Shown here: one piece after another, positions 1 to 64,000 of the stretch
Numbering within the stretch: position 1 is the stretch's first letter
Layout: every line of letters begins with the position of its first letter
NCBI RefSeq assembly: GCF_002951615.1
Contig: NZ_CP019062.1
Coordinates: 3,224,001-3,288,000, forward strand
DNA: 64,000 nt
Source: Rahnella sikkimica
GTDB taxonomy: Bacteria; Pseudomonadota; Gammaproteobacteria; Enterobacterales; Enterobacteriaceae
Reading direction: 5' to 3'
Notes under the pieces: generated by a model
Database searches by the model: none
The model's input: the letters and a program-made list of their open reading frames with translations, nothing else
What the model was told of the DNA's origin: nothing
Position numbers and translations under genes: made by a program

Positions 1-108
1 TCCGCCGCTCGTCACCCAGAGAGCAAGCTCTCCTGTGCTACCGCTCGACTTGCATGTGTTAGGCCTGCCGCCAGCGTTCAATCTGAGCCATGATCAAACT
101 CTTCAATT
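1..108 (-). rRNA. rrs: 16S rRNA, 5' end only (partial)
   Basis: The reverse complement begins with the conserved small-subunit start (AATTGAAGAGTTTGATCATG) and continues through the GCTCAGATTGAACGCTGGCG region into the V1 variable loop, then runs off the window. The neighbouring yrdA gene matches the context of E. coli rrnD. Only the first hundred or so bases are visible. Confidence 0.97.
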
Positions 109-268
109 AAAAGTTCGATTTGCTTAAACAAGTTAAGCGGTGCTCAAAGTTTACTTTCGTAATAATTCACTAAATGAATTACTGCTTGGTCACTCTAAGA
201 CTTGATATTTTTTGCCACCGAAGTGGCTGATATCGTCTTGTGAGTGCCCACACAGATTGTCTGATAAA

Positions 269-281
269 TTGTTAAAGAGCA
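269..281 (-). promoter_or_regulatory. rrn leader boxA antitermination site
   Basis: The minus strand reads TGCTCTTTAACAA, the enterobacterial rRNA boxA, downstream of P2 and followed by the TCAGACAATCTGTGTGGGCA leader element. By family knowledge it recruits NusB/NusE to protect rRNA transcription from Rho. It lies about 160 bases before the mature 16S 5' end. Confidence 0.85.
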
Positions 282-320
282 GTGAGTTACGCGCTTTCGC
301 TTGCTAACTCGAGGTGGCGT

Positions 321-348
321 ATATTACGCTTTCCTCATTCAGTGTCAA
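321..348 (-). promoter_or_regulatory. rRNA operon promoter P2
   Basis: The minus strand has TTGACA (343-348), a 16-base spacer and TAATAT (321-326), in the usual P2 position between P1 and boxA. Confidence 0.8.
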
Positions 349-440
349 CCGTTTATTTTATCTGGTTGCCACTGTTTTTAATCTTTCCGACCCGGTTACT
401 TCGTGATGTTGTTCACGTTGTTCCCTGTCGATGGAGCGGC

Positions 441-468
441 ATTATAGGGATCCGAATTTTTTGCACAA
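441..468 (-). promoter_or_regulatory. rRNA operon promoter P1
   Basis: The minus strand has TTGTGC (463-468), a 16-base spacer and a perfect TATAAT (441-446), followed by the GC-rich discriminator GCCGCTCC typical of stringently controlled rrn P1 promoters. An A/T-rich UP-element-like stretch lies just upstream (469-490). The remaining gap up to yrdA (about 490-632) shows nothing else I can name. Confidence 0.85.
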
Positions 469-632
469 GCCTTTTTTTGAATAAAAGGATCGACTGCGTA
501 TTTTTCGACCCTTTCGCGGAGATCTCGTCCGATCCGCTGGTTATGGCACCGATCTTATGGCCCCTGAATTGGTATTTCCCCCAGTCAAGACTATATTGCC
601 AAGGTTAAAACTCAATTATGAGGTAATTACCT

Positions 633-1172
633 ATGTCTCAGGCTTTGCGCCCTTATCAGGGATTAACGCCAACATTAGGCGAAAGGGTCATGGTGGATCC
701 TTCCAGTGTGGTGATTGGTGATGTCGATCTCGCGGATGATGCCAGTGTCTGGCCGCTGGTGGTCATACGGGGTGATGTCAATAGTGTCTCGGTGGGCTGC
801 AGAACGAATGTGCAGGATGGCAGCGTGCTGCATGTAACTCATCAGTCGCGCCAGAATCCTGAAGGGCATCCTCTTATTATTGGTGAAGACGTCACGGTCG
901 GGCATAAAGCGATGTTGCATGGCTGTACGATCGGAAACCGGGTTCTGGTAGGGATGGGATCAATACTGCTGGATGGGGCGATCATAGAAGATGATGTGAT
1001 GATTGGTGCCGGAAGTCTGGTTCCTCCCGGAAAGCGGCTTGAAAGTGGCTACCTCTATTTAGGGAGTCCGGTTAAGCAAATCCGTGAATTGACAGCCGAT
1101 GAACTTGCAGGGCTGACCTACTCTTCAAGTAACTATGTCACATGGAAAGATGTCTATCTTGCGGATAATTAG
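633..1172 (+). CDS. yrdA: YrdA-type gamma-carbonic anhydrase-like hexapeptide protein
   Basis: This is a 179-residue left-handed beta-helix protein of the gamma-carbonic anhydrase-like family. The imperfect hexapeptide repeats are visible throughout (for example GEDVTVGHKAMLHGCTIG, then LVGMGSILLDGAIIEDD). Candidate metal-ligand histidines lie in the VLHVTH and GHKAMLHG segments. The start at 633 has a GAGG ribosome site 9 bases upstream. It sits divergently next to an rrn operon and convergently to aroE, as in E. coli. The physiological reaction of YrdA is not firmly known. The small yrdB gene found between yrdA and aroE in E. coli is missing, as only 62 bases separate them. Confidence 0.93.
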   Translation: MSQALRPYQGLTPTLGERVMVDPSSVVIGDVDLADDASVWPLVVIRGDVNSVSVGCRTNVQDGSVLHVTHQSRQNPEGHPLIIGEDVTVGHKAMLHGCTIGNRVLVGMGSILLDGAIIEDDVMIGAGSLVPPGKRLESGYLYLGSPVKQIRELTADELAGLTYSSSNYVTWKDVYLADN

Positions 1173-1191
1173 TTGTCGGTAAATAGTTAAA

Positions 1192-1226
1192 GTGCCTGGA
1201 CAGCATAAACAGAAGACTGTTCAGGC
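1192..1226. terminator. Bidirectional hairpin between yrdA and aroE
   Basis: GCCTGGACAG and CTGTTCAGGC form a 10-bp stem with one G-U pair between the convergent ends of yrdA and aroE. A short T-rich tail follows on the plus strand. A shared terminator is likely but the U tract is weak. Confidence 0.5.
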
Positions 1227-1234
1227 TCTTTCAG

Positions 1235-2053
1235 TTAGTCCAGTAAATCTTGTTTTAGCTGCGCCAGCACAGGTTCAATTTCCGGCATAACACCGTGCCA
1301 TAGATAGAACGCGTGAGCGGCCTGCCCCACCAGCATACCCAAACCATCAGCATAGAAGGTCACGCCGTGGTCTTTTGCCCAACGAAGGAAAGGCGTCAAA
1401 CCAGCCTGATAATACATATCGTAAACTCGCGTCTGCGTAGTGAAAACCTGCTCAGAGATTGCCGGGATTTCACCTTTAATACCTGATGCCGTCGCATTGA
1501 TAATCAGATCGAATTTCTCGCTGGCCAGATCGCTGAACGCAAGAGCCCGAATATCACCTTTGCTCTCGAATATATGACTGAGATGTTGTGCACGTTCAAA
1601 AGTACGGTTCGTGACGACAACAGAGCATCCGTAGGATAAAAGCGGAAGGATCACTCCCCGTGCAGCTCCGCCAGCACCTATCAGCAATACCCGATCACCG
1701 GGCTGAATAAGCGCCAGACGTTCCAGATCACTCAACATGCCTATACCGTCAGTGTTATCCCCAAGCAACCTTCCGTCTTCAAGTTTTTTGAGGGTATTTA
1801 CAGCCCCTGACATCGCTGCACGGTCGGTCAGTTCATCGGACTCAGCAAATGCTCGTTCTTTAAAAGGCACAGTAATGTTTGCCCCGCAGGAACCCTCTTC
1901 AAAAAATGAGCGCAGCGTTTCCTCGAATTCTTCATTCGGCGCCAGCACCGTTCCATAACTGTGTTCGACTCCTGTCTGGCTGGCAAACAGTGCGTGAATA
2001 CGGGGGGATTTGCTGTGACTGATTGGATTACCGAATACCGCGAAACATGGCAT
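1235..2053 (-). CDS. aroE: Shikimate dehydrogenase (NADP+)
   Basis: This 272-residue enzyme reduces 3-dehydroshikimate to shikimate in the common aromatic amino acid pathway, in the cytoplasm. Visible are the N-terminal substrate site [10 protein letters not shown] (8-17), the catalytic Lys65 in NITVPFK, Asp102 in GDNTDGIGM, and the NADP-binding Rossmann loop GAGGAARG (126-133). The length equals that of E. coli AroE. It is the last gene of the minus-strand run dprA-smg-yrdD-tsaC-aroE, 12 bases after tsaC, so it is probably co-transcribed. Confidence 0.97.
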
Positions 2054-2065
2054 GACTTTCGTTCC

Positions 2066-2635
2066 TTAACCTTGACGAATGAGATCGCCGGTGAGTGCAT
2101 CCCGAATTTCAGATGGGTTTTCTCGTCCACCCACTTTGCCGTTGAGCACTGGGAAATCCTCACCAAACTGAAGCCGGACTTCATCAGCAAATCTGCAAGG
2201 TTCCTGACCATTCAGGTTCGCGCTGGTAGAAACCAACGGTTTTCCAAACTGCTGGCAGAGTTCTTTAACCAGTGGGTGATCGGTAACGCGAACCGCCAGC
2301 GACGAGAAGCGTCCGGTGAGCCAGTCAGGCGTCGATGGTTTTGCGGGCATCACCCAGGTCACCGGTCCAGGCCAAAACGACAAGATATGTTCGAGTTGCT
2401 GGTGGGTTAACGATGAATCATCAATATAAGGGAGGAGTTGCTGATAGTTATCGGCGATTAAAATCAACCCCTTATCTTTCGGCCGTTTTTTGAGCACTAA
2501 AAGAGACTCAACGGCCTGCTCGCTGTCAGGATCACAACCTAGCCCGAATACGGCCTCAGTCGGATAAGCGATAACCAGCTGTTGATGTAATGCTTCAAGT
2601 ATCTTTGCAAGTGAGTTTTCTGCTTCTTTATTCAT
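2066..2635 (-). CDS. tsaC: Threonylcarbamoyl-AMP synthase
   Basis: This 189-residue protein of the YrdC/Sua5 fold makes threonylcarbamoyl-AMP from Thr, bicarbonate and ATP, the first step of the t6A37 tRNA modification. The family pattern is clear: [14 protein letters not shown] near the N terminus, [13 protein letters not shown] with the substrate-binding lysines, and [13 protein letters not shown] in the C-terminal half. It is the short TsaC form, without the Sua5 C-terminal domain. Its start overlaps the end of yrdD by 8 bases, which suggests translational coupling. Confidence 0.96.
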
Positions 2636-3188
2636 TGTCTTCGTTATCTTTTATTTCTACGGCTTTGCCGCACAGTTTACTGGCACAAAATAGTTTCATC
2701 ACCTGCGCCGTTTTCTTTTCCATCAATAAAGGGTAATGGCAGTGCGCGCACTCGCCGGCAACGGGCTTATTATTGATGGCAAACTGGCAGTCTGGGTAAC
2801 GGTCGCAGGCGTGAAAAACCTTACCAAATCGAGACTTACGCTGCAGCAGATGTCCTTTACCGCATTGCGGACAACCGAGGCTGGTTTGTTCGGGTTTATC
2901 GATGACTTCAATATGGTCACATTCGGGATACTCGCTGCACCCGATAAACATCCCATAACGCCCCTGACGTAGCACCAACGTTGCCCCACATTTAGGACAC
3001 AACTGCCCATCCAGAATTTTCACAATATGGCCATCGGCCTGTGATTTCAGAGGCCGGATATACTCGCACTGTGGATAGGATGAACAACTGAGAAAAGGGC
3101 CGTGGCGACCACTACGGATCACCAGGTCGGCCCCGCATTCCGGACAGGATTCATTTTGCTTCTCAACAAAAAGTGCTGTTTTTGTCAT
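2628..3188 (-). CDS. yrdD: Topoisomerase-like C4 zinc-finger protein YrdD
   Basis: This 186-residue protein consists almost wholly of zinc-ribbon repeats of the kind found in the C-terminal DNA-binding part of topoisomerase I. Repeating CPxCG...GPFLxCSxYPxC units begin near residues 15, 63 and 105, and a degenerate fourth (CAHC...CASKLCG) ends the protein. No catalytic domain is present, so nucleic-acid binding is the expected activity and the cellular role is not established. It lies between smg and tsaC, as in E. coli. Confidence 0.92.
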
Positions 3189-3212
3189 ATGTTACGTTCT
3201 ACCTGTTATCTC

Positions 3213-3686
3213 TTAATGCAGATAACCTTCATTAACTTCAAATAACAGCTCTTCCATTTGCTGATATGCACTTTCATATCCGGGAATATTAAAGAGAACC
3301 ATCAGCACCACCCACTTCAGATCCTCAAGATCGAATTCTTCAGTGTCCAGAGCCATAACACGATCGATAACCATTTCCCGGGTATCGAAGTTTAAAACCT
3401 TAATCTGTTCTAGAAACAACAAAAAGCCACGACAACTGCTATCTAACCGACTCGTTTCCTCATCGGTATAAACACGTAATGCTGAAGGATCTGAATCCAG
3501 CATATAAGATGGGGTTCCACCCTCTTGCATATCCGCAAGTTTTTCAAGCCAATTCAGCGCATTGTGAATATCAGCCCGGTGAAAACCAGCCTCGGTCAAG
3601 TCATCCGTTAACCTATCCTCGTCAACATTCATCTCCGCTTCGTTGTGAATGTAAGTTTCAAATAAGTACATTAGTACGTCGAACAT
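3213..3686 (-). CDS. smg: Smg family protein (DUF494)
   Basis: This is a 157-residue acidic protein of the Smg/DUF494 family, of unknown biochemical function. I chose the internal start at 3686 because the protein then begins [18 protein letters not shown], the conserved family start, and has the E. coli length. An upstream in-frame start at 3710 would add eight residues within dprA. The gene overlaps the 3' end of dprA by 29 bases, pointing to coupled expression. Confidence 0.9.
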
Positions 3687-4827
3687 GGCTTGCCCTCTTA
3701 ATTCGGACATAGCCGCCGGATACAGCTGCGATCCATCCTGCTAACTCCAGCTCGAGTAGTTTACCTACCACTTCTGGCACAGGTTGGCCGGCACGTTCGG
3801 CGACGACGTCAACAGATGTCACCTCATATTCTACGTTAGCCAACACATCAGCAAATGGCAATTCAACTTCGCATTCTTGTGCACAAATAATCGCCTCTGA
3901 CGCCTTTGGTGGCTTATCACGGGGTGCTTTTGGCCGTTCGGGGATTGGCAGAGTCGGAAACCAGGTTAAGCCGCTGCCAATATGCTCGGCAATATCGTTA
4001 GGTTCAGTAACCAGGTAAGCGCCCTGTTGGATAAGCCAGTGGGTTCCTTCTGACGTCGGGCTGCCTAGTGGCCCGGGCAAAGCAAAAACCTCTCTTCCCT
4101 GTTCAAGTGCATAACGGGCGGTGATCAACGACCCGCTACGCAACGTTGCTTCAACAACCAGAACACCTGCGCTGAGACCGCTGATAATGCGGTTCCGGCG
4201 CGGAAAGTTGGCCGCTAATGGCGGCGCCGTCACCAGATGCTCAGAAATCAGCGCCCCACCTTGCTCAAGAATACTGTCGGCTAACATCGAATGACGGGAT
4301 GGATAACGCTTCATCAGCCCGCTGCCGAGAACAGCGATAGTCTTTCCCTGAGCCTCCAGTGTGGCTTTATGGCTTATTCCATCAATTCCCATCGCAAGCC
4401 CGCTCGTCACTGTAAAGCCGCTGCTTACCAGCCCGCGGGCAAAAACCTGCGCATATTGCTCACCGTAATGGGTGTAATGGCGACTCCCTACCATTGCTAT
4501 TTGCGGGGACAACAGTAAATCCGGGCTTCCCTCGACGAACAAGATCAATGGCGGAGACGGAATCTGCGCTAACAAAAGCGGGTAGAGCGCGCAGCTGAAA
4601 GTGACAAGATGCCGGTTATCTCCTTCCAGCCACGTCAGCGACGAGAATAACCATTGCTGATTGATATTCCTGAAATCTTCTATTTGCCCAGCAGTTAGAC
4701 CGCATGAGAACAACTCTGAAGGACAGTATTGCCCTCGGTGGAATAGTGCCTGGATAATGGCTTCTGCTCGGCCAGCATCAAGGCGCCTGACGGCTGATAA
4801 ACGTATCCATACTTCTTGTAATGTCAT
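3658..4827 (-). CDS. dprA: DNA-processing protein A
   Basis: This 389-residue DprA/Smf protein binds incoming single-stranded DNA and loads RecA in naturally transforming species; its role in enteric bacteria is less clear. The central Rossmann-like domain is intact, with the [11 protein letters not shown] motif, [22 protein letters not shown] and [12 protein letters not shown], then a proline-rich linker and a C-terminal winged-helix (DML1-like) segment. The start at 4827 (MTLQEVW) has a GAGG site 7 bases upstream; an alternative ATG six codons earlier has no better site. It heads the minus-strand operon running to aroE and is divergent from def. Confidence 0.93.
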
Positions 4828-4955
4828 TATCCTGCCTCTGCTCAATGCCTTTCGACGAAGGATTCAATTGGCAGAGGATGCTGTCAATCGGAGCAGGAAA
4901 TGTCTAGAATAGAGTCTATATATCTTCAATCAATTGAATAAAGATCCAGAAAAAT

Positions 4956-5468
4956 ATGTCCGTATTACAGATATTACATTTCCCAGACGAGCGGCTTCGC
5001 ATTACTGCAAAACCGGTCAAAGAAGTTAACGCCGAAATTCAGCAGATCGTGGATGATATGTTTGAAACCATGTATGCAGAAGAAGGCATTGGCCTGGCTG
5101 CAACTCAGGTAGACATTCATCAACGAATTATCGTTATCGATGTCTCTGAAAATCGCGACGAACGCCTGGTTCTCATCAATCCGGAGCTGCTGGAAAAAAG
5201 CGGCGAAACCGGTATTGAAGAAGGTTGCCTGTCGATCCCAGATCAACGTGCGCTGGTGCCACGTGCTGAAAAAGTGAAAGTCCGCGCTCTGGACCGTGAG
5301 GGTAAAACCTTCGAGCTGGAAGCTGATGACTTACTGGCGATTTGCATCCAGCATGAAATGGATCATCTGGTGGGTAAATTATTCGTGGATTACTTGTCGC
5401 CACTGAAACGTCAGCGTATTCGCCAGAAAATGGAAAAAATGGCCAAGCTGAACGCGCGGGCTGACTAA
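4956..5468 (+). CDS. def: Peptide deformylase
   Basis: This 170-residue metalloenzyme removes the N-formyl group from nascent proteins. All three family motifs are intact: [14 protein letters not shown] with the metal ligand Cys91, and QHEMDH with His133, Glu134 and His137 (numbering includes Met1). It is 26 bases upstream of fmt, which adds the formyl group to initiator tRNA, so the two genes form the usual formylation/deformylation operon. Confidence 0.98.
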
Positions 5469-5493
5469 TATTCGAGTAACACAGGACACTGCT

Positions 5494-6429
5494 TTGCGGA
5501 TCATATTTGCCGGTACACCAGACTTCGCAGCGCGTCATCTTGACGCGCTTCTGTCATCAGAACATCAGGTTGTGGGTGTATTTACCCAACCCGACCGCCC
5601 GGCCGGCCGTGGTAATAAGCTGAGTGCAAGCCCGGTAAAAACGCTGGCGCTTGCTCATGATATTCCCGTGTTTCAGCCGAAATCTTTACGCCCTGAAGAA
5701 AACCAGTCATTAGTGTCCGATTTAGCAGCTGATGTCATGGTCGTCGTGGCTTATGGCCTGATTTTGCCTAAATCTGTACTGGAAATGCCTAAACTGGGTT
5801 GCATTAACGTGCACGGTTCCCTTTTACCGCGCTGGCGCGGTGCCGCACCAATTCAGCGTTCCCTGTGGGCGGGCGATGCCAAAACCGGTATCACCATCAT
5901 GCAGATGGATGTGGGTCTGGATACCGGCGACATGCTGCATAAAGTGGAATGCGATATTCTTCCGCAAGATACCAGCGCATCTCTGTACAACAAACTGGCT
6001 GAACTCGGTCCGGAAGGCATGCTTGAAACCCTCGGGCAACTGGCGAAAGGAACGGCTCAACCAGAAGTTCAGAACGAAGAACTTGTTACATACGCTGAAA
6101 AGCTGAGTAAAGAGGAGGCCCGTTTAGATTGGATGCTTTCCGCTGATCAGCTTGAACGCTGCGTCCGTGCATTTAATCCGTGGCCAGTCAGCTTCTTTAT
6201 GATTGATGACCAACCCGTTAAAGTCTGGTCAGCTGAAAGTTTGCCTGCAAGCCATAGCACCCTGCCCGGCACCATTGTTTCTGCAGATAAAAAGGGGATC
6301 CAGGTTGCTACGTCTGACGGCATTCTGAATATCACCCAACTGCAACCTTCAGGTAAAAAAGCAATGTCCGCACAGGACTTGCTGAACTCTCGTCGTGAAT
6401 GGTTTATCGAAGGCTCTCGTTTAGCCTGA
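5494..6429 (+). CDS. fmt: Methionyl-tRNA formyltransferase
   Basis: This 311-residue enzyme transfers a formyl group from 10-formyl-THF to Met-tRNA(fMet). The N-terminal GART-type domain shows [12 protein letters not shown] and the catalytic region [18 protein letters not shown] followed by [11 protein letters not shown]; the C-terminal tRNA-binding domain is complete. The start is TTG at 5494: an AGGA site lies 7 bases upstream, and no in-frame ATG or GTG exists between this codon and the def stop. The E. coli protein has a few extra residues before the same [11 protein letters not shown] segment. Confidence 0.96.
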
Positions 6430-6442
6430 CCCTTCCGACTAC

Positions 6443-6470
6443 GCCCGATATTTCGTCGGGCCTTATCTTT
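6443..6470 (+). terminator. Weak hairpin between fmt and rsmB
   Basis: GCCCGA and TCGGGC form a 6-bp stem with a 7-base loop, followed by CTTATCTTTC. It may attenuate readthrough from fmt into rsmB or be only an mRNA 3' structure. Confidence 0.4.
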
Positions 6471-6503
6471 CTGATAATGCTGATCCATTCAGCCATTTGA
6501 ACA

Positions 6504-7793
6504 ATGAAAACAGCCTATAATCTTCGTAGTATTGCAGCTCAGGCCATCAGCCAGGTCTTAGACAAAGGTCTGTCTTTGTCGACGGTCCTTCCTGGTCTGC
6601 AGAAAAATATTTCAGATAAAGATCGCGGATTGTTGCAGGAATTATGTTTCGGCACACTGAGGGTATTGCCTCAGCTCGAATGGTGCCTGCAACAACTCAT
6701 GGCAAAACCGTTGACGGGAAAGCAACGGACACTGCATTACTTACTGATGGTTGGCCTGTATCAGCTGATTCATACGCGTATTCCCGCTCATGCGGTGTTG
6801 GCAGAAACCGTTGATGGTGCGGTGGCTCTTAAGCGCCCACAATTAAAAGGCCTGATTAATGGCGTTCTCCGGCAGTTTCAGCGTCAGCAGGAAGAATTGC
6901 TGCAACGTATGGCCAATAATGACAGCCGCTATCTCCATCCGAGCTGGCTTCTTAATCGACTGAAGAAAGCCTATCCCGATGCCTGGGAAAGCATTGTGGA
7001 TGCGAATAATCAAAGACCACCTATGTGGCTACGTGTAAACCGCATGCACAATACCCGCGACGCTTATCTTCAATTGTTGAATGAAGCTCAGATCGAAGCA
7101 GTTTCACATCCCGAATATTCGGATGCATTACGTCTGATCACACCCTGTCAGGTCACTTTGCTCCCTGGATTTGCAGAAGGATGGGTCACGGTGCAAGACG
7201 CTTCGGCACAAGGCAGCGTTGATCTGCTTGATCCGCAGGATGGCGAGATGATCCTCGATCTCTGCTGCGCGCCCGGCGGCAAAACAACCCATATACTGGA
7301 AGCTGCGCCAAAATCCCATGTGCTGGCTGTGGATGTGGATGAACAGCGTCTGAAGCGTGTTCATGAGAATCTGCAGCGTCTGAATCTCAGTGCTGAAGTG
7401 AAACAAGGCGATGGCCGCGAGCCGCAGGCCTGGGCTGGCGAGCGTATCTTTGACCGCATTCTGTTGGACGCGCCGTGTTCGGCGACCGGCGTTATCCGCA
7501 GACATCCCGATATAAAATGGCTCCGCAGAGACAGCGATATAGCTGAGCTTGCGGGTTTGCAAAAAGAGATCCTCGAAGCAATCTGGCCACGCCTCAAAAG
7601 CAAAGGCGTAATGGTTTACGCAACGTGCTCAGTTTTGCCCGAAGAAAATTGTCTGCAAATAGCGGAATTCCTGAACTCTCACCCGGATGCGACGCTGGTT
7701 GAGACCGGAACAATGGAAAAACCTGGCAGACAAAACCTTCCGCACGCCGAAGACGGCGATGGCTTCTATTACGCTAAACTGATCAAAAGCTGA
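6504..7793 (+). CDS. rsmB: 16S rRNA m5C967 methyltransferase
   Basis: This 429-residue protein methylates C967 of 16S rRNA with S-adenosylmethionine. An N-terminal NusB-like RNA-binding domain (about 1-140) precedes the catalytic domain. The SAM site [16 protein letters not shown], the [14 protein letters not shown] cysteine motif and the second catalytic cysteine in [11 protein letters not shown] are all present. It follows fmt by 74 bases and precedes trkA, the E. coli order. Confidence 0.97.
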
Positions 7794-7843
7794 TTGTTTA
7801 GTCTTACTCAGGCTGAAATCTTCGAAGCCAAGCAGAGAGTCAT

Positions 7844-9220
7844 ATGAAAATAATAATTCTCGGTGCCGGACAGGTTGGCGGAACACTCGCTGAAAATCTG
7901 GTGGGTGAAAACAACGACATTACCGTTGTCGATACCAACACCGTCCGGTTACGTCAGCTTCAGGACAAATTTGACCTGCGCGTTGTGCAGGGGCACGGTT
8001 CTCATCCGCGCGTACTACGTGAAGCCGGCGCCGAAGATGCCGATATGTTGGTAGCAGTGACCAATTCTGACGAGACCAACATGGTAGCGTGTCAGATTGC
8101 GTATTCACTTTTCAATACGCCAAACCGCATTGCGCGTATTCGTTCCACGGAATACATCCGTGAGTCCGAAAAGCTTTTCCATCCTGAAGCTGTACCAATT
8201 GACCACCTGATCTCCCCTGAGCAATTAGTTACTGATTACATCTACAAATTAATCGAGTACCCGGGCGCATTGCAGGTTGTTAACTTTGCAGAAGGGAAAG
8301 TGAGTATTGCAGCAGTGAAAGCCTATTATGGCGGTCCGTTGGTGGGTAACGCGCTTTCCTCAATGCGCGAACATATGCCGCATATCGAAACCCGCGTTGC
8401 GGCGATTTTCCGTCAGGATCGTCCAATCCGTCCGCAGGGTTCAACCATTATTGAAGCAGGCGACGAAGTATTCTTTGTGGCCGCCTCTCAGCACATCCGT
8501 GCGGTAATGAGCGAACTCCAACGATTGGAAAAACCCTACAAGCGGATCATGATCGTCGGTGGCGGTAACGTTGGTGCTGGTCTGGCCCAACGTCTCGAGA
8601 AGAATTACAGTGTAAAACTGATTGAACGAGATCAGCAGCGGGCTGCCGAACTCGCGGAGCTGTTACAGGATACAATTGTTTTCTATGGCGATGCTTCTGA
8701 CCAAGAGCTGTTAGCAGAAGAACATATAGAACAAGTCGATGTGTTCATAGCGCTCACCAATGATGATGAAGCAAATATCATGTCTGCGATGCTGGCAAAG
8801 CGCATGGGGGCCAAAAAAGCGATGGTTCTCATTCAGCGCAGTGCGTACGTAGATTTGGTGCAAGGCAGCGTGATTGATATTGCGATTTCACCTCAACAGG
8901 CAACGATTTCTGCACTGCTTGGGCACGTTAGAAAAGCAGATATTGTCAGTGTTTCGTCGTTACGCCGTGGTGTAGCCGAAGCTATAGAGGCGATTGCGCA
9001 TGGCGATGAGACAACATCTAAAGTCGTCGGTCGTACTGTAGAACAAATAAAATTACCGCCTGGTACCACGATTGGCGCTATCGTGCGCGGGAATGATGTG
9101 ATTATTGCTAATGGCAACAGTAGGATCCAGCAAGGTGATCATGTGGTGATGTTCATTACAGATAAAAAATTTGTCAGGGATGTGGAACGCCTTTTCCAGC
9201 CGAGCCCGTTCTTCTTATAA
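7844..9220 (+). CDS. trkA: Trk potassium uptake NAD-binding subunit TrkA
   Basis: This 458-residue peripheral membrane protein gates the TrkH/TrkG potassium channels in response to nucleotides. It is a tandem duplication of the RCK unit: one Rossmann domain starts ILGAGQVGG at residues 4-12, the second has [10 protein letters not shown] near residue 240, and each is followed by a TrkA-C subdomain. No trkH is nearby, as is usual in Enterobacterales, where trkA lies apart from it. Confidence 0.98.
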
Positions 9221-9344
9221 ATTGACGAGGTGCCGGTAATATTTGGCGCTATACAGGATTCAGTAGAGAACTTTTGTAGCAAAGACGCGACATATGGTCT
9301 TTACTTTGTTGGACATATTTGATGAATTTGCCAAGGAGTATTTT

Positions 9345-9761
9345 ATGAGTTTTATGAAAGAGTTTCGTGAATTTGCCATGCGCGGCAATGTCGTCGATCT
9401 GGCCGTCGGTGTCATCATTGGTGCAGCCTTCGGCAAGATAGTGTCATCATTTGTTGCTGATATTATTATGCCACCGTTAGGTCTGCTGATTGGTGGTGTC
9501 GATTTCAAGCAATTCGCTGTTGTACTCAGAGATGCGCAGGGAACAGTACCCGCGGTCGTAATGCATTACGGCGTATTTATCCAAAATATCTTTGATTTCG
9601 TCATTGTTGCTTTAGCTATCTTCTGCGCGATTACCCTGATGAACAAAATGCGTCGCAAACAGGAAGATATACCAGCAGCACCGCCAAAACCTACTGCGGA
9701 AGAAACTTTATTGGCAGAAATTCGTGATTTGCTGAAAGAGCAACAGACACCGAGATTGTAA
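9345..9761 (+). CDS. mscL: Large-conductance mechanosensitive channel
   Basis: This 138-residue inner membrane channel opens on membrane tension during hypo-osmotic shock. TM1 contains the glycine/alanine-rich pore helix ([19 protein letters not shown]), followed by a periplasmic loop, TM2 (about residues 77-100) and a charged C-terminal helix. The start at 9345 ([10 protein letters not shown]) has AAGGAG 7-8 bases upstream and gives the family length; an ATG 17 codons earlier is in frame but has no such site. Its 3' end overlaps the nominal end of the arfA reading frame on the other strand. Confidence 0.97.
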
Positions 9762-9992
9762 CAAAAAAGAAAGTTGCTTTTGCTTAGAATTTTTGAAGGG
9801 CAGTGTTGAATACTCGATTAAACACTCAACACTGCCCTCCAGATAACTCCCCTTGCCATTTTTCTCTTTTCTACGATAACTTCCCTTACCTTTCTGATTC
9901 TTCTCGATACGCTGCTTAAACAGTGGGTCATGAAGAAGAGCCTGCAAAGCATTATCCTGAATGGTCCCTTTTTGGTGCTTATAGTGAGCCAT
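9708..9992 (-). CDS. arfA: Alternative ribosome-rescue factor A
   Basis: ArfA recruits RF2 to ribosomes stalled on non-stop mRNA when tmRNA is lacking. Residues 1-50 match the family closely: [34 protein letters not shown]. A GAGG site lies 7 bases before the start at 9992. The gene keeps the mscL-arfA-zntR position. A perfect 13-bp hairpin covers codons 52-66, where E. coli arfA mRNA is cut or terminated, so the working protein is probably about 50-55 residues. The nominal stop (94 codons) lies inside mscL, and the predicted tail is hydrophobic ([11 protein letters not shown]), as in the unstable full-length E. coli protein. The first half is certain; the extent of translation is inferred. 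Confidence 0.88.
9797..9838 (-). promoter_or_regulatory. arfA intragenic hairpin (RNase III/termination element)
   Basis: AGGGCAGTGTTGA (9797-9809) and its exact complement (9826-9838) form a 13-bp stem with a 16-base loop inside the arfA coding region. In E. coli the equivalent structure makes arfA mRNA lose its stop codon, so ArfA is produced only when tmRNA fails to tag it. It also follows mscL on the other strand, where it could serve as a 3' structure. Confidence 0.8.
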
Positions 9993-10092
9993 AGATACCT
10001 CGGTTTATAAGAATGCAAATTGGATAAAACGCCAGCGGATCATACTGCGTTTAATTTCCAATCTGTAGCACTTTTCAAAACGCTTGAACGAG

Positions 10093-10509
10093 TCAGACCA
10101 CTTTTCCGGCTCCATCTTCGAGCGCCCCCAAAATTGAGCAACTTTCACTGGTGTGAGCAGAGCCACAGCATGCAGCACTCAATCTTTTCAATGATTCGCG
10201 CATCTGAGTGAGCTCTTGCAGTTTCAGTTCGACCTCAGCAAGACGTTCATCAACGATAGACTTCGATTCCTGACAAGTATGATGAAGGGGATCAACACGA
10301 ATCGAGAGCAGCTCTTTTATTGCTTCAAGCGTAAACCCGGTGGATTTAGCATACCGTATAAAACGCAAGCGTTGTAAGTCGCTCTCGTTATATTGGCGAT
10401 ACCCGGAAGGATTTCGTAGTCCTGTAGCCATCATTTCCTGTTTTTCATAATAGCGAACAGTATCTGTCGAGACACCCGCCAAAGCAGCCAGCTCACCAAT
10501 TTTATACAT
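10093..10509 (-). CDS. zntR: Zn(II)-responsive MerR-family regulator ZntR
   Basis: This protein of about 138 residues has an N-terminal MerR winged helix (YKIGELAALAGVSTDTVRYYEK), a dimerisation coiled coil (about 80-110) and the zinc-sensing cysteines: one in HHTCQES, then the C-terminal AACCGSAHTSESC segment with a histidine. ZntR activates the zinc exporter gene zntA by untwisting its promoter; zntA is not in this window. Of two ATGs two codons apart I chose the second (10509), because the AGAGG site is only 3 bases from the first but 9 from the second. Confidence 0.95.
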   Translation of the reverse strand: MYKIGELAALAGVSTDTVRYYEKQEMMATGLRNPSGYRQYNESDLQRLRFIRYAKSTGFTLEAIKELLSIRVDPLHHTCQESKSIVDERLAEVELKLQELTQMRESLKRLSAACCGSAHTSESCSILGALEDGAGKVV

Positions 10510-10526
10510 GATCATTTACCTCTAAA

Positions 10527-10616
10527 TTAATCCTTCAACGCTTCTTTGTAACGGCCATTGAGGAAGTCAATATTCATACCCGCCTGCTGCAAACGTAGAT
10601 AGAGGACTTTGAGACG
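10527..10616 (-). pseudogene. yhdN: Remnant of yhdN (DUF1992), last ~29 codons
   Basis: The minus strand encodes RLKVLYLRLQQAG, then MNIDFLNGRYKEALKD and a stop. This corresponds to the C terminus of the DnaJ-like DUF1992 protein YhdN (E. coli ends SLLELKLRQAGLSTDFLRGDYADKLL). An in-frame TGA precedes it at 10617-10619 and only a few bases separate it from the rplQ terminator, so the first ~90 codons are deleted. In E. coli yhdN lies exactly here, between rplQ and zntR. It has no start codon and cannot make the protein; the zntR ribosome site lies just past its stop. Confidence 0.75.
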
Positions 10617-10631
10617 TCAAATTTTAGGCGT

Positions 10632-10659
10632 AAAAAAACCGGGCAAAGCCCGGCTTTTT
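10632..10659 (-). terminator. Rho-independent terminator of the alpha operon
   Basis: The minus strand forms CCGGGC-TTT-GCCCGG followed by seven T residues, 15 bases after the rplQ stop codon. It ends the rpsM-rpsK-rpsD-rpoA-rplQ transcript. Confidence 0.92.
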
Positions 10660-10673
10660 CATGCATCTACAGA

Positions 10674-11087
<414 letters not shown>

Positions 11088-11103
11088 TTAACCTGTGATC
11101 CGG

Positions 11104-12093
11104 TTACTCGTCAGCAATACTTGCTGGTGGCCAGTTTTCCAGGCGCATGCCCAGAGACAAACCACGGGACGCAAGTACGTCTTTGATCTCAGTAAGAGAT
11201 TTTTTACCCAGGTTAGGTGTTTTAAGTAACTCAACCTCGGTACGCTGTACCAGATCACCGATGTAGTGGATTGCTTCTGCTTTAAGGCAGTTAGCAGAGC
11301 GGACAGTCAATTCCAGATCGTCAACAGGGCGCAGCAGGATTGGATCGAATTCCGGCTTCTCTTCTTTGACTTCCGGTTGACGTACATCACGTAAATCAAC
11401 GAAAGCTTCAAGTTGTTCAGCAAGAATGGTTGCCGCACGACGGATCGCCTCTTCAGGATCGATCGTACCGTTGGTTTCCATTTCGATAACCAGCTTGTCC
11501 AAATCAGTCCGCTGTTCTACACGCGCTGCTTCAACATTGTAGGCAATTCGCTCTACAGGGCTGTAGCATGCATCTACTAACAGACGACCAATTGGGCGCT
11601 CATCTTCTTCCGAATGAATTCGGGCAGACGCCGGCACATAACCACGACCGCGCTGAACTTTGATACGCATGCTAATAGCAGCGTTCTCATCGGTCAGGTG
11701 GCAGATGACATGTTGCGGCTTGACGATTTCGACATCACCATCATGGGTAATGTCGGCTGCAGTCACAGGGCCAATGCCAGACTTATTCAGGGTAAGAATA
11801 ACTTCATCTTTCCCTTGAACTCTCACCGCCAGCCCTTTCAGGTTGAGCAGGATCTCCAGGATATCTTCCTGTACGCCTTCTTTGGTGCTGTACTCATGCA
11901 GTACACCATCAATCTCAACCTCGGTCACCGCGCAACCCGGCATGGATGAAAGCAGAATACGGCGCAGTGCGTTGCCTAAAGTATGGCCAAAGCCACGTTC
12001 TAAAGGCTCAAGGGTCACCTTGGCGTGCGTCGAACTGACTTGCTCGATATCTACCAGGCGCGGTTTTAGAAACTCTGTCACAGAACCCTGCAT
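11104..12093 (-). CDS. rpoA: RNA polymerase alpha subunit
   Basis: The 329-residue alpha subunit starts polymerase assembly through its N-terminal dimer domain (about 1-235, with [18 protein letters not shown]). It contacts UP elements and activators through the C-terminal domain (about 250-329, with [19 protein letters not shown] and [14 protein letters not shown]). The length is identical to E. coli. It lies between rpsD and rplQ in the alpha operon. CRP, also encoded in this window (61167-61799), is one of its contacts. Confidence 0.99.
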
Positions 12094-12118
12094 TGTGTCC
12101 TCTCTTTGGTACTAAGCT

Positions 12119-12757
<639 letters not shown>

Positions 12758-12771
12758 CTAAAAAAGCAGCG

Positions 12772-13161
<390 letters not shown>

Positions 13162-13178
13162 TTATTCAATCACCCCGA

Positions 13179-13535
13179 TTATTTCTTGATCGGTTTACGC
13201 GGACCCTTACGGGTACGTGCGTTAGTCTTGGTACGCTGACCGCGTACTGGAAGACCACGACGATGACGCAAACCACGATAAGTCCCAAGGTCCATAAGAC
13301 GCTTGATGCTCAGGGTGACTTCACGACGCAGATCACCTTCAACAATGAACTTGGCAACTTCGTCACGCAGTTTTTCGATTTGCTCTTCAGACAGCTCACT
13401 GATCTTAACATTTTCAGCAATACCGGATGCAGCACAGATAGACTGTGAGCGGGTCTTGCCGATGCCGTAGATCGAAGTTAATGCGATCACGGTATGTTTC
13501 TGATCAGGAATGTTAATGCCTGCTATACGGGCCAC
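13179..13535 (-). CDS. rpsM: 30S ribosomal protein S13
   Basis: The 118-residue uS13 sits in the 30S head and contacts the 50S subunit and P-site tRNA through its basic C-terminal tail ([17 protein letters not shown]). The start codon is GTG (13533-13535), preceded by GGAG in the S4 pseudoknot sequence, as in E. coli. First gene of the alpha operon. Confidence 0.98.
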
Positions 13536-13665
13536 TATGCACTCCTACTATTTATATACGGCAATACCATTCTGAAAAGCCCGTTTTCAGGATACTCAAA
13601 TAGTATTGCTGCTTACATACAAAAGATTGGCTGGCTAATCTAGCCAGCTCAACCCAACTTTGCAA
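13536..13665 (-). promoter_or_regulatory. Alpha-operon leader with S4-binding pseudoknot
   Basis: The minus strand between rpmJ and rpsM carries the conserved blocks of the E. coli alpha leader: GAGTATCCTGAAAACGGGC, CTTTTCAG and AAATAGTAGGAGTGCATAGT up to the GTG. The flanking arms (GCAATACTATTT and AATGGTATTGCC) differ from E. coli in sequence but pair with each other. S4 binds this pseudoknot and traps the 30S subunit, repressing rpsM and the genes behind it. Confidence 0.85.
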
Positions 13666-13683
13666 GAAAAATATGCGAGATAA

Positions 13684-13833
<150 letters not shown>

Positions 13834-15165
13834 TTAGCGGTTATAGCCTTTCAGGTTTGCTTTCTTCAATGCAGACTCGTACTGACTTGACATCATCAGA
13901 GTTTGCACTTGAGCCATAAAGTCCATAATGACAACGACTACGATTAGTAGTGAAGTACCACCAAAGTAGAATGGAACTTTCATCGCGTCACGCATGAACT
14001 CCGGGATAAGGCAGATGAAAGTAATATACATCGCACCAATTAAGGTTAAACGAGTCATTACTTTATCGATGTACTTCGCCGTTTGCTCTCCCGGACGAAT
14101 TCCTGGTACAAATGCACCGGACTTCTTCAGGTTATCTGCTGTCTCACGCGGGTTGAACACCAACGCAGTATAAAAGAAACAGAAGAAGATGATTGCAGTC
14201 GCATAGAGTAACACATAAAGCGGTTGTCCAGGCTGCAAATACAGCGAAATCGTAGTCAGCCAGTTCCAACCAGTTCCGCCCCCGAACCATGATGCAATCG
14301 TGGCAGGGAACAGAATAATGCTGGAAGCAAAGATTGCTGGGATAACCCCGGCCATATTCACTTTCAACGGTAAGTGCGTGCTCTGTGCTGCATAGACACG
14401 ACGACCTTGTTGACGCTTAGCGTAGTTAACGACGATACGACGCTGACCACGTTCGACAAAGACAACAAAGAAAGTCACTGCAAACACTAAAACTGCAACC
14501 AACAGCAACAGGAGGAAGTGCAGGTCGCCTTGCCGAGCTTGTTCGATAGTATGGGCGATTGCTGGCGGGAGACCCGCTACGATACCGGCGAAAATAATGA
14601 TCGAAATACCGTTACCGATACCTCGTTCAGTAATTTGTTCACCCAGCCACATCAGGAACATTGTCCCGGTAACCAGACTCACAACAGCAGTAAAGTAGAA
14701 TGCGAAGCCTGGATTTAACACCAGGCCTTGCATACCAGGCATGTTCGGCAAACCGGTAGCAATACCGATCGACTGGAACACTGCCAATACCAGCGTACCG
14801 TAACGGGTGTACTGGCTAATCTTACGACGGCCAGCCTCCCCTTCTTTCTTTATTTCCGCTAACGCTGGATGAACCACCGTTAACAACTGGATAATGATCG
14901 ATGCCGAAATGTACGGCATGATCCCCAGAGCAAAGATTGAAGCACGGCTGAGAGCACCACCAGAGAACATGTTAAACATTTCAATGATGGTGCCTCTTTG
15001 CTGCTCGAGCAATTTGGCAAGTACAGTGGCATCAATACCAGGGATCGGAATAAAAGAGCCGATACGGAAAACGATCAGCGCACCGATAACAAACAAAAGT
15101 CTGCGCTTCAGTTCGCCTAGTCCACCCTTGGCACTTTGAAAATCTAATCCCGGTTGCTTAGCCAT
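13834..15165 (-). CDS. secY: Protein translocase channel subunit SecY
   Basis: This 443-residue, ten-span inner membrane channel forms the SecYEG translocon with SecE and SecG. The plug and TM2 region is recognisable ([20 protein letters not shown]), as is the cytoplasmic loop with [14 protein letters not shown], where SecA and ribosomes dock. The length is identical to E. coli. It is translated from the spc operon between rplO and rpmJ. Confidence 0.99.
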
Positions 15166-15172
15166 CTGCTAC

Positions 15173-15607
15173 TTATTCCTCAATTTTACCGCCAGCAGCT
15201 TCGATAGCAACACGAGCGCCTTTGGTGACACGCAAACCACGCAGAGTTACCGCACGACCAACTTCGCCTGAAAGGATTACTTTCGCGAACTCGATCTGGA
15301 TACCAACTACGTTAGCGGCTTTCAGCGCGTTCAGGTCGATCACGTCGCCTTCCACCAGAGCCAGCTCAGACAGACGAACTTCTGCCGTGATCATTGCTTT
15401 GCGGGAGGTGAAGCCGAATTTCGGCAAACGACGATATAAAGGCATCTGACCACCTTCAAAACCGCGACGTACGCCACCGCCAGAACGTGAGTTCTGACCT
15501 TTGTGACCACGACCACCGGTTTTACCCAGGCCAGAACCAATACCACGACCTACACGCCTTGGCGCTTGTTTGGCACCATCAGCCGGAGACAGAGTATTTA
15601 AACGCAT
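15173..15607 (-). CDS. rplO: 50S ribosomal protein L15
   Basis: The 144-residue uL15 has the glycine/arginine-rich N-terminal extension [19 protein letters not shown], which runs into the core of 23S rRNA, and a globular C-terminal domain. It sits between rpmD and secY, 7 bases before secY. Confidence 0.99.
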
Positions 15608-15610
15608 CTC

Positions 15611-15790
15611 TTACTCCTCAACCTTAACCATGTAGGAAACCAGGTTGATCATACCGCGTACAGCAGGAGTATCCTCGCGCTCTACGGTGTGACCAATACG
15701 ACGCAGACCCAGACCAACCAGAGTAGCTTTATGCTTAGGCAGGCGGCCAATTGAACTGCGAGTTTGTGTAACTTTAATAGTCTTTGCCAT
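15611..15790 (-). CDS. rpmD: 50S ribosomal protein L30
   Basis: This 59-residue protein begins [20 protein letters not shown], continues through the ferredoxin-like fold [13 protein letters not shown] and ends MVKVEE. It occupies the conserved slot between rpsE and rplO in the spc operon, 3 bases before rplO. Confidence 0.97.
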
Positions 15791-15796
15791 GGTTAA

Positions 15797-16674
<878 letters not shown>

Positions 16675-17208
16675 TTACTTCTTCTTAGCCTCTTTGGTAC
16701 GCACGACTTCGTCGGCGTAACGGACACCCTTGCCTTTATAAGGCTCAGGACGACGGTAGGCACGTAAATCCGCAGCAACCTGACCAATTACCTGCTTATC
16801 AGCGCCTTTCAGCACGATTTCAGTTTGGGTCGGACATTCTGCAGTAATGCCTTCCGGCAGTTGATGATCGACCGGGTGAGAAAAGCCTAAGGCTAAATTC
16901 ACCACGTTGCCTTTAACAGCAGCACGATAACCAACACCTACCAGTTGAAGCTTTTTAATGAAGCCGTCGGTAACACCTACAACCATAGAGTTTAACAGTG
17001 CACGAGTGGTACCCGCTTGGGCCCAACCGTCTACAGCGCCTTCGCGTGGAGCGAAAGTCAGTGTATTTTCTTCCTGTTTAACAACTACAGCGTCATGGAT
17101 AGTACGTGACAGCTCGCCGTTTTTACCCTTAATCGAAATAACCTGACCGTTGAGTTTAACCTCTACGCCGGCAGGAATGACGACGGGTGCTTTTGCAACA
17201 CGAGACAT
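16675..17208 (-). CDS. rplF: 50S ribosomal protein L6
   Basis: The 177-residue uL6 is made of two similar alpha/beta domains and ends in [17 protein letters not shown], the conserved C-terminal segment near the sarcin-ricin loop. Spc operon, between rpsH and rplR. Confidence 0.99.
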
Positions 17209-17221
17209 TCTTTCCTCCCAA

Positions 17222-17620
<399 letters not shown>

Positions 17621-17647
17621 TTACTCCCGTGATTCAATTGGTGACAA

Positions 17648-19229
<1,582 letters not shown>

Positions 19230-19298
19230 CTAATGTCAACTACAACTTTAGGACCCAGGATAGGTCGTTAAGAAATCCCCACAATATGAGGGCGCGGC

Positions 19299-19304
19299 AT
19301 TATA
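19299..19304 (-). promoter_or_regulatory. spc operon promoter (-10 element)
   Basis: The minus strand has a perfect TATAAT in the context GTGTTATAATGCCGCGCCC, like the E. coli spc promoter. It lies between the S10-operon terminator and rplN. The -35 region, around TTTTCTACCCATAA, is poor, as in E. coli. Confidence 0.75.
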
Positions 19305-19328
19305 ACACCGGTTCCCGATTATGGGTAG

Positions 19329-19371
19329 AAAAAATAAACGGCCCACGTACATGAGCCGTTTATTTATTTTT
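19329..19371 (-). terminator. S10 operon terminator
   Basis: An 11-bp stem, AAATAAACGGC with GCCGTTTATTT, is followed by a T run on the minus strand just after rpsQ. It separates the S10 and spc transcripts. Confidence 0.85.
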
Positions 19372-19387
19372 GAGAAGCGCTACTGTA

Positions 19388-21313
<1,926 letters not shown>

Positions 21314-21318
21314 CTACC

Positions 21319-21600
<282 letters not shown>

Positions 21601-21611
21601 TTATCCTCTAA

Positions 21612-22442
<831 letters not shown>

Positions 22443-22455
22443 TTACTCCTCCGAC

Positions 22456-24018
<1,563 letters not shown>

Positions 24019-24038
24019 TCAATCGTCAATGACCCTGA

Positions 24039-24528
<490 letters not shown>

Positions 24529-24533
24529 CGCGC

Positions 24534-24561
24534 ATTATACGTAAACCGCCGGAATAAGCAA
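24534..24561 (-). promoter_or_regulatory. S10 operon promoter
   Basis: The minus strand has TTGCTT (24556-24561), a 16-base spacer and a perfect TATAAT (24534-24539), followed by a GC-rich GCGCGGGC start region. The rest of the gap up to 24786 is AT-rich upstream DNA for the next gene, with no other feature I can support. Confidence 0.85.
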
Positions 24562-24786
24562 CTACCAATGCTGACGATGTGCTTTTATTTTGCTCGCCAC
24601 AGTCGTGACTGTGCATCCTCTCGAATCTGTTGTCCCCAGTAATTCATCCCGCCTATACCTTCCATTCAATTCATCATTTTCAAAATGTCATCACACTTAA
24701 TATTGAATTCTCTCGCTGTGCCCGTATAGGCAATGCAACATCTTTATTCATTAGATTTGGCGATTTGAGCAAAGGAAAGTAAAAAC

Positions 24787-25611
24787 ATGGGGGCGACATG
24801 GCAAAGCCTGCTCGGAGGGCATGGGATTATTTCATACAGTTTTCAGGTTGGTTCTTTGGTTACGGGTCTGATTTTTGGCCGTTTTTTACATGCGGTCGTC
24901 TGGTACTATTGTCCCAAAGTGAGCTCAAAGACAGACTCATACCTCATTGCACAAATCTCAACATCTGCATGCTCTTACCCAAACTGCAAACACGTATTGT
25001 GTACCTGGCCAAGTATTCGCTTTTTTAATGGAGTGTTACTCAAGCGACGCTGCGATTGCTGTTATGAGCGAATCTCTTTGCACTACCCGCTGACAGAGGC
25101 AACTTGCGGATTGTTGTTCCTCAGCATCTCTTTAGTAGCGCCCTCCCTTGTGGACTTTATCCAAATCTGTGTGTTCGCATGGTTTCTTCTAGCCTTAAGC
25201 ATGATCGATTACTTCACCCTTTTGTTACCGGATGCACTTACTCAACCGCTAATGTGGTCGGGATTGCTGATAAGCGTGTCTGGCTTTGGGATACCACTGG
25301 AATTTGCGGTGCTTGGCTCAATCTTTGGCTATCTGTCTTTGTGGGTACTTTATTGGGTATTTAGAATATTCACAGGCCAGGAAGGTATTGGGTTCGGCGA
25401 TTTAAAATTGCTCGCAGCCATCGGAGCATGGGTGGGATTGGAAATGCTTCCGCTCGTCTGCACGTTAGCTGCATTTTCGGGGATTGTATTTTGGCTTAGT
25501 TGGAAAGTGGCTGGTCGGAGTGGTCAACTTATCCCATTTGGACCAGGGCTTTCATCTGCTGGCTTGTTTATCTACATCAGCCAGAAGAGTCATATGCTCT
25601 GGCTGATGTAA
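24787..25611 (+). CDS. gspO: Type IV prepilin peptidase (GspO/HofD-like), orphan
   Basis: This 274-residue polytopic membrane protein has the two catalytic aspartates of the A24 family: one in SMIDYFTLLLPD and one in GIGFGDLKLLAAIGAW. The N-terminal membrane segment GLIFGRFLHAVVWYYCP matches the family start. A cytoplasmic cysteine region is present but altered: CSYPNC (CX4C instead of CX2C), then RCDCCYERISLHYPLTE. E. coli GspO lacks this region. In E. coli the gene also adjoins bfr at the end of the gsp type II secretion operon, but no gsp or pilin gene is present here. Its substrate must be encoded elsewhere, or the gene is a leftover. Confidence 0.87.
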   Translation: MGATWQSLLGGHGIISYSFQVGSLVTGLIFGRFLHAVVWYYCPKVSSKTDSYLIAQISTSACSYPNCKHVLCTWPSIRFFNGVLLKRRCDCCYERISLHYPLTEATCGLLFLSISLVAPSLVDFIQICVFAWFLLALSMIDYFTLLLPDALTQPLMWSGLLISVSGFGIPLEFAVLGSIFGYLSLWVLYWVFRIFTGQEGIGFGDLKLLAAIGAWVGLEMLPLVCTLAAFSGIVFWLSWKVAGRSGQLIPFGPGLSSAGLFIYISQKSHMLWLM

Positions 25612-25636
25612 TCTTTACGGGATCAGCTTTCAGACC

Positions 25637-26116
25637 TTACTGCGATTCATCTTTTAACTGAGACTGAATATAGTTTTGCAGGCCTATGCGGCCAATGAGT
25701 TCAATCTCTGTTTCCAGCCAGTCGATGTGATGTTCCTCATCGGCCAAAATCGTGATCATGATATCTCGGCTGACGTAATCATGAACGGAGTCAGCATATG
25801 CAATGGCTGCGCGTAGATCTTTCGCCCCTTCAAGCTCAAGAAGTAAATCTGACTTGAGCATCTCCTCAACATCTTCGCCAATGTTAAGCTTTCCGAGATC
25901 TTGCAGGTTTGGGATGCCTTCGAGGAAAAGAATTCGTTCAATGTAAATATCGGCATGTTTCATTTCGTCGATAGACTCATGATACTCGATACCATTCAGG
26001 CGCATTAAGCCCCAGTTTTTGAACATACGGGCATGCAGAAAATACTGATTAATCGCAACCAGTTCATTTCCAAGAAGTTTATTGAGGTGTGTAATGACTT
26101 TTTTATCGCCTTTCAT
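25637..26116 (-). CDS. bfr: Bacterioferritin
   Basis: The 159-residue four-helix bundle assembles as a 24-mer with heme, storing iron as a ferric mineral. All ferroxidase-centre ligands can be counted: Glu18, Glu51, His54, Glu94, Glu127 and His130, plus Met52 for heme coordination between subunits. It follows bfd by 85 bases, the usual pair, and is convergent with the prepilin peptidase gene. Confidence 0.98.
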
Positions 26117-26201
26117 AGGTAACTCCTCCGTTCCGGTATCTAAAGCGTAGATCCGGTACAGAGTAAGTCAAAAAAAAGGCACACTTTTTACTGAAGTATT
26201 T

Positions 26202-26396
26202 TTACGCGATGTTTTTGAACTCTGGAATTTGCTCTAATTCATCTTCCATTATCTGGCGTGCAGCCCGCACACATTTGCCACATTGACTTCCTACCGGAAC
26301 AAAATTTCTGAGCTGTTGAAACGTTTGTGGCTGGTAACGCCGGACGGCTTGTCTGATCGTTTTATCACTGACTGAATTGCATAAACACACGTACAT
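26202..26396 (-). CDS. bfd: Bacterioferritin-associated ferredoxin
   Basis: This 64-residue [2Fe-2S] protein docks on bacterioferritin and reduces its core to release iron. The cluster ligands Cys4, Cys6, Cys39 and Cys42 are in MYVCLCN and QCGKC. I chose the start at 26396 (MYVCLC), the family start; a codon three positions earlier is possible. A Fur-box-like sequence lies about 40 bases upstream, consistent with induction on iron starvation. Confidence 0.96.
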   Translation of the reverse strand: MYVCLCNSVSDKTIRQAVRRYQPQTFQQLRNFVPVGSQCGKCVRAARQIMEDELEQIPEFKNIA

Positions 26397-26433
26397 ATAA
26401 ACCACACTTCGTCTAAATCTTAGTCTTAATGTA

Positions 26434-26452
26434 AATAAGAATGGTTATTATT
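26434..26452 (-). promoter_or_regulatory. Candidate Fur box upstream of bfd
   Basis: The minus strand reads AATAATAACCATTCTTATT. It matches the 19-base Fur consensus GATAATGATAATCATTATC at 12 positions and sits 38-56 bases before bfd. The bfd gene is Fur-repressed in E. coli. Confidence 0.6.
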
Positions 26453-26494
26453 GCAAATGCTGTTTATGCACTTTTCCTCACGAATTTCGAACAA

Positions 26495-26524
26495 TAAAAA
26501 AGGGTGCCGAAGCACCCTTTTTTT
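26495..26524. terminator. Terminator after tuf
   Basis: GGGTGC-CGAA-GCACCC has an A tract before it and a T tract after it. It works for the str operon on the minus strand and possibly in both directions. Confidence 0.9.
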
Positions 26525-26542
26525 GCTCTTAATTATCAGCGA

Positions 26543-27757
<1,215 letters not shown>

Positions 27758-27798
27758 TCAAAGAGAGAGCACGGGATCATTGTGTTTAAACCAGTGGC

Positions 27799-29922
<2,124 letters not shown>

Positions 29923-30009
29923 CTATTACTAGGACGTTCAAGTTCGGTTAACCCAAGCGGGTTGGCTTCTTGAAGCGCCCGCTTGGTTAGCATAACTACT
30001 GCGAAGTGA

Positions 30010-30495
<486 letters not shown>

Positions 30496-30576
30496 TTAAT
30501 TCAGGATTGTCCAAAACTCTAAGAGTTTATTTTGACAGTAAAGTGAAAATGTTTGGCCTTACTTAACGGAGAACCA

Positions 30577-31020
<444 letters not shown>

Positions 31021-31042
31021 TTAGCCAATATGGGGACGCAGA

Positions 31043-31071
31043 ATTTTAGGGCTGACCTAAGAGGGTGTCAA
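31043..31071 (-). promoter_or_regulatory. str operon promoter
   Basis: The minus strand has a perfect TTGACA (31066-31071), a 17-base spacer and TAAAAT (31043-31048), about 90 bases before rpsL. Confidence 0.85.
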
Positions 31072-31094
31072 GAAATATACAGCACATCGTTGAT

Positions 31095-31382
31095 TCACCA
31101 TGCCGTTTGCTGGGCATGCTTCTCAGTCAGCGCAACGAAACCAGTATAGTCGATCAAGGTGGCTTTGTGCGAAATTTGACCAACCAATCCTCGCGCAGCC
31201 AGATCTTCGCCTAATACATACACTGACTGAACGTGCTGGCTCAGCAGTTCGCAGGCTTCACTGTCATGGATCGCCGCGAGTACACCATCCTGCATCAGCA
31301 AAAGCGCATCATCCGGTGCAACCATCTTAAGAAGTAATGAAAAATCACAATGTTGCGGAGAACTGGAAAGGGTAAAAAGCAT
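31095..31382 (-). CDS. tusB: Sulfur relay protein TusB
   Basis: This 95-residue DsrH-like subunit of the TusBCD hexamer takes part in sulfur transfer from IscS through TusA to MnmA, for 2-thiouridine in tRNA. Recognisable features are MLFTLSSSPQHCDF, the LLLMQDGVLAA strand and the terminal KHAQQTAW. It is the last gene of tusDCB, just upstream of the str promoter. Confidence 0.95.
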   Translation of the reverse strand: MLFTLSSSPQHCDFSLLLKMVAPDDALLLMQDGVLAAIHDSEACELLSQHVQSVYVLGEDLAARGLVGQISHKATLIDYTGFVALTEKHAQQTAW

Positions 31383-31395
31383 GGGTTTTCCTGAT

Positions 31396-31755
31396 TTAAA
31401 ACGTCATCACCACATCGTAACTGGCCAACCGTTCGCGGATTTCACCCACTGACAGCGGCTCAACATCGAGTACCCATGCGTGCCCTGCAGATAAACCGCG
31501 AGCCTTCAGAGACTCGGTGCAGATAAAGCACTGGTCGACATCATAGAGGGGAAGCACACCGAACGTGGAAATATAGTTACGGGCCAGAATTTTTTCAGGC
31601 TGCTGCGCTGGCATCAGCTGAAAAACGCCGTCAGCCATAAAAAAGACCCCGATATCCTCGGTCAACGCTGAAGTGGCAAGCAATGCATCAAGGCCTTCTC
31701 GCCCTGCGGAAGACCCGTGAGGTCCTTGCGTAAATATAAAGGCTACCTTCTTCAT
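31396..31755 (-). CDS. tusC: Sulfur relay protein TusC
   Basis: This 119-residue DsrF-like subunit of TusBCD starts at 31755 ([20 protein letters not shown]), the family start and length; an upstream in-frame ATG at 31800 would add 15 residues overlapping tusD. The body matches the family: [30 protein letters not shown] and [12 protein letters not shown]. Confidence 0.95.
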
Positions 31756-31777
31756 TTTTGTTCTCTGAAATAGCACA

Positions 31778-32170
31778 TCAGAACTGCACCAAACGGTCAC
31801 AAGTCAGCGAAGCTTCAGCGAGGCTACCTAAGCCGGTCAGATGAAAACCCGGCTGCAGGTTAGTCTGACCATGCCCCTGATTATGGGCTTCCGTTTCGTC
31901 AATCACACCGCGACGCAATGCCGCAGCGACACACACATTGAGCGCCACCTGATGATCAGCGGCCATTCGCTGCCAGGATCTCACTAAATCAAATTCATCG
32001 GAGGCCGGTGCAGAAAGCAAATTGCCGTTGAGCACACCTTCACGATAGAAAAAAATGCTGTCGAGCTGATGCCCGCAGGCAATCAGTGCCAGTGCAAACT
32101 GATACGCCGCACTGGCTTGCTGAGTTCCATACGCCGGACCGGTTACCAGAAGGCAGTAGCGGAGCTTCAA
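31778..32170 (-). CDS. tusD: Sulfur relay protein TusD
   Basis: This 130-residue DsrE-like subunit carries the persulfide-bearing cysteine in [14 protein letters not shown]-terminal [20 protein letters not shown] is characteristic. It overlaps the end of yheO by 4 bases, so yheO-tusDCB is probably one transcript. Confidence 0.95.
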
Positions 32171-32889
32171 CGTTCGTTCCCCACCAGATCACCACTTTTA
32201 AACTGGCGGATATAGAGATACACAGTGTGCTTGGAAATATTCAGACGGTCAGCCACCTGATTAATCGCATCTTTAATATCAAAAATACCTTTCTCATAGA
32301 GATTGAGCACAACCTGACGGTTCTTCGCGTTGTTAGAAACATTGCGATCCGCATTCACTTCTTCAATTGTGAATTCCAGTGTCTGAGCGACCAAGTCGTC
32401 AACCGACGAGGCAAAGTTCACCGAAGAGGCCACTTCCTGCGTTTCAGGCGGCATGAAGGTCTGAATGATCTGCGAGAAAGGCACATCAAGGTTCATGTTA
32501 ATGCACAGCAACCCGATGACACGTTGCTCACGGTTGCGGATGGCGATAGTCACTGACTTCATCAGCACGCCGCTTTTGGCACGGGTGAAATAGGCTTTGG
32601 AAACATTGCTGTCTGCACCGGTCATGTCATGCAGCATGCGCAGGGCGAGATCCGTAATCGGCGACCCGATTTTACGGCCGGTATGTTCACCATTCGCGAT
32701 ACGAACCGCAGAGCATTTCAGGTCTTCCAGTGAGTGCAGAACAATTTCGCAGTGCTCACCAATCAGCATTGCAAGCCCGTCCACCACGGCCTCGTATGAA
32801 GACAAAATTTCATGGTCGACCTGGCTGAAAGGACGTTGGTCCAGCAAATCCAGATCGCCGGTTTCGCCAGTTATAAGCGAATTAGACAT
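32167..32889 (-). CDS. yheO: YheO-family PAS/HTH transcriptional regulator
   Basis: This 240-residue protein has an N-terminal PAS-like domain (about 25-150, with [13 protein letters not shown] and [16 protein letters not shown] segments) and a C-terminal helix-turn-helix (about 200-235, [20 protein letters not shown]). The start at 32889 (MSNSLIT) gives the E. coli length; a GTG four codons upstream is possible. In E. coli YheO is a little-studied DNA-binding regulator; its link to sulfur transfer is only by operon position. Confidence 0.92.
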
Positions 32890-33101
32890 CGAAGCTACCA
32901 CCCTCTATATCGCGCCTTCCAACGGGAGTCAGAGCGCATTATTCATCGTTTCAGGGTCGTTACTGTATCAAAAGTACAGAAAAAACGGCCTTGCGAGTAT
33001 ATGGATCTGTGACGTTATGCCGGGCAGACAAAAGCGTCAAGTTATCATCATAGAGTAACCGCAATAAAATGAGGGGCGGGTTCAGATAAAAGTGACTGAC
33101 G

Positions 33102-33130
33102 AAAAAAAACCGCCGCGTTAAGCGACGGTT
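33102..33130 (-). terminator. fkpA terminator
   Basis: The minus strand forms ACCGTCGC-TTAAC-GCGGCGGT with one wobble pair, followed by eight T residues, 24 bases after the fkpA stop. Confidence 0.85.
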
Positions 33131-33153
33131 CTATGCAGTAACAGTGCGATAGC

Positions 33154-34005
33154 TTAGTTAGCTTTCGGCGCAGCTTCTGCTTCAGCAGGTTTTTCTGCGG
33201 CTTTAGGATCAGCTTTTGGCGCTGCTTTCACATCCAGCAGTTCAACATCGAACACCAGAGTAGAATTAGCAGGGATCCCCGGGACGCCTGTTTTGCCGTA
33301 AGCCAGTTCCGGTGGAATGACCAGCTTGATTTTGCCGCCTTTCTTGATGTGTTTCAGGCCTTCGGTCCAGCCTGGGATAACACCGTCAAGACGGAAGGAC
33401 AGTGGCTCGCCACGGGTATAAGAGTTATCGAACTCAGTACCGTCGGTCAGGGTGCCTTTGTAGTTAACAACAACGGTATCGCTGTCTTTCGGCGCTGCGC
33501 CGGTACCTGGTTTTTCTACCTGATACAGCAGACCAGATTCAGTTTTCTTCACGCCTTTTTCTTTGGCGAAGTCAGCACGGAATTTGTCGCCTTTGTCAGC
33601 GTTAGCTTTAGCGTCCTGCTCCATCTTAGCCTGTGCAGAAGCTTTCACACGGCCTTCGAAGGTTTGCAGAGTTTGCTCGATTTCCTGATCAGACAGTTTG
33701 CTTTTGTTTGCAAACGCGTCCTGAACACCGGCGATCAGCTGGTCTTTATCCAGTTTGATACCCAATTTTTCTTGTTCTTTCAGTGAATTGTCCATGTAAC
33801 GGCCCAAAGATGCACCCAGTGCATACGCTGCCTGCTCGTCATCACTTTTGAACTTGGTCTTATCTGTTGCTGCCGGTGCAGCTGCAGCAGCTGGCGCAGG
33901 GGCAGCAGCGGCCGGTGCTGTGGCTTCAGCAGCCATAACCTGAGTGGCATTCAGGGCGATCGCCATGGTGGTTGCCAGCAGAGTTACTTTAAACAGTGAT
34001 TTCAT
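33154..34005 (-). CDS. fkpA: Periplasmic FKBP-type peptidyl-prolyl isomerase/chaperone FkpA
   Basis: This 283-residue precursor has a Sec signal peptide (MKSLFKVTLL... cut after QVMA, about residue 25), an alanine/proline-rich segment, an N-terminal helical dimerisation domain and a C-terminal FKBP domain (from about 150, VVVNYKGTLTDGTEFDNSY; PELAYGKTGVPGIPANSTL). The tail is a lysine/alanine/proline extension. The start at 34005 has GGAG 6 bases upstream. A sigma-E-like GAACTT (34053-34058) with GGTCA 17 bases on could be the stress promoter, but the -10 match is weak. It is divergent from slyX. Confidence 0.96.
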   Translation of the reverse strand: MKSLFKVTLLATTMAIALNATQVMAAEATAPAAAAPAPAAAAAPAATDKTKFKSDDEQAAYALGASLGRYMDNSLKEQEKLGIKLDKDQLIAGVQDAFANKSKLSDQEIEQTLQTFEGRVKASAQAKMEQDAKANADKGDKFRADFAKEKGVKKTESGLLYQVEKPGTGAAPKDSDTVVVNYKGTLTDGTEFDNSYTRGEPLSFRLDGVIPGWTEGLKHIKKGGKIKLVIPPELAYGKTGVPGIPANSTLVFDVELLDVKAAPKADPKAAEKPAEAEAAPKAN

Positions 34006-34297
34006 CCATTTCTCCAAGACCAGAAGTGCGTGACCTCTGGTAATAATTACGAAAGTTCGGCGGTTACTATAACTGTCCGTCTCACGACAAAACAATCTCT
34101 ATACATGCCATTAGCGTCTTATTCCGACCTTTTCTGCATCAAATAGTTTCGTAAAATTATCCGAACAGGCAGATAAAGCGCGGCCGGGTCAGGTAATCCG
34201 GCAGGTTTACGGGTAGAATCGCCGGTCTACAATACTGAATGAGGTTCCGGTCAGCGCTCACTCTGAGAGGCTTGGGACGCAGAATGAGGGAATGATG

Positions 34298-34516
34298 ATG
34301 GACTCAAACACCGTTGAACAACGTCTGGAGATGCTGGAAAACAAACTGGCTTTTCAGGAAATCACCATCGAAGAGTTGAATTTGATTGTGACGCAGCACC
34401 AGCTGGAGATGAGCAGATTGCACGATCATCTGCGCTTACTGACAGACAAACTCCGTGCCAGCCAACCGTCAATGATTGCCGATCAGTCGGAAGAAATGCC
34501 GCCGCCGCATTATTGA
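34298..34516 (+). CDS. slyX: SlyX family protein
   Basis: This 72-residue coiled-coil protein ([19 protein letters not shown], then LRDHLRLLT-like) ends in the family signature PPPHY. Function is unknown. Three ATGs stand in a row at 34292-34300. I chose the third because the GAGG site is then 8 bases away, instead of 2 or 5, and the length equals E. coli SlyX. Confidence 0.93.
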
Positions 34517-34535
34517 TTTCCGCAATTGCACGCAG

Positions 34536-34562
34536 CAAAAAGGCGCCTGACTGGCGCCTTTT
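34536..34562. terminator. Bidirectional terminator between slyX and slyD
   Basis: GGCGCC-TGACT-GGCGCC is flanked by an A run and a T run between two convergent genes, so it should work in both directions. Confidence 0.88.
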
Positions 34563-34590
34563 CGTTTTAACCGCTCTGTTTACAGAACGA

Positions 34591-35202
34591 TCAATGGCAA
34601 CCGCAACCGCCGTTACCGCCGCAACCACCTTTCTTACCGTGGTCATGGTCATGGTCATGGTCGTGATCATGGCTGTGACCGTGGCCACCGCAGCAACCGT
34701 CACCGTGTTCATGGTCGTGACCATGGTCATGGCCGTGTTCGCCGTGTACGTGGCCGTGAGCCAGTTCTTCTTCAGTCGCTTCACGGATAGCCACAACTTC
34801 AACGTGGAAGTTCAGATCCTGACCCGCCAGCATGTGGTTACCATCAACAACAACATGGTCGCCGTCAACTTCAGTGATTTCAACAGGAACCGGGCCCTGA
34901 TCGGTGTCAGCCAGGAAACGCATGCCCACTTCCAGCTCATCAACGCCCATGAAGACGTCTTTCGGTACGCGCTGAACCAGGTTTTCGTCGTAGTTGCCGT
35001 AAGCGTCATTTGCGCCAACATGCACGTCAAACACATCACCCACTGCATGACCATCAAGTGCAGTTTCCAGACCGGAGATCAGGGAACCATGGCCGTGCAG
35101 GTAATCCAACGGTGCGCTCACCGGAGATTCGTCAACCAACACACCGTCTTCTGTACGTACCTGATATGCCACGCTGATGACCAGGTCTTTTGCTACTTTC
35201 AT
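34591..35202 (-). CDS. slyD: FKBP-type prolyl isomerase and metallochaperone SlyD
   Basis: This 203-residue protein has an FKBP domain interrupted by the insert-in-flap chaperone domain (about 1-150; VAYQVRTEDGVLVDES, PLDYLHGHGSLISGLE) and a 50-residue tail packed with histidine and cysteine (HGHDHGHDHEHGDGCCGG, then GGCGGNGGCGCH). The tail binds Ni(II) and feeds hydrogenase maturation in E. coli. The tail is longer and more regular (repeated HD units) than in E. coli. Confidence 0.97.
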   Translation of the reverse strand: MKVAKDLVISVAYQVRTEDGVLVDESPVSAPLDYLHGHGSLISGLETALDGHAVGDVFDVHVGANDAYGNYDENLVQRVPKDVFMGVDELEVGMRFLADTDQGPVPVEITEVDGDHVVVDGNHMLAGQDLNFHVEVVAIREATEEELAHGHVHGEHGHDHGHDHEHGDGCCGGHGHSHDHDHDHDHDHGKKGGCGGNGGCGCH

Positions 35203-35401
35203 GATAACTCCTACCGTTGGATACTCAATTTGTTGTCTGCGAACGTTTCGGGAACGATCGCTACTTCGCTTAAGGCTAATTCAGTGACGACGTCTTTTGG
35301 ATAAGATCATCCTGAAAGCGTGGCCTGATAAATTTGGCGAAGAGTTTAGCGGAAATCCGCGTCTCTGTACTCAACAGCATAAAAAAACGCGAGCAATAAC
35401 G

Positions 35402-35605
35402 CTACTTCGGATCGAAAATTCCAATCACCTGCTCTTCCGGGCGCAGCTTCTTACTGACCTGTGCATCGGTCTGCCGCTGATGGTGTCCGCACTTCACGCA
35501 CTCCACCACTTCAACCTGATCTTCCTGCCATAAAGCCAGTGTATCCATCGCCTTACATTTCGGGCACACCGCACCAGCGATGAAACGTTTACGGGTAGAC
35601 GCCAT
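35402..35605 (-). CDS. yheV: YheV-type zinc-ribbon protein
   Basis: This 67-residue protein has two CxxC pairs (AVCPKCKAM and VECVKCGHH), a likely zinc ribbon, and the conserved end RPEEQVIGIFDP. The start at 35605 (MASTRKRFIAGAVC) matches the family; an in-frame upstream codon at 35644 is less likely. Function is unknown. It lies between slyD and kefB, as in E. coli. Confidence 0.92.
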   Translation of the reverse strand: MASTRKRFIAGAVCPKCKAMDTLALWQEDQVEVVECVKCGHHQRQTDAQVSKKLRPEEQVIGIFDPK

Positions 35606-35683
35606 GTTAATTCTCCTGAAATTTTCGACATTGCTTCCGGTCATTTTTTATTCAGACGGCACAAAAAATTTTCGTCTGCCGGA

Positions 35684-37492
35684 CTATTCATCATCGTCCC
35701 AGCCGTCAAGCTGACGCCGTTCGTTATGCATTTCGCTCTGGAAGATGTCTTCCAGCTCACGCCGCGCTTCTTTCACGCGGGAAATCTGCGCCACGTCGCC
35801 ACGGTTTTGCGGCACCAGTTCACGCAGCATCCGCATATCAAGACGGCGGAAATGCTGCTGAGCGCGGTAGGCGCTGTGCGGATGCATCCCCAACGTCACC
35901 AGCGCCTTTTTCCCTAATTCCAGCGCGCTGGAAAACGTCTCGCGGGAGAAATTCGCTACACCAGCCTGCAACAACTCGTGCGCCTCAACACGGCCACGCG
36001 CGCGGGCAAGAATATTCAGATGCGGAAAATGCTGCTGGCACAGATGCACGATGGTCATCGTGTCTTCCGGCTCATCGCAGGTGATCACGATGGACTTCGC
36101 CTTTTCCGCGCCAGATGCCCTGAGCAATTCCAGTTCAGTCGCATCGCCGTAATACACTTTATAACCGTAAGTCCGCATCAGGCTGACGGCGCTGATATCG
36201 CGCTCCAGCACGGTAATCCGCATTTTATTCGCCATCAGCAACCGGCCGATCACCTGCCCGAAACGGCCGAACCCGACAATAATCACCTGCGGTTCATCAT
36301 CCTGCACAAAGTGTTTTTCATCGCTTTCTTCACCGTCGTTGTAGCGGCGAACCAGAATGCGATCTACCGACTGCATCAGCAGCGGCGTGGTCATCATCGA
36401 TAACGTCACCACCACCAGCAACAGCGAAAGCTGCGAAGAGGAAATGACTTTCTGCGCGCCCGCCGCCGAAAACAGCACGAAGGCAAACTCGCCGCCCTGA
36501 CTGAGAACGGCAGAAAACTGCAACCGCACTGATGTCCGCAATCCGAATATCCGCGAAAGCCCGTAAAGCACCGCGCCTTTTACCGTCACGAGAATGATGA
36601 CGCCCGCCAGCACCAGCAGAATATGGGTATAAAGCACACCGAGATTGAGCGCCATGCCGACGGAAATAAAGAACAGCCCGAGCAGTAAACCCTTAAACGG
36701 CTCTATCGCGATTTCCAGTTCGTGCTGATATTCACTTTCGGCCAGTAAAATACCGGCGATGAACGTCCCGAGCGCCATCGAAAAGCCCAGCGTATCCATA
36801 AACAGCGCAGAACCGAGCACCACGAGAAGCGCCGCCGCCGTAAAGACTTCGCGCACGCCAGAGGCCACAATCAGCCGGAAAATCGGCCGCAGCAGATAGC
36901 GCCCGCCGATTAACATGCCGCCGAAAGCCAGCACTTTCAGGCCGATCATTTCCCAGTTATTGCTGCCTTCAGAACCGCCCGCCAGAATAGGGATCAGCGC
37001 CAAAGCCGGAATAACCGCGATATCCTGAAACAGCAGCACGGCAAAACCCAGCTGGCCGCCTTCGTTGCGCGTCATCCCTTTGTCGCGCATCAGCTGCAAC
37101 GCCATCGCCGTCGATGACATCGCCAGACCAATGCCGCCGATCACCGCCGCCTGCCAGGAGAATTTCGTCAGCCACAACAAACCTCCCAGGACCAGCGCGG
37201 TCAAAATCACCTGCCCGGCACCGACGCCAAAAATTTGCCGCCGCAGCTCCCACAGTTTCCCCGGATTCAGCTCCAGCCCGATGATAAACATCAGGAACAC
37301 CACGCCCAGTTCGGAGAAATGCAGAATCTCATCAACATCACGGATAAAGCCCAAACCCCACGGGCCGATGGCGATCCCGGCCAGCAAATAGCCGAGCACT
37401 GCGCCAATCCCTAAACGCTGGGCAACAGGTACAGCAACCACGGCCGCAAATAAAAACAGCAGGATTGCGGCGGGTAAATTTGAACCGTCCAT
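35684..37492 (-). CDS. kefB: Glutathione-regulated potassium-efflux antiporter KefB
   Basis: This 602-residue protein has an N-terminal CPA2 cation/proton exchanger domain (about 1-380, with [18 protein letters not shown] and [14 protein letters not shown]) and a C-terminal KTN/RCK domain (from about 400, [17 protein letters not shown]) that senses glutathione and its adducts. It protects against electrophiles by K+ efflux and cytoplasmic acidification. The start at 37492 (MDGSNLPA) overlaps the kefG stop as TGATG, implying translational coupling. Confidence 0.96.
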
Positions 37493-38046
37493 CAGGCAAT
37501 CCCTCCGTTGGGCAGCGGGGATTTCAGCCATTCACCATACGCTTCGGCGTGGCTTTGCAGCACATCAGGTTTCTGACGGCGCGCCCAGTAAATAATAATC
37601 GGCGTCATCCAGTGCATGTGACACATCGCCGACGTCAGCTCAAACGGACGCATAATGTCGGACATCGGATAGCGGTTATAACCGCCCGCTTTATACGCCC
37701 CTTCCGGTTCGCCGGTGGTCACGACTGAACGCCAGTACTTTCCGTTCAACGCATTCCCGCCTGCCCCGCTGGCAAAACCACGCGCCAGAACGCGATCCAT
37801 CCACTCTTTCAACAGCGCCGGGCAACTGTAGGTATAAAGGGGATGCTGGAAAACGATCACTTTGTGATCGCGCAGCAATTGCTGTTCACGGTGGATATCA
37901 ATAAAGAAATCAGGATAGTGGGCGTACAAATCATGCACGGTGACATGTTCGAGCTGCTGCGCTTGTTGCAGTAAAACGCGGTTGGCAACCGAATCGGGTG
38001 ATTCCGGGTGAGCGTAAAGCAGCAAAACCTTTGGTGGCTGCGACAT
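37492..38046 (-). CDS. kefG: KefB ancillary quinone oxidoreductase KefG
   Basis: This 184-residue flavodoxin-fold protein is needed for full KefB activity. Family motifs are [34 protein letters not shown] and [13 protein letters not shown]. The start at 38046 ([10 protein letters not shown]) gives the E. coli length; an upstream start at 38100 would add 18 residues. It is divergent from yheS. Confidence 0.94.
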
Positions 38047-38175
38047 CAATACCTCCAAAGCGTCGTCAGGGTGCGGTTTTTCCGTTACCATGCTTCGCAA
38101 AGACTAAATGGGACGCGATACGTCTTGTTTAAATCATTATCATGACAATTTAACATACTCTCAACACGGCGCTTT

Positions 38176-40095
38176 ATGATTGTTTTCTCCTCCTTACAAA
38201 TCCGACGCGGCACCAATGTGCTGCTGGACAACGCGTCTGCGACCATCAATCCCGGCCAGAAAGTCGGACTGGTGGGCAAAAATGGCTGCGGTAAATCCAC
38301 CCTGATTTCGCTGCTGAAAAGTGAAATGAGCGCCGACGCCGGCAACCTGACGTTTCCGAGCAACTGGTCGCTGGCCTGGGTTAATCAGGAAACTCCGGCA
38401 CTCGACGAGCCGGCGATAGAGTATGTTATCGACGGCGACCGCGAATTTCGTCAGTTAGAATCTGAATTACAACACGCCAATGAGCGTGATGATGGCCACG
38501 CTATCGCCACACTTCACGGCAAACTCGATGCGATCAATGCGTGGACAATTCCGGCGCGCGCGGCCAGCCTGCTGAGCGGTCTGGGCTTTAGCCAGAATCA
38601 GTTGCAGCAGCCGGTAAAATCCTTCTCCGGTGGCTGGCGTATGCGTCTGAACCTGGCGCAGGCGCTGATTTGCCGTTCTGATTTACTGCTGCTGGATGAA
38701 CCGACCAACCACCTGGATTTAGACGCCGTGATCTGGCTGGAAAAATGGCTGAAAGGCTATACAGGCACGCTGGTCCTGATTTCCCATGACCGCGATTTCC
38801 TTGATCCGATTGTCGATAAAATCCTGCATATCGAACAGCAATCGCTGAACGAATACACCGGTAACTACTCGTCTTTCGAACGTCAGCGTGCGACCAAATT
38901 GTCGCAACAGCAGGCGTTGTTTGAAAGTCAGCAGGAAAAAGTGGCGCACCTGCAAAGTTACATCGACCGTTTCCGCGCCCAGGCGACCAAAGCCAAACAG
39001 GCGCAGAGCCGCATCAAAATGCTTGAACGCATGGAACTGATTGCCCCGGCGCACGTCGACAATCCTTTTCATTTTAGCTTCCGCTCGCCGGAAAGTTTGC
39101 CCGATCCGCTGCTGCGCATGGAAAAAGTCAGCGCAGGTTATGGCGACACCACCATTCTGGATTCCATCAAACTGAATCTGGTGCCGGGCTCGCGTATCGG
39201 CCTTTTAGGCCGTAACGGCGCGGGTAAATCGACGCTGATCAAACTGCTCGCCGGAACCATGGCGCCGCTGCAGGGCGATATCGGCCTGTCGAAAGGGGTC
39301 AAACTCGGTTACTTCGCGCAGCATCAGCTTGAGTTTCTGCGTGCGGAAGATTCTCCGCTGCAGCATCTGGTGCGGTTGGCGGCCAAAGAAACCGAACAGC
39401 AATTGCGTGATTATCTCGGCGGTTTCGGCTTCCACGGCGATAAAGTGACGGATCCGACCGGGCGTTTCTCCGGTGGTGAAAAAGCGCGTCTGGTGCTGGC
39501 GCTGATCGTCTGGCAGCGCCCGAACCTGTTGCTGCTCGATGAACCGACCAACCATCTGGATCTCGATATGCGTCAGGCGCTGACCGAAGCGCTGATGGAC
39601 TTCGAAGGCGCGATGGTCGTGGTCTCGCATGACCGCCACTTACTGCGCTCGACGACCGACGATTTGTATCTGGTTCACGGCGGCAAAGTGGAACAGTTCG
39701 ACGGCGATCTGGAAGATTATCAGCAATGGCTGGTGGACATTCAGCGTCAGGAAAGCCAGCAGGATGCACCGGCGAAAGACGGTGGCGTGAACAGCGCACA
39801 GTCGCGTAAAGATCAGAAGCGCCGCGAAGCCGATTTCCGCAACCAGACTCAGCCGCTGCGCAAGCAAATCACCAAACTTGAAGCGCAGATGGAAAAACTG
39901 AGCACCGAGCTGGCGACCATCGAAGAGCGTCTGGCCGATTCCGCGATTTACGACATCAGCCGCAAAGCCGATCTTACCGAATGTCTGCAACAGCAGACCA
40001 AAGTGAAAGGCGCGCTGGAGGACACCGAAATGACCTGGCTCGATGCCCAGGAACAGATGGAAGAGATGTCAAAAGCGTTTGATATAGAAAGCTGA
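38176..40095 (+). CDS. yheS: ABC-F family ATPase YheS
   Basis: This 639-residue soluble protein has two ABC domains and no membrane segments. Walker A motifs are GLVGKNGCGKST and GLLGRNGAGKST; signatures are SFSGGWRMRL and RFSGGEKARL; each Walker B reads LLLDEPTNHLD. The arginine-rich linker between them (YIDRFRAQATKAKQAQSRIK) is the ribosome-contacting P-site tRNA-interaction motif region. The C-terminal coiled coil runs from about 545. ABC-F proteins act on stalled ribosomes. There is no clear ribosome-binding site before the ATG. Confidence 0.96.
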   Translation: MIVFSSLQIRRGTNVLLDNASATINPGQKVGLVGKNGCGKSTLISLLKSEMSADAGNLTFPSNWSLAWVNQETPALDEPAIEYVIDGDREFRQLESELQHANERDDGHAIATLHGKLDAINAWTIPARAASLLSGLGFSQNQLQQPVKSFSGGWRMRLNLAQALICRSDLLLLDEPTNHLDLDAVIWLEKWLKGYTGTLVLISHDRDFLDPIVDKILHIEQQSLNEYTGNYSSFERQRATKLSQQQALFESQQEKVAHLQSYIDRFRAQATKAKQAQSRIKMLERMELIAPAHVDNPFHFSFRSPESLPDPLLRMEKVSAGYGDTTILDSIKLNLVPGSRIGLLGRNGAGKSTLIKLLAGTMAPLQGDIGLSKGVKLGYFAQHQLEFLRAEDSPLQHLVRLAAKETEQQLRDYLGGFGFHGDKVTDPTGRFSGGEKARLVLALIVWQRPNLLLLDEPTNHLDLDMRQALTEALMDFEGAMVVVSHDRHLLRSTTDDLYLVHGGKVEQFDGDLEDYQQWLVDIQRQESQQDAPAKDGGVNSAQSRKDQKRREADFRNQTQPLRKQITKLEAQMEKLSTELATIEERLADSAIYDISRKADLTECLQQQTKVKGALEDTEMTWLDAQEQMEEMSKAFDIES

Positions 40096-40246
40096 GTTTG
40101 CTGTAAAACCGCCATTATCCTTTACGGATGTGGCGGTTCCCGTTCTCATGCCCGGTTCACTGGCAGTCACAGGTTTTGCACGTTAGAATTCGTCCATCTC
40201 TTCGATTCCTTAATCGAAACCCGCCTTAATTGAAAAGGATGATGAC

Positions 40247-41410
40247 GTGACGGATACCCCTATTTCCCGGCCATTGGCAGAACCTGTTTTATCCCCCCCG
40301 TTGGCTACCGACCTGACCGCCGCGCCGGACGCACAAACTCCCGCCATCAGCGCCGAAGAACAGCAAAAAATAGACGAAATTGCGGCGCAAATCGATATCA
40401 CCGACCCGGTCATTTCGATTGCGTATGGCGCAAAAACCCTGAATGCCATGTCACGGTTTAATGAATCCCTGATGCAGGAAGTCCGCGCCAAAGATGCGGG
40501 CGAAGTGGGCGCGCAGCTCACGGATTTACTGAGCAAAGTGAAAGGCATAGACCTGACCGTTTTCGACCAGAAAAAAGGCCTGCTGGAATCTATTCCGCTG
40601 CTCGGCAAGTTGTTTAATAAGGTTGAGCGCACGCTTTTGGAATACCAGACGCTGGCCCAGCAGGTCGATAAACTTTCCGAAAAATTGCAGGACACCATCA
40701 CGGAGTTGCTGCGCAATATCGCCACGCTTGAACAGCTTTTCATCCGCAACCGCGAGTATTTTAAAGACATCAGCCTGCATATCATGGCGGGCAAAAAGAA
40801 GATTGAGCAGATCCAGTCTGAGGCCATTCCTGCGGCACAGGCAAAAGCTCAGGCTTCCGGTGATGCCATGGACGCCCAGAACGTGCGTGACTTGCTCGAA
40901 GGGATCCAGCGCTTTGAACGTCGCCTGAGTGACCTGATGCTGACGCATACCATGTCCATTCAGACCGCGCCACAAATCCGTCTGATGCAAAGCAACAGCC
41001 AGTCGCTGGCGGAAAAAATCCAGAGCAGCATTCTCACCACCATTCCAGTCTGGAAAAGCCAGATCGTGCTGGCGTTGTCACTGAACTCACAGCGTCAGGC
41101 CGCAAAACTGCAAAAAGAAGTCGCCGATACCACCAACGCTATGCTGCGCCGCAATGCAGAATTGCTGCAAACCGGCAGTGTCGAAACCGCAACGGAAGTC
41201 GAGCGTTCTATTGTTGATGTCGAAACCCTGCGCGATGTTCAGGGGCGTTTGCTGAGTACGCTCGAAGACACGATGAATATCGCCAGCAATGCCCGTGCAC
41301 GCCGTGCAGAAGTGGAGAAAGAGCTGGGCACAATGGAGCAGGAATTGCGGGCTAAACTGGCGTCGATTGCCACAGAAAACAGTGCTAAGGCGAAGGTGGA
41401 AACCCGATAA
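40247..41410 (+). CDS. TelA-like toxic anion resistance family protein
   Basis: This 387-residue, largely helical and probably cytoplasmic protein of the TelA family has no signal peptide. Recognisable regions are ISIAYGAKTLNAMSRFNESL, LGKLFNKVERTLLEYQ, the long helix LLEGIQRFERRLSDLMLT and IPVWKSQIVLALSLNSQRQA. The family is named after tellurite resistance but its biochemistry is unsettled. The start is GTG at 40247, with AGGA 7 bases upstream and no better in-frame start. It overlaps the next gene by one base (TAATG). The pair sits between yheS and yheT, adjacent in E. coli, so it is an insertion. Confidence 0.85.
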   Translation: MTDTPISRPLAEPVLSPPLATDLTAAPDAQTPAISAEEQQKIDEIAAQIDITDPVISIAYGAKTLNAMSRFNESLMQEVRAKDAGEVGAQLTDLLSKVKGIDLTVFDQKKGLLESIPLLGKLFNKVERTLLEYQTLAQQVDKLSEKLQDTITELLRNIATLEQLFIRNREYFKDISLHIMAGKKKIEQIQSEAIPAAQAKAQASGDAMDAQNVRDLLEGIQRFERRLSDLMLTHTMSIQTAPQIRLMQSNSQSLAEKIQSSILTTIPVWKSQIVLALSLNSQRQAAKLQKEVADTTNAMLRRNAELLQTGSVETATEVERSIVDVETLRDVQGRLLSTLEDTMNIASNARARRAEVEKELGTMEQELRAKLASIATENSAKAKVETR

Positions 41411-42549
41411 TGCTAGACAATGAGGATTTTACTACTCTATACACAAACTCGCGCGTCATGCGGGTTGCGGCTTACATTATCCTGTTTTTTGCCGCCGCAT
41501 TATTTGGTGGTTATTATTTAGGCGAATACCAGCACGGACTGGATGAAACGGCTCAGGAGAATCTTCGTGGCGCGATCACGGCTTTCAGTTTTCTGACTGT
41601 TTACATGCTGTGGTTCAGCTTCCTTTACGAGCGCAAAAGCTTTTACTGCGCAATACCTGCTGGTATCGCCTGGGCCCTTATGGGTGACACGCTGGCTATC
41701 CCTTTCTGGATGGTCACGGTTAGCCTGATACTCAGCCTGCTGACACAGTTCCGGTCTGGCTTGGTCTGGAAAAGCCTTCTCTGGGCCGTAGCGGCCTATT
41801 GTTACTCAGACATTTACAGCTTCTCTCCTTACCTGCTGTTTTACGGCATTGCGGTGGCTATCGTGCTGATCGGATGGAAAGTGATTTCCATCTACGACAA
41901 CCTGGAGGAAGAACCCGTCAGCCGGAAAAACGATGAAAAAATTCAGTCGTCGTTCAGCGCGCCGACAGAAGAAACCGTCACTTCATCCTACCGACCGCCA
42001 GCCGATGACATGCCAGCGCTCCAACCTGAACCGACGTATGTGCAAGGGCCCGAACCACATATTCAAAGCTATTATCGCCCGCCGCGTGATCCTGATATCG
42101 AAACGCCGAAGGTAACACCTGTTGTACGTAAACAAGCCTCTTTCAATGACCTGAAAAGCGATGATTATGCGGGCATTCTGAATCTGCTTGATAAGAAATC
42201 GGCAGCCTTGCCGCCTGCGCTGCAAACCGAGCTGGACGGTCTGGTCAGAAATGGCCGGCTGATTTTACAAAGCATGAAAGACGATCCGGAAGACGTGAAA
42301 CCGGGCACGGCGTTTTTGAACCGTTATCTGTCCGCGGTGATCCGCGTGGTGGAACAAAGTGAGCGTCAGAATCTGCCGGAAAACGCGCCGCAAAGTTCGC
42401 CCGTGCTGGAAAGATGTTTTACGGCATTGCAGGCGCTGCATTCCGCGTTCGTTCAGCAACTGGCGCAACTACAGGAAAACGATCAGCTGAAATTTGATGT
42501 CGAAATGAGCACGCTGGACAGCCTGCTGAGAACGGATGGTTTTAAATAA
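41410..42549 (+). CDS. XpaC-like membrane protein paired with TelA
   Basis: This 379-residue protein has an N-terminal membrane domain with about five spans (residues 17-160, e.g. VAAYIILFFAAALFGGYYLG), a variable proline-rich linker (about 175-235) and a helical cytoplasmic C domain (about 245-379, with YAGILNLLDKKSA and TAFLNRYLSAVIRVVEQ). That layout fits the XpaC family (5-bromo-4-chloroindolyl phosphate hydrolysis), often encoded next to telA. The named hydrolysis activity is historical, and I infer only that the two gene products work together at the membrane. Confidence 0.68.
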   Translation: MLDNEDFTTLYTNSRVMRVAAYIILFFAAALFGGYYLGEYQHGLDETAQENLRGAITAFSFLTVYMLWFSFLYERKSFYCAIPAGIAWALMGDTLAIPFWMVTVSLILSLLTQFRSGLVWKSLLWAVAAYCYSDIYSFSPYLLFYGIAVAIVLIGWKVISIYDNLEEEPVSRKNDEKIQSSFSAPTEETVTSSYRPPADDMPALQPEPTYVQGPEPHIQSYYRPPRDPDIETPKVTPVVRKQASFNDLKSDDYAGILNLLDKKSAALPPALQTELDGLVRNGRLILQSMKDDPEDVKPGTAFLNRYLSAVIRVVEQSERQNLPENAPQSSPVLERCFTALQALHSAFVQQLAQLQENDQLKFDVEMSTLDSLLRTDGFK

Positions 42550-42563
42550 TCAGGCCAGATCGA

Positions 42564-42599
42564 GAAAAAGCCCGCCGTCAGTCAGAGGCGGGCTTTTTT
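42564..42599. terminator. Bidirectional terminator
   Basis: AAGCCCGCC and GGCGGGCTT form a 9-bp stem with an A run before and a T run after, between the convergent xpaC-like and LysE-type genes. Confidence 0.9.
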
Positions 42600-42600
42600 G

Positions 42601-43203
42601 TCAGTGCCAGATAAGCAACACACACGCGGCGGTCAGGATCCCCATCGCGATATTGAAGGTGTACCACGCGCGCTTACTGCGCAGCAGGCGGCCAATCACA
42701 GTGCCAAAGCCCAGCCAGATGATCCCGGAAACCAGATTCACCATAAACATGCCCAGGCTGATCCCGGCAATCGAAGGGTTATAGGCGGCACCGGCGAGGC
42801 TGAAACTGGCGACAGCGCCGAGTCCCATCAGCCAGGCTTTCGGATTCAGAAATTGCAGCAACCAGCCCTGATATAAACGAATCGGCTTCGGCGGCGGCGC
42901 GCCGGTCTCCAGCGTTTCATATGCCGACGTTGCAATCTTCCACGCCAGCCAAAGCAGATACAAACTCCCCGCGATTTTGAGGAAAAGATGCAGCGCAGGA
43001 TAAACAGTAATCAGCCCGCCGACGCCGAATGCCACCAGCAGCAAAATGCTTTGCATACCGAGCATAATGCCGACCATCAGCCAGAGTGACCGGAAGAAAC
43101 CGAAGTTAGCCCCCGACGTGGTTAACAGCATATTATTCGGGCCGGGTGTGATAGCCGCGACCCATAAAAATCCAAGCATCGAGAAAAATAAACCAAGTTC
43201 CAT
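42601..43203 (-). CDS. LysE/RhtB-family amino acid exporter
   Basis: This 200-residue protein has six predicted membrane spans. Family signatures are the N-terminal AAITPGPNNMLL and the internal QFLNPKAWLMGLGAV. Relatives export amino acids such as lysine, threonine or homoserine; the substrate cannot be read from the sequence. It is part of the three-gene insertion between yheS and yheT and is divergent from yheT. Confidence 0.88.
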   Translation of the reverse strand: MELGLFFSMLGFLWVAAITPGPNNMLLTTSGANFGFFRSLWLMVGIMLGMQSILLLVAFGVGGLITVYPALHLFLKIAGSLYLLWLAWKIATSAYETLETGAPPPKPIRLYQGWLLQFLNPKAWLMGLGAVASFSLAGAAYNPSIAGISLGMFMVNLVSGIIWLGFGTVIGRLLRSKRAWYTFNIAMGILTAACVLLIWH

Positions 43204-43303
43204 TTAATTTGGGTTCTCCGACCCGAAAGATGTGCGATAGCATTGAAGCTAACAGCGTGATATTGATCGCACAAGAGCCCCTTAAGAGAAATTTATTCAT
43301 CTT

Positions 43304-44332
43304 ATGTATGAATCCTTTCGTCCCCTGCGCGGGGCCAGCAATCCGCATATCCAGACGCTGCTTCCGCGGCTGGTCCGGCGCAATGCAAAACTCAAACCTC
43401 ACTGGCAACGGCTGGACACGCCGGACGGCGATTTTCTGGATTTAGCCTGGAGCGAAGACCCGGAACAGGCGCGCCATAAGCCGCGCATGATCCTGTTCCA
43501 CGGGCTGGAAGGCAGCTTCTACAGTCCGTATGCCCACGGATTATTGCAGGCGTGGAAAGAACGCGGCTGGCTCGGCGTGGTCATGCATTTTCGCGGATGC
43601 AGCGGCGAACCCAATAAACTTCAGCGTATTTATCATTCCGGCGAAACCGAAGACGCCCGCTTTTTCATTCACTGGATGAATGAAACCTACGGCGAAGCCC
43701 CGACCGGCGCAGTAGGCGTTTCGCTCGGCGGCAACATGCTGGCGTGTTATCTCGGGCAGGAAGGCGAAAATTGTACGCTGAAGGCCGCCGTGGTGGTGTC
43801 GGCTCCTCTGATGCTGGAACCCTGCGCTTACCGGCTGGAACAGGGGACGTCGCGGATTTACCAGCGTTACCTGCTGGATCAGCTCAAAGGAAATGCATCG
43901 CGGAAACTGGAGAAATATCCCGGCACCCTGCCCGTCACGCTGCCGCAGTTGAAAGCCATGCGCCGCATCCGGGATTTCGACGATGCAATTACCTCAAAGG
44001 CGCACGGTTTTGCCGACGCGCTGGATTATTATCGTCAGTGCAGCGGAATGCCGTTACTCGCGCAGGTTCGGACGCCGCTGCTGATTATCCATGCGAAAGA
44101 CGATCCGTTTATGACGCCGGACGTAATTCCGAAAGCCGAGGATTTACCGGATTGCGTCGAATACCAGCTGACCGAACACGGGGGCCACGTCGGTTTCGTT
44201 TCCGGCAGCCTGCGTAATCCGCAGATGTGGCTGGAGCTGCGCATTCCGGCGTGGATTGCGCCGCATTTAGAACCCGCAGTAAACCCCGTCACAGAACAGA
44301 CCGAAGAAAAAACAAAGGAAACAACGTTGTGA
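43304..44332 (+). CDS. yheT: YheT-type alpha/beta hydrolase
   Basis: This 342-residue alpha/beta hydrolase of the YheT/ABHD group has the nucleophile Ser140 in GVSLGGNM, an acid in HAKDDPFM and the histidine in [18 protein letters not shown] is a family signature. The substrate is not known; lipid or ester hydrolysis is usual in the group. It overlaps yheU by 4 bases (GTGA). There are alternative starts upstream, but [18 protein letters not shown] is the family beginning. Confidence 0.93.
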
Positions 44333-44574
44333 TAATTCCCTGGCAGGAACTGGACGCAGAGCTGCTCACCAGCGTGGTGGAATCTTTCGTTTTACGCGAA
44401 GGCACCGACTACGGCGAGCAGGAAAAATCTCTCGAACAAAAAGTGGATGACGTGAAACGCCAGCTTAAAAGCGGCGACATCGTGCTGGTCTGGTCAGAAC
44501 TGCATGAAACGTTGAATATCATGCCCCGCGGCCAGTTCCGCGCCGGGCAGGAAGAAATGCCGCAGGACGGCTAG
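44329..44574 (+). CDS. yheU: YheU family protein (UPF0270)
   Basis: This 81-residue protein has the family core [40 protein letters not shown] and [15 protein letters not shown]. It starts at GTG 44329 with AAGGA 9 bases upstream, overlapping the yheT stop. E. coli YheU is 72 residues, so this one has a slightly longer C terminus. Function is unknown. Confidence 0.93.
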
Positions 44575-44598
44575 ACGGAAAGGTTTTACGTTTATTTC

Positions 44599-44617
44599 CC
44601 CCGACTATTGGTCGGGG
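44599..44617. terminator. Hairpin after yheU
   Basis: CCCCGAC-TATTG-GTCGGGG follows yheU by 24 bases but has no clear T run. The rest of the gap up to the RHS gene is AT-rich upstream DNA; no promoter could be assigned with confidence. Confidence 0.45.
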
Positions 44618-44809
44618 ATTCCTCCCTCAACCCCTTCACTTTTTCTGCTTTCCCCACACTTGTGAACCTCCTCGCAACGCACATCCCTTTTAACGTTTAG
44701 CTTCATTCATCTGATTGATTTGTTTGTATTTATACCGTGAATAAAACGATAAATACCTCGCCTCCAAATCAATCATTCCACGGACGCCTGACCTAAAAGG
44801 ATTTACTCC

Positions 44810-47800
44810 ATGACCGGATTTCCTGCCGCCCGTCAGGGCGATAATACTGCCACCGGCGGCCCGATTGTTCAGGGTTCTCTGGGCGTGATGATTGGCGCAC
44901 CAACCGGCGTGGCTTGCTCGGTTTGCCCCGGCGGTGTGGTGGAAGGCAGCCCCGTTAACCCGTCCCTCGGTGCCAAAGTTCTTCCGGGCGAGACCGATAT
45001 CGCGCTGCCCGCTTCTTTGCCGTTTGTCCTTTCGCGTGCTTACAGCAGCTATAAAACCGGCACACCCGCGCCGGTCGGGATGTTCGGCCCCGGCTGGGCT
45101 GCGGCGGCGGATATCCGCCTGCAAATCCGCGCCGATGAACTCATCCTTAACGATAATTCGGGGCGCAGTATCCATTTTCATCATCTGCCGCCGGGGCAGA
45201 TTGTGTTCAGCCACAGCGAAAATCTCTGGCTGGCGCGCGGCGGTGCCGATAAGCAAATCGGGGCGCATCCGCTCAGCAAATTATGGCAGGCGCTGCCGGA
45301 CGAACTGCGCAACAGCCCGCATTACTATTTTGTCGCCAATGACGCCACCGGCCCCTGGTGGATTTTAGGCTGCGTGCAGCTGCCCGAAACTGCCGAAGAC
45401 GTGCTGCCGCGTCCGTTGCCGTCTTCACGTGTGCTTTTTGGTTTGTGCGACCGCTTTGGTCATCAGCTTAACTATCATCGCGACGCCGAAGGCGAATTCG
45501 CCGGGCAGATTACCGGCGTCACCGACAGCTGCGGGCGGCGTTTCCGCCTTGAATTAGTCACGCTGCCGGACTTCAAACCCGCACAGAATAACGGCTGGGG
45601 CGCGGACGGCGGTGTGCGGCTTTCCGCCGTCTGGCTGACGAAAGATTTAGCGTTTTCGGACTTGCCGGCCAGACCGCTGGTGCGCTACGACTTCACGCCA
45701 CGCGGCGAACTGAAAACCGTTTATGACCGTTCAGGTGAAATTGTCCGTGAGTTTAACTGGCATAGCGAAAACACCGGTCTGATGATTGCCCACCGCTACG
45801 CCGGACATCCGGCGTCCCGCTACGTGTACGACGCGTCCGGAAAAGTCATTTCACAGGTCAATCCCGGCGACCTGTCTTACGAATTTGAATACACCAAAAA
45901 CCAGACCCGCGTCACCGACAGCCTCGGGCGCTTACGCGTCTATCACTTCGAGGGTGAAAAGGGACTTCGCCGCGTGGTCAGACTCGAACAGGCCGACGGC
46001 AGCTGCACGCAAAGCGCGTTCAACAACCGCGGCCAGCTGATATCCCAGACCGATGTCTCGGGACGCACCACCGAATTTCATATCAACCCGGCCAATGGCA
46101 CGCTGGGCGCGATTTTGCATCCGGGCGGCGAAAAGCGCAGCCAGTTCAACTACAACAAACAAGGGCAGCTGGTTTGCAGCACCGCACCGGACGGACGCCG
46201 CGTGAGCAGGGAATATGATGCACTGGGCCGTCTGACCGCTGAAACCGACGCCCTGCACCAGACCCGCCGCTATCATTACGCCGACGATAAAAGCGCGCAG
46301 CCTTGCGCTACCGAAGATGCGGCGGGCGGGCGTCAGACGCTGGAATGGAACGCGACAGGCTTGCTCGCCGCTTTCACCGACTGCTCCGGTTTCAAAACGG
46401 CTTACCGCTATAACCGCGACGGTCAGCCGCTGGAAATCCTGCACGAAGAAGGGATGAAAACCCACTTTGCATACGATGCGCGCGGGCGTCGGATGTCGCG
46501 TGAGGACAGTGCGGGCGGGAAAACTCTTTGGGAATATAACGCCGCCGGAGACGTCATCACCGTCACCCTACCGGACGGCAGTCAGTCCACGCAAGCCTAC
46601 GACGAGCGCGGCAATCCGCTCTCGCAAACCGAAGGCGGGCTCACGCGACAAACCGAATTCGACAGCGCGGGAAGGCTGATACGGCTGGTCAACGAAAACG
46701 GCGCTGACACGAAATTCAGCTACGACGTCATGGACCGGCTGACACAGGAGGTTGGCTTTGACGGGCGCGTGCAAAACTATCAGTACAACGCCGCCGGTCA
46801 GCTTATCCGCAGCGACGACGCCGGGCTGATGACGCACTGGCATTACGATGACGAAGGCCAGCTTATCCGCCAGCAGCGTCCGGAAACAAAAGACGGCCCG
46901 GACGACGTGCTCTGGCAATATGACGCCGCCGGACGCATCACCGAAACCGCCCACCGCAGTGAGACCCATCTGGTCAGCGTGCGGTTCCAGTACGACGCCA
47001 ACGATAATCTTAACGGTGAACGCCAGATTATCCGCAACGCCCGCGGCGACCTGCTCTGGCAGCACACCGCGGTGCGCGGTTTTGACGTGCGCGGCTTTGA
47101 ATCCGCCGTCCGCTACGACGGGCTGCCGGAAATCCTCTGGCAGACCTACGGCCCCGGCCACCTGCTCGGCGTAAAACTCGGCGATGACGTGTTGCTGGAA
47201 ATCACCCGCGACAAGCTGCACCGCGAAACCACCCGCCGGTTCGGCGACGGATGGCAGAGTGAAAATACTTATTCAGTGACCGGACAACTCGCCGCGCAGC
47301 ACACGCCGGACGTAGGCCACCCGAACCTGAAACGCCATTATCACTACAACGCCGCCGGTCAGATGACGCAGATGACCACCGGCCTCGGCGACCACCATTA
47401 CGCCTACACCCCGGCAGGACGACTGAACAGCGTCAGCTCCCCCGATGGCTTTCTCGCCACCTTCACCGACGCCGCCGGTAACCGCAACTGTACGCACCCC
47501 GACCTGAATACGCCGCTGACCGATACGCTGCCGGTCTGGTATCAAAACCGTATCCAGCGCGATGAGCGGTACATTTATGAGCACGACAAATTTGGCAACC
47601 TGACGGAAAAACGCCCGTACCGCGCCGGCTGGCGGGAAGCGCCGCGCGGGGCCATCAGCCACTTCGCCTACGACCAGGCGCACCGGCTGACGCGTCTGAC
47701 AATGGAAGAGGACGGCCAGATTCAGACGCAGGCGCGCTATATCTACGACCCGCTCGGGCGGCGCGTCGGCAAGCACGTGACGCAACTCCATCCGCAGTCC

Positions 47801-48937
47801 GGCGAAACAGAAACCCAGAACATCTGGTTCGGCTGGGACGGCGACCGTCTGGTGCTGACCGAAAACCGCGACACCCAGCTGCACACGATTAATCACCCGA
47901 ACAGCTTCGTCCCGCTGCTGCACGCCGAACATGCCCGCATGGAAGACAGCCACCGCTCGCTGGCAGAAAAGCTCGAAGAAGAAAACGGCAGCGCGTTGCC
48001 GACCGAACTGCATCTGCGCCTGAATGAAATCGAAAAGGACATCCGTAAAAACCACCTCAGCGACGACAATCAGCAGTGGCTGGACGCCGTCGGCCTGAAA
48101 GCCGAAAACCTGGCGCTGTGGCTCGACCCGATGCCGCAGGGTGACGCGCTGAAAATTCACCTTTATCACTGCGACCACCTCGGCACACCCATTGCGCTGA
48201 TTAATCACAGAACCAGCAAGGTGGAATGGAGCGCTGTGATGGACGTCTGGGGCAACGCGGTGGATATTTTCAACCCGTACAAACTGCGCCAGCCCATCAG
48301 AATGCAGGGCCAGCATTACGACGAAGAATCGGGGTTGCATTACAACCGTCACCGTTATTATGACCCGATGCAGGGAAGATATATTACGCAGGATCCGATT
48401 GGGTTGAGAGGGGGAATGAATTTATATGGGTATGCGTTGGATCCGGTTCTTGGAGCAGACCCTCTTGGATTAAATTGGGCCTCGTTGGGAAGTCTTACAA
48501 ACCAAGTTGGGACGAAAGATTCAGCAAACCTCACGCAGCAGGTTTTAGAACCTTGGTATATAAATGCAGGTTCCTATGCAATTTTGAACCAAACTTATAA
48601 TGATATGAAGAGATTAGGCTTAGATAAGTCAGACCAATTCTTCCATTGCACTGCATTTTGTCGTGTATCGAAATCGAAAGTTGCCAATAATAAGATTGCA
48701 AGTCTGATGGGGGGAATAAAAGAAGGTAGAGATCATTTATTGAATGAGTTTGGTTTGTATGGTTCAAAAAGAATAAATGAATTAGATATGATAATTGACA
48801 ATGGAGAAGACCTTAAGGTCAACGAGCATGGATTAACTTGTCCCTCAGAAGAGAGTTGTGCAAGCAGGTGCGGGGGATATTTAGATTCTAAACATCGTAA
48901 AACAGCCAAGGTTCTCAAAAATGAAGGTTACTTATGA
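44810..48937 (+). CDS. PAAR/RHS polymorphic toxin
   Basis: This 1375-residue protein has a short PAAR-like region (about 1-45, AARQGDNTATGGPIVQGS...), a DUF6531-type segment (about 50-70, GETDIALPASLPFVLSRAYS) and a long run of YD repeats (about 150-1110). The RHS core end is YYDPMQGRYITQDPIGLRGG, then DPLGL at 1217-1221, the usual self-cleavage point. The released C-terminal tip (about 1222-1375) is AT-rich, unlike the GC-rich core. It holds HCTAFC (1279-1284), KE..RD (1304-1308) and TCPSEESCASRC (1343-1354). I recall similar cysteine-bearing tips in other enterobacterial RHS proteins but know no activity for them. Delivery is presumably by a type VI secretion system; no Hcp, VgrG or Eag chaperone gene is nearby. 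The immunity candidate overlaps the stop codon by 4 bases. Confidence 0.92.
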   Translation: MTGFPAARQGDNTATGGPIVQGSLGVMIGAPTGVACSVCPGGVVEGSPVNPSLGAKVLPGETDIALPASLPFVLSRAYSSYKTGTPAPVGMFGPGWAAAADIRLQIRADELILNDNSGRSIHFHHLPPGQIVFSHSENLWLARGGADKQIGAHPLSKLWQALPDELRNSPHYYFVANDATGPWWILGCVQLPETAEDVLPRPLPSSRVLFGLCDRFGHQLNYHRDAEGEFAGQITGVTDSCGRRFRLELVTLPDFKPAQNNGWGADGGVRLSAVWLTKDLAFSDLPARPLVRYDFTPRGELKTVYDRSGEIVREFNWHSENTGLMIAHRYAGHPASRYVYDASGKVISQVNPGDLSYEFEYTKNQTRVTDSLGRLRVYHFEGEKGLRRVVRLEQADGSCTQSAFNNRGQLISQTDVSGRTTEFHINPANGTLGAILHPGGEKRSQFNYNKQGQLVCSTAPDGRRVSREYDALGRLTAETDALHQTRRYHYADDKSAQPCATEDAAGGRQTLEWNATGLLAAFTDCSGFKTAYRYNRDGQPLEILHEEGMKTHFAYDARGRRMSREDSAGGKTLWEYNAAGDVITVTLPDGSQSTQAYDERGNPLSQTEGGLTRQTEFDSAGRLIRLVNENGADTKFSYDVMDRLTQEVGFDGRVQNYQYNAAGQLIRSDDAGLMTHWHYDDEGQLIRQQRPETKDGPDDVLWQYDAAGRITETAHRSETHLVSVRFQYDANDNLNGERQIIRNARGDLLWQHTAVRGFDVRGFESAVRYDGLPEILWQTYGPGHLLGVKLGDDVLLEITRDKLHRETTRRFGDGWQSENTYSVTGQLAAQHTPDVGHPNLKRHYHYNAAGQMTQMTTGLGDHHYAYTPAGRLNSVSSPDGFLATFTDAAGNRNCTHPDLNTPLTDTLPVWYQNRIQRDERYIYEHDKFGNLTEKRPYRAGWREAPRGAISHFAYDQAHRLTRLTMEEDGQIQTQARYIYDPLGRRVGKHVTQLHPQSGETETQNIWFGWDGDRLVLTENRDTQLHTINHPNSFVPLLHAEHARMEDSHRSLAEKLEEENGSALPTELHLRLNEIEKDIRKNHLSDDNQQWLDAVGLKAENLALWLDPMPQGDALKIHLYHCDHLGTPIALINHRTSKVEWSAVMDVWGNAVDIFNPYKLRQPIRMQGQHYDEESGLHYNRHRYYDPMQGRYITQDPIGLRGGMNLYGYALDPVLGADPLGLNWASLGSLTNQVGTKDSANLTQQVLEPWYINAGSYAILNQTYNDMKRLGLDKSDQFFHCTAFCRVSKSKVANNKIASLMGGIKEGRDHLLNEFGLYGSKRINELDMIIDNGEDLKVNEHGLTCPSEESCASRCGGYLDSKHRKTAKVLKNEGYL
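48281..48412 (+). repeat. RHS core-end repeat, intact copy
   Basis: This 132-base segment inside the RHS gene (AAACTGCGCCAGCCCATC to GGGTTGAGAGGG) has a near-identical but shortened copy at 49495-49594. It ends exactly where the GC-rich core gives way to the AT-rich tip. Confidence 0.88.
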
Positions 48938-49491
48938 TGACAAGTAGATCCTCAAAACTAACCATAAAAAAAACGTTCTTATCAGTTTTTTATTTTTTTG
49001 TTTCTATGGTTTTTTGTTGTTTTATTATCCTGTTCATAAGTGGCCTTTTGGATAACGGAACAACGAATAAATCTTTTGGAAAACGTAGTGAAATCCCTAG
49101 CGATGATGGTATTAATTCTTGGCTGCCGTTATTTTTTCCTGCTGAATCCGAAAAGGTAAGTTATTTTATAAATGTTGAAGCTGGTTATTTTTATATATCT
49201 TTTGATTTAGAAAAAAATAAAGGTGATGAATTCATTAAGGAATTAACAACAAAAGCGACAACAGAAGGGTTTGAGTTTTTACAAAAAAAATATAGCGGGG
49301 TGGGCAGCGCATGGTGTAAGTTAGATATTATTCCTGAACAAGGAGATGGAAAACATATTTTTATCATAGGAAAGGATAAAGATAAAGATACGTATTACAT
49401 GAGCTCAATATCTGATAATGGGAAATTTAATAATACAAAGCACACCGAGAACTGGGCGAGATATTGTACCTCATCAAATTTTTTTGAGTGA
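48934..49491 (+). CDS. Candidate RHS immunity protein, membrane-anchored
   Basis: This 185-residue protein has a basic N terminus, one predicted membrane helix (about 15-39) and a soluble domain likely facing the periplasm. The start overlaps the RHS stop (ATGA) and has AAGG 6 bases upstream, so toxin and immunity are coupled. Conserved with the paralogue at 49604: the W-L-P-x-F-F-P motif (63-69), the AWCK segment (126-129) and a near-terminal Tyr-Cys. The cysteines at 128 and 178 could form a disulfide. I do not recognise a named family. The immunity role is inferred from position, composition and the paralogue. A periplasmic domain would suggest that the toxin acts outside the cytoplasm. 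Confidence 0.72.
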   Translation: MMTSRSSKLTIKKTFLSVFYFFVSMVFCCFIILFISGLLDNGTTNKSFGKRSEIPSDDGINSWLPLFFPAESEKVSYFINVEAGYFYISFDLEKNKGDEFIKELTTKATTEGFEFLQKKYSGVGSAWCKLDIIPEQGDGKHIFIIGKDKDKDTYYMSSISDNGKFNNTKHTENWARYCTSSNFFE

Positions 49492-49494
49492 GAT

Positions 49495-49594
49495 AAACTG
49501 CGCCAGCCAATCAGAATGCAGGGGCAACCGTCACCGTTATTACGACCCGATGCAGGGACGGTATATCACGCAGGATCCGATTGGGTTGAGAGGG
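49495..49594 (+). pseudogene. Displaced fragment of RHS core end
   Basis: One hundred bases match 48281-48412 with about five substitutions and one 32-base net deletion (after ATGCAGGG), which breaks the reading frame. The fragment stops at the same GGGTTGAGAGGG boundary that precedes the toxin tip in the intact gene. It is best read as the leftover of an earlier core end or tip cassette. It appears to supply the GAGAGGG ribosome site for the downstream gene. Confidence 0.88.
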
Positions 49595-49603
49595 ATATTT
49601 TGA

Positions 49604-50080
49604 ATGAAGAATATCAAAAAAATAATAATTTCAATGCTTTTAATTACCCTATGCATTTTGTCTTGGGCCTTTTTTTTTACAAATAATGATATTGTAACGT
49701 TGAGGTATAATACATATGAAGATATTCATCCGGATAGTGGCGTGAAAACATGGCTACCTGTTTTCTTCCCAAAAGATGCATCTAATATTTATTTTTACTC
49801 AAACCTGGATATAAGTTTCTTTTATGTCGAATTTGAATTAAATGAAAAACAATCGATTTTATTTGAAAAGAGTCTAGTAATAAAAACGACTGCGAAAGGG
49901 ACGTCGTATGTTGAAAAAATCAATAAAATTGAAACGGCATGGTGCAAGTATGGAACCCCAGAAAGTGAAGGCTTTGACGAATTATATCTTATCGGCAAAG
50001 TAAGCGAGACGGGGAAATATGTATTAACGGCAAAATTTAAAGATGATAGCAAGGATCTTAAAAATTATTGTGAGAGATAA
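49604..50080 (+). CDS. Orphan paralogue of the RHS immunity protein
   Basis: This 158-residue protein has one N-terminal membrane helix (about 6-25) and a soluble domain homologous to the 48934 gene product: W-L-P-V-F-F-P (50-56), TAWCK (111-115), a LYLIGKVSETGKYV strand and Cys156 near the end. Both paralogues keep the cysteine pair (114 and 156 here). It is AT-rich, has no toxin gene next to it and starts just after the RHS core fragment. It may protect against neighbours that still carry the lost toxin tip. Confidence 0.7.
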   Translation: MKNIKKIIISMLLITLCILSWAFFFTNNDIVTLRYNTYEDIHPDSGVKTWLPVFFPKDASNIYFYSNLDISFFYVEFELNEKQSILFEKSLVIKTTAKGTSYVEKINKIETAWCKYGTPESEGFDELYLIGKVSETGKYVLTAKFKDDSKDLKNYCER

Positions 50081-50205
50081 TGAGAATATTATTGGACACA
50101 GAAATCATTTTGGGTATGGCTACACTCTAAATACGAAGTAAAAACAGAGTTTATTATTACAACCTAAAAAAATAAACCATATCACCAGAAAAATTAAACT
50201 CTTAA

Positions 50206-50230
50206 CCGATACCCCAACTCGGGATATCGG
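50206..50230 (-). terminator. Hairpin after the IclR-type regulator gene
   Basis: CCGATA...TATCGG with an inner CCC/GGG forms a stem 9 bases past the regulator stop. A modest T-rich stretch follows on the minus strand. Confidence 0.55.
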
Positions 50231-50238
50231 CTACAAAC

Positions 50239-51051
50239 TCACACTCCCCCCACCTTCAGCCCAAGCTCGCCGGAAATCGCGGCGGCGGTTTCTTTCAGCG
50301 GTTTCAGCAATGCTTCTTCGCCGATCACGCCGAGTTTTGCCGTCGAGAGTGAAATCGAGACGGCATAGGTCACGCGCCGGTGGATATCAAACACCGGCAC
50401 CGCCAGACAGGACACGCCCAGCTCATTTTCTTCCCGATCCATCGCCAGGCCCTGCTGGCGGATTTGCGCCAGCTCTTTGTCCATCTCTTTCAGGCTGACA
50501 ATCGTATTACGGGTCAGCGGCTGTATCTGTTCGCTGTGACTTTCCCAGTAAGCCGGCACGTAATCCTGATGCCCGTACGCCATGTAGATTTTGCCCATTG
50601 CCGAGCAATACAGCGGCATATGCTGGCCGATGTACGCGCGGGTTCGCAGCATTCCGGTGGTCGGTTCGAGCTTGTAAATCAGAATGGCGTGGTCGTCTTC
50701 CCGGCTGGAGAAGTTAACGGTTTCGCCGGTCGCGATATTCAGCGCTTCAAGATGCGGCGCAGCGACGTGGATAATATTCAGGGAAGACAGTGATTTCTGG
50801 CCGACAGAAATAAACTTGGTGGTTAAGCGATAGCTCCCTGCCGCCGGTGCTGGCGTGACATAACCGCAGGATTGCAGCCCCTGAAGTAAACGGTGAACCG
50901 TACTTTTGTTCAGTTCCGCCAGTTCAGAAAGATGCGCCAGCGGGCAGCCGTTCGGGTAATTGCTGAGTATTTCGATCAGCTGTAACCCACGGAACAGGCT
51001 CTGACTTCCTGCCGGTTTATCTTTCCCCTGTTCGTTCTCTGCGTCTTTCAT
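50239..51051 (-). CDS. yiaJ: IclR-family regulator of the yia operon (YiaJ)
   Basis: This 270-residue protein has an N-terminal winged helix (about 20-80, SQSLFRGLQLIEILSNYPNG, LNKSTVHRLLQGLQSCGYV) and a C-terminal IclR effector domain (about 100-265, REDDHAILIYKLEPTTGMLR; LGVSCLAVPVFD). It is very like E. coli YiaJ, the repressor of yiaKLMNOPQRS, and lies divergently upstream of yiaK as there. The ligand is expected to be an ascorbate-derived sugar acid. Confidence 0.94.
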   Translation of the reverse strand: MKDAENEQGKDKPAGSQSLFRGLQLIEILSNYPNGCPLAHLSELAELNKSTVHRLLQGLQSCGYVTPAPAAGSYRLTTKFISVGQKSLSSLNIIHVAAPHLEALNIATGETVNFSSREDDHAILIYKLEPTTGMLRTRAYIGQHMPLYCSAMGKIYMAYGHQDYVPAYWESHSEQIQPLTRNTIVSLKEMDKELAQIRQQGLAMDREENELGVSCLAVPVFDIHRRVTYAVSISLSTAKLGVIGEEALLKPLKETAAAISGELGLKVGGV

Positions 51052-51285
51052 ACCTTGAAGAATTCCCGTTATGCCGATGGTGTTTCAATCCTGAACCGAT
51101 GGTATAGCAAACTTCCTTCGCACGCGAAATAACTCCTTTTCCCTGCCTGCTTTTTGCCCTGCCTAAAATGTGTCCTTCATCACGAACCGGACATGAAGTT
51201 TTTATCCAACTGATTTTAAAGCGTTTTAAAAACGACCGGATGGATTGTGATCCGTTCCGGACAAGAGTAGATTTTTGAAATCAGA

Positions 51286-51300
51286 TTCCACATAGTGAAA
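51286..51300. promoter_or_regulatory. Candidate YiaJ operator
   Basis: TTCCAC-ATA-GTGAAA is a near-perfect inverted repeat (5 of 6 arm positions) between yiaJ and yiaK, 52 bases before the yiaK start. IclR-type operators often have this TTTCAC...GTGAAA form. A possible -35 TTGAAA lies just before it (51275-51280). The rest of this 300-base gap shows nothing else certain. Confidence 0.55.
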
Positions 51301-51351
51301 TATAGAGATCTAAAAACAACCAGGACTTTAACAATAACACCGGAGAAAGGT

Positions 51352-52829
<1,478 letters not shown>

Positions 52830-52883
52830 CCGTCAGGATAAAAAACAGTTCGGGAAGACAGTTAATTCAATGGGGAAATTACT

Positions 52884-53858
52884 ATGCAAAAGCATGCAGG
52901 CTTTATTGTCGGCGCTTATCCTTGCGCGCCCTCTTTTCATCAGCGACATGAAAATGAAGAAACCGAATTCTGGCGCAAGCTGGCCGATATTCCGGGGATA
53001 CGTGGAATAGAACAACCTTGTCTGGAAACGTTGCATCCGTACGGCGATGAATGGTTATTCCGGCATCTGCCTGACGAGTGGGACATCGTGGTGACCGGCG
53101 TGATGGAAACCATGCGCAGGCGCGGAACCTTGCCGGGCTTCGGGCTGGCGTCCGAAGACGCTGAACAGCGTCGTGCCTGTGTCAGCTATTACCGCCACGT
53201 TTTCGAAAAGGTTGAGCAGACCAATACGCGCTTTGGCAGAAGCAAAGTGCTGGCCGTAGAGTTGCAGTCCGCGCCGCTGGCAGGCACACAAAATGTCAGC
53301 CAGGCCGCGCGCTGTTTCACGGAGTCTTTGCAGGAAATCCTGAGCTGGGACTGGCCGTGCGGGCTGCTTATCGAGCATTGCGATGCGCTGGATAAACCGG
53401 CTTCACGCAAAGGTTTTCTGCCCTTGGCGCATGAACTGACGGCGATTGCTGAGGCCAAAGCCCGCACCGGGAAAACAGCCGGCGTGTGTATCAACTGGGC
53501 GCGTTCCGCCATTGAAGGCCGCAATACCTCCCTGCCGCTGGAACATCTGCAAATCAGCCAGCAGGCCGGTGTTCTTCAGGCGCTGATGTTCTCGGGCACC
53601 ACCCGCGAAGGTGCTTATGGCGACTGGCAGGATCTGCACGCGCCGTTTGCGCCGTTCACAGGCAGTGAAGCGGGATGTCAGGAAAGCCTGATGACCATCG
53701 ATATTGCCGCCGAAATGTTCCGGCACGCTCCCCCGGAATCACTGAGCTTCTCGGGAATTAAATTACTGGAAATGAGTGCCAGCGCCAGCGTGGATCATCG
53801 CATTGCTATTTTGCGGGACGGTATTCAGGCCATGACTCTGGCAATCAACAAAAAATAA
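52884..53858 (+). CDS. yiaX1: YiaX1-like protein (DUF4862)
   Basis: This 324-residue protein looks like a TIM barrel of the sugar isomerase/epimerase kind: GIRGIEQPCLETLH, then AVELQSAP, GLLIEHCDALDKP, VCINWARSAIEGRNT and ALMFSGTT, each ending a predicted strand. I place it in DUF4862, and the position equals yiaX1 in the Klebsiella yiaKLX1X2PQRS ascorbate operon. The reaction is not known. An aldose/lactone isomerisation before YiaK is possible but is a guess. A GGGGAAA site precedes the ATG. Confidence 0.7.
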   Translation: MQKHAGFIVGAYPCAPSFHQRHENEETEFWRKLADIPGIRGIEQPCLETLHPYGDEWLFRHLPDEWDIVVTGVMETMRRRGTLPGFGLASEDAEQRRACVSYYRHVFEKVEQTNTRFGRSKVLAVELQSAPLAGTQNVSQAARCFTESLQEILSWDWPCGLLIEHCDALDKPASRKGFLPLAHELTAIAEAKARTGKTAGVCINWARSAIEGRNTSLPLEHLQISQQAGVLQALMFSGTTREGAYGDWQDLHAPFAPFTGSEAGCQESLMTIDIAAEMFRHAPPESLSFSGIKLLEMSASASVDHRIAILRDGIQAMTLAINKK

Positions 53859-53966
53859 TAATCATAAAATAACGGCATCTTATTTTACACCATATCCCTT
53901 TTCTCTGAGGGGAAACCCGCTCGTCGGTTAAACGGGCTCTGTAACTCATTATTAAGGTAATAAGTT

Positions 53967-55304
53967 ATGAATAAAAACTCTGATACTCTGCAAAGCAACC
54001 GGTTATTAAAAGAAATACCTAAGCAACGCTGGCTTCGAATTATTCCGCCCATCCTGATCGCCTGCATTATTTCTTATATGGACAGGGTGAATATTGCCTT
54101 TGCGATGCCAGGCGGAATGGACGCGGATTTGGGTATTACCGCATCCATGGCCGGACTGGCGGGCGGAATATTTTTTATCGGCTATTTATTCCTGCAAGTG
54201 CCGGGCGGAAAAATCGCGGTTCACGGCAGCGGTAAGAAATTCATCGGCTGGTCGCTGGTCGCGTGGGTCATTATTTCGATTCTCACCGGCCTGGTGACGA
54301 ATCATTATCAGCTGTTATTCCTGCGCTTCGCACTGGGCGTGGCAGAAGGCGGCATGTTGCCGGTCGTGCTGACGATGATCAGCAACTGGTTCCCCGATGC
54401 CGAACGCGGCAGGGCGAATGCGATTGTGATCATGTTTGTGCCGATCGCCGGGATCATCACCGCCCCGCTCTCGGGCCTGATCATCAGCGCACTCGACTGG
54501 CGCTGGCTGTTTATCATTGAAGGGCTGCTTTCCGCCGTCGTTCTGGTGATGTGGGTACTGACCGTTTGCGACCGCCCGCAGGAAGCGCGGTGGATTTCGC
54601 CCGAGGAGAAAAACTGGCTGATATCGACGCTGGCCGCCGAACAGAAAGCCATTGCCGGGAAAGAAGTCAGAAACGCCTCGCTCGGCGCGGTGCTGGCCAA
54701 CCGGACGATGTGGCAGCTTATCGCCCTGAATTTCTTCTACCAGACCGGCATTTACGGCTACACCCTGTGGCTGCCGACCATCCTGAAAGAACTCACGCAT
54801 TCCACCATGGGACAGGTCGGCGTCCTCGCGATCCTTCCTTACATCGGCGCCGTCGCGGGTATGTTGCTGTTCTCCTCGCTGTCAGACCGCACCGGTAAAC
54901 GCAAACTGTACGTGTTCCTGCCTCTGCTGGGCTTTGCGGCCTGCATGTTCCTGTCGGTGATGCTGAAAAATACCGTCTGGCTTTCGTATGCCGCGCTGGT
55001 CGGCTGCGGCTTCTTCCTGCAATCCGCCGCCGGGGTGTTCTGGACCATTCCCGCCAAGCTTTTCAGTGCAGAAATGGCCGGTGGCGCACGCGGTGTGATT
55101 AACGCGCTGGGCAATCTGGGCGGATTCTGCGGGCCGTATGCCGTCGGCCTGCTCATCACCTTCTACAGCAAAGACGCCGGTGTTTATTGTCTGGCGATCT
55201 CACTCACGCTGGCGGCACTGATGGCATTGCTGTTGCCTGCCCGGTGTGACGTTCCGGCGCAATCGGCGAACAAATTACCCGACAGCCGTCCGACAGCAGC
55301 CTGA
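53967..55304 (+). CDS. yiaX2: MFS sugar-acid transporter (YiaX2-like, ACS family)
   Basis: This 445-residue protein has 12 predicted membrane spans of the anion:cation symporter family, which carries hexuronates and related sugar acids. The first loop reads ISYMDRVNIAFAMPGGM, with the family Asp-Arg-x-Asn. It sits where E. coli has the yiaMNO TRAP transporter genes and corresponds to Klebsiella yiaX2. The expected substrate is 2,3-diketo-L-gulonate or a close ascorbate product. Confidence 0.88.
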   Translation: MNKNSDTLQSNRLLKEIPKQRWLRIIPPILIACIISYMDRVNIAFAMPGGMDADLGITASMAGLAGGIFFIGYLFLQVPGGKIAVHGSGKKFIGWSLVAWVIISILTGLVTNHYQLLFLRFALGVAEGGMLPVVLTMISNWFPDAERGRANAIVIMFVPIAGIITAPLSGLIISALDWRWLFIIEGLLSAVVLVMWVLTVCDRPQEARWISPEEKNWLISTLAAEQKAIAGKEVRNASLGAVLANRTMWQLIALNFFYQTGIYGYTLWLPTILKELTHSTMGQVGVLAILPYIGAVAGMLLFSSLSDRTGKRKLYVFLPLLGFAACMFLSVMLKNTVWLSYAALVGCGFFLQSAAGVFWTIPAKLFSAEMAGGARGVINALGNLGGFCGPYAVGLLITFYSKDAGVYCLAISLTLAALMALLLPARCDVPAQSANKLPDSRPTAA

Positions 55305-55313
55305 GGAAATACG

Positions 55314-56843
55314 ATGAAAGTTTCATCCGGAGAATACTGGTTAGGGATCGACTGCGGCGGCACCTATCTCAAGGCGGGATTGTACGATCACGCAGGGCAG
55401 GAATCCGGCGTTTGCCGCCAGTCCCTGCCGGTGCTGAGCGACCATCCCGGCTGGGCCGAGCGTGACATGCCTGCGCTGTGGGCGTCATGTGCCAGTTGTA
55501 TTGCCGCCCTGCTGCGCCAGCAAAACGTCAGCGGTGCGCAGGTGAAAGGCATCGGCATTTCGGCGCAAGGCAAAGGATTATTCCTGCTGGATAAAGCCGG
55601 AAATCCGCTGGGCAGGGGGATTTTGTCCTCCGACCGCCGCGCCGGTGATGTGATCAGCGCCTGGCAGCGTGACGGTTTACACCAGCAAATCTATCCGCTG
55701 ACCCGGCAGGCGCTGTGGGCCGGGCATCCGGTGTCATTACTGCGCTGGATAAAACTGCATCAGCCGGAGCGTTATCAGCAAATCGGCACGGTAATGATGG
55801 CGCACGATTATCTGCGTTATTGCCTGACCGGCGAGCGTGGATGCGAAGAAACCAACATTTCCGAATCCAATCTGTATCACATGGCGAACGGCGGTTACGA
55901 CGCCCGGCTGGCTGAAATGCTGGGGATTGCCGAAATCAGCGCGGCGTTGCCGCCGGTGGTCGGTTCGGCGGAAATCTGCGGAACCGTGACGCCAGACGTC
56001 GCGGCGCTGACCGGATTAACCGCCGGAACGCCGGTGGTAGGCGGATTATTCGATGTGGTCTCTACCGCGCTTTGCGCCGGACTTCACGACGAATTCACCC
56101 TGAATGCGGTGATGGGTACGTGGGCGGTCACCAGCGGAATATCAGCGGAAATGGGCGAGCGGGAAAATCATCCGTACGTTTATGGCCGCTACGCCGGGGG
56201 CGAAGGTTTTCTTATTCACGAAGCCAGCCCGACATCTTCCGCCAATCTCGAATGGCTGAACCGGCAAACCGGCGGCATGGCGTTTGACGAGATTAACCGC
56301 GCCGTCAGCGCCCTGCCCAAAGCTGGGACCGACGTTCTGTTCCTGCCCTTCCTTTATGGCAGCAATCAGGGTGCGGAAATGACCGCCGGATTCTACGGTC
56401 TGCAATCGTTGCATCATCGCGGCCATTTGTTGCAGGCGGTGTACGAGGGCGTGGTGTTCAGCCATATGACGCACCTTAACCGAATGCTCGAACGCTTTCC
56501 GCAGGCAAAAACACTGCGCGTGACCGGCGGACCGGCGCGTTCTGAGATCTGGATGCAGATGCTGGCCGACGTCAGCGGAATGCCGGTGGAGCGCCCTCAG
56601 ATCGAAGAAACCGGCTGTCTGGGCGCGGCGCTGGCGGCGATGGTCGGCACCGGCGTCTATGCGACTTTTGCGCAAGCCCAGCGTCATCTGCACTTTGCCG
56701 TGAAGCGTCTGGAACCCGACGCCGGTGCGCAGATGGCCTATCAGAAAAAATCACAACGTTACCAGTTCCTGATCGACGCACTGGGCGGTTACCACGCCCG
56801 CTGCGCGGCGGCTGACTCACAGGGAAAACCTCATCATGACTAA
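55314..56843 (+). CDS. lyxK: FGGY carbohydrate kinase (L-xylulose/3-keto-L-gulonate kinase)
   Basis: This 509-residue FGGY kinase has the N-terminal phosphate-1 motif GIDCGGTYLKAGLYD, the GIGISAQGKGLFLLD loop and the C-terminal ATP-site RVTGGPARSEIWMQMLAD. In the yia pathway LyxK phosphorylates 3-keto-L-gulonate (and L-xylulose), supplying SgbH. It is 9 bases after the transporter and overlaps sgbH by 8 bases. Confidence 0.92.
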   Translation: MKVSSGEYWLGIDCGGTYLKAGLYDHAGQESGVCRQSLPVLSDHPGWAERDMPALWASCASCIAALLRQQNVSGAQVKGIGISAQGKGLFLLDKAGNPLGRGILSSDRRAGDVISAWQRDGLHQQIYPLTRQALWAGHPVSLLRWIKLHQPERYQQIGTVMMAHDYLRYCLTGERGCEETNISESNLYHMANGGYDARLAEMLGIAEISAALPPVVGSAEICGTVTPDVAALTGLTAGTPVVGGLFDVVSTALCAGLHDEFTLNAVMGTWAVTSGISAEMGERENHPYVYGRYAGGEGFLIHEASPTSSANLEWLNRQTGGMAFDEINRAVSALPKAGTDVLFLPFLYGSNQGAEMTAGFYGLQSLHHRGHLLQAVYEGVVFSHMTHLNRMLERFPQAKTLRVTGGPARSEIWMQMLADVSGMPVERPQIEETGCLGAALAAMVGTGVYATFAQAQRHLHFAVKRLEPDAGAQMAYQKKSQRYQFLIDALGGYHARCAAADSQGKPHHD

Positions 56844-57495
56844 ACCTCTTCTCCAGCTGGCGCTGGATCATACCGACCTTCCGGCCGCGCTGCGCACCGC
56901 GAAGGCGCTGAAAAATCACGTCGACATCATCGAGGCGGGCACCATTTTGTGTCTCTGCGAAGGGTTACACGCCGTGGAAATGCTGCGTGAACTTTGCCCG
57001 GACAAGATTCTGGTGGCCGACCTGAAAGTCGCCGACGCCGGAGAAACGCTGGCGCTGGAGGCGTTTAAAGCCGGGGCCGACTGGATGACGGTGATTTGTG
57101 CCGCGCCGCTGGCGACGGTCATCAAAGCGCACGATGTGGCGAAAACGCATCAGGGCGAAATCCAGATAGAACTCTTCGGCAACTGGACGATGCAGGATGC
57201 GCGCGACTGGCACGCGGCCGGGATCCGTCAGGCGATTTATCACCGCGGGCGCGACGCGCAGGCCAGCGGACAAACCTGGGGGCAGCAGGATCTGGATCGT
57301 ATGAAACAGCTGTCGGATATCGGCCTGCGCCTTTCCGTCACCGGCGGCATCACGCCTGCAGATTTGCCACTGTTCCGCGATATCGACGTGCAGGCGTTTA
57401 TCGCCGGACGCGCGTTATCCGACGCAACGCAACCTGCGCAGGTCGCGCAGGCGTTTCACCAGCAAATCGGCGCAATCTGGGGAGCCACGGCATGA
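56836..57495 (+). CDS. sgbH: 3-keto-L-gulonate-6-phosphate decarboxylase
   Basis: This 219-residue TIM-barrel enzyme of the OMPDC suprafamily decarboxylates 3-keto-L-gulonate 6-phosphate to L-xylulose 5-phosphate. The family DxKxxD motif is in [12 protein letters not shown]; the phosphate loop [12 protein letters not shown] and [11 protein letters not shown] are complete. UlaD is a close relative of the same activity; operon position favours SgbH. It overlaps sgbU by 4 bases. Confidence 0.95.
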
Positions 57496-58352
57496 GAAAA
57501 CATCCGCTGGGCATCTATGAAAAAGCGCTGCCCAAACACCTGAGCTGGCCGGAAAGACTGGCGCTGGCGAAAAGCTGCGGCTTTGATTTTGTCGAAATGT
57601 CGGTGGATGAAACCGATGAGCGCCTGTCGCGCCTCGACTGGAGCATTACGCAGCGCGTCGCGCTGGTCGAAGCGATGATGGAAATCGGCGTCTCCATTCC
57701 GTCGATGTGCCTTTCCGCACACCGCCGTTTTCCGTTCGGCAGCCACGATGAAAGCGTCCGCAAGCGGGCGCGGGAAGTGATGACCAAAGCCATCAAACTG
57801 GCACGCGATTTGGGTATCCGTACCTTACAGCTGGCCGGTTATGACGTGTATTACGAAGCGTCCGATGCCGGTACCCGCGAACGTTTTGCCGAAGGACTGG
57901 CGTGGGCAGTGGAACAGGCCGCCGCCGCGCAGGTCACGCTGGCGGTCGAAATCATGGACACCGAATTCATGAATTCGATAACCAAGTGGAAAGCGTGGGA
58001 TGAACGCCTGAATTCACCGTGGTTTAGCGTGTACCCGGACATCGGCAATCTCAGCGCGTGGGGAAACGACATTGCGTCGGAGCTGGCGCTGGGCATTGAC
58101 CGCATCGCCGCCATCCACCTGAAAGATACCTATCCGGTCACCGCGACCTCAAAAGGTCAGTTCCGCGATGTGCCGTTCGGCGACGGCTGCGTCGATTTCA
58201 CCGGCTTTTTCCGCACGCTGGGCGCGCTGAATTATCGCGGCGCATTCCTCATCGAAATGTGGACGGAAACTGCCGCCGAGCCGGTGCTGGAAATCATCAA
58301 AGCCCGTCAGTGGATTGAAGCCAAAATGCAGGAAGGAGAATTCGCATGTTAG
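57492..58352 (+). CDS. sgbU: L-xylulose-5-phosphate 3-epimerase
   Basis: This 286-residue TIM-barrel epimerase converts L-xylulose 5-phosphate to L-ribulose 5-phosphate. Family segments include [12 protein letters not shown], the metal-site region [20 protein letters not shown] and [11 protein letters not shown] chose the start at 57492 (MRKHPLG), overlapping the sgbH stop; the frame is open much further upstream inside sgbH but that part is not coding. Confidence 0.95.
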
Positions 58353-59047
58353 AACAGCTGAAACAGGCCGTACTGGAAGCCAATCTGGCGCTGCCCGCGT
58401 ATCATCTGGTGACGTTTACCTGGGGCAACGTCAGCGCGGTTGACCGCGAAAAAGGGCTGGTGGTGATCAAACCGTCGGGCGTGGAATATACCGACATGGA
58501 AGCCTCCGATATGGTCGTCGTCGATCTGCACACCGGCGAACGCATTGAAGGCGACAAAAATCCGTCGTCGGATACCGCCACGCATCTGGCGCTTTACCGG
58601 CAGTTTCCGGAAATCGGCGGCATTGTGCATACGCATTCCCGCCACGCGACAATCTGGTCGCAGGCCGGGCTGGATTTGCCGGCATGGGGCACCACGCACG
58701 CCGATTATTTCTACGGCAATATTCCCTGCACGCGCCGGATGACCGAAGCAGAAATCAACGGCGCGTACGAACTGGAAACCGGCAACGTCATTATCGAAAC
58801 CTTCCTGGCGCGGGGTCTGGACGCCATGCAGGTTCCGGCGGTTCTGGTGCATTCTCACGGGCCGTTCGCCTGGGGGAAAAATGCCGCCGACGCCGTGCAT
58901 AACGCCGTCGTGCTGGAGGAATGCGCCTACATGGGCATATTCTCCCGCCAGCTGACGCCTGCACTCGGCGATATGCAAAAGCCGCTGATGGACAAACATT
59001 ACCTGCGCAAACACGGGAAAAACGCCTATTACGGACAACTGAAATAA
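58346..59047 (+). CDS. sgbE: L-ribulose-5-phosphate 4-epimerase
   Basis: This 233-residue zinc-dependent class II aldolase-fold enzyme makes D-xylulose 5-phosphate, the entry to the pentose phosphate pathway. The zinc histidines lie in [12 protein letters not shown] and [33 protein letters not shown] binds phosphate. It overlaps sgbU by 7 bases and is the last gene of the operon. No strong terminator is visible in the 137 bases before prkB. Confidence 0.95.
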
Positions 59048-59184
59048 CCGGTCGTCGCCTGTCACTTCTCGAATAAATATGGTAACAATAGGCTTAATTA
59101 TGCGCAGCGATGTCGCCAGGTTTTCGACCACAGAAAAGACCGCGACACGCCTGCCTGCCTCACTTTTATGGAGAACAGCGCATT

Positions 59185-60054
59185 ATGTCAGCCAAACACC
59201 CTGTTATTGCCGTTACCGGTTCGAGCGGTGCAGGCACCACCACCACCAGTCTGGCATTTCGGAAAATATTCCAACAGCTTGGCCTGCGCGCCGCCGAGCT
59301 GGAAGGCGACAGTTTCCACCATTTCACCCGCCCGGAAATGGACGCGGCCATCCGCAAAGCCCGCGACCTCGGGCGTCATATCAGCTACTTCGGGCCGGAA
59401 GCCAACGACTTCGGTTTACTGGAAAAAAGCTTTATCGAATACGGCAAAACCGGCACAGGCCGTTCGCGCAAATATCTGCATACTTATGACGAAGCCGTTC
59501 CGTACAATCAGGTGCCGGGGACGTTTACGCCGTGGCAGGCATTGCCGGAACCGACGGACATTTTATTCTACGAAGGCCTGCACGGCGGTGTGGTATCCGA
59601 CAAAACGGACGTCGCGGCGCATGTCGATTTGCTGGTCGGCGTGGTGCCCATCGTTAACCTGGAATGGATCCAGAAACTGGTGCGTGATACCGGCGAGCGC
59701 GGGCATTCCCGTGAAGCGGTGATGGATTCCGTGGTGCGTTCGATGGACGACTACATCAACTACATCACGCCGCAATTTTCCCGCACGCACATTAACTTCC
59801 AGCGCGTGCCAACCATCGACACCTCCAACCCGTTTGCCGCGAAAGCCATTCCTTCGCTGGATGAAAGCTTCGTGGTGATTCATTTTCAGGGACTGGATGA
59901 CATTGATTTCCCGTATCTGCTGGCAATGTTGCAGGGCTCGTTTATCTCGCACATCAAAACGCTGGTGGTGCCGGGCGGCAAAATGGGGCTGGCGATGGAG
60001 CTGATTATGGCGCCGCTGGTGCAGCGCCTGATGGAAGGGAAGAAAATCGAGTAA
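59185..60054 (+). CDS. prkB: Phosphoribulokinase-like protein PrkB
   Basis: This 289-residue P-loop kinase of the phosphoribulokinase family has Walker A GSSGAGTTTTS (about 12-22), ELEGDSFHHFTRPEM and DILFYEGLHGGVV. E. coli PrkB has the same length. Its substrate is unknown, as no Calvin cycle exists here. I chose the start at 59185 (MSAKHPVIAVTG); a GGAG site is 11 bases upstream and an earlier in-frame ATG adds 25 unmatched residues. Confidence 0.93.
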   Translation: MSAKHPVIAVTGSSGAGTTTTSLAFRKIFQQLGLRAAELEGDSFHHFTRPEMDAAIRKARDLGRHISYFGPEANDFGLLEKSFIEYGKTGTGRSRKYLHTYDEAVPYNQVPGTFTPWQALPEPTDILFYEGLHGGVVSDKTDVAAHVDLLVGVVPIVNLEWIQKLVRDTGERGHSREAVMDSVVRSMDDYINYITPQFSRTHINFQRVPTIDTSNPFAAKAIPSLDESFVVIHFQGLDDIDFPYLLAMLQGSFISHIKTLVVPGGKMGLAMELIMAPLVQRLMEGKKIE

Positions 60055-60060
60055 GTGAAA

Positions 60061-60250
60061 TCAGGCGTCGTTCATCAGCAAGTGCTGAATGAATCCGACG
60101 TGTAATTTCACGCCAATCTGGAATGCCTCTTCGTCCAGCGCAGTTCATATTGCGCCCCGTGCGCCGCCGTAATTCCTGAACTAATCTGTTCCATCACCTG
60201 TGGCACCTGTTCGCGCACGCTGTGGCGATGAGTGCGCCGTTCGGCTTGCA
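60061..60250 (-). pseudogene. Remnant of an M20D-family amidohydrolase/peptidase
   Basis: The minus strand encodes RTHRHSVREQVPQVMEQIS, then SGITAAHGAQYELRW. This is the dimerisation-domain segment of M20D enzymes (usual pattern GTxRTf...VRe.i...i..i..giaaa.Ga.ye). It then shifts frame to DEEAFQIGVKLHVGFIQHLL and a stop, like the end of the same family. The stretch in between, with the catalytic C-terminal residues, is deleted. No function is expected. Confidence 0.6.
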
Positions 60251-60395
60251 GGACAGGCTTTGCCTGCTCAATAGCGATACACTGCCGGAGGCGGAATATT
60301 GCGTACTCTATTCGCAAAAATCGCCGCTGACGTTTGCCGCGCGGCGATTTCTGGATTTATTGCGAAGCCAGTGTCAGTCGTATGACTGGTCGTGA
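60237..60395 (+). pseudogene. Remnant of a LysR-type regulator, C-terminal ~52 codons
   Basis: The plus strand reads LPEAEYCVLYSQKSPL, then TFAARRFLDLLRSQC and a stop, which has the typical shape of the end of a LysR effector domain. No DNA-binding domain precedes it. It abuts the M20D remnant convergently. It is probably the residue of a regulator-hydrolase pair between prkB and yhfA. Confidence 0.55.
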
Positions 60396-60396
60396 C

Positions 60397-60804
60397 TTAT
60401 TCGGCGTTCACCACTTCAAAACTGTGGGTGATCGTCGCGGCTTTGCCCAGCATCAGGGAAACGGAGCAGTATTTTTCCGCAGACAGGCTGACCGCGCGTT
60501 CCACAATTTTATCCGTCAGGTCTTTGCCGGTGACGATGAAATGCAGGTTGATGTGCGTGAACAGACGCGGTGCTTCTTCGCGGCGCTGAGACGTCAGTTT
60601 CACTTCGCAGTCACGCACGTCGTTACGGCCTTTCTGCAAAATAGACACCACGTCAATCGCACTGCAACCGCCCGCTGACATCAGCAACATTTCCATCGGG
60701 CTCGGGGCTTTGTCGCCCGCATTGCCATCCATTGTGATCTGATGGCCCGACGCTGACTCGCCTAAAAACGTCAGCCCTTCTACCCATTTTACGCGTGCGT
60801 GCAT
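60397..60804 (-). CDS. yhfA: OsmC-family protein YhfA
   Basis: This 135-residue OsmC/Ohr-fold protein has MEMLLMSAGGCSAIDVVSIL with the conserved cysteine and CEVKLTSQRREEAPRLFTHI. Ohr/OsmC proteins reduce organic peroxides; the YhfA subgroup is less well studied. It is divergent from crp, as in E. coli, where transcription of the divergent strand takes part in crp autoregulation. Confidence 0.93.
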   Translation of the reverse strand: MHARVKWVEGLTFLGESASGHQITMDGNAGDKAPSPMEMLLMSAGGCSAIDVVSILQKGRNDVRDCEVKLTSQRREEAPRLFTHINLHFIVTGKDLTDKIVERAVSLSAEKYCSVSLMLGKAATITHSFEVVNAE

Positions 60805-61051
60805 GTGCTCTTCTCCCGGTGGATAAATTCGTCAAAATCTTCCCTCAGACTACCCTTTCACCCAAAAACTGGCAACGTAACCCGATCGCCATCATGCTGA
60901 AGCGAGACAACAGAAGACAGCATTGCAATCCTGTGTTACAAACAAAGCCGAAACATACTTTCCAGTAAATTGCGGTGACGGTTTTTGCGGTTTAAGAACA
61001 GAACCCACGGTGTTAACAGCAATAATCAGGCTGTTTCACTCCGACATCCGC

Positions 61052-61079
61052 TTGCAGCATTTCTGGGGAGTTATATGCT
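61052..61079 (+). promoter_or_regulatory. Possible crp promoter
   Basis: TTGCAG (61052-61057), a 16-base spacer and TATGCT (61074-61079) lie about 90 bases before crp. The 362-base gap between yhfA and crp holds no gene. A CRP site is expected from E. coli but I could not identify one with confidence. Confidence 0.35.
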
Positions 61080-61166
61080 GAAAGGGCGCTTTTTAAAGTA
61101 AGTGCCGTACAGGGAACTCTGAGCCCTGTGATTTTGGGCAGCGATAACAACAGAGGATAATAGCAA

Positions 61167-61799
61167 ATGGTTCTCGGCAAGCCACAAACAGACCCGACTC
61201 TCGAATGGTTCCTTTCTCACTGTCATATACATAAGTATCCTTCTAAAAGTACGCTGATTCACCAGGGTGAAAAAGCCGAAACGCTGTACTACATCGTGAA
61301 AGGGTCGGTTGCCGTCCTGATTAAAGATGAAGAAGGCAAAGAAATGATACTGTCATACCTTAACCAAGGTGACTTCATCGGCGAGCTGGGACTCTTCGAA
61401 GAAGGGCAGGAACGCAGTGCCTGGGTTCGTGCTAAAACTGCCTGCGAAGTGGCTGAAATTTCTTATAAAAAATTCCGCCAGCTGATTCAGGTTAACCCGG
61501 ATATTCTGATGCGTCTTTCCGCGCAGATGGCAAACCGTCTGCAAGTGACGTCAGAGAAAGTCGGCAACCTTGCCTTCCTCGACGTAACAGGCCGTATCGC
61601 GCAAACTTTGCTTAATCTGGCTAAACAGCCTGATGCAATGACCCATCCGGACGGGATGCAAATCAAGATCACCCGTCAGGAAATCGGCCAAATCGTCGGT
61701 TGTTCACGTGAAACAGTCGGACGTATTCTCAAAATGCTGGAAGATCAGAGCCTGATCTCCGCACACGGTAAAACGATTGTCGTTTACGGCACACGTTAA
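61167..61799 (+). CDS. crp: cAMP receptor protein CRP
   Basis: The 210-residue global regulator has a cAMP-binding domain (about 10-120) with the cyclic-nucleotide pocket [19 protein letters not shown], a long dimer helix and the C-terminal helix-turn-helix ([20 protein letters not shown]). Length and sequence are nearly those of E. coli CRP. A conserved AACAGAGGATAA ribosome site precedes the ATG. CRP would be expected to act on catabolic operons such as the yia locus here. Confidence 0.99.
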
Positions 61800-61812
61800 T
61801 CCCTCAGAAATT

Positions 61813-61842
61813 GGCGCGGCAGCTGACTGTCGCGCCTTTTTT
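61813..61842 (+). terminator. crp terminator
   Basis: GGCGCGGCAG-CTGA-CTGTCGCGCC (one wobble pair) is followed by six T residues, 13 bases after the crp stop. Confidence 0.9.
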
Positions 61843-61860
61843 ATGGGCTAAGCTTTACCC

Positions 61861-63936
61861 ATGACGCTATGGCGAAGACTGTTTTATCATCCCGAAGTTA
61901 ACTACGCGCTGCGCCAGACGCTGGTGTTATGCCTGCCTGTCGGTATTTGCTGGCTGTTTGGCAATCTGCAAATGGGTCTGCTGTTTTCCTTGTGCCCGGC
62001 CTGTTGCAACGTCGCCGGTCTCGATACTCCGCACAAACGCTTCTTTAAACGCCTGATTATCGGCGGCTCGTTGTTTGCCGTCAGCAGTATTCTGATGCAG
62101 GTCATGCTGGAAAACTGGCACATTCCCCTGCCGCTCATCATGTTAACGCTGGCTTTGCTGCTCGGCGTCACCGGCGAAATCAGCCCGCTGCACGCACGCT
62201 TATTGCCCGGCGCGCTGGTGGCCACCATCTTTACGCTGAGTATGGTCGGTGTGAGGCCGATGTGGCAGGCACCCGCGCTGTTTGCTGCGGGTACCGCCTG
62301 GTACGGGCTGTTTAACTGGGCGTGGTTCCGTATTTCCGAAGAACAGCCGATGCGCGAAACGCTCAGTCAGCTGTATTTGCAACTGGCGGATTATTTCGAA
62401 GCCAAGTACAGCCTGCTGACGCAACACACCGATCCGGAAACCGCCCTTCCGCCACTGCTCAAACGCCAGCAGCAGGTTATCGATCTGATTGCGTTGCTGT
62501 ATCAGCAACTGCACATGCTGCCGCAGCACGGGCATCATCATCACCACAAGCGGCTGTTCCAGCGTTTTCAGGTTGCGCTCGATTTGCAGGAACACATCAC
62601 GGTCAGCCTGCATCAGCCGGAAGAAGTCCAGAAACTGGTGGAAGAAAGCCATGCCGAAGCGGTGATCCGCCGGAATGCGCAGGTAATTTCCGCCCGTCTG
62701 CGCGTGATTGCGGACGATATTCTCTACCATCGCCTTTCCGAACGCTTCACCATGGCGAATGAGTTGGCAGCGCTGGAAAAAATTGCGGCGCAGAACCCGC
62801 AGAATCCGGTCGGCCAGTTCTGTTATTACCATTTCAGCCGTATCGCGCGACTGCTGCGGACGCAGCGTCCGCTGTATCGCCGCGATCTGATGAACTCCCA
62901 GCCGCGCCTGCCGTTCTGGCCTGCGGTAAAAAGCTATCTGTCTTTTAAATCTTCCGCCCTGCGCAATGCCGCACGTCTGGGGCTGATTCTGGCGATCGGC
63001 AGCAGCCTCGGGCTGTTCTTCAATCTGCCGAAACCCTACTGGATATTGCTGACCATCATGCTGGTCAGCCAGAACGGTTATAACGCCACGCGTGTGCGTA
63101 TCCAGCACCGTGCGCTCGGCACGCTGGCCGGTCTGCTGATTGCCGCCGGATTGCTGAAACTGGAGATGCCGGAAGGCATCACGCTGATTTGTATGCTGGT
63201 GGTGACGCTGATTTCCTACACGGTACTGCGCAAAAACTACGGGCTGGCGATGGTCGGGATGACGGTCACCGCCGTTTATACATTGCAGTTGCTGGCAATG
63301 AACGGCATCCATTTTCTGGTGCCGCGACTTATCGACACATTGATTGGCTGTGCGCTGGCCTTCGGCGGCACCATCTGGCTGTGGCCGCAATGGCAAAGTG
63401 GCCTGATGCGACAGAATGCCCATCAGGCGCTGGAAACGTATCAGAACGCCATCCGGCTTATCCTGCAGGAAAACCCTGACGCGTCGAAACTCGCGTACAC
63501 CCGGATGCAGGTCAATCAGGCGCACAACAAGCTCTTCACCTCGCTGAGCCAGGCGATGCAGGAACCGGGTTTTAACTCGCACTATCTGGCGGATATGCGT
63601 TTGTGGGTCACGCACAGTCAGTTTGTCGTTGAGCACATCAACGCGATGACGATTCTCGCCCGCGAGCATTACATGCTGCCGGAGAAGCTGGCGACGGAGT
63701 ATTTACAGACCTGCGAAATTGCGCTGCAAAGCTGTCAGCAACGGCTGCTGTACGACGGCCCCGGCAGCGAGAACAGCCTGTTTAATGCGCCGGAGCTGCA
63801 CCCTGACATGCCGCTGACCGAAATGGAGCGTCACCTGCGCAGGGTGATTTCGCATCTGAGTGTGATGCATACCATTTCGTCACTGGCGTGGAAGCAGAGG
63901 CCACACCACGGGGTCTGGCTGACGCGGCGGGCGTAA
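61861..63936 (+). CDS. yhfK: YhfK/YccS-family (FUSC-type) membrane protein
   Basis: This 691-residue protein has two membrane blocks (about 15-150 and 370-500), each with about five or six spans, and two cytoplasmic helical domains. This is the arrangement of the YccS/YhfK branch of the aromatic-acid exporter (FUSC) superfamily. Matching segments are GLLFSLCPACCNVAGLDTPH and ILLTIMLVSQNGYNATRVRI. Its function is not established. A HGHHHHHK run lies near residue 220 in the first cytoplasmic domain. It follows crp, as in E. coli. Confidence 0.9.
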   Translation: MTLWRRLFYHPEVNYALRQTLVLCLPVGICWLFGNLQMGLLFSLCPACCNVAGLDTPHKRFFKRLIIGGSLFAVSSILMQVMLENWHIPLPLIMLTLALLLGVTGEISPLHARLLPGALVATIFTLSMVGVRPMWQAPALFAAGTAWYGLFNWAWFRISEEQPMRETLSQLYLQLADYFEAKYSLLTQHTDPETALPPLLKRQQQVIDLIALLYQQLHMLPQHGHHHHHKRLFQRFQVALDLQEHITVSLHQPEEVQKLVEESHAEAVIRRNAQVISARLRVIADDILYHRLSERFTMANELAALEKIAAQNPQNPVGQFCYYHFSRIARLLRTQRPLYRRDLMNSQPRLPFWPAVKSYLSFKSSALRNAARLGLILAIGSSLGLFFNLPKPYWILLTIMLVSQNGYNATRVRIQHRALGTLAGLLIAAGLLKLEMPEGITLICMLVVTLISYTVLRKNYGLAMVGMTVTAVYTLQLLAMNGIHFLVPRLIDTLIGCALAFGGTIWLWPQWQSGLMRQNAHQALETYQNAIRLILQENPDASKLAYTRMQVNQAHNKLFTSLSQAMQEPGFNSHYLADMRLWVTHSQFVVEHINAMTILAREHYMLPEKLATEYLQTCEIALQSCQQRLLYDGPGSENSLFNAPELHPDMPLTEMERHLRRVISHLSVMHTISSLAWKQRPHHGVWLTRRA

Positions 63937-63960
63937 AAGGGGAGATCCCCTTTTATATCC
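63935..63960 (+). terminator. Hairpin after yhfK
   Basis: AAAAGGGG-AGAT-CCCCTTTT forms an 8-bp symmetrical stem immediately after the stop codon. It may be a terminator; the window ends 40 bases later with no further gene visible. Confidence 0.6.
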
Positions 63961-64000
63961 CCCGTTTAAGGGTTGGATCGAGAAGGTTTCGGTTTCTCAC

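Follow-up and report, generated by a model that had tools for sequence, protein, structure and literature searches.

The Rhs effector encoded at this Rahnella sikkimica locus ends in a tip that we identify as a divergent bacterial serum amyloid A (SAA) domain of the Lipocone superfamily, and behind its gene stand two diverged immunity genes of a single, YbbD-like family. Our reading of the whole locus, to which we give a probability of roughly two in three, is that of a T6SS-type Rhs effector with an SAA-like, lipid-active tip that is blocked by the first immunity protein (imm1), the second (imm2) having come from an earlier tip of the same family. The locus lies in a window, that is, the whole 64,000-nucleotide stretch of contig NZ_CP019062.1 that was analysed. 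An earlier note on this DNA had seen in it an undescribed effector-immunity system, which stands only in part. The SAA/Lipocone class of toxin tips was already published in 2025 (PMC12419801) and relatives of the pair exist in E. coli as ylbH and ybbD; what is described here is a divergent branch with YbbD-type immunity, a family unnamed in the available text of that paper, in whose main text 'YlbH' and 'YbbD' do not occur.

The Rhs effector gene (44810..48937, forward strand, like all features below) is an ORF of 1375 aa. Its product begins with an N-terminus that contains the literal letters PAAR and continues through DUF6531, RHS repeats and the Rhs-associated core to the tip. Pfam matches in the ORF comprised RHS repeats, DUF6531 and RHS; despite the letters, no Pfam PAAR match was found in the protein at E ≤ 1. 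Because the match to the core model stops at residue 1221 (DPLGL), the tip was set as residues 1222-1375 (48473..48934), with the SAA-like domain starting at about residue 30 of the tip. The start of imm1 (48934..49491; 185 aa) overlaps the stop of the Rhs gene, and imm2 (49604..50080; 158 aa) begins 112 bases past imm1, with a remnant of the Rhs core between the two. The order of RHS toxin, immunity gene, RHS core fragment and second immunity gene had been noted before, and the ORFs and core matches recovered all of it. The protein combines RHS repeats, a conserved core, an exchangeable C-terminal tip and an adjacent immunity gene, as do Rhs polymorphic toxins, and we are highly confident that it is an Rhs effector with imm1 as its cognate immunity. 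Two VipA (sheath) genes of a T6SS are present in the genome, one of them on a 549-kb contig. The same genome holds at least 10 Rhs reading frames, each 1192-1410 aa long, and a further fragmentary locus, a count that rests on 150 of 242 candidates scored; one of these lies on the 549-kb contig. Downstream of the cassette, at positions 50239-56843, the translations suggest an IclR-type regulator, a malate/lactate dehydrogenase-like protein, a YhcH-like protein, an MFS transporter and a sugar kinase, a set similar to the yia cluster for sugar use.

The window toxin alone gave at first no usable tip match in sequence searches of Pfam, NCBIfam and the PDB, and an initial protein search, for which the tip part of the full-length Rhs was used, returned only itself and one relative. 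When 388 genomes of the phylum were searched with the Pfam SAA model, one match exceeded the cut-off and four were weak, the window tip not being reported; tblastn of that one bacterial SAA against plasmids returned nothing. Scored directly against Pfam SAA (PF00277), the window tip reached 16.0 bits and its best relative (P0022) 24.4 bits. Since both lie below the cut-off of 30.8 bits, the tip is described as SAA-like and homologous to SAA, which we regard as nearly certain, and not as a Pfam SAA member. The model of the tip shows four core helices and one additional short helix, as in SAA/Wnt Lipocones. Burroughs, Nicastro and Aravind (2025) united SAA, Wnt, TelC, VanZ and other proteins as Lipocones, in which helices 2, 3 and 4 bear His, Glu and Asp respectively and for which lipid head groups are the predicted targets; prok-SAA, in the SAA/Wnt branch to which the window tip belongs, is listed there among the tips of polymorphic toxins (PMC12419801). 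The candidate active site of the window tip (tip numbering) consists of H58, E84, D113 and N117, the first three on predicted helices 2, 3 and 4 and invariant in 11/11 rows of an alignment of 8 tips, one bacterial SAA and two mammalian SAAs. N117xxG120 is likewise present in all 11 rows, preceded in the tips by Val or Ala and followed by Leu in 8/8 tips, by Arg in the three SAAs and by Ile in P0003. The sNxxGR motif is therefore only partly kept, and for this reason the tip is called a divergent, SAA-like branch. It also has two Cys pairs, 59/63 and 129/133. The prok-SAA tips, as far as the available text of PMC12419801 describes them, resemble it in the SAA fold, in the His, Glu and Asp positions and the NxxG on helix 4, in their use as polymorphic-toxin tips and in having membrane-anchored or lipoprotein immunity. 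The window family differs from them in having Leu (once Ile) for the Arg after NxxG and in falling below the Pfam SAA threshold.

On the analogy of TelC, also a Lipocone toxin, we propose that the tip acts outside the cytoplasm, and we lean, by a small degree, towards lipid head groups on the periplasmic side as its target. T6SS-type delivery would bring it into the periplasm of a rival Gram-negative cell, where it would cleave or exchange head groups joined through phosphate to membrane or carrier lipids, by means of the candidate His-Glu-Asp(-Asn) site. TelC and its immunity protein TipC of Streptococcus intermedius, as PMC12419801 presents them, are comparable in superfamily, in an extracytoplasmic lipid head-group target and in extracytoplasmic immunity, but belong to another Lipocone clade, the T7SS and a Gram-positive host. 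The tip could instead kill without catalysis, by binding lipid and permeabilising the inner membrane from the periplasmic side, with imm1 sequestering it at the membrane. Mammalian SAA has lipid-binding and membrane activity, and both the SAA fold and the predicted membrane anchoring of the immunity proteins would suit such a toxin. Lipid binding would not obviously need a polar H-E-D-N set, however, and this set is invariant in the eight tips, the bacterial SAA and the two mammalian SAAs; we consider killing of the non-catalytic kind improbable.

The two immunity proteins are identical at 36 of 137 residues (26%; BLASTP E 8e-20 for the single comparison) and have in common WLPxFFP, AWCK and a near-terminal Cys. 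They are thus homologous yet far from identical and share the motifs formerly reported, and the membrane anchoring once suggested for them agrees with an N-terminal hydrophobic helix in imm1, imm2 and the E. coli relatives, which in imm1 and imm2 is predicted to span the membrane. Of 12 immunity proteins examined, the N-terminal stretch is hydrophobic in 10, and the remaining two carry a lipobox-like site. Such a site followed by Asp was read by eye from the sequences at L032, L033, L034, L041 and L045; in E. coli, an Asp after the lipobox retains a lipoprotein in the inner membrane. To judge from these N-termini, proteins with a transmembrane helix and those with a lipobox-like site should both expose their soluble domain to the periplasm. 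There imm1, anchored in the inner membrane, would block the tip.

Against the NCBIfam YbbD equivalog model (NF011298, cut-off 326 bits), imm1 scored 72.3 bits (E 5.6e-20) and imm2 63.1 bits (E 3.8e-17), and the E. coli proteins found behind the tip scored 379.6 and 373.4 bits. Since imm1 and imm2 fall below the equivalog cut-off, they are homologues of YbbD and not YbbD itself. The Pfam label PF26610 was found on six immunity relatives. The immunity domain of prok-SAA and Min-Wnt toxins has four absolutely conserved cysteines, according to the available text of PMC12419801. That pattern is absent from imm1-type proteins, whose soluble domain has two conserved or nearly conserved Cys only (C128 and C178 in imm1). 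The model of imm1 (pLDDT 82) consists of one helix and an alpha/beta domain, for which a fold search found no clear match; a Mog1/PsbP/DcrB-like fold was considered.

Among annotated genes, the nearest relatives are ylbH and ybbD of E. coli, beside rhsD. The E. coli tip is 52% identical to that of the window over 123 residues and, as in the window, has its immunity gene directly behind it, the protein being annotated as YbbD family in one genome viewed. The window tip is attached to its Rhs protein and both immunity genes are open, whereas the E. coli tip is mostly displaced (behind rhsD-ybbC in four loci viewed, attached to RhsD in one) and ylbH and ybbD are both annotated as pseudogenes in K-12. 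A 901-base query of tip and immunity gene matched 2851 of 5426 complete E. coli genomes, with at least 80% of the query covered in 2726, these being counts of DNA matches and not of intact genes. A scan of genome contigs gave a single locus, from a record titled Alistipes (L018), with E. coli-like rhs sequence, so that it gives no taxonomic evidence. A record labelled as a Klebsiella oxytoca plasmid (L009) holds the E. coli ybbP-rhsD-allS order; both records are probably mis-binned or mislabelled. Among 394 genomes drawn from the order, the window's own genome was the sole match, and searches of viral contigs gave two pattern matches, none confirmed, and of phages no relative.

Within 392 genomes of the family, the tip was found in 7 and the immunity gene in 11. 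All 7 tip genomes were among the 11, as against 4 of the 385 others (Fisher 1.2e-12, with genomes treated as unrelated and with sequences from 3 of the 7 tip genomes included in the immunity search alignment). Three of the tip genomes (G009, G298, G356) have a broken immunity gene. YbbD-like immunity genes also occur in other settings with no recognised SAA-like tip (L040, L041, L042, L045), and the one at L042, itself broken, follows an Rhs-core end. Tip and immunity gene thus form a pair. This pairing also bears on a different use of the toxin, since an immunity gene as neighbour in 7/7 tip genomes is the mark of an antibacterial toxin. An in silico paper of 2020, in its available text, modelled an E. 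coli RhsD tip as similar to human SAA1 (TM 0.62) and interpreted the likeness as host interaction or aggregation (PMC7216683). That RhsD presumably belongs to the same toxin family, because the RhsD of a related strain carries the tip described here. The interpretation would favour an anti-eukaryotic tip and, like a toxin acting in the cytoplasm, would leave the downstream proteins some other role; given the consistent neighbour and the hydrophobic or lipobox-like N-termini of the immunity proteins, which count against a cytoplasmic target, we find either version very unlikely.

Two stretches between imm1 and imm2 match the 3' end of the upstream Rhs core: 49495-49523 at 28/29 bases and 49525-49594 at 66/70, with scores of 49 and 109 bits, compared with 26.5 bits for the best of 100 Markov shuffles. 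The remnant (49495..49594) is short, some 33 bases having been lost internally. In one frame it runs into EGYFE and a stop (49590..49607), which overlaps both the end of the core match and the start codon of imm2. The toxins of this family end similarly, in EGYLE (P0003, P0022), EGYLQ (P0029), EGYL (window) or GYLK (E. coli). Among 200000 random stretches matched in composition, 168 contained GY[LIFM]-x-stop close to a start codon, and 8 did so with EGY. EGYFE-stop is interpreted as what remains of the 3' end of a lost tip; because it is like the toxin C-termini and rare by chance, the old tip was seemingly of the same family, and it seems to have been removed by a deletion running from the Rhs core up to its final codons. 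In the immunity tree, for which the tool warned of long branches, imm2 forms a clade (support 100/99) with P0005, P0010 and P0011, to which it is 98%, 84% and 70% identical, and imm1 groups with P0006-P0009 and a piece from L035 (support 86/96). Since the clades differ, imm2 did not arise by recent copying of imm1 at this locus. That it arose by tandem duplication and diverged to broaden protection against the same toxin, as adjacency, common family and common orientation might suggest, is disfavoured by this tree, by 26% identity to imm1 versus 98, 84 and 70% to the other three proteins, and by the Rhs core and tip-like C-terminus before imm2, and we give it scarcely any credence.

We regard it as very probable that imm2 is the survivor of a same-family tip, and the earlier proposal of tip replacement with the older immunity gene kept finds its support in the EGYFE-stop behind the core and in the separate clades. 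Recombination would have joined the new tip-imm1 cassette to the Rhs core, a deletion would have removed the old tip except for its last codons and left a core stub, and imm2 would have been kept. The imm2-like P0011 comes from Rahnella sp. PD12R, in which an SAA-like tip (P0030) sits on a contig of equal length and, to judge from that length, may be adjacent. At 8246-8912 of L035, which belongs to a sister genome within the genus, a tip of which only the front is left is directly joined to the rear of an imm1-like gene; read from its sequence, this is another decayed toxin-immunity cassette. Matches between the window and L035 at the site are limited to Rhs parts and about 100 bases upstream.

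The retention of an old immunity gene behind an intact Rhs gene has a precedent in the orphan Rhs immunity genes of Serratia marcescens, one of whose products was protective, according to the available text of PMC10539506; on this precedent, imm2 is proposed as a guard against the older variant, probably against rivals that still use it. Displaced rhs tips are likewise retained behind intact Rhs genes, but by the available account (Jackson 2009, PMC2935791) the displacement there is by non-homologous tips, whereas in the window old and new tip apparently belong to one family.

The role of mammalian SAA is still termed enigmatic in the available text of PMC12110822. An SAA-like toxin of bacteria that is paired with an inhibitor and has E. 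coli relatives would allow the fold to be assayed directly as a lipid head-group enzyme. More tentatively, and with less than even confidence, the window and about half of E. coli genomes may offer a tractable Gram-negative branch in which to find an enzymatic activity of SAA: toxin and animal SAA might cleave off lipid head groups with a common active site, proteins of the YbbD kind might be natural inhibitors of the SAA domain, and immunity genes might outlive their toxins because rivals keep deploying SAA-toxin variants. The locus itself clearly illustrates how one toxin can be followed by a diverged relative from its own family while the earlier antidote stays in place.
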